From Candidatus Aminicenantota bacterium (GTDB lineage Bacteria > Acidobacteriota > Aminicenantia > UBA2199): 5,400 nt of DNA. Position numbers and translations under genes: made by a program. The stretch covers positions 2,107,698 through 2,113,097 of the forward strand of contig CP070627.1 in the NCBI GenBank assembly GCA_020355945.1. Direction: 5' to 3'. This document shows positions 1 to 5,400 of this stretch, in pieces; the stretch's first letter is position 1, and every line of letters starts with the position of its first letter. The notes beneath the pieces were generated by a model. It had not been told where the DNA came from. It saw only the letters and a program-made list of their open reading frames with translations, and did no database searches.

Positions 1-929
1 TTAGCTTGAGATTGTAATGATTTGGGCAGCTTATCAAGGATATTGCGTGTCCGATGCACCCAACAGCGTTGATGAACTGTTGACGGATATACCTTCGCCA
101 GGGCATTCCAAAAACCCAACGAGCCATCTCCAATCGCAAGAGACGGGCCATCGCTCAGGCCCCGTTGCTTTAAATCTAAAAGTATATCCATCCACGTCAA
201 TTCGCTCTCTCTATAACCAACATCCATTGCTACCAGCTCTTTTTGGCCATCAGCATCAGCACCGATTATCACCAATACGCAACTCTTCTCCTTACTAAGA
301 CGCACGTTGAAGTAGATACCGTCCACCCACCAATATACGTATTTTTTATCCGATAGATCACGACGGTTCCACTTTTCATATTCTTGATCCCACTCTTGCT
401 TGAGACGATTCAAGCTCCCAGCAGAGAACGACACTGGCTTGCCTACCAACTGCGAAAGCACATCTGACATCCGCGTACTGGAAACACCATGAAGATACAA
501 AAAGGGAAGGAAATCTTCAATATTCTCACTTCTTCTTAAGTATTTCGGGATCAGTTGGCTCTGGTACAAAATCTGCTCTTTTTTACCTTTTTTACCTCCA
601 CTCCCTTTCGCTTTCGATTCATGCTGATCACCATCACAATCACCATCACCATCACAATCACAATCACGATCACGGCTGCGGGGGACTTTCACCGATACAT
701 TTCCTATGGCCGTTTGAAACTGGCGCTCACGATGGTAACCATTACGAACGATTCGCTGCTGACCGTTAGGCATTCGTTTGCTTGACTGCACTTCGATAAA
801 TTCGCTGATTTCGGCTTCTAACGCTAAACGCAGCATCAATTCCGCACCTTTACGAGCTAATTCTCGAAAAGTCAATTTAATTAAATTTTCATGTAGACTT
901 TCTTTAAATTTTTCGATAAAATCTTTCAT
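1..929 (-). CDS. IS256-family transposase, N-terminal 309 residues, cut by window edge
   Basis: The frame is open without a break from ATG at 929 to the left edge, giving 309 residues of a protein normally about 400 long. It opens M-K-D-F-I-E-K-F, followed by the family's E-L-A-R-K-G-A-E-L-M-L-R and A-E-I-S-E-F-I-E region, N-G-Y-H-R-E-R and Y-L-R-R. The first catalytic Asp is D203 in W-W-V-D-G-I-Y-F-N-V-R; the second is D268 in A-I-G-D-G-S-L-G-F-W. C289-W-V-H292-R-T-R-N-I follows, the C-x2-H signature of Mutator-like DDE transposases. The catalytic Glu lies beyond the window. An unusual Asp-rich block, R-D-R-D-C-D-C-D-G-D-G-D-C-D-G-D at residues 86-101, then a G-S-G-G-K-K-G-K-K linker, stand where relatives usually have a short basic linker. 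AAAGGAGG lies 10 nt before the ATG. The visible part looks intact, so the element may be active. Confidence 0.9.
   Translation of the reverse strand, partial: MKDFIEKFKESLHENLIKLTFRELARKGAELMLRLALEAEISEFIEVQSSKRMPNGQQRIVRNGYHRERQFQTAIGNVSVKVPRSRDRDCDCDGDGDCDGDQHESKAKGSGGKKGKKEQILYQSQLIPKYLRRSENIEDFLPFLYLHGVSSTRMSDVLSQLVGKPVSFSAGSLNRLKQEWDQEYEKWNRRDLSDKKYVYWWVDGIYFNVRLSKEKSCVLVIIGADADGQKELVAMDVGYRESELTWMDILLDLKQRGLSDGPSLAIGDGSLGFWNALAKVYPSTVHQRCWVHRTRNILDKLPKSLQSQA
627..674 (-). repeat. In-frame hexanucleotide-type repeat inside the transposase
   Basis: Eight near-copies of a six-base unit (atcaca, atcacc or atcacg on the plus strand) run in tandem. Read on the minus strand they encode Asp alternating with Gly, Cys or Arg. 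Because the unit is a multiple of three, gain or loss of copies keeps the frame. This looks like a microsatellite expansion in a linker rather than a conserved domain. Confidence 0.85.
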
Positions 930-997
930 GTGGCGTATGCCTCCTTTGTTGATTTTTTCTTCAAAACAAATTTTAACAAAGTTAAGCATACGCCACA
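929..997 (-). promoter_or_regulatory. Inverted repeat able to hide the transposase ribosome site and start
   Basis: A perfect 12-bp inverted repeat joins 986-997 with 929-940. After a 4/3-base internal loop, another 7 bp pair 975-981 with 944-950, leaving a 24-nt loop. In minus-strand RNA the 3' arm covers most of the AAAGGAGG site (940-947), the spacer and the first base of the start codon. A transcript entering from the propeller gene would include both arms and could fold shut. IS10 and IS50 are known to limit transposase translation from read-through RNA this way. Confidence 0.6.
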
Positions 998-998
998 A
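970..998 (-). promoter_or_regulatory. Candidate internal transposase promoter at the IS end
   Basis: TTGTGG (998-993) and TAAAAT (975-970) are 17 nt apart on the minus strand, a sigma70-like arrangement. Initiation about 7 nt downstream, near 963, falls in the loop of the inverted repeat, so this transcript would lack the 5' arm and leave the ribosome site free. The -35 match is only partial. Confidence 0.4.
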
Positions 999-2130
999 CC
1001 TCCTTTTTGAGATTTAATTCATTTAAAGGTTTTTTAACCATACACAAGATTATATTATATCTCTCCAAAACAATATAAAGATTATCTTTTTCAATTAAAA
1101 TGTTATTGCCGGAAATCGTATAGACACCATGGATGCTGAGACTTTTATCAAATCTTATACAAGAACGGTATTGGTATTTCCCATCCATGGAAAAAATATC
1201 TATCTCTTTTTGATTTGGATGTCCCAGGTCTGCTAAAAATACATAAATGAAGCCATTGTGGATTTCAATATTGGTAAAATAAGTTAATTCATCCGGGTGA
1301 CTATTTATAAGAGCTTTGACTACATCTTGTGGCAGTTTCAAAGAACCCTTGAATAAATCTTTTTTTTCTTTGGGGGTAATCCTTTTCTTTTCTCGGTCCA
1401 CAGAGAAGGTATAGAGTAATTTTCCACTAAGATCAGCCACATTTATCTTATATGTATCGTTCAACCCATAGTAAATCCTATTGTTATCATATCCAAGGAT
1501 CATCCTGGGAATCAGTTCAAATACAATCCAGATGACCCTGCGGTCTCCCATCCTGGCGAATCCTCCCTGGAATATTCGGAATTCAGTAATGTTTGTTTCC
1601 TGGCCGCTTTTTAGATTGATTCTAGAAACCTGGCCAATGGTTTGATCGGTACCAAAAGCAGGTTTATACGGCGCAGAAATGAACTCACTTTCATTAATGA
1701 AAACCATCGGGGGCAGCTTACCATAGTTATTCATTACTGATTCGATATATTCCCCATCCATTGTAAAAAAATGAAGCTTACCTTGATCAGCGATAACCAC
1801 TCTATCCTTTAAGAGAAACGAATCTTTTTGATTGACAATTTCCCCGGGCCCTTCTCCTTTTCTACCAAAGCGTTTAACAAATTTCCCATTTTCGTCAATT
1901 ATATAGTTAATCTTACTGCTTTCATTAACATAAAGAACGCCCTTGCTGTTAACCAAAATTTGATTGACTCTTCCAAAGGTTTCATCTCCGACCCGATCGA
2001 TTTCCCAAACTAAACTGGGTTTAAAATCCCAATTTCCCTTTAATGGTTTGTCTGCATTTTTAACCTCAAGAGCGGGATAGAGTAAAACCACCGAGATTAA
2101 TAAAATCGACAGGAACACTAATATTCTCAT
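982..2130 (-). CDS. Exported six-bladed beta-propeller protein, 3' end meeting an IS
   Basis: The 382-residue protein starts M-R-I-L-V-F followed by a hydrophobic stretch (residues 3-20), a Sec signal peptide or membrane anchor without a lipobox Cys. The rest has repeated four-strand blades: V-L-Y-V-N-E-S-S-K-I near 65, F-G-R-K-G-E-G-P-G-E-I at 88-98, then V-V-I-A-D-Q-G-K-L-H-F-F and D-G-E-Y-I. The G-x-G-E-G-P-G-E motif is characteristic of the '6-bladed beta-propeller' family (NHL-like, BF3164-like). These are exported proteins of mostly unknown role, presumed to bind ligands; I see no catalytic motif. I chose ATG at 2130 over an in-frame TTG two codons earlier because GGAGGAGG sits 9 nt before it but only 4 nt before the TTG. 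The final E-V-V-A-Y-A and stop appear to come from the flanking IS, so the native C-terminus may have lost residues. Length is near normal, so the fold is probably complete. Confidence 0.8.
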   Translation of the reverse strand: MRILVFLSILLISVVLLYPALEVKNADKPLKGNWDFKPSLVWEIDRVGDETFGRVNQILVNSKGVLYVNESSKINYIIDENGKFVKRFGRKGEGPGEIVNQKDSFLLKDRVVIADQGKLHFFTMDGEYIESVMNNYGKLPPMVFINESEFISAPYKPAFGTDQTIGQVSRINLKSGQETNITEFRIFQGGFARMGDRRVIWIVFELIPRMILGYDNNRIYYGLNDTYKINVADLSGKLLYTFSVDREKKRITPKEKKDLFKGSLKLPQDVVKALINSHPDELTYFTNIEIHNGFIYVFLADLGHPNQKEIDIFSMDGKYQYRSCIRFDKSLSIHGVYTISGNNILIEKDNLYIVLERYNIILCMVKKPLNELNLKKEVVAYA

Positions 2131-2156
2131 CCTCAAAATCCTCCTCCATACATTAA

Positions 2157-2184
2157 ATAATATTTTTTCCTATCTTGACTACAA
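2157..2184 (-). promoter_or_regulatory. Candidate promoter for the propeller gene
   Basis: On the minus strand TTGTAG (2184-2179) and TATTAT (2162-2157) are 16 nt apart. Initiation about 7 nt later would leave a leader of about 20 nt containing the GGAGGAGG ribosome site. The -10 differs from TATAAT by one base; the -35 matches TTGACA only in TTG and one further base. The surrounding AT-richness makes chance matches likely. Confidence 0.3.
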
Positions 2185-2185
2185 G

Positions 2186-2518
2186 TTATAGTGTGATCAC
2201 TTGATCGAGCGCCACTCCTTTAAGTGCTCCATATAGATCGGGAAAACAACCAATCCTGGCACCCTCAACTAGGTTGTTTGCAATTTCACGTTCGTAAGCA
2301 CACTGATCACAAGCCATAAGAAGCATACCATTTTTTGCGCTGATTTCTTTTAAGTGTTCACCCACATCGTTACCTTTAACCAGCATAAATGTGTTATCCA
2401 CGAAAAAAAACATTCCTACAACTTCTGCTCCATGTCTACCTTCCTCCAGTTGAGGAACAATCATGGTGCTTAAAATTTTGTGAGCAATATTCGACTGAAA
2501 AATGTACGCTACTTTCAT
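2186..2518 (-). CDS. DsrE-like small sulfur-relay-type protein
   Basis: The 110-residue protein has the DsrE/DsrF-like pattern: an opening strand (M-K-V-A-Y-I-F-Q), a helix, the strand V-V-G-M-F-F-F-V (33-40), a further helix and strand into M-A-C70-D-Q-C73-A-Y-E-R, then G-A-R-I-G-C91-F-P-D-L-Y near the C-terminus. Family members are small cytoplasmic proteins; TusD/DsrE types carry sulfur on a conserved Cys. Here Cys70 and Cys73 form a CxxC at about that place, so sulfur carriage or a redox or metal role is plausible but inferred. NCBI uses 'DsrE-related protein SaoD' for a protein of about this size; I cannot confirm that this is one. AGGAGG lies 6 nt before the ATG. It follows the maturase and a broken small frame on the same strand, so it is probably the last gene of that operon. 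The next gene starts 55 nt beyond its stop. Confidence 0.8.
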   Translation of the reverse strand: MKVAYIFQSNIAHKILSTMIVPQLEEGRHGAEVVGMFFFVDNTFMLVKGNDVGEHLKEISAKNGMLLMACDQCAYEREIANNLVEGARIGCFPDLYGALKGVALDQVITL

Positions 2519-2556
2519 TTAAGTCCTCCTTTTTTTCTTCTTTATTTCTTCTAAAT

Positions 2557-2759
2557 TCAGGCATTCGGCTCAATACGAAGCCCGAGTATCTTAAACTGAT
2601 CAATTGGTATGCTTTTTTTCTCAACAGGGCTGCATATTCTTTTGATTTCGGTGGGCAAAAGATTTATCATCCATTCTTGAAAATGTTCTTCGGAACAGAA
2701 ATCACCTGCCTTTCTTCTGATGTCAAATCCTACATGCTCGTGCGTTGGTTCGTGCCCAT
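2557..2759 (-). pseudogene. Probable frameshifted small gene between maturase and dsrE-like gene
   Basis: A GGGAGG ribosome site 20 nt past the maturase stop precedes an ATG at 2759, but that frame stops after nine codons (M-G-T-N-Q-R-T-S-M, TAG at 2732-2730). A frame offset by one base is open from 2769 to a TGA at 2559-2557, with no ATG, GTG or TTG before an internal Met about half-way. It reads like protein: H-E-H-V-G-F-D-I-R-R-K-A-G-D-F-C, later N-L-L-P-T-E-I-K-R-I-C-S-P-V and I-D-Q-F-K-I-L-G-L-R-I. A one-base change within the first nine codons would join the ribosome site and ATG to this frame, giving about 66 residues with two Cys. It could be a decayed gene, a sequencing error or, less likely, a programmed frameshift. 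I do not recognise the family. The opposite-strand frame over this region looks like a shadow. Confidence 0.45.
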
Positions 2760-2779
2760 ATTGGTTTTTTTACCTCCCT

Positions 2780-4186
2780 TTATGTTGCGTTTTTATTTTC
2801 AGATAGGAATGTCTCTTTGAGCCTGGGATAGTAATAATTAAGGACAGCTTGAAATTCATCTTTAATCCAGGGACAAAAGACCCCATCTTCTATTTTTTCC
2901 CCGGACAAAAGGGCAAGTCTTGTACAACCTCCACCGCAAAGTAAAGCTTCAGAACAATCCTTACATGGAGGTAAATTGAACACCTTTCTTTTCCTCCACA
3001 TCTCTATCACCTGGTCATTAGACGTGAATTCCGGATAAAATTCACCCCAGTGAGAGTCTTGTAAACCACTACAATTTATACAGCAGCAAGAGTATATTTT
3101 TCCACTGAGGTCATAACTGTATTGGGTCCCTGCAATAGCTCCGCAGTAGCTTATTTTCGGAAAAGAAATTTTGCGATCATGTATTAGGTTTTCAAAAAAT
3201 CGAACCGCTCGATTAACCACATTAAAAATCCTGGTCTTCTTGTGTGAATCGAATATTTCAAATATCCTTGACAGCATCTCCGGGGTGGGAAGGGCACAGG
3301 AGGCCTCGCATTCATTTCCCGCTTTATCAACCGCAAAGAGGTGCAATGAAACACCTTGGTCCATCCAACCTTTGTCCAATATGAAATCCGCAAGGTCCGG
3401 TAAACTTTCTATATTTTGTTTGTCTACGTTTACTCGAATCACGGTAGGAATTTTTTTGGCAAGACATGCATCAACCCCTTCGCTAACCCTGTCGAAGGTA
3501 CCTCGTCCATCAGCAAATATTCTCCTTCGGTCATGGATTTCTTTTGGGCCATCTATCGTAACCTCAACCACATTAACGCCATATTGGGATAATATCTTGG
3601 TGTAATACGGCAATTCCACACCGTTGGTGATTATTCCTATTTTGAAGTCCCTTTTCTTTAACGCCTTCAAGAGTTCTTCAATTAATTTGATTTGCTTGGG
3701 GCTTCTCAGCAGAGGTTCTCCGCCAAATATGGTCACCTTAGGGCTGTGATCAGGATGATGTGTCTCGTGAATAATATCGATGGCATTCATCATGGCCTTT
3801 AACATTTCCAGGCTCATCACACCGGTTTTTTTCTTGAACTGTTCATTTTCAAAACAATAGACGCACCGCAAGTTGCAAGTGAAATTCGTATAAATAGTAA
3901 TACTTTCAGCCCTGTTTTTAAAAGACCGGTCCCATTCTTCCGACAATTCTTTCAGCCTCTTTTCTTCTTCTTCTTTATCATTGAACACATACCCCTGCTC
4001 CAGGCATCTCGTCAGCGGGGACCTGTTCTCCTCTGTAAGTTGAACCTCCCCTTTTTCCTGGATATGTTTGAGGAATTGGTACATCTCCTTATTCACTATA
4101 TCCATTGAGCCGCTTAATAAATTCATCACTATCTTGCTGTCCGGATCGGGGGTATCCAAATAGATGTTTCCTTTACTCACATACAT
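2780..4186 (-). CDS. Radical SAM/SPASM peptide-maturase-type enzyme
   Basis: This 468-residue protein has three parts. Residues 1-90 are a small N-terminal domain, as found in front of many SPASM peptide maturases, with a charged linker at 70-90. The radical SAM barrel begins at C104-N-L-R-C108-V-Y-C111-F-E, the CxxxCxxC motif that binds the catalytic 4Fe-4S cluster and S-adenosylmethionine, with G-G-E-P at 155-158. The SPASM domain shows C348, G362-K-I-Y-S-C367, then C408-x2-C411-x5-C417-x3-C421 and C438, the full set for two auxiliary clusters. Extra Cys at 368, 369 and 372 give a C-C-C-x2-C cluster, which is unusual. SPASM enzymes of this layout modify peptides or act as anaerobic sulfatase-maturase relatives. 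The three-Cys peptide gene just upstream favours peptide modification; no sulfatase is in view. AAGGAGA precedes the ATG at good spacing. The chemistry (thioether, C-C link, epimerisation) cannot be read from sequence. Confidence 0.9.
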   Translation of the reverse strand: MYVSKGNIYLDTPDPDSKIVMNLLSGSMDIVNKEMYQFLKHIQEKGEVQLTEENRSPLTRCLEQGYVFNDKEEEEKRLKELSEEWDRSFKNRAESITIYTNFTCNLRCVYCFENEQFKKKTGVMSLEMLKAMMNAIDIIHETHHPDHSPKVTIFGGEPLLRSPKQIKLIEELLKALKKRDFKIGIITNGVELPYYTKILSQYGVNVVEVTIDGPKEIHDRRRIFADGRGTFDRVSEGVDACLAKKIPTVIRVNVDKQNIESLPDLADFILDKGWMDQGVSLHLFAVDKAGNECEASCALPTPEMLSRIFEIFDSHKKTRIFNVVNRAVRFFENLIHDRKISFPKISYCGAIAGTQYSYDLSGKIYSCCCINCSGLQDSHWGEFYPEFTSNDQVIEMWRKRKVFNLPPCKDCSEALLCGGGCTRLALLSGEKIEDGVFCPWIKDEFQAVLNYYYPRLKETFLSENKNAT

Positions 4187-4393
4187 GATTTTATCTCCTT
4201 TTTAGACCGTAATACCGCATCTATTGTTATTTTTAATCGCAACAATTTTTTTCACCTGGCGCAACCTTCAACAGATTGGAAAATTTTTAGATGTATAAAA
4301 ATAGAGAAAAAAAATATCTCTTCTTCTCCACCAGACAATTTGAAATTGGGGGGCATTGCAGCCCCCCGAATGTAGAGCATTAACCTTAACTCG
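4187..4393 (-). other. 207-nt spacer between peptide gene and maturase
   Basis: This is the longest gene-free stretch in the putative operon. It carries the G/C hairpin, a T-rich segment near 4305-4320 and an AT-rich leader to the maturase. The maturase ribosome site AAGGAGA lies about 8 nt before its ATG. A 36-codon frame beginning near the hairpin has no credible ribosome site, so I do not call it. I see no convincing promoter or riboswitch. Confidence 0.5.
4348..4367 (-). terminator. G/C hairpin after the peptide gene, possible attenuator or RNA-end stabiliser
   Basis: On the minus strand GGGGGGC pairs with GCCCCCC around a six-base TGCAAT loop, giving a perfect 7-bp all-G/C stem 26 nt past the peptide stop. 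The 3' tail is AATTTCAAATT, not a clean T run, so it is a poor classical terminator. A tract of eight T lies about 30 nt further on. It may partly terminate transcription or block 3' exonucleases, so that the peptide message exceeds that of the downstream maturase. Confidence 0.55.
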
Positions 4394-4567
4394 TCAAGTC
4401 ACCCGATCGGCTTCACTCAAACAAATCGTATTGGTGACCTTGTCGACTTCTTTCAGAAGACAAATCATCTGGCCGGTTACGGGGTCAACTTCCTTTACAC
4501 AACTTGCCTCTTTCGTACCATAGGCGCCTACTACGATTTTTCTCATGTCCATTTTGCTTATGTCCAT
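4394..4567 (-). CDS. Putative RiPP precursor peptide, 57 aa, three 13-residue Cys repeats
   Basis: AGGAGG lies 8 nt before the ATG (4576-4581), and the 57-codon frame ends in TGA. Residues 1-22 look like a leader (M-D-I-S-K-M-D-M-R-K-I-V-V-G-A-Y-G...). From residue 23 the peptide is periodic: Cys23, Cys36 and Cys49 are exactly 13 apart. The units read C-V-K-E-V-D-P-V-T-G-Q-M-I, then C-L-L-K-E-V-D-K-V-T-N-T-I, then C-L-S-E-A-D-R-V-T at the C-terminus, sharing C-hydrophobic, an acidic pair and D-x-V-T. A small peptide with repeated Cys just upstream of a radical SAM/SPASM enzyme is the standard layout of a RiPP precursor with its maturase. Cys-to-Asp or Cys-to-alpha-carbon thioethers, as in ranthipeptides and sactipeptides, are possible products by analogy. 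I do not recognise the family. Met6 and Met8 are alternative starts, but the ribosome site favours Met1. There is no Gly-Gly cleavage site and no linked protease or exporter in view. Confidence 0.72.
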   Translation of the reverse strand: MDISKMDMRKIVVGAYGTKEASCVKEVDPVTGQMICLLKEVDKVTNTICLSEADRVT

Positions 4568-4588
4568 TTATTGGACCTCCTATAATTT

Positions 4589-4888
4589 TTATTTTGTTTG
4601 GTTTATTAAGAGAGAGTTTAATGCTTTTTGAACGTGTATGCGGTTAACTTTGTCGACTTTCAATTGATTTTCCCTTTCTTTGCTAATCACCACCAATGGC
4701 GCTGCCCTAAGTACCCCGTCTGTCTCGGTAAGCTTTACGCCATTTTTTTCAAATATTGTTCGATCTCCAGGTAGGGTATAGTACTTGCATTCAACATCAT
4801 CTTCATGCCCTCTTATGGAATTTTTGACTACATATTCGGCAAACTTACAGCAATCACATTCAAAAACTTCAATAAGTACTTTTTTCAT
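4589..4888 (-). CDS. Small thioredoxin-fold protein with a Cys-Asp-Cys-Cys motif
   Basis: This 99-residue protein begins with a beta strand (K-K-V-L-I-E-V-F) running straight into Cys11-Asp-Cys13-Cys14 and a helix. A second strand follows around residues 32-38 (V-E-C-K-Y-Y-T), then R-A-A-P-L-V-V-I (61-68), whose Pro64 sits where the thioredoxin cis-proline is expected. That order (strand, Cys motif, helix, strand, cis-Pro strand, final helix) is why I call a thioredoxin-like fold. No family is certain. NCBI naming of a DsrE-related 'SaoD' and thioredoxin-like 'SaoT' comes to mind because a DsrE-like gene is nearby, but that is memory, not a match I can verify. A role in disulfide or persulfide transfer is inferred. 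Its ATG overlaps the nifU-like TGA by four bases, with G-G-A-G-A-G-G upstream, so the two are probably translated together. The peptide gene follows 21 nt after its stop. Confidence 0.8.
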   Translation of the reverse strand: MKKVLIEVFECDCCKFAEYVVKNSIRGHEDDVECKYYTLPGDRTIFEKNGVKLTETDGVLRAAPLVVISKERENQLKVDKVNRIHVQKALNSLLINQTK

Positions 4889-5304
4889 TGGAATGCCTCT
4901 CCAGGTAAAGTTGATTTTGTTGTGAGAGCAGAAAATTGACTGCTATTTTTGCGAGCGTAATCATCAATCGCTCGATGAAGCGCTTGTCTTGCCAGGCGAC
5001 AGCAGTGCAATTTCTCAGTCGGGATTTTTCCCAGGGCTCCTGACACTTCTTCGACGGATATTGAAATGGCCTCCTCTATACTTTTCCCCTGGACCAGTTC
5101 AGTAAGAGCACTTGCACTCGCAATTGATGTAGCACATCCTTTGGTTTTAAACCCAATCTTTTTAATATTTCCATTATCTACTTCTATAGCAATTATAATG
5201 GTTATCATCCAGGGATTTTCACTTTCGATTCCCACCCCATCAGGATTCGCTAATAGGCCACAATTTTTTGGAGAAATAAGGTGTTCTAAAATTCTCATCT
5301 TCAT
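4885..5304 (-). CDS. NifU/IscU-like Fe-S scaffold protein lacking the first ligand site
   Basis: The 139-residue protein aligns along its length with the NifU N-terminal/IscU scaffold family, which assembles Fe-S clusters from desulfurase-derived sulfur in the cytoplasm. Visible landmarks are the E-H-L-I-S-P-K-N-C-G start (residues 7-16), F-K-T-K-G-C-A-T-S-I-A-S-A-S (52-65, Cys57), the G-K-S-I-E-E-A segment (73-79) and L-H-C-C-R-L-A (99-105, Cys101/102). The usual Ala-Cys-Gly-Asp site is missing: residues 30-35 read N-P-W-M-I-T, with neither Cys nor Asp. Two of three conserved Cys positions are therefore kept, with an extra Cys beside the third. This may be a repurposed sulfur carrier or partner rather than a normal scaffold. 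About 25 C-terminal residues after A-R-K are Ser/Thr-rich. The start has no strong ribosome site and follows a 23-codon ORF by one base, suggesting coupling; a second ATG is codon 3. The stop overlaps the next start as ATGA. Confidence 0.85.
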   Translation of the reverse strand: MKMRILEHLISPKNCGLLANPDGVGIESENPWMITIIIAIEVDNGNIKKIGFKTKGCATSIASASALTELVQGKSIEEAISISVEEVSGALGKIPTEKLHCCRLARQALHRAIDDYARKNSSQFSALTTKSTLPGEAFQ

Positions 5305-5305
5305 G

Positions 5306-5377
5306 TTAACAAATATTTACCTGGCACCTTTTCTTTTTTTTCATTGTGAGTTGCTTTGAGGGCTTTTTGGGTTTCAT
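5306..5377 (-). CDS. Possible 23-aa Lys-rich small peptide upstream of nifU-like gene
   Basis: This is a 23-codon reading frame starting M-K-P-K-K-P-S-K and ending R-C-Q-V-N-I-C before TAA. It is highly basic, with a K-K-K-K-R run in the middle and two Cys near or at the C-terminus. An AAGGAGG Shine-Dalgarno lies about 9 nt before its ATG, better than anything in front of the following nifU-like gene. Its stop is separated from the nifU-like ATG by one base, a layout typical of translational coupling. It could be a translated leader that delivers ribosomes to the scaffold gene, or a small functional peptide. I recognise no family. An internal ATG at codon 12 is an alternative start. The main support is the ribosome site and the gene junction, since a frame this short could occur by chance. 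Confidence 0.4.
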   Translation of the reverse strand: MKPKKPSKQLTMKKKKRCQVNIC

Positions 5378-5400
5378 GATTTTAATCCTCCTTTTTTAAT

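Follow-up and report, generated by a model that had tools for sequence, protein, structure and literature searches.

The window, a stretch of 5,400 nucleotides from a Candidatus Aminicenantota bacterium, holds a small peptide gene and, downstream of it, the gene for a radical SAM/SPASM enzyme, in the midst of several genes with a possible connection to sulfur handling; all the relevant genes are encoded on the minus strand (Table 1). A six-bladed beta-propeller protein is encoded further downstream. A relative of the enzyme (P0007, 60% identical) and a relative of the propeller protein (P0123, 83% identical) both come from contigs of 10,471 bp, which are probably one and the same contig, and the propeller gene therefore may belong to the locus.

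Table 1. Features of the window, in the order in which the minus strand is read
Feature	Position	Strand	Remarks
23-codon frame, MKPKKPSKQLTMKKKKRCQVNIC	5377-5306	minus	AGGAGG site, two Cys, Lys-rich; directly before the NifU-like gene
NifU_N/IscU-like protein, 139 aa	4885..5304	minus	NifU_N 99.1 bits (cut-off 22); NifU_clost 109.7 bits (cut-off 187.9)
CDCC-motif (CxCC) protein, 99 aa	4589..4888	minus	4-nt overlap of its start with the NifU-like stop
Ribosome site AGGAGG	4576..4581	minus	precedes the peptide ATG, gap 8 nt
Putative precursor peptide, 57 aa	4394..4567	minus	ATG start, 57 codons, TGA stop
Layout of the peptide: MDISKMDMRKIVVGAYGTKEAS-CVKEVDPVTGQMI-CLLKEVDKVTNTI-CLSEADRVT			units start at residues 23, 36 and 49
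Stem-loop GGGGGGC-TGCAAT-GCCCCCC	4348..4367	minus	perfect 7-bp G+C stem after the peptide stop, no T-run
Radical SAM/SPASM enzyme, 468 aa	2780..4186	minus	207 nt downstream of the peptide; CNLRCVYC, SPASM-type cysteines, clade motif GKIYSCCCIN
70-codon open frame, two Cys	2560..2769	minus	between enzyme and SaoD; no in-frame start near its beginning
SaoD, DsrE-type, 110 aa	2186..2518	minus	NF040732 178.7 bits (above the cut-off of 169)
Six-bladed beta-propeller protein (DUF5128), 384 aa	982..2136	minus	downstream; cluster membership uncertain
Mutator-type transposase	998-3	minus	cluster edge; listed ORF overlaps the end of the propeller gene

The peptide has Cys residues at positions 23, 36 and 49, at intervals of 13 and 13, and each of them opens a unit (CVKEVDPVT, CLLKEVDKVT and CLSEADRVT) with the consensus C-x2/3-E-[VA]-D-x-V-T. 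The Asp residues of the units (28, 42 and 54) follow their Cys at +5, +6 and +5, and all belong to the D-x-V-T core. The open reading frame, its ribosome site, the 13-residue spacing, the Asp offsets and the D-x-V-T core had all been described in a sequence-only reading of this DNA, and all were confirmed. This reading did not mention that every unit also has a Glu, at +3, +4 and +3 from the Cys, such that C-x3-E occurs in unit 2 only and C-x2-E in units 1 and 3. Residues 1-22 would form a leader-like N-terminal part.

Self-alignment of the peptide gave a score of 54, as compared to a mean of 18 and a maximum of 46 for shuffled versions, and none of 2000 shuffles reached it; in a second run, the score was reached by 0 of 500 shuffles. 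If three Cys were placed at random in a peptide of 57 residues, equal spacing by itself would arise in 2.7% of cases. Where paired units have identical residues, synonymous codon variants are found at 2 of 7, 3 of 5 and 4 of 6 positions. These synonymous differences between units suggest that selection has acted on the protein, as opposed to a fresh duplication of DNA, and the units thus seem to be kept at the protein level. One might still suspect a chance open frame or a decayed gene, since the search for homologues of the peptide returned the peptide itself as its sole match, and since the TGA stop is followed by a hairpin. However, the repeat statistics, the synonymous differences between units and the ribosome site argue against this explanation, which we regard as extremely improbable; the gene is almost certainly real. 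A reading of the TGA as a selenocysteine codon was also considered, but was rejected, because read-through gives 41 codons without a further unit, which span the hairpin and an A+T-rich stretch before a second TGA is reached.

The hairpin in the gap between peptide and enzyme has a folding energy of -20.9 kcal/mol over 57 nt (z -2.80), and 0 of 200 shuffles were as stable. The terminator scan listed no T-tailed terminator in this gap, and promoter and terminator scans of it returned nothing useful; a comparison of the window to Rfam gave no match. The stem-loop possibly is an attenuator or an RNA-stabilising hairpin, and a role as an attenuator would suit a situation in which more peptide is made than enzyme.

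The enzyme matches Pfam Radical_SAM with 77.3 bits and carries the C-x3-C-x2-C motif as CNLRCVYC, whose residues C104, C108 and C111 are invariant across 17 sequences. In the alignment, its C-terminal cysteines are C348 and C408-x2-C411-x5-C417-x3-C421-x16-C438, as expected of SPASM auxiliary clusters, and we take the latter pattern to be the mark of a SPASM domain; the sequence also has G362-x4-C367. By profile, the closest solved relative is the thioether-forming maturase CteB, which also comes first structurally. The enzyme may have an N-terminal peptide-recognition (RRE-like) domain: residues 1-90 of the model fold into three strands and three helices, and the alignments with 5wgg and 8vpo begin at model residues 4 and 1, although the broadly tested part of the model is 87-443. 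A role of the locus in defence was rejected, since the enzyme obtained only generic matches from PADLOC, with 52.4 bits (pVip) as the highest score.

With respect to named maturase families, the best-scoring NCBIfam family was CefB (Cys-every-fifth; NF038107), which resembles our case in the periodic Cys that its name implies, but the 149.8 bits are far under the cut-off of 600, and Cys in the window peptide recurs at every 13th residue rather than every fifth. Scores also were below the cut-off for the TIGR04463 maturase (136.1 bits, cut-off 525), PapB (NF047865; 117 bits, cut-off 340) and the SCIFF maturase (TIGR03974; 103.5 bits, cut-off 425). The last value sets the enzyme apart from the SCIFF maturases ScfB and CteB; a SCIFF peptide has six Cys in about 45 residues. 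Because the enzyme falls outside every named maturase family that was tried, the claim of a ranthipeptide of a known type has to be lowered, though not that of a ranthipeptide-like way of working.

Among the 120 enzyme matches listed, 13, including that of the window, carry an extra motif, G-x4-CCC-x-N, and all of them fall into a single clade. This clade is rare and has a bootstrap value of 100%, whereas the forks between clades are open or have values of 80-94% with long branches; the trees comprised 53 and 45 rows and left out the fragment P0011 as well as most of the 120 listed matches. The close relatives P0003-P0011 are 53-81% identical to the enzyme. Among the best 80 of 273 relatives in genome contigs, identity never exceeds 38%, and the enzymes in the best 80 of 137 loci on viral contigs are 21-34% identical. 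In 132 genomes of the phylum of the Zixibacteria locus L002, the window enzyme was found in the genome of L002 itself alone (E <= 1e-70), in 146 genomes of the L027 phylum it was found in none, and the enzyme of the Acidiferrobacterales locus L003 matched only itself in 369 genomes of its class (E <= 1e-80).

Clade members with a readable context are those of the window, L002 and L003, and the L002 and L003 enzymes are 36% and 38% identical to that of the window, respectively. In both L002 and L003, the enzyme gene is directly preceded by a gene for a peptide (62 and 77 aa), and these two peptides are similar to each other and end in ...V-C-x-E-x-V-x3-L-R-W. The L002 peptide has one Cys and that of L003 has two, and neither has a repeat, which means that members of the clade do not generally have the three-Cys peptide. 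The sequence-only reading had suggested looking for such a peptide beside homologues of the enzyme and had held that its absence there would refute the proposal; the different peptide in L002 and L003 comes close to that outcome, although their enzymes are only 36-38% identical to that of the window. The start-less frame at 2560-2769 of the window is possibly a frame-shifted small gene; its homology to the L002 and L003 peptides was considered, but was rejected (hhalign probability 6.6%).

A comparable arrangement was found in loci of Theionarchaea, where peptides with tandem, evenly spaced Cys units lie directly upstream of enzymes from neighbouring clades, the enzymes being 32% (L005), 33% (L006) and 34% (L211) identical to that of the window. 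The L005 peptide (7744-7971) has six and the L006 peptide (7771-7947) four CALEV(QPTF) units, in both cases 9 residues apart. At the DNA level, units one to five of L005 do not differ from one another, and neither do the four units of L006, each of which departs from those of L005 in two synonymous codons. L211 (956-1195), which we take to be from the same Theionarchaea MAG as L006, since another match in its genome has the coordinates of the L006 contig, encodes a 79-aa peptide with three FCATLP units, whose Cys are 17 residues apart, and which ends 61 bases before the radical SAM/SPASM enzyme. A further locus, L001, has one FCAL unit, and its leader resembles the L005 leader (41% when aligned). 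The L005 enzyme was found in 2 of 115 genomes of its class, including its own (E <= 1e-90). Three clades of the tree hence include CteB-like enzymes that have equal Cys units, in differing numbers, beside them, but the forks that join these clades are weak. The unit sequences (CALEVQPTF, FCATLP and the like) gave no convincing alignment with those of the window, and homology between the window peptide and the Theionarchaea peptides was rejected as unconvincing (27% in a gapped alignment), such that it is the architecture alone that is comparable. The CCC motif is absent from the L005-type and L211 enzymes.

The self-similarity of these peptides was evaluated in a set of 20 hand-picked peptides, which in part came from 59 of the best 80 genome-contig loci. 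For the peptides of the window, L005, L006 and L211, 0 of 500 shuffles reached the score in each case. Self-similarity was also seen for L009 (9 of 500), L049 (13), L031 (26), L063 (55), L042 (56) and L010 (84), where it is attributed to CC motifs. As a separate observation, short peptides of the CC...QCC[SA]KSS..GCHD type precede Bacillota enzymes of the wider family (L009, L010, L013, L014, L021, L026 and similar loci), and several of these loci have a methyltransferase-like gene alongside.

As to the proposed pairing of peptide and enzyme, it is strengthened in that the tandem-unit peptide is real, the enzyme is CteB-like and Cys-unit peptides occur beside related enzymes elsewhere, and weakened in that the peptide is without a detectable homologue and that L002 and L003 carry a different peptide. 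We consider it likely that the peptide is the substrate of the enzyme. One could imagine that such a precursor is modified by C-C bond formation or epimerisation at other residues of the units, for instance Val or Ile, as in TvgA-type repeats. However, the Cys spacing is exactly 13 throughout, while D-x-V-T shifts by one residue, Cys is the element that is common to the Theionarchaea peptides, and CteB comes first in the structural comparison, all of which renders this kind of modification highly unlikely.

The neighbouring genes for SaoD and for the NifU-like and CxCC proteins, which the sequence-only reading did not mention, may be relevant to the mechanism. In all three readable clade members, a NifU-like gene and SaoD lie within about 4 kb of the enzyme gene. 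In L003, they are found directly upstream of peptide and enzyme (SaoD at 7297-7635, 65% identical to that of the window), and in L002 they follow the enzyme at a distance of about 2.4 kb, with a 720-codon ORF in between (SaoD at 12336-12674, 60% identical). The CxCC protein of the window weakly matches the thioredoxin-like SaoT (NF040730; 19.9 bits, cut-off 65), and SaoL, SaoB, SaoX and SaoP gave no match among the six window proteins scanned. SaoD-like genes were found in 8 of 57 genomes of the L003 order (including L003) and in 26 of 251 genomes of the L063 phylum (with L179-L198 among the loci), and in none of 19 genomes of the L001 phylum. The enzyme was found in none of seven other SaoD loci of the L003 order (L171-L177; 12-15 kb each). 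Because SaoD-like genes are fairly common and the enzyme is absent from these seven loci, the NCBI name SaoD may cover more than the SAO (Sec-assisted organometallic) system.

These neighbours raise the question whether the peptide is an enzyme substrate at all, or whether it serves, in unmodified form, as a small protein that binds thiols or metals in a sulfur or organometal operon. In favor of the latter, SaoD scores above the NCBIfam cut-off, the CxCC gene adjoins that of the peptide, and the two other readable clade members carry a different peptide; furthermore, the Sao proteins are assigned to the Sec-assisted organometallic system in the portion of a review that was available (PMC13188914). 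This portion, however, names no radical SAM or RiPP component of the SAO system, and the likeness of the window to this system amounts to SaoD and one weak SaoT-like neighbour, with no other Sao family among the proteins scanned. Moreover, the Cys-unit peptides of Theionarchaea precede enzymes in loci (L005, L006) that gave no match to SaoD, the NifU-like or the CxCC protein of the window, nor was SaoD found in the L005 genome (G004). An unmodified protein hence appears unlikely.

In this context, the L002 enzyme deserves attention, because an in-frame TGA (9096-9098) takes the place of the third Cys in its CCC motif (CC[TGA]MNCC). This TGA is followed by an 8-bp hairpin with the loop GUU (-14.9 kcal/mol), and 38 of 1000 shuffles had an energy as low. 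The corresponding stretches without TGA have -20.6 kcal/mol in L003 and -7.3 kcal/mol in the window, and since the TGA-free stretch of L003 folds more stably than that of L002, hairpin stability alone is weak evidence. A tRNA-Sec was found in the L002 genome with 65.7 bits (cut-off 47), and the L003 genome has a borderline match (47.4). Judging from sequence, it is possible that the L002 SPASM enzyme carries selenocysteine at this position. Our literature search found no paper on selenoproteins among SPASM radical SAM enzymes; two other radical SAM selenoproteins are listed in the 2026 review (PMC13188914).

Taken together with the neighbours, this invites the idea of sulfur insertion, in which the enzyme, whose CC(C/U) motif lies beside an auxiliary-cluster cysteine, would receive sulfur or iron-sulfur clusters from SaoD and the NifU-like protein and would add sulfur to the units, so that each Cys might, for example, become thiolated or part of a thioheterocycle. 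More specifically, a clade of GxxxxCC[C/U]xN maturases with a dedicated relay of SaoD, NifU-like and CxCC proteins would install sulfur on, or build sulfur-dependent rings in, the Cys/acidic units, and the auxiliary cluster or the Cys/Sec residue would take part, with Sec in one lineage. Radical SAM enzymes that sacrifice an auxiliary cluster are re-supplied by scaffolds of the NifU/IscU type, which counts in favor of this idea, as do the presence of the two genes near the enzyme in every readable clade member, the restriction of the extra CCC to one clade among the matches listed, and the TGA at its third position in L002 along with the tRNA-Sec. However, no close relative with demonstrated sulfur insertion was found, the top solved structure is that of a thioether former, and SaoD occurs without the enzyme in all seven of the other loci of the L003 order. 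Furthermore, the NifU_N matches of L002 and L003 reach only 28.0 and 38.5 bits (cut-off 22), and tblastn with the window NifU-like protein did not find that of L002. Both the general and the specific form of this proposal strike us as distinctly improbable. The three neighbours nevertheless suggest cluster or thiol upkeep, or sulfur supply, in the chemistry of the locus, which is its least settled step.

Our preferred reading, to which we give slightly better than even chances, is that the peptide is a modular Cys/acidic RiPP precursor, whose units would be cross-linked by the enzyme into up to three thioether rings. The roughly 22 N-terminal residues of the peptide would act as the leader and be bound by the N-terminal region of the enzyme, which would then, once per unit, use radical chemistry to join the sulfur of the Cys to an acidic side chain close by. 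The most likely acceptor would be the Glu at +3 or +4 (C-x2-E, C-x3-E, C-x2-E), failing which the Asp at +5 or +6 would serve, and up to three small rings of equivalent kind would result, while SaoD, the CxCC protein and the NifU-like protein would maintain thiols and iron-sulfur clusters. That the product is a Cys-acidic thioether we hold to be a little more probable than its opposite, and it may be a secreted peptide or one that handles metal or sulfur.

Among known systems, the ranthipeptides of the PapA/PapB (freyrasin) type share with the window the repeated Cys with a nearby acidic residue as well as the radical SAM/SPASM partner. The likeness to Cys-x3-Asp ranthipeptides that had been drawn from the sequence is reasonable, because PapB is reported to cross-link Cys-Xn-Asp (n = 0-6) and Cys/Glu pairs and in this way to tolerate the spacings of the window peptide (PMC9413430). 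The differences are that the window units have C-x2/3-E and a second acidic residue in D-x-V-T, that they are 13 residues long, and that the enzyme scores well short of PapB, as given above. The Asp-Cys precursors of rSAM Cluster 59 are similar in that a Cys-acidic motif occurs up to six times beside a radical SAM gene, but there the acidic residue directly precedes the Cys, and the loci, as far as described in the available text, consist of recombinase, radical SAM and peptide genes without sulfur genes (PMC9062424). What is observed is the gene layout, the repeat, the relationships of the enzyme and the fact that other Cys-unit peptides are repeatedly found next to related enzymes. The putative precursor-enzyme pair is real, belongs to none of the named families tested and is probably undescribed; our literature search found no paper on radical SAM RiPPs of Aminicenantes. 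To speak of a new RiPP class, as had been suggested, goes too far.

If the units are cross-linked, each peptide molecule would be a compact substrate that offers three equal sites and has a non-canonical spacing of Cys, Glu and Asp. The different Cys-unit peptides beside related archaeal enzymes suggest a wider family of modular precursors. Finally, SaoD, the NifU-like protein and the Cys/Sec motif make this locus a testable case for a peptide maturase that is tied to the delivery of sulfur or selenium.
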